Shown: positions 1-11,385 of the stretch, piece by piece
Numbering within the stretch: position 1 is the first letter of the stretch
Layout: every line of letters starts with the position of its first letter
NCBI GenBank assembly: GCA_021789095.1
Contig: JAJYJX010000073.1
Location: forward strand, 1 to 11,385
Direction of reading: 5' to 3'
DNA length: 11,385 bases
DNA from: a bacterium
GTDB taxonomy: Bacteria; JAMCPX01
Notes under the pieces: generated by a model
What the model saw: the letters and a program-made list of their open reading frames with translations, nothing else
Told to the model about the DNA's origin: nothing
Database searches by the model: none
Position numbers and translations under genes: made by a program

Positions 1-28
1 TGCTGAGCTTGTATTGATTTGGTTCTAT

Positions 29-60
29 AAAAGGGCGGGCGTCAGCCCGCCCTTTTTCTT
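29..60 (+). terminator. Rho-independent terminator of an upstream gene
   Basis: A perfect 8-bp GC stem (GGGCGGGC at 33-40 pairs with GCCCGCCC at 45-52) closes a 4-base loop and is followed by a T-run (53-57). The A-run at 29-32 lets the stem extend by four A-T pairs, so it could also work on the other strand. It most likely ends a plus-strand gene lying left of the window; no coding sequence of that gene can be recognised in the first 28 bases. Confidence 0.9.
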
Positions 61-140
61 GTTTTCTATCCCCCCGCTTCTCTCGTCCCGCTACCCGCTA
101 TTTTCTACTCTCCACTTATTCCTTGCTCCTCACTACTTTC
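57..140. other. Pyrimidine-rich intergenic tract
   Basis: About 84 bases are almost entirely C and T on the plus strand, with loosely recurring CCCGCT and CTACTC/CTCCAC-type units. No open frame, RNA gene or clear promoter is visible in it. It reads like decayed low-complexity repeat sequence. Confidence 0.5.
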
Positions 141-170
141 TTAACCCGAAAAATGCATTTTTCGGGTTAA
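141..170. repeat. Perfect 30-bp palindrome
   Basis: TTAACCCGAAAAATG is followed directly by its exact reverse complement. There is no following T-run, so it is not a typical terminator. It lies about 50 bases upstream of the membrane-protein gene at 222, where it could be an operator. The half-sequence TTAACCCsAAAAATGC also recurs at the ends of the inverted-repeat region at 2943-3187, which argues for a mobile or repeat-family sequence rather than a gene-specific operator. Confidence 0.75.
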
Positions 171-192
171 TATGATCTCCCTCATACACATT

Positions 193-216
193 TAAAATAT
201 CAATGTATATCATAAT
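193..216 (+). promoter_or_regulatory. Possible -10 boxes for the membrane-protein operon
   Basis: Two AT-rich hexamers resemble a -10 box: TAAAAT at 193-198 and CATAAT at 211-216. No convincing -35 box is seen at the right distance from either. If CATAAT is used, transcription would start at or next to the ATG at 222, giving a leaderless mRNA, which fits the absence of a Shine-Dalgarno sequence there. Confidence 0.25.
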
Positions 217-221
217 GTCCT

Positions 222-1592
222 ATGCAATTGGTTACGGACAAATCGCCGAAACTTACGATACCGTTCAGGTACCTGTTCACGGGTATAGCGGTGCTTGTTG
301 CCATATCCATTATTATCATATTCAAGGCACATGCATTGACAGGGTTCTTTTTCCGATCCGCAGTTTTCCTGCCGTTAACGCACCTGCTTACACTCGGCTG
401 GATAACATTGACGATTATAGGCGCGATGTTCCAGTTGATCCCCGTTGTGACTGAAAAGGTATTGTTCAGCGAGTCTATTGCAAAGGCTGTTTATTACCTG
501 TATCTTGCAGGGCTTGCATGGCTTATTTATGCATTTGCTTCAAATACGCAGGCAGATGCAGGCGCGGGCATTATCAGCATTGCCATTCTTTTGTTCCTTG
601 TTGATATTGCAGTGACAATAAACCCCGTTAGAGGACAACGCCATCCGGCGGCCGGAGGCGGCCTTCAATCACCGTTAGCTTCAAATGGCGATAGTCATGG
701 AATAGAACCGCCGGCTGTCTCTAACGGGGTAAAGGACATACAAAAGCCCGACCTCGCAGTGAGCTATGTCATTGCTGCTGTACTATTTCTTTTCCTTACA
801 ATTATCATAGGCTCTATCGCGGCAGCAGGGCTCCATCAACATATGGTGGATAACCCGGTTACATTCTTATTCCTGCATATAGCCGTTGCAGGCATAGGAT
901 GGGTCTGCTTTGTTGTCATAGGATTTTCCTTCAGGCTTATACCCATGTTTATCCTGTCCCATGGTTATGATGAGACATACGGCTGGACATCTTTTGCCAT
1001 GCTTTTGTCCGGTTTAATCCTGCTTGTCCTGTATTTTACATTGCAATTGTTCATACCAGGACTGAACGACATTGACTGGATCGGTCTTGCAGGGGGCATT
1101 ATTATACTTATCGGTATAATCAGCTATATATTCCAGATGCACGTGATCTATAAGCAGAGGACGCGCAGGCAGATCGAACCTGCTCTATGGTTTTCAATCT
1201 GTGCAACAGCTTACCTTCTTGTTGCAGGTTTAATCGGGGTATGGATGCTTGCTTTTCAGCATTCATTCAGGCTGGAGATTGTTTATGTCATTGCGGGACT
1301 GTTCGGTTTTGCAGGCATGTATATTATAGGGATGATGCACAAGATCGTGCCGTTCCTTCACTGGTATAACAAATACAGCTCCAAAATCGGGCTTGAAAAG
1401 GTGCCCATGACAAAGGACATGATAAACACGCCCTTCACATGGATTCAATTGTTTGTTTTTAATGCGGGTATAATAATAATAACAGCAGGGATCATGGCGA
1501 ATATGACAGGTATAATAGTTGTTTCCGGCATAGTGTTTTTAACAGGTTCACTTCTATTTTTATGGAATATAGCAAACGTGTTGAGAAAATAA
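222..1592 (+). CDS. Multi-helix membrane protein, cytochrome c oxidase subunit I-like
   Basis: A 456-residue integral membrane protein with roughly a dozen hydrophobic helices. It has the signature of short heme-copper-oxidase subunit I relatives (often labelled cbb3-type subunit I or NnrS-like): a helix H54-LLTLGW ending in IGAMFQLIP, repeated in the second half as H219-IAVAGIGW ending in IGFSFRLIP, then MMHKIVPFLHW with H373 and H380. These histidines are candidate heme or metal ligands; no substrate can be assigned. The frame is closed by a stop at 213-215, so ATG 222 is the first possible start, and it has no Shine-Dalgarno sequence. Residues 134-171, in a loop between helices, are encoded by a palindromic repeat element inserted in frame. 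It heads a probable operon with the DUF59 and DUF2249 genes, whose families are often found near nitrogen-oxide and anaerobic respiration genes. That suggests, but does not show, a redox or NO-related role. Confidence 0.8.
   Translation: MQLVTDKSPKLTIPFRYLFTGIAVLVAISIIIIFKAHALTGFFFRSAVFLPLTHLLTLGWITLTIIGAMFQLIPVVTEKVLFSESIAKAVYYLYLAGLAWLIYAFASNTQADAGAGIISIAILLFLVDIAVTINPVRGQRHPAAGGGLQSPLASNGDSHGIEPPAVSNGVKDIQKPDLAVSYVIAAVLFLFLTIIIGSIAAAGLHQHMVDNPVTFLFLHIAVAGIGWVCFVVIGFSFRLIPMFILSHGYDETYGWTSFAMLLSGLILLVLYFTLQLFIPGLNDIDWIGLAGGIIILIGIISYIFQMHVIYKQRTRRQIEPALWFSICATAYLLVAGLIGVWMLAFQHSFRLEIVYVIAGLFGFAGMYIIGMMHKIVPFLHWYNKYSSKIGLEKVPMTKDMINTPFTWIQLFVFNAGIIIITAGIMANMTGIIVVSGIVFLTGSLLFLWNIANVLRK
621..734 (+). 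repeat. In-frame palindromic element, copy 1 (NPVR...SNGVK)
   Basis: The element is bounded by ACCCCGTTAGAGG (622-634) and TCTCTAACGGGGT (718-730), inverted repeats matching at 12 of 13 positions. It lies inside the membrane-protein gene and contributes 38 codons beginning NPVR and ending SNGVK without breaking the frame. The core is proline- and glycine-rich, hydrophilic and unlike the flanking membrane helices. A second copy with the same ends in the same frame lies at 2327-2413. This resembles Rickettsia palindromic elements in principle, but the sequence family is different. Confidence 0.85.
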
Positions 1593-1608
1593 TCAGACTG
1601 TACCGCAG

Positions 1609-1715
1609 CGTCATTGCGAGGAAGCGGCGACTTGACGCAGCGACCGAAGCAATCTCAAAGCAGAGGGATAGCTTCGCCGATCCATTCCCCGGATGGGTGC
1701 CCCGCTCGCAATGAC
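1609..1715. repeat. Intergenic palindromic repeat with GTCATTGCGAG ends
   Basis: Terminal inverted repeats GTCATTGCGAG (1610-1620) and CTCGCAATGAC (1705-1715) enclose about 85 bases. Inside are further complementary pieces (GAAGC...GCTTC) and the familiar GAAGCAATCTC motif. This type of dispersed element is common in Desulfobacterota, Nitrospirota and Dehalococcoides genomes. It fills most of the gap between the membrane-protein gene and the DUF59 gene and has no coding capacity, so the transcript would carry it as an RNA hairpin. Its right end resembles part of the sequence at 3125-3157. Confidence 0.85.
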
Positions 1716-1751
1716 AGAAATAAAATTGTGACACAGTATTAAGGAGGATGT

Positions 1752-2051
1752 ATGGTAACACAGCAGGATGTATTAAAGGCGCTTGAGTCTGTTATAGACC
1801 CTGAACTCGGACTGAACATTGTTAAGATGGGCCTGGTGTATGATGTGAAAGTGGTCAATGACGAGGTTTATGTAAAGATGACGCTGTCTGCAAGAGCATG
1901 CCCTTTACACGGAAGCATACTGAGCGGCGCAGAGAACGTGATCAAAAGGCTTAACGATGTACAGGCCGTTAGGGTTGAGCTTGTTTGGGATCCGCCCTGG
2001 ACGCCTGACAGGATATCACCTGAAACCAGAAGGCGCATGGGATTCAGATGA
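1752..2051 (+). CDS. MIP18/DUF59-family iron-sulfur assembly factor
   Basis: A 99-residue single-domain protein of the MIP18 (DUF59, PaaD/SufT-like) family. It shows the family hallmarks: D16-P17-E18 followed by LGLNIVKMGLVYDV, the conserved Cys50 in ARACPLHG, and a C-terminal WDPPWTPDRIS segment. Relatives help deliver or mature iron-sulfur clusters in cytoplasmic proteins, and Cys50 is the expected reactive residue. The client protein here is unknown. A strong ribosome binding site (AAGGAGG, 1741-1747) precedes the ATG. Its stop overlaps the next start as ATGA, so the two are translationally coupled and probably work together. Family confidence is high; the specific role is inferred. Confidence 0.92.
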   Translation: MVTQQDVLKALESVIDPELGLNIVKMGLVYDVKVVNDEVYVKMTLSARACPLHGSILSGAENVIKRLNDVQAVRVELVWDPPWTPDRISPETRRRMGFR

Positions 2052-2932
2052 AGATTACACCGCAGACAAAGATAGTCGATGCAATCAAAGCCCATCCTGA
2101 GCTGATCGATGTGCTTGCATCATACAACAGCCACTTTGAGTTATTAAAGAATCCTATAATGAGGAAGACCTTTGCAAGGCTTGCAACAGTCAAACACGCT
2201 GCAAAGGTTGCAGGCGTCAATCTTACAGAGCTTATAAAGCTGCTCAATAGTGCTATCGGAGAAACAGTATCAGATGCAGATATGGTTGAGAGGGAAGACA
2301 GTAAGCCCGCATCAGATATGCCTGTAAACCCCGTTAGAGAAACTCGTTCTCTGACGGGTGGCTTTAAACCACTGTCAGTTTTGGATCCGGTGGGTTTCTC
2401 TAACGGGGTAAAGGCTGTTATAGAACAAAAACATGTAAAAACAGTAAACCTGGATGTAAGAGACATCATGAAAAAGGGCGGAGAGCCTTTTCATGTTATC
2501 ATGCAGACAGCTGCAAAGATAAAACAGGGTGAAGCGCTTGTGCTTGAGACCATATTTGAGCCCGCCCCGCTGTACGATGTACTTAAAAGAAGGGGATTTG
2601 AACACCAGACCGAGGTACTCGCCGAGGAGCATGTCAGGATATGGTTTTACAGGGTGACAAAGAAAGAGGATAAGCAAGGGAAAACGGATATTAGGGAGAG
2701 GATCAGGGAGGAAGGGGATACCGTATATCTTGATGTCGAAGGACTCGAACCGCCGCAGCCGATGGCATTAATCCTTGAAACAATGGCAAAGCTCGATCCG
2801 TCAAAAACGCTTGTGGTACATCATGAGCGCGTGCCTGTGTTTCTTTATCCAAAGCTCGAGGAGCGCGGGTATAAATACGAAACGCACGAGTTCGATTCAC
2901 GGAATGTAAAGCTTATTATAAAAAAACAGTAG
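2048..2932 (+). CDS. DUF1858 and tandem DUF2249 domain protein
   Basis: A 294-residue soluble protein with three recognisable parts. Residues 1-70 (ITPQTKIVDAIKAHPELIDVL) fit DUF1858. Residues 132-203 (VNLDVRDI...RIWFYR) and 226-293 (VYLDVEGLEPPQPMALIL...NVKLIIKK) are two copies of DUF2249, a small alpha-beta fold related to the SirA/TusA group. The usual cysteines of sulfur carriers are absent, so sulfur transfer cannot be claimed. DUF2249 proteins often lie beside NnrS, hemerythrin or hcp-type genes, hinting at a role in nitrogen-oxide or redox metabolism. The linker between DUF1858 and the first DUF2249 contains a 29-residue insertion (94-122) encoded by a palindromic repeat. The start ATG overlaps the DUF59 stop; there is only a weak, distant AGAAGG upstream, consistent with coupled translation. 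Confidence 0.85.
   Translation: MKITPQTKIVDAIKAHPELIDVLASYNSHFELLKNPIMRKTFARLATVKHAAKVAGVNLTELIKLLNSAIGETVSDADMVEREDSKPASDMPVNPVRETRSLTGGFKPLSVLDPVGFSNGVKAVIEQKHVKTVNLDVRDIMKKGGEPFHVIMQTAAKIKQGEALVLETIFEPAPLYDVLKRRGFEHQTEVLAEEHVRIWFYRVTKKEDKQGKTDIRERIREEGDTVYLDVEGLEPPQPMALILETMAKLDPSKTLVVHHERVPVFLYPKLEERGYKYETHEFDSRNVKLIIKKQ
2327..2413 (+). repeat. In-frame palindromic element, copy 2 (NPVR...SNGVK)
   Basis: Perfect 16-bp inverted repeats, ACCCCGTTAGAGAAAC (2328-2343) and its complement (2394-2409), bound an element inside the DUF1858/DUF2249 gene. It adds 29 codons (residues 94-122) starting NPVRE and ending GFSNGVK, in the same reading frame as the copy at 621-734. The left arm can also pair locally with TTCTCTGACGGG (2348-2359), with one mismatch, so a nested hairpin is possible. 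It falls exactly in the interdomain linker, where extra residues would be tolerated. Confidence 0.9.
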
Positions 2933-2942
2933 AGGACTGCAT

Positions 2943-3187
2943 TTAACCAAAAAATACATTTAAAAAATAGGGAAGTTTGTATAATGAGTGATAACCCTGT
3001 GTCAAATAAAGGTATTCTTCGAATATCAGAAAAGAAAAAACACAAAGTAATTGCATAGAAACTTACGAAGGACTTAAACATCGTTTATAGCAAAAACTCT
3101 CTATATCTTAGGTGGATCGCACGACCCATGCCCCGCATGGGTACCCCGGGCGAATGAACAAACTTCCCTGTCGCATTTTTGGGGTTA
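2943..3187. repeat. Degenerate inverted-repeat (MITE-like) region between convergent genes
   Basis: The left end (2943-2980) reads TTAACC, an A-run and then GGGAAGTTTGT. The right end (3158-3187), read on the minus strand, gives TTAACCCCAAAAATGC, then GACA, then GGGAAGTTTGT. The inner 11 bp are an exact inverted repeat (2970-2980 with 3158-3168), and the outer parts match with a 7-base length difference. The region lies between the ends of the DUF2249 gene and btuD. It holds no convincing gene and no T-tailed terminator. A 24-codon open frame at 2984-3058 is not recognisable. Confidence 0.5.
3122..3157. repeat. Hairpin sequence related to the GTCATTGCGAG repeat
   Basis: CCCATG (3125-3130) and CATGGG (3136-3141) form a 6-bp hairpin. 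The stretch from there to AATGA (3153-3157) aligns with the right end of the repeat at 1682-1714 (CCATxCCCCGxATGGGTxCCCCG...CG(C)AATGA), with a few changes. It appears to be a decayed fragment of that family inside the larger inverted-repeat region. It has no following T-run in either direction. Confidence 0.5.
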
Positions 3188-3198
3188 AGGAAGAACAA

Positions 3199-3939
3199 TC
3201 AGGGCCGGACTATAAACCGCTCGTCAGATATATGAAAGGTTTGCTTTATACTTTTGACCAGTTCTTTGCTCTCAGGGTGTTGTACGGTCACTATACAGCC
3301 GTTGTCCAGAAGACATAATCTTTCAAAAAATTCCATTGCGATGGGAAGCTCGTGCATCGCAGAGATTATTGTTATGCCGTTTCTGTGAAGCGATTTTAAC
3401 GTATTCATAAAACCGAGCTGATGACCGATGTCGAGGTGAGAAATGGGCTCGTCAAGCAGGAGTAATTCAGGCTCCTGCGCAATCGCCATTGCGAGCAGGG
3501 CTCTCTGTTTCTCACCCATTGAGAGCGTGAAGAAACGCCTGTGAGAAAGCTGTTTTATATCAGTAAGCTCAAGTGCATTGTTGATGGCTATCTTATCTTT
3601 TTCATCATGCTTTGAGAAGATGGTGGTGTAGGGATGCCTGCCCAATGCCGTCATCTCGTACACAGTATAATCAAAGGGCAGGTCAATTGCCTCCGGAACA
3701 TAGGCACGAATACGTGCAAGTGCCCTCTGTTTCAGTCTGTGCATATCCCTGTTGTCCAGCACGATAGTGCCGGAGTGAGGCTTTATGACGCCCGCTATAA
3801 GCTTGAGCAGTGTGGTTTTCCCTGAGCCATTGGGGCCTATAATGCCGATCATCTCTCCTTTATCAACCTCAAGGCTTAGCCCATTTATTTTGAATGTACT
3901 GTTTAAGGCAAATGAAATACTATTAATAGTAAGATACAT
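3199..3939 (-). CDS. btuD: Cobalamin ABC transporter ATP-binding protein BtuD
   Basis: A 246-residue ABC ATPase of the FecE/BtuD type that powers vitamin B12 import through BtuC. Visible motifs are Walker A G35-PNGSGKT, signature LSMGEKQ (139-145, with Met in place of the usual Gly), Walker B LLLLDEP (159-165), D-loop SHLD (167-170) and switch histidine H196 (AMHE). The Q-loop position reads VPE (81-83) instead of VPQ, an unusual change. Its ATG shares one base with the btuC stop (TGATG), so translation is coupled. Assignment to B12 rather than iron-siderophore rests on the riboswitch-controlled operon with btuB. It is the last gene of the operon, and no clear terminator follows. Confidence 0.9.
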   Translation of the reverse strand: MYLTINSISFALNSTFKINGLSLEVDKGEMIGIIGPNGSGKTTLLKLIAGVIKPHSGTIVLDNRDMHRLKQRALARIRAYVPEAIDLPFDYTVYEMTALGRHPYTTIFSKHDEKDKIAINNALELTDIKQLSHRRFFTLSMGEKQRALLAMAIAQEPELLLLDEPISHLDIGHQLGFMNTLKSLHRNGITIISAMHELPIAMEFFERLCLLDNGCIVTVQHPESKELVKSIKQTFHISDERFIVRP

Positions 3940-4955
3940 CAGAATCTATACCCTTTATATGTGCGTAATAACAGATAAAGGAAAAACGGCGCACCGATAA
4001 GCGATGTTATTACACCGACAGGCACCTCTACAGGTTTTAATACAGTCCTTGCGATCAGATCAGATATGAGCAAAAATATTGCGCCAATAAAAAGGCTGAC
4101 CATGACAAGTCTCTTATGTGATGGCCCTATTATAAGTCTTGTAATATGGGGCACAACAAGCCCTACAAATCCTACAAGCCCGCTCAAGTACACCGCAATC
4201 CCTGCAAGCAGTGCCGCAATAGTCATGGACAGCAGCCTCGTTCTCTCCACAGATACGCCCAGGCTCGATGCCTTTTCATCCCCGAATGAAAGTATATCAA
4301 GATATGGGGCTGTAAAGATTGCAAACACAATAAGAACAATAAATGTAGCACCGACAAAAATAAGCTCATGCCACCCTGTCTCCTTTATACCGCCCATAAG
4401 CCACAGCATTATAGAATAGATCCTTATTTGCATTGCATTACTCATAAGCATGACAAAAGACATTATAGAACCGAGCATCGCACTGATAGCGACGCCCGCA
4501 AGTATAAGATACAGTGGCGTTGAACTACCGGAGGATAAAGACAACAGGTAAACCATCGTCATGGCTGCGATAGCGCCTACGAATGCCGAAAGAGAGACCG
4601 GAATGCTGCTGAGGAGGAATGCCTGTGCTATGGACGCACCAAGTGCTGCACCCGCTGATATACCGAGGATATACGGGTCGGCAAGCGGGTTCCTCAGTAT
4701 TGCCTGAAAAATAGCTCCGCTTACACCAAGCCCCGCACCGACGATGATACCGGCTACGGCAACAGGCAGTCTTATGGATAAGATAATGGTACTGTCCACG
4801 CTTTTGGATGAAGCCAGAAATGCATGTACGATATTTGACAGGGATATGTTTACGGGTCCTATTGCGATGCTGAGCAGGAAGACTATTAAAAGACACAGCA
4901 AAAGCGTAAACCATAAAAGCCATGTATGCCGTTCTATAAATTGATGCAGTTTCAT
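3939..4955 (-). CDS. btuC: Cobalamin ABC transporter permease BtuC
   Basis: A 338-residue FecCD/BtuC-family inner-membrane permease with about ten hydrophobic helices, of normal length for the family. Characteristic stretches are GAGLGVSGAIFQAILRNPLADPYILG (residues 73-98), GLVGFVGLVVPHITR, and near the C-terminus VPVGVITSLIGAPFF. Two copies form the channel through which BtuF-bound corrinoid enters, driven by BtuD. The usual RLPR motif before the second helix, whose arginines contact the binding protein in E. coli BtuCDF, reads R62-LPV: the second arginine is replaced by valine. The start overlaps the btuF stop as ATGA, and the stop touches the btuD start. Confidence 0.92.
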   Translation of the reverse strand: MKLHQFIERHTWLLWFTLLLCLLIVFLLSIAIGPVNISLSNIVHAFLASSKSVDSTIILSIRLPVAVAGIIVGAGLGVSGAIFQAILRNPLADPYILGISAGAALGASIAQAFLLSSIPVSLSAFVGAIAAMTMVYLLSLSSGSSTPLYLILAGVAISAMLGSIMSFVMLMSNAMQIRIYSIMLWLMGGIKETGWHELIFVGATFIVLIVFAIFTAPYLDILSFGDEKASSLGVSVERTRLLSMTIAALLAGIAVYLSGLVGFVGLVVPHITRLIIGPSHKRLVMVSLFIGAIFLLISDLIARTVLKPVEVPVGVITSLIGAPFFLYLLLRTYKGYRF

Positions 4956-5848
4956 TTTGCAAACACCTCCGGATGGATGTCCCTTGCTATTTCAACATAC
5001 GCATTGATGATGTCAGGTCCTGGTCTTGACACCAGATTTGCATCAATATTATAAACCCTGCCTGTTTTGATAGCCTTTATTTCAGACCAGCCAGGCCTTC
5101 GCTTGAGCATGGTTATATCCAGTTTATGAGACATGATGATTATATCCGGATCTTTAGCAATAATGTATTCGGAAGACAACTGCGGCCACATTGTATTGGT
5201 AGTATGAGCAATATTTATCGCATGTGCCATGGTTATAAGGCTATCTATAAAGCTTCCCTTCCCTGCGGAAAATGGCCTTGATGGATCGGAGGCATCTATC
5301 TCAAAGTACACAAGCGGTGTTGTTCCGCAATGTCTTAACCTTGAATTTATCCAATCCAGCTCTTGTTTCATTTTATTTACAATAACGGATGCAGCGGCAT
5401 TTGCTGAAAAGATCCTGCCGGCAAGCTCTATATCATTCATTACCCCCTCGATATTATGGACCGATAGTATTATGCACGGGACGTTTAACCGCCCGAGCCT
5501 GTCACACAGCATGTCTTCTCCGTAAATCCCCATTACAAGATCAGGCTTTATAGAAACAATCTCTTCCATGGACGGATTAACAGAACCGACCCTTTTTACG
5601 GTATCCGGCAAGGGGTTGTCGTCCGTATTGCTTGCACCAACAATGACTGAAGTCATGCCAAGAGCGGACACAAGCCGGGTATTTGACGGTGCGAGTGTAA
5701 CAACCCTTTTGACGGGAAGGTGAATTGATACCTTTCTGCCTGCATCGTCAGGGACGGTTATATTCCCGTCGCCCTGTGCCTGGAGAGGCAATTCATGAAT
5801 TGCCCCTACGATAATTACGCACGTAATTATTATCAGCATCCTTTTCAT
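4952..5848 (-). CDS. btuF: Periplasmic cobalamin-binding protein BtuF
   Basis: A 298-residue class III periplasmic binding protein that would carry B12 to BtuCD. An N-terminal signal peptide (MKRMLIIITCVIIVGA) is followed by the family pattern DDAGRKVSIHLPVKRVVTLAPS, NPSMEEIVSIKPDLVMG, and WPQLSSEYIIAKDPDIII. I chose ATG 5848, 10 bases after the preceding stop, over an upstream in-frame ATG at 5878. The later start puts the signal peptide at the N-terminus; the earlier one would overlap the preceding gene by 20 bases. The first-lobe docking glutamate (E72 in E. coli, in the pattern PxxTE) is arginine here (R58 in PSNTR), while the second-lobe glutamate (E227 in SSE) is present. Residues 16-21 (AIHELP) of the signal region are encoded by a palindrome. 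The ligand assignment rests on operon context. Confidence 0.88.
   Translation of the reverse strand: MKRMLIIITCVIIVGAIHELPLQAQGDGNITVPDDAGRKVSIHLPVKRVVTLAPSNTRLVSALGMTSVIVGASNTDDNPLPDTVKRVGSVNPSMEEIVSIKPDLVMGIYGEDMLCDRLGRLNVPCIILSVHNIEGVMNDIELAGRIFSANAAASVIVNKMKQELDWINSRLRHCGTTPLVYFEIDASDPSRPFSAGKGSFIDSLITMAHAINIAHTTNTMWPQLSSEYIIAKDPDIIIMSHKLDITMLKRRPGWSEIKAIKTGRVYNIDANLVSRPGPDIINAYVEIARDIHPEVFAK
5787..5804. repeat. 18-bp palindrome inside the btuF signal-peptide region
   Basis: GGCAATTCATGAATTGCC is a perfect palindrome, extendable by two more pairs across one mismatch (AG...CT). On the coding strand it reads as A-I-H-E-L-P within VGAIHELPLQ of BtuF. It looks like a dispersed repeat that inserted in frame just after the hydrophobic core of the signal peptide, distinct from the NPVR...SNGVK family. 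Confidence 0.7.
5811..5830. repeat. 20-base inverted repeat just after the btuF start
   Basis: ATAATTACG and CGTAATTAT (9-bp arms, 2-base centre) lie 6 bases from the GGCAATTC palindrome, within codons 7-13 of btuF. They may be part of the same inserted unit, form an mRNA hairpin near the start codon, or be chance in an AT-rich signal-peptide region. Confidence 0.4.
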
Positions 5849-5858
5849 ATGACTAAGC

Positions 5859-7010
5859 TCAATACACAAACACCACATCCTGTGCAGGTTCCGAAAGCTT
5901 GAATGTGGTGATTACGGTATTCGTAGTTGGATTGATCTCAAAGACCATATTATCAGACCAGTCCGTTGCCCAGAGCATGCCATCAGGTGCAAATTTAATA
6001 CTCGTAAGATTATAGCCGCTCAACCCTTTTACCTGTTTTGTGAGATCGGTCGTTGAAACAAAGGTGCCGGCATTGGTGTCGATCTCATCGTATCCGACAA
6101 TGCTGTTTGATGCCACATATCCCATACCTGTGGAGCTCAGTGCAATGCCTGAACCTCCTCCGCTTAACGGTATAGATGTCCGTTCCGTAAAATTGTCATT
6201 AAACAGCTCTGCATAGCCGCCGATTGTACTGTAGTCACCATTTGATATCACAACAAAACCTGTTTGTGTAAGCGGTTCTACAGCCTGAAGATTAATACCT
6301 GTTGTTGTAGTGATCATACCTGATACAGCATCTGTGGATGGGTCTATAACAGAAAGCATGCCTGGTGAAGCATAATATGCATATGGAGGAGTACTTATAA
6401 AATAGGCACCGTTAGTTGCAACCATAATCTTTCCATCAACAACTGCAATGCCCCATGGGTGTGTCTGGAACTCCGGGTTCCAAGTGCTGTATGAAGGTAC
6501 CGATATTCCTCCTAATATCGTATTACTATTCATATTCAAAACCTCGACCTGGTTTATCTGGTTCAACGAAACATAGCCTTCTTCCTTCCCGTTAACCGTT
6601 GTTACAGTGAGGTACTCCGGGACACTGCCGTATGGCAGTTGAACATAACCGTTATTGGTCATGTATATATTCGAGGTGCTTTCAGTAATAGAGATCACAG
6701 ATATCGTTGAATCACCTGCATTCACGACATAAAGGTTATTGCCATCAAGCAGCATGCTGTTTGGTATTAAGCCTACATTCAAACCTAATTTTTCTACTGT
6801 TCCTGTTGTGGGTGATAATGCATAGAGTGAACCAGGAACACTGCCGCCGGGCTGTGATAGTGCAATTACATAAGGGGCCTTTTCAAGCACTGCTGTGCCT
6901 GTTTTTGCCTTGCCGCATCCTGCAAATACTATAAGCAGTATTATGAATGCCAATCCTGATACCCATCGAAATTTTGAATCTTGAATCCCTAACCTCAAAT
7001 CTTTTCCCAT
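5859..7010 (-). CDS. Beta-propeller outer-membrane lipoprotein, BtuG-like
   Basis: A 383-residue lipoprotein. A basic N-terminus and hydrophobic stretch (17-30) end in the lipobox F-A-G-C32, followed by Gly rather than Asp, which favours outer-membrane placement. The mature part (about 351 residues) is made of YncE/YVTN-like repeats such as NLYVVNAGDSTISVISI, GMLSVIDPSTDAVSG and LWATDWSDNMVFEINP, enough for one beta-propeller. A strong ribosome binding site (GGGAGG, complement of 7015-7020) supports ATG 7010. In Bacteroidetes, a propeller lipoprotein, BtuG, sits on BtuB and captures B12 with very high affinity. The place of this gene between btuB and btuF under a cobalamin riboswitch suggests the same job. 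I cannot show homology to BtuG from this sequence alone, as many lipoproteins use this fold. Its stop lies 10 bases before btuF. Confidence 0.8.
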   Translation of the reverse strand: MGKDLRLGIQDSKFRWVSGLAFIILLIVFAGCGKAKTGTAVLEKAPYVIALSQPGGSVPGSLYALSPTTGTVEKLGLNVGLIPNSMLLDGNNLYVVNAGDSTISVISITESTSNIYMTNNGYVQLPYGSVPEYLTVTTVNGKEEGYVSLNQINQVEVLNMNSNTILGGISVPSYSTWNPEFQTHPWGIAVVDGKIMVATNGAYFISTPPYAYYASPGMLSVIDPSTDAVSGMITTTTGINLQAVEPLTQTGFVVISNGDYSTIGGYAELFNDNFTERTSIPLSGGGSGIALSSTGMGYVASNSIVGYDEIDTNAGTFVSTTDLTKQVKGLSGYNLTSIKFAPDGMLWATDWSDNMVFEINPTTNTVITTFKLSEPAQDVVFVY

Positions 7011-7045
7011 TTTTCCTCCCTTTATTTTAATACCTTCTTTATTTT

Positions 7046-7108
7046 GTCATTCCGCACTTGATGCGGAATCCAGATTTTTTTCTGGATTCCCTCTTTCGAG
7101 GGAATGAC
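7046..7108. repeat. Palindromic repeat with GTCATTCC ends between btuB and the propeller gene
   Basis: Outer inverted repeats GTCATTCC (7046-7053) and GGAATGAC (7101-7108) enclose a central 9-bp stem (GGAATCCAG at 7065-7073 with CTGGATTCC at 7082-7090). Two side hairpins can also form, one of them (minus strand) TTCCCTC-GAAA-GAGGGAA with a stable GNRA loop. This dispersed type is common in Desulfobacterota and relatives. It occupies most of the 145-base gap in the operon, so the mRNA will carry it. It may stabilise the btuB message or reduce read-through. Confidence 0.85.
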
Positions 7109-7155
7109 GCTGAGATAATACTTCATCAAGCCACATGAAATTTTTACGCAATCTT

Positions 7156-9069
7156 TCACAAATGCACCTCCACTCCCGCCCACACATACCTGCCCGGCAA
7201 TGGATAACCAGAAATGTACTGATAGCTTGTCAGTGGATTGAATGTATTAGAAAAATACTGGGTAAGGGTTATAAATGGTCTTAGCCATTTTATTTCATAG
7301 CTGAACGTTGCATTGATATTGTAAAACCCGGGCAGAGATTGGCTGTTTGTCGGTATAATGTACCTTTCGCCTGTATAGCCAATGCCTAAAGATACATACC
7401 TGTTATCCTCTCCTATTTTTACAGATGTGTTTGCGACAATATCGGGTCTGTATATCAGTGCTTCACCATAAGAACCCGATGGATTATCTGAAAGATTAAG
7501 CGTGCTGAGCATGCCCATATTGCCTGATATTGTAAGCGGATGTACTGGAACTGTATTTACTGAAAGCTCTATGCCTTTAATTACCGCACCTGATACGTTT
7601 TGCGGTATCCATATATTGTTTGCGGATGGAGACCACTGAATCAGATTTTTATACCTGTCATAGAACCCGTTTATTTCAACAGTTGTGTTTGTTAATGGAG
7701 ACAGAAGCAGGCCAAGCTCATAGCCTGTTTTTGTTTCGGGCTTCAAATAAGGATTGCCCCGCGCACCTGCTGCATCCGGCCAATAAAGATCATCAAGTGA
7801 AGGTGCCCTGAAGGCAGTGGACAAGCGCGTCTTAAGTGTCATCCATGAAACTGGCTTTACAGCAGCCCCAATACTATAGGTGGATACGTTGCCTGTGTCT
7901 GAAATGGACTGGTACGCGGCATCACCGACTATGGCAACCCATGTAAGCGGCGTTAAACGGTCTTCAATGCCCATGCTTCCCGTAACCCTTGTATGACTGC
8001 CAATGCTTGTCGATACGGCCTGCTGTGAAAGTGCATCAATAGCAAGGCTCGGCGTGTTATAAGGCACACTGTTGAAAAAAATCACTGTGGATGCTTCATT
8101 GTTTGTATCATCAAATCTGGAAGGATTTGAAATAGGTACATATATATTATCGAAGTACAAACTCTTTTCATTAACATGGCTTAATGATGTTTTAACGGAA
8201 AGCGTTTTGGACATATGCCGGTATTGCATAATATAAATGCCGTGACTGTCATGCTCCCTTGCCTGCGGTGAAGGCATGCCAAGCGCACCGGGTACGCCCT
8301 TATCGCTGGTGTATAGGTGTGTTATAAAATAAGCTGAATTGTTATCATCGCTGAAACCCATACCTGCGAGTATCCAGGCACCTTTGTAATCGTCATTTTG
8401 CCTGATCCTTATGTTTCCGTTATTGTCCGTATAAGGATAATTGCCCTTTGACGCCTCGTACCCGGGCGAAATAAGGAACCCGAACCTGCCAGTATTTGCC
8501 TTTGCACTTGCATCAATATGATAGCTTTCGAAACTGCCGGTCATGGCTTTTATATGAACGGCGTCTTTTTCAGGGAATACGTCCGGCATAATGTTGACAA
8601 CCCCTCCCATAGCGGATTCTCCATACAGAGCCGATGCCCCGCCCCTTGCAATCTCAATGGAAGATATGCCTGACAACGGTATTGTCGACAGGTCAATGCC
8701 TGACAGCTCGGCATTGTTGAGCCTTATACCATCGAGCATGACCCCTGACTGGGATGTGTTTGCACCGCGTATGGAAATGCCGGAAAGCGCGCCCATCCAT
8801 CCATAAGAAGGTATTGCCGTATCTGTTGAGCGGGACAGTGCATCAGTCAGTGTCGGACTATTTTCAATGGTCGAAGATGTTATAACAGAAATGGATGATG
8901 GGGTAAGCTCATAGGTTGACGGCACCCTTTCACCTGTAACAACGATCTCATTCATACTGAGCGATGCGCCAAAAGATGCACTTACTGAGTATGTAGTCCC
9001 TAACAAGAGAAAGGCGCACAAAAAAAGCCCTCCTCTCTTAAGGACGGGCTTGTAAAAATACCTTTGCAC
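7156..9069 (-). CDS. btuB: TonB-dependent cobalamin receptor BtuB
   Basis: A 637-residue outer-membrane receptor, close to E. coli BtuB in size. It begins with a signal peptide (basic YKPVLKRGG, then LFLCAFLLLG), followed by a TonB box-like EIVVTGERV (41-49) and a plug domain to about residue 161 (ISIRGANTSQSGVMLDGIRLN, then IEIARGGASALYGESAMGGVVNI). The rest is a beta-barrel with alternating strands and the typical FRAPSLDDLYWP motif. It ends in Leu after an aromatic-rich strand rather than the usual Phe. The start is GTG at 9069, with GAGG 5 bases upstream. A TTG with a GGAGG-like site about 16 codons later is a weaker alternative because it would remove the basic part of the signal peptide. 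The cobalamin riboswitch just upstream is the main reason for naming B12 as substrate. Confidence 0.9.
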   Translation of the reverse strand: MQRYFYKPVLKRGGLFLCAFLLLGTTYSVSASFGASLSMNEIVVTGERVPSTYELTPSSISVITSSTIENSPTLTDALSRSTDTAIPSYGWMGALSGISIRGANTSQSGVMLDGIRLNNAELSGIDLSTIPLSGISSIEIARGGASALYGESAMGGVVNIMPDVFPEKDAVHIKAMTGSFESYHIDASAKANTGRFGFLISPGYEASKGNYPYTDNNGNIRIRQNDDYKGAWILAGMGFSDDNNSAYFITHLYTSDKGVPGALGMPSPQAREHDSHGIYIMQYRHMSKTLSVKTSLSHVNEKSLYFDNIYVPISNPSRFDDTNNEASTVIFFNSVPYNTPSLAIDALSQQAVSTSIGSHTRVTGSMGIEDRLTPLTWVAIVGDAAYQSISDTGNVSTYSIGAAVKPVSWMTLKTRLSTAFRAPSLDDLYWPDAAGARGNPYLKPETKTGYELGLLLSPLTNTTVEINGFYDRYKNLIQWSPSANNIWIPQNVSGAVIKGIELSVNTVPVHPLTISGNMGMLSTLNLSDNPSGSYGEALIYRPDIVANTSVKIGEDNRYVSLGIGYTGERYIIPTNSQSLPGFYNINATFSYEIKWLRPFITLTQYFSNTFNPLTSYQYISGYPLPGRYVWAGVEVHL

Positions 9070-9074
9070 GTTTG

Positions 9075-9098
9075 CCTCGTCTCTCCCACGAAGAGAGG
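9075..9098 (-). promoter_or_regulatory. Hairpin covering the btuB ribosome binding site
   Basis: On the minus strand, CCTCTCT (9098-9092) can pair with AGA-C-GAGG (9082-9075), leaving one bulged C. The GAGG in the 3' arm is the likely Shine-Dalgarno of the GTG start at 9069. Placed about 13 bases after the riboswitch core, it is a good candidate expression platform acting on translation initiation. Confidence 0.5.
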
Positions 9099-9111
9099 TC
9101 TAAAAAATTCT

Positions 9112-9254
9112 TTTCAGCAGGTTTCCTGGCTCGGGGTCATTGCCTGCTCATGTCTTCCCATTCCGCGTTTCGCGGGACAGTGACGCTGTGAGCTGCTCGC
9201 CCTTACAGTGGCGGGGCCGCTCCGGGTTTTCACCGGATTCCCTGACACTAAAAA
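9112..9254 (-). promoter_or_regulatory. Cobalamin (B12) riboswitch
   Basis: The minus-strand RNA carries the conserved boxes in order: GGGAATCCGGTGAAAACC, then CCCGCCACTGTAAG, then GGGAAGACATGAGCAGG, and finally the B12 box GAGCCAGGAAACCTGCTG. Spacing is typical of adenosylcobalamin-class aptamers. It lies directly ahead of btuB and so controls the whole import operon. Binding of cobalamin is expected to switch expression off. No strong terminator follows, so control is more likely at translation, through the hairpin at 9075-9098. Confidence 0.97.
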
Positions 9255-9262
9255 GTGACTAT

Positions 9263-9291
9263 GGTTTATTGTGATCCATTTATTTTGTCAA
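9263..9291 (-). promoter_or_regulatory. Possible promoter of the B12 import operon
   Basis: A consensus -35 box TTGACA (complement of 9286-9291) is followed after 17 bases by TAAACC (complement of 9263-9268), a weak -10. The start point would fall near 9256, just upstream of the riboswitch. Confidence 0.4.
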
Positions 9292-9320
9292 GATAATTTT
9301 TTTCGCTTCAATTATAGGTA

Positions 9321-9349
9321 TTGACTTCGTAAGAGAATGTAGTTAATCA
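9321..9349 (+). promoter_or_regulatory. Possible promoter of the acyl-CoA synthetase gene
   Basis: TTGACT (9321-9326) resembles a -35 box. At 17 bases lies TAATCA (9344-9349), a poor -10; GATAAT at 9350-9355 looks better but is too far away. It is divergent from, and about 30 bases away from, the B12-operon promoter candidate. Confidence 0.25.
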
Positions 9350-9369
9350 GATAATAAAGGAGGTATGAT

Positions 9370-11163
9370 ATGAGATACAAAACCATACCCGAAATGTTCT
9401 TTATCCAGGTAGATAAGTATAAGGGCAAAACTGTCCAGAGATACAAGAAAAACGATCAGTGGATCGATATTTCATGGGACCAGATGAAAGAGACAGTCGA
9501 ACAGATTGCTTTTGGCCTGATTGAACTGGGACTGAAACAAAAAGATAATGTATGTCTCCTTTCAGAGAACATGCCGGAGTGGGCGCATGCAGACCTTGGT
9601 ATTATATGTGCAGGCGGTGTGAATGTACCTATCTACGCAACAGATACCCCAAAGCAGGTGGAGTATATCATAAATGATGCAGATGCCCAGTTGATGTTTA
9701 TCTCAAACATGGCGCAGCTCGATAAGGTCATGAAAGTCAGGGCAAACTTACCAAAGCTTAAAAAGGTTGTTATATTCGATCAAAAGGGGGCTAATCCCGA
9801 TCCCAATTTTATACTGACTCTGGATAATCTTAAAAACATGGGCAATGCTGCAAAAGACAGGGACACGCTTGAAAAGAGGTATAAATCTATCCAACCGGAT
9901 GATCTCATTACAATAATATACACATCCGGTACAACAGGAGAACCCAAGGGTGCAATGCTAACCAATAAAAATCTGCTTTCCAATTGCGAGGATGTTTCTG
10001 CATACGTCCCCATAGAGGACACCTATATAGCGCTGTCATTTTTACCGTTAAGCCATGTGCTTGAGAGAATGGCAGGGTATTATACAGTGCTGTTTTACGG
10101 CTATACTATAGCTTATGCAGAGGGCATAGATAAGATTGTTGACAATATGGGGGAGATAAAACCTTATGTTATGGTTTCTGTGCCAAGGGTTTATGAGAAG
10201 ATGTATGCTAAAATTATAGAGGGAGTTGAATCAGGCCCTCCCATGAAGAAAAGGATCTTTTACTGGGCGCTTGATACAGGCAAACAAACAATACCGTACA
10301 AACTTGCCGGTAAATCCCTGCCGTCGGGTCTGGGTATAAAATTTGCAATTGCAAAGGCGCTTGTCTTTAACAAGATAAAGACCGTTCTCGGCGGCAGGCT
10401 TTTGTATTTTGTATCGGGCGGTGCGCCGCTTGCAAAAGAGCTCGGAGAGTTCTTCTATGCGGCGGATGTAAAGATAGTGGAAGGTTACGGATTGACCGAA
10501 ACATCCCCTGTGCTGACCCTGAACCCTTATAACAACATAAAATTCGGCACGGCAGGAAAACCCATACCGAGCTGTGAAATAAAGATTGCATCCGACGGGG
10601 AAATCCTTGCAAAGGGGCCCATGATAATGAAAGGTTATTATAAGAAGCAGCAGGCAACCGCAGAGACCATAGACAGGGACGGCTGGTTTCATACCGGTGA
10701 TATAGGCTTCATGGACAATGAAGGCTACCTGCATATAACGGATCGCAAGAAAGACCTTATAGTAACGGCCGGCGGAAAGAACATTGCACCGCAGCCCATT
10801 GAAAATGCCTTAAAGATGAACAGGTACATTGAGCAGGTTGCCATTATCGGGGATAAAAAACCCTATTGTGTAGCGCTCATTGTGCCGAAATTTGAAGCAA
10901 TAGAGGCTTACGCCGCGCGCAACAATATTGCTTATAACAACAGAAAAGAACTTGTTGAACACCCGGGTATCATAGGTATTATACAGAACGGCGTTGATAG
11001 CGTGAATGCATCACTTGCACAGTATGAGACAATAAAGAAGATCAGGATATTGCCGAACGAATTCACGCAGGAAACAGGCGAGATGACCCCGACCTTAAAG
11101 GTCAAAAGAAGGGTGATCATGGAAAAATATAAGAATATTATAGAGGAATTATACTTGCAGTGA
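9370..11163 (+). CDS. Long-chain fatty acid--CoA ligase (AMP-forming)
   Basis: A 597-residue member of the ANL adenylate-forming superfamily, of the long bacterial FadD15/ACSL-like type. It would activate fatty acids with ATP and CoA, via acyl-AMP, in the cytoplasm or at the inner membrane. All core motifs are present: P-loop YTSGTTGEPKG (184-194), LPLSHVLER (225-233), GYGLTETSP (372-380), DGWFHTGDIG (437-446), DRKKDLIVTAGGKN (458-471) and the C-terminal catalytic lysine region near TPTLKVKRR. No motif residue is missing, so it should be active; chain-length preference cannot be read. A strong AAAGGAGG (9356-9363) supports ATG 9370. The last codon and stop overlap the GTG of the next gene (GTGA), coupling the two. 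It is not part of the B12 operon, being transcribed away from it. Confidence 0.93.
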   Translation: MRYKTIPEMFFIQVDKYKGKTVQRYKKNDQWIDISWDQMKETVEQIAFGLIELGLKQKDNVCLLSENMPEWAHADLGIICAGGVNVPIYATDTPKQVEYIINDADAQLMFISNMAQLDKVMKVRANLPKLKKVVIFDQKGANPDPNFILTLDNLKNMGNAAKDRDTLEKRYKSIQPDDLITIIYTSGTTGEPKGAMLTNKNLLSNCEDVSAYVPIEDTYIALSFLPLSHVLERMAGYYTVLFYGYTIAYAEGIDKIVDNMGEIKPYVMVSVPRVYEKMYAKIIEGVESGPPMKKRIFYWALDTGKQTIPYKLAGKSLPSGLGIKFAIAKALVFNKIKTVLGGRLLYFVSGGAPLAKELGEFFYAADVKIVEGYGLTETSPVLTLNPYNNIKFGTAGKPIPSCEIKIASDGEILAKGPMIMKGYYKKQQATAETIDRDGWFHTGDIGFMDNEGYLHITDRKKDLIVTAGGKNIAPQPIENALKMNRYIEQVAIIGDKKPYCVALIVPKFEAIEAYAARNNIAYNNRKELVEHPGIIGIIQNGVDSVNASLAQYETIKKIRILPNEFTQETGEMTPTLKVKRRVIMEKYKNIIEELYLQ

Positions 11164-11385
11164 TAGACACCCTTGTCCGCAAACTTGTTCTCCCCCTGCC
11201 GTTCCCGCAGGTACAGCATGTTAATACCTATCTTGTAGGGAAAAAAGACTGCATACTTATAGATACAGGACTGAGAGATTCTTACAATCAGCTTATCCAG
11301 TATCTGCAGGAAAATAATATCAGTCATCTCGATGGTATCTATTTAACACACGGACATGTGGATCACTTCGGAGCAGCAACAAAAC
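11160..11385 (+). CDS. Metallo-beta-lactamase-fold hydrolase, 5' part
   Basis: The first 75 codons of a gene cut by the right edge. The start is GTG 11160, overlapping the stop of the acyl-CoA synthetase as GTGA; GAGG lies about 12 bases upstream. The translation opens MIDTLVRKLVLPLPF, has NTYLVG and CILIDTGLRD typical of the fold's first strands, and reaches THGHVDHFG, the HxHxDH zinc-binding motif. Family members include glyoxalase II and other thioester or phosphodiester hydrolases. Coupling to a CoA ligase makes a thioesterase-like role plausible but unproven. The catalytic C-terminal part is not in the window. Confidence 0.9.
   Translation, partial: MIDTLVRKLVLPLPFPQVQHVNTYLVGKKDCILIDTGLRDSYNQLIQYLQENNISHLDGIYLTHGHVDHFGAATK

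Follow-up and report, generated by a model that had tools for sequence, protein, structure and literature searches.

A short palindromic repeat, probably a MITE-like mobile element, with in-frame copies in protein-coding genes and prepilin leaders

The palindromic elements known as RPEs and WPEs are about 100 to 150 bp long, have inverted ends and occur both between genes and in frame within unrelated genes (PMC2229807, PMC10969869). In R. conorii, nearly half of the RPEs are located in genes (PMC10969869); WPE-like in-frame inserts are found in HR genes (PMC4224334), and the target duplication of RPEs is listed as unknown (PMC2229807). In-frame fusions are also generally known for MITEs (PMC2229807, PMC10969869), including an example from YPAL in a signal-peptide region (PMC2229807), so that the class of event is already known. 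So far, insertions of this in-frame palindromic kind have mostly been regarded as peculiar to Rickettsia and Wolbachia, fewer examples being known from other MITEs.

We analyzed a window of 11,385 nucleotides from a bacterial contig, in which an earlier note had described a palindrome with inverted ends in a membrane-protein gene. This was borne out. Element 1 (107 bp, positions 623 to 729) has the inverted ends CCCCGTTAGAG / CTCTAACGGGG and reads in frame as PVRGQ...SNG inside gene 1 (222 to 1592, plus strand), which codes, as judged by its ORF, hydropathy and orthologues, for a multi-spanning membrane protein of 456 residues, with no match in Pfam or NCBIfam. The following small gene (1752 to 2051, plus strand), DUF59/SUF-associated-like by a match to NCBIfam TIGR02945 under the curated cut-off, contains no element. 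The next, gene 2 (2048 to 2932, plus strand), encodes a DUF1858 + DUF2249 protein of 294 residues (Pfam matches: DUF1858 at 3 to 63, best DUF2249 stretch at 228 to 292), whose linker is interrupted by element 2 (80 bp, 2329 to 2408), with perfect 15-bp inverted ends CCCCGTTAGAGAAAC and the in-frame reading PVRETRSLTGGFKPLSVLDPVGFSNG. Counted from the outside, 11 of 11 arm bases pair in element 1 and 15 of 15 in element 2. Based on the sequence and on the family-wide flank statistic given below, both elements are bounded by target-site duplications of TAAA, identical on the two sides (619 to 622 and 730 to 733 for element 1, 2325 to 2328 and 2409 to 2412 for element 2). The word CCCCGTTAGAG was present at all in just 8 of 2,000 shuffled windows.

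Element 1 plus one TAAA amounts to 111 nt, i.e., 37 codons (gene 1 residues 134 to 170), and element 2 plus one TAAA to 84 nt, i.e., 28 codons (gene 2 residues 94 to 121); the reading frame is thus kept in both genes. The elements share one phase, xPVR...SNGV followed by K, in agreement with the claim that the same ends recur in the same frame in the next-but-one gene, where element 2 reads NPVR...SNGV-K. The reading NPVR...SNGVK given for element 1 stands, but its length of 38 codons counts K171, which lies outside the insert of 37. Hydropathy is in line with its assignment to a loop between membrane helices: TM-like windows lie at residues 109 to 139 and 173 to 207 and the insert has a mean of -0.68.

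The word CCCCGTTAGA occurs 117 times (60 + 57) in the 2.15-Mb host genome, versus 2 (1 + 1) for its reversed control, so the case that the genome might hold no further copies, raised in the earlier note, is false. The longer end ACCCCGTTAGAR, with one mismatch allowed, gave 109 occurrences versus 6 for the control. Both palindromes are real copies of one dispersed element. Reading 1.38 of the 2.15 Mb, in stretches, yielded 62 strict copies with terminal inverted repeats (TIRs) of 12 to 13 bp; element 1 falls just below the strict arm cut-off and is additional to these. The family has inverted ends of the form CCCCGTTAGA(A/G) between 4-bp direct repeats, with the conserved end CCCCGTTAGAAA/G over 12 to 13 bp (also given as CCCCGTTA, paired with TNNA duplications), and arm bases 12 and 13 covary between the two ends. 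Most copies are 77 to 110 bp long and a few are 32 to 40 bp. Identical direct 4-bp flanks were found for 29 of the 62 host copies versus 13.4 by shuffling (maximum 23), and for 77 of 132 copies from other genomes versus 11.2 (maximum 21). The target that is duplicated reads TNNA, most commonly TAAA or TTTA, and such a fixed 4-bp duplication is a sign of transposition-like insertion with a 4-bp stagger.

The interiors are far more variable than the ends. A total of 181 interiors fell into 154 clusters, the largest of which is a subfamily of 11 copies in the host genome, and most others have no detectable similarity; the ends are nearly identical and the length range narrow despite this. Such diversity would be unusual for an ordinary MITE family derived from one parent, with the proviso that weak homology may be missed, and we know of no mechanism for renewing element interiors. 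Folding of the interiors gave a median z of -0.3 with a structured minority; a long stem-loop spanning most of the element was not found, pairing being limited to the arms (11 to 15 bp). A sister type of end, CCCCGTTACACC / CCCCGTTACATCT, whose arms match and whose flanks are mostly TAAA/TTTA, is also present in the host genome (L055:10969-11047, L076:18267-18355, L081:15970-16081, L081:17395-17500 and L147:4055-4147).

Other repeats and a regulatory RNA are present in the window. A second, unrelated inverted repeat, GTCATTGCGAG...CTCGCAATGAC, lies between gene 1 and the DUF59 gene (1610 to 1722), and GTCATTGCGAG was found 14 times in the 1.38 Mb. Upstream of gene 1, a perfect 30-bp palindrome, TTAACCCGAAAAATGCATTTTTCGGGTTAA, occupies positions 141 to 170; it is another dispersed repeat, since AACCCGAAAAATGC also occurs 14 times in the same 1.38 Mb. 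A cobalamin riboswitch (Rfam RF00174, 98 bits) was detected at 9099 to 9267 on the minus strand, with a TonB-type receptor and an ABC importer set downstream of it on that strand.

Comparison with orthologues supported the earlier claim of two independent in-frame captures. In gene 2, six orthologues of the same family have an exact empty site and the insert is confined to the host genome; the sequence ...GVP-VRDIVEQ of the orthologue in relative G001 matches the pre-insertion MPVKAVIEQ. In gene 1, an aligned stretch of 37 codons is present in G001, G004 and one contig of G005, with decayed ends and neither stop nor indel, and the insert is absent from G006, G007 and more distant orthologues. 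Orthologues with the loop and no palindrome, which the earlier note had set against its own reading, do therefore exist for gene 1, but as decayed remnants of equal length next to loop-free relatives. These comparisons point to an insertion in gene 1 older than that in gene 2. The pooled pN/pS of gene 1 is 0.62 in the insert versus 0.23 in both flanks; the frame is kept, and constraint on the peptide is weak. Counting against the mobile-element explanation favored below, the gene 1 insert is patchy within one genus (present in G001 and G004, absent from G006 and G007), which calls for loss, transfer or wrong grouping.

Additional coding copies were identified in the host genome. UvrA (contig C192) has 34 extra residues, 245 to 278, between its UvrA interaction and DNA-binding domains; they are absent from G001, G003, G004 and G006, and G002 and G005 have a decayed in-frame version. 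An NrfD/multihaem-cytochrome protein (C25) carries an insert between domains, and a Cache-PAS sensor protein (C50) a version of 12 residues within the Cache region. Five prepilin-like genes, three on C13 (L037, about 6250 to 7960) and two on C139 (L081, about 15970 to 17500), have the element in their leader, which reads ...GF(T/I/A)P(L/I)...TG|FTL(I/V/L)E or a close variant. Prepilin leaders are a hot spot in this genome, struck unusually often: in the stretches read, the element is present in 5 of 8 genes with a prepilin motif versus five other genes of about 1,245 (Fisher p about 6e-10, the five being treated as separate events). By eye, the interiors of prepilin genes on the same contig are alike, which suggests that the five insertions were not all separate events and that local hopping or gene conversion took place between adjacent genes.

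Prepilin leader peptides are cleaved off during pilus assembly. When the element enters at the TTTA of GGN-TTT-ACN, the G-F-T cleavage motif is duplicated, and as the cleavage site is kept at the downstream copy, the foreign residues should go with the leader; their removal by prepilin peptidase is expected from known prepilin processing. Long leaders of the same design were found in G001, G004, G005, G007 and G008, as well as in one deltaproteobacterial and one planctomycete contig (L304, L312).

The family is mainly intergenic. Of the 62 strict copies, only 8 are placed well within an ORF of at least 90 codons, and some of those ORFs are not real genes; the genic share is thus about one copy in eight, despite an estimated coding density of about 90%. 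Copies at L060, L071 and L147 that appeared to break genes are intergenic, since joining their flanks gave fused neighboring genes (e.g., a membrane protein into a purS-like gene), and L081:5741, with an open minus-strand frame that looks like antisense, was left uncounted. Every confirmed genic copy, namely those in both window genes, the UvrA, NrfD-cytochrome and sensor kinase genes and the five prepilin leaders, is in frame. This uniformity would be expected of a protein-coding palindromic element proper, whose ends and interior evolved for translation and whose persistence is helped by coding insertion. The same reading could draw on the 33 of 62 host copies whose length plus 4 is divisible by 3, and on frame-compatible copies that are open in at least one read-through phase more often than with shuffled interiors (25 of 30 versus 16.4, and 32 of 45 versus 24.5). 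This excess is modest, however, and we did not take it as design for coding because the copies are related, those of one subfamily being non-independent, and some are genic. The ends are open in two of three target phases (xPVR...SNGV or TPLE...LTG), and the third meets TAG/TAA. Together with the low genic share and the identical ends of intergenic copies and of copies in other phyla, this makes an element evolved for translation rather unlikely, and the earlier note's idea of ends shaped for reading as protein is not supported, given the same intergenic majority, foreign copies and closed phase.

Loops and linkers often differ in length, as the loop of gene 1 does in relatives G002 and G005, and a chance palindrome in ordinary loop variation of two genes might be invoked; the 117 versus 2 end copies, the 4-bp direct repeats and the exact empty sites in gene 2 and UvrA refute it, and we regard it as virtually excluded. 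Repeats of the REP/REPIN type, mobilized by a Y1 (RAYT) transposase, would likewise be short, palindromic and intergenic in dozens of copies, and Y1_Tnp genes are present in 8 of 10 genomes tested, the host among them. Yet the Y1 genes fetched lack matching flanking ends, each end of the element is a single inverted arm with no hairpin of its own, and Y1 enzymes would not be expected to duplicate 4 bp of the target, so that this origin appears very unlikely. Integron attC sites, considered from the GTTAG ends, were rejected on account of the wrong end order and of isolated copies that form no array. A further proposal concerns the mechanism of a MITE-like element: a 280-bp copy (L108:297-576, contig C172 of the host; ends CCCCGTTAGAGAT / ATCTCTAACGGGG) contains an intact ORF of 86 aa of the GIY-YIG type and might be the autonomous form, from which shorter copies arose by deletion. 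Contig C20 of G001 has end matches at 54885 and 55164, also 280 bp, with the same GIY-YIG start adjoining the end, and the 109-bp copy G001:C62:4004-4112 resembles an internal deletion of the 280-bp copy. The pattern from TIR to GIY-YIG matched just these two full-length cases in 386 genomes, which makes it a lead and not a result; two viral matches to it were attributed to chance. Moreover, of the GIY-YIG genes at other fetched loci two have no ends and one a single end, the diversity of interiors suggests that the ORF may be captured cargo, and GIY-YIG enzymes are not known to us as TIR transposases. We therefore hold this proposal to be unlikely as it stands.

The explanation that we strongly favor, and consider highly probable, is that the two palindromes represent copies of a single dispersed mobile element, MITE-like in kind, some of whose copies have survived in frame. 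In line with a MITE, we found many dispersed TIR copies, a fixed 4-bp duplication and orthologous empty sites (six for gene 2, four for UvrA), and from these dispersed copies, direct repeats and exact empty sites we infer mobility. Counting against it, about half of the host copies lack identical target-site duplications, and some flanks are inverted instead of direct (TTCA/TGAA). The element consists of TIRs of the CCCCGTTAGAAA type (12 to 13 bp) around a short, highly variable interior, about 80 to 110 bp in total, and insertion duplicates a 4-bp TNNA target. An enzyme of the cut-and-paste type that recognizes the ends would move it in trans. The genic copies seen are those in which length plus target duplication is a multiple of three, the interior is free of stops and the site is in one of the two read-through phases, and they are located in linkers, loops or prepilin leaders. 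In prepilins, the G/F cleavage site comes after the added residues, which prepilin peptidase should cut off; with time, the ends decay while the frame stays. The added peptide appears to be tolerated rather than needed. Also counting against this explanation, a search of the fetched loci for long TIR pairs with ORFs and matching target duplications gave no transposase ORF between such ends; apparent pairs of this kind were separate short elements around ordinary genes.

The host lineage has no relatives between family and domain level among the genomes compared (whole-genome kinship). A scan of one genome per species for the end pair with 68 to 98 bp between the ends revealed it, among the matches listed, in at least about a dozen phylum-level groups. 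These included several Patescibacteria lineages, deltaproteobacteria (Syntrophaceae, Desulfobacterales), Nitrospirae, Nitrospinota, Planctomycetota, Omnitrophota, Elusimicrobia, Cloacimonadota, Stahlbacteria and Clostridia. No short elements were found in IMG/VR viral sequences, and no plasmid matched one consensus sequence of the element. A broader picture is possible, and we put it forward tentatively: a palindrome that crosses phyla of mostly uncultivated bacteria, has prepilin leaders as its favored coding niche, where 30 to 40 foreign residues are removed, and may owe its spread to a GIY-YIG nuclease element of very small size.

The earlier note supposed that the family may be undescribed. 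A literature search on the end sequence returned unrelated papers only, and no description of the family, its spread or the prepilin hot spot was found in open-licence papers, which is consistent with that supposition. In this family, an outcome similar to that in Rickettsia and Wolbachia is reached in candidate phyla, and the target duplication maps each event. Matched filled, decayed and empty genes (UvrA, the DUF2249 protein and the membrane protein) allow one to ask what an added peptide does, and prepilin leaders are a place where a foreign peptide may be removed after translation. Among metagenome proteins, some linker inserts that lack annotation and some long prepilin leaders could also be due to this family.

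Like RPEs and WPEs, the present family is found in frame in unrelated protein genes, so the functional likeness to Rickettsia palindromic elements drawn in the earlier note stands, as does the apparently unrelated sequence, without the ends shaped for coding. To our knowledge, the end sequence matches no RPE or WPE. The family differs from RPEs and WPEs in its 4-bp TNNA duplication, spread over many phyla, hypervariable interiors and prepilin-leader hot spot, as well as in its hosts, which are not Rickettsiales but Patescibacteria, deltaproteobacteria, Planctomycetota and others; genic copies make up only about one in eight, versus nearly half in R. conorii. We did not file the element as an RPE because it does not form one long stem-loop and is not hosted by a rickettsia. 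MITEs with open frames, such as ERIC, the 107-bp Correia element and YPAL, are also short TIR elements with target duplications, mainly intergenic and occasionally fused in frame; the present family is distinguished from them by other TIRs, the TNNA duplication of 4 bp, mostly dissimilar interiors and cross-phylum spread, and no parent IS was found at the fetched loci. It resembles REP/REPIN repeats with their RAYTs in being small, palindromic and intergenic, with dozens of copies, but it has a direct 4-bp duplication and Y1 transposase genes are without these ends. Insertion into a leader, hidden by protein processing, would be comparable in effect to an intein or an intron.
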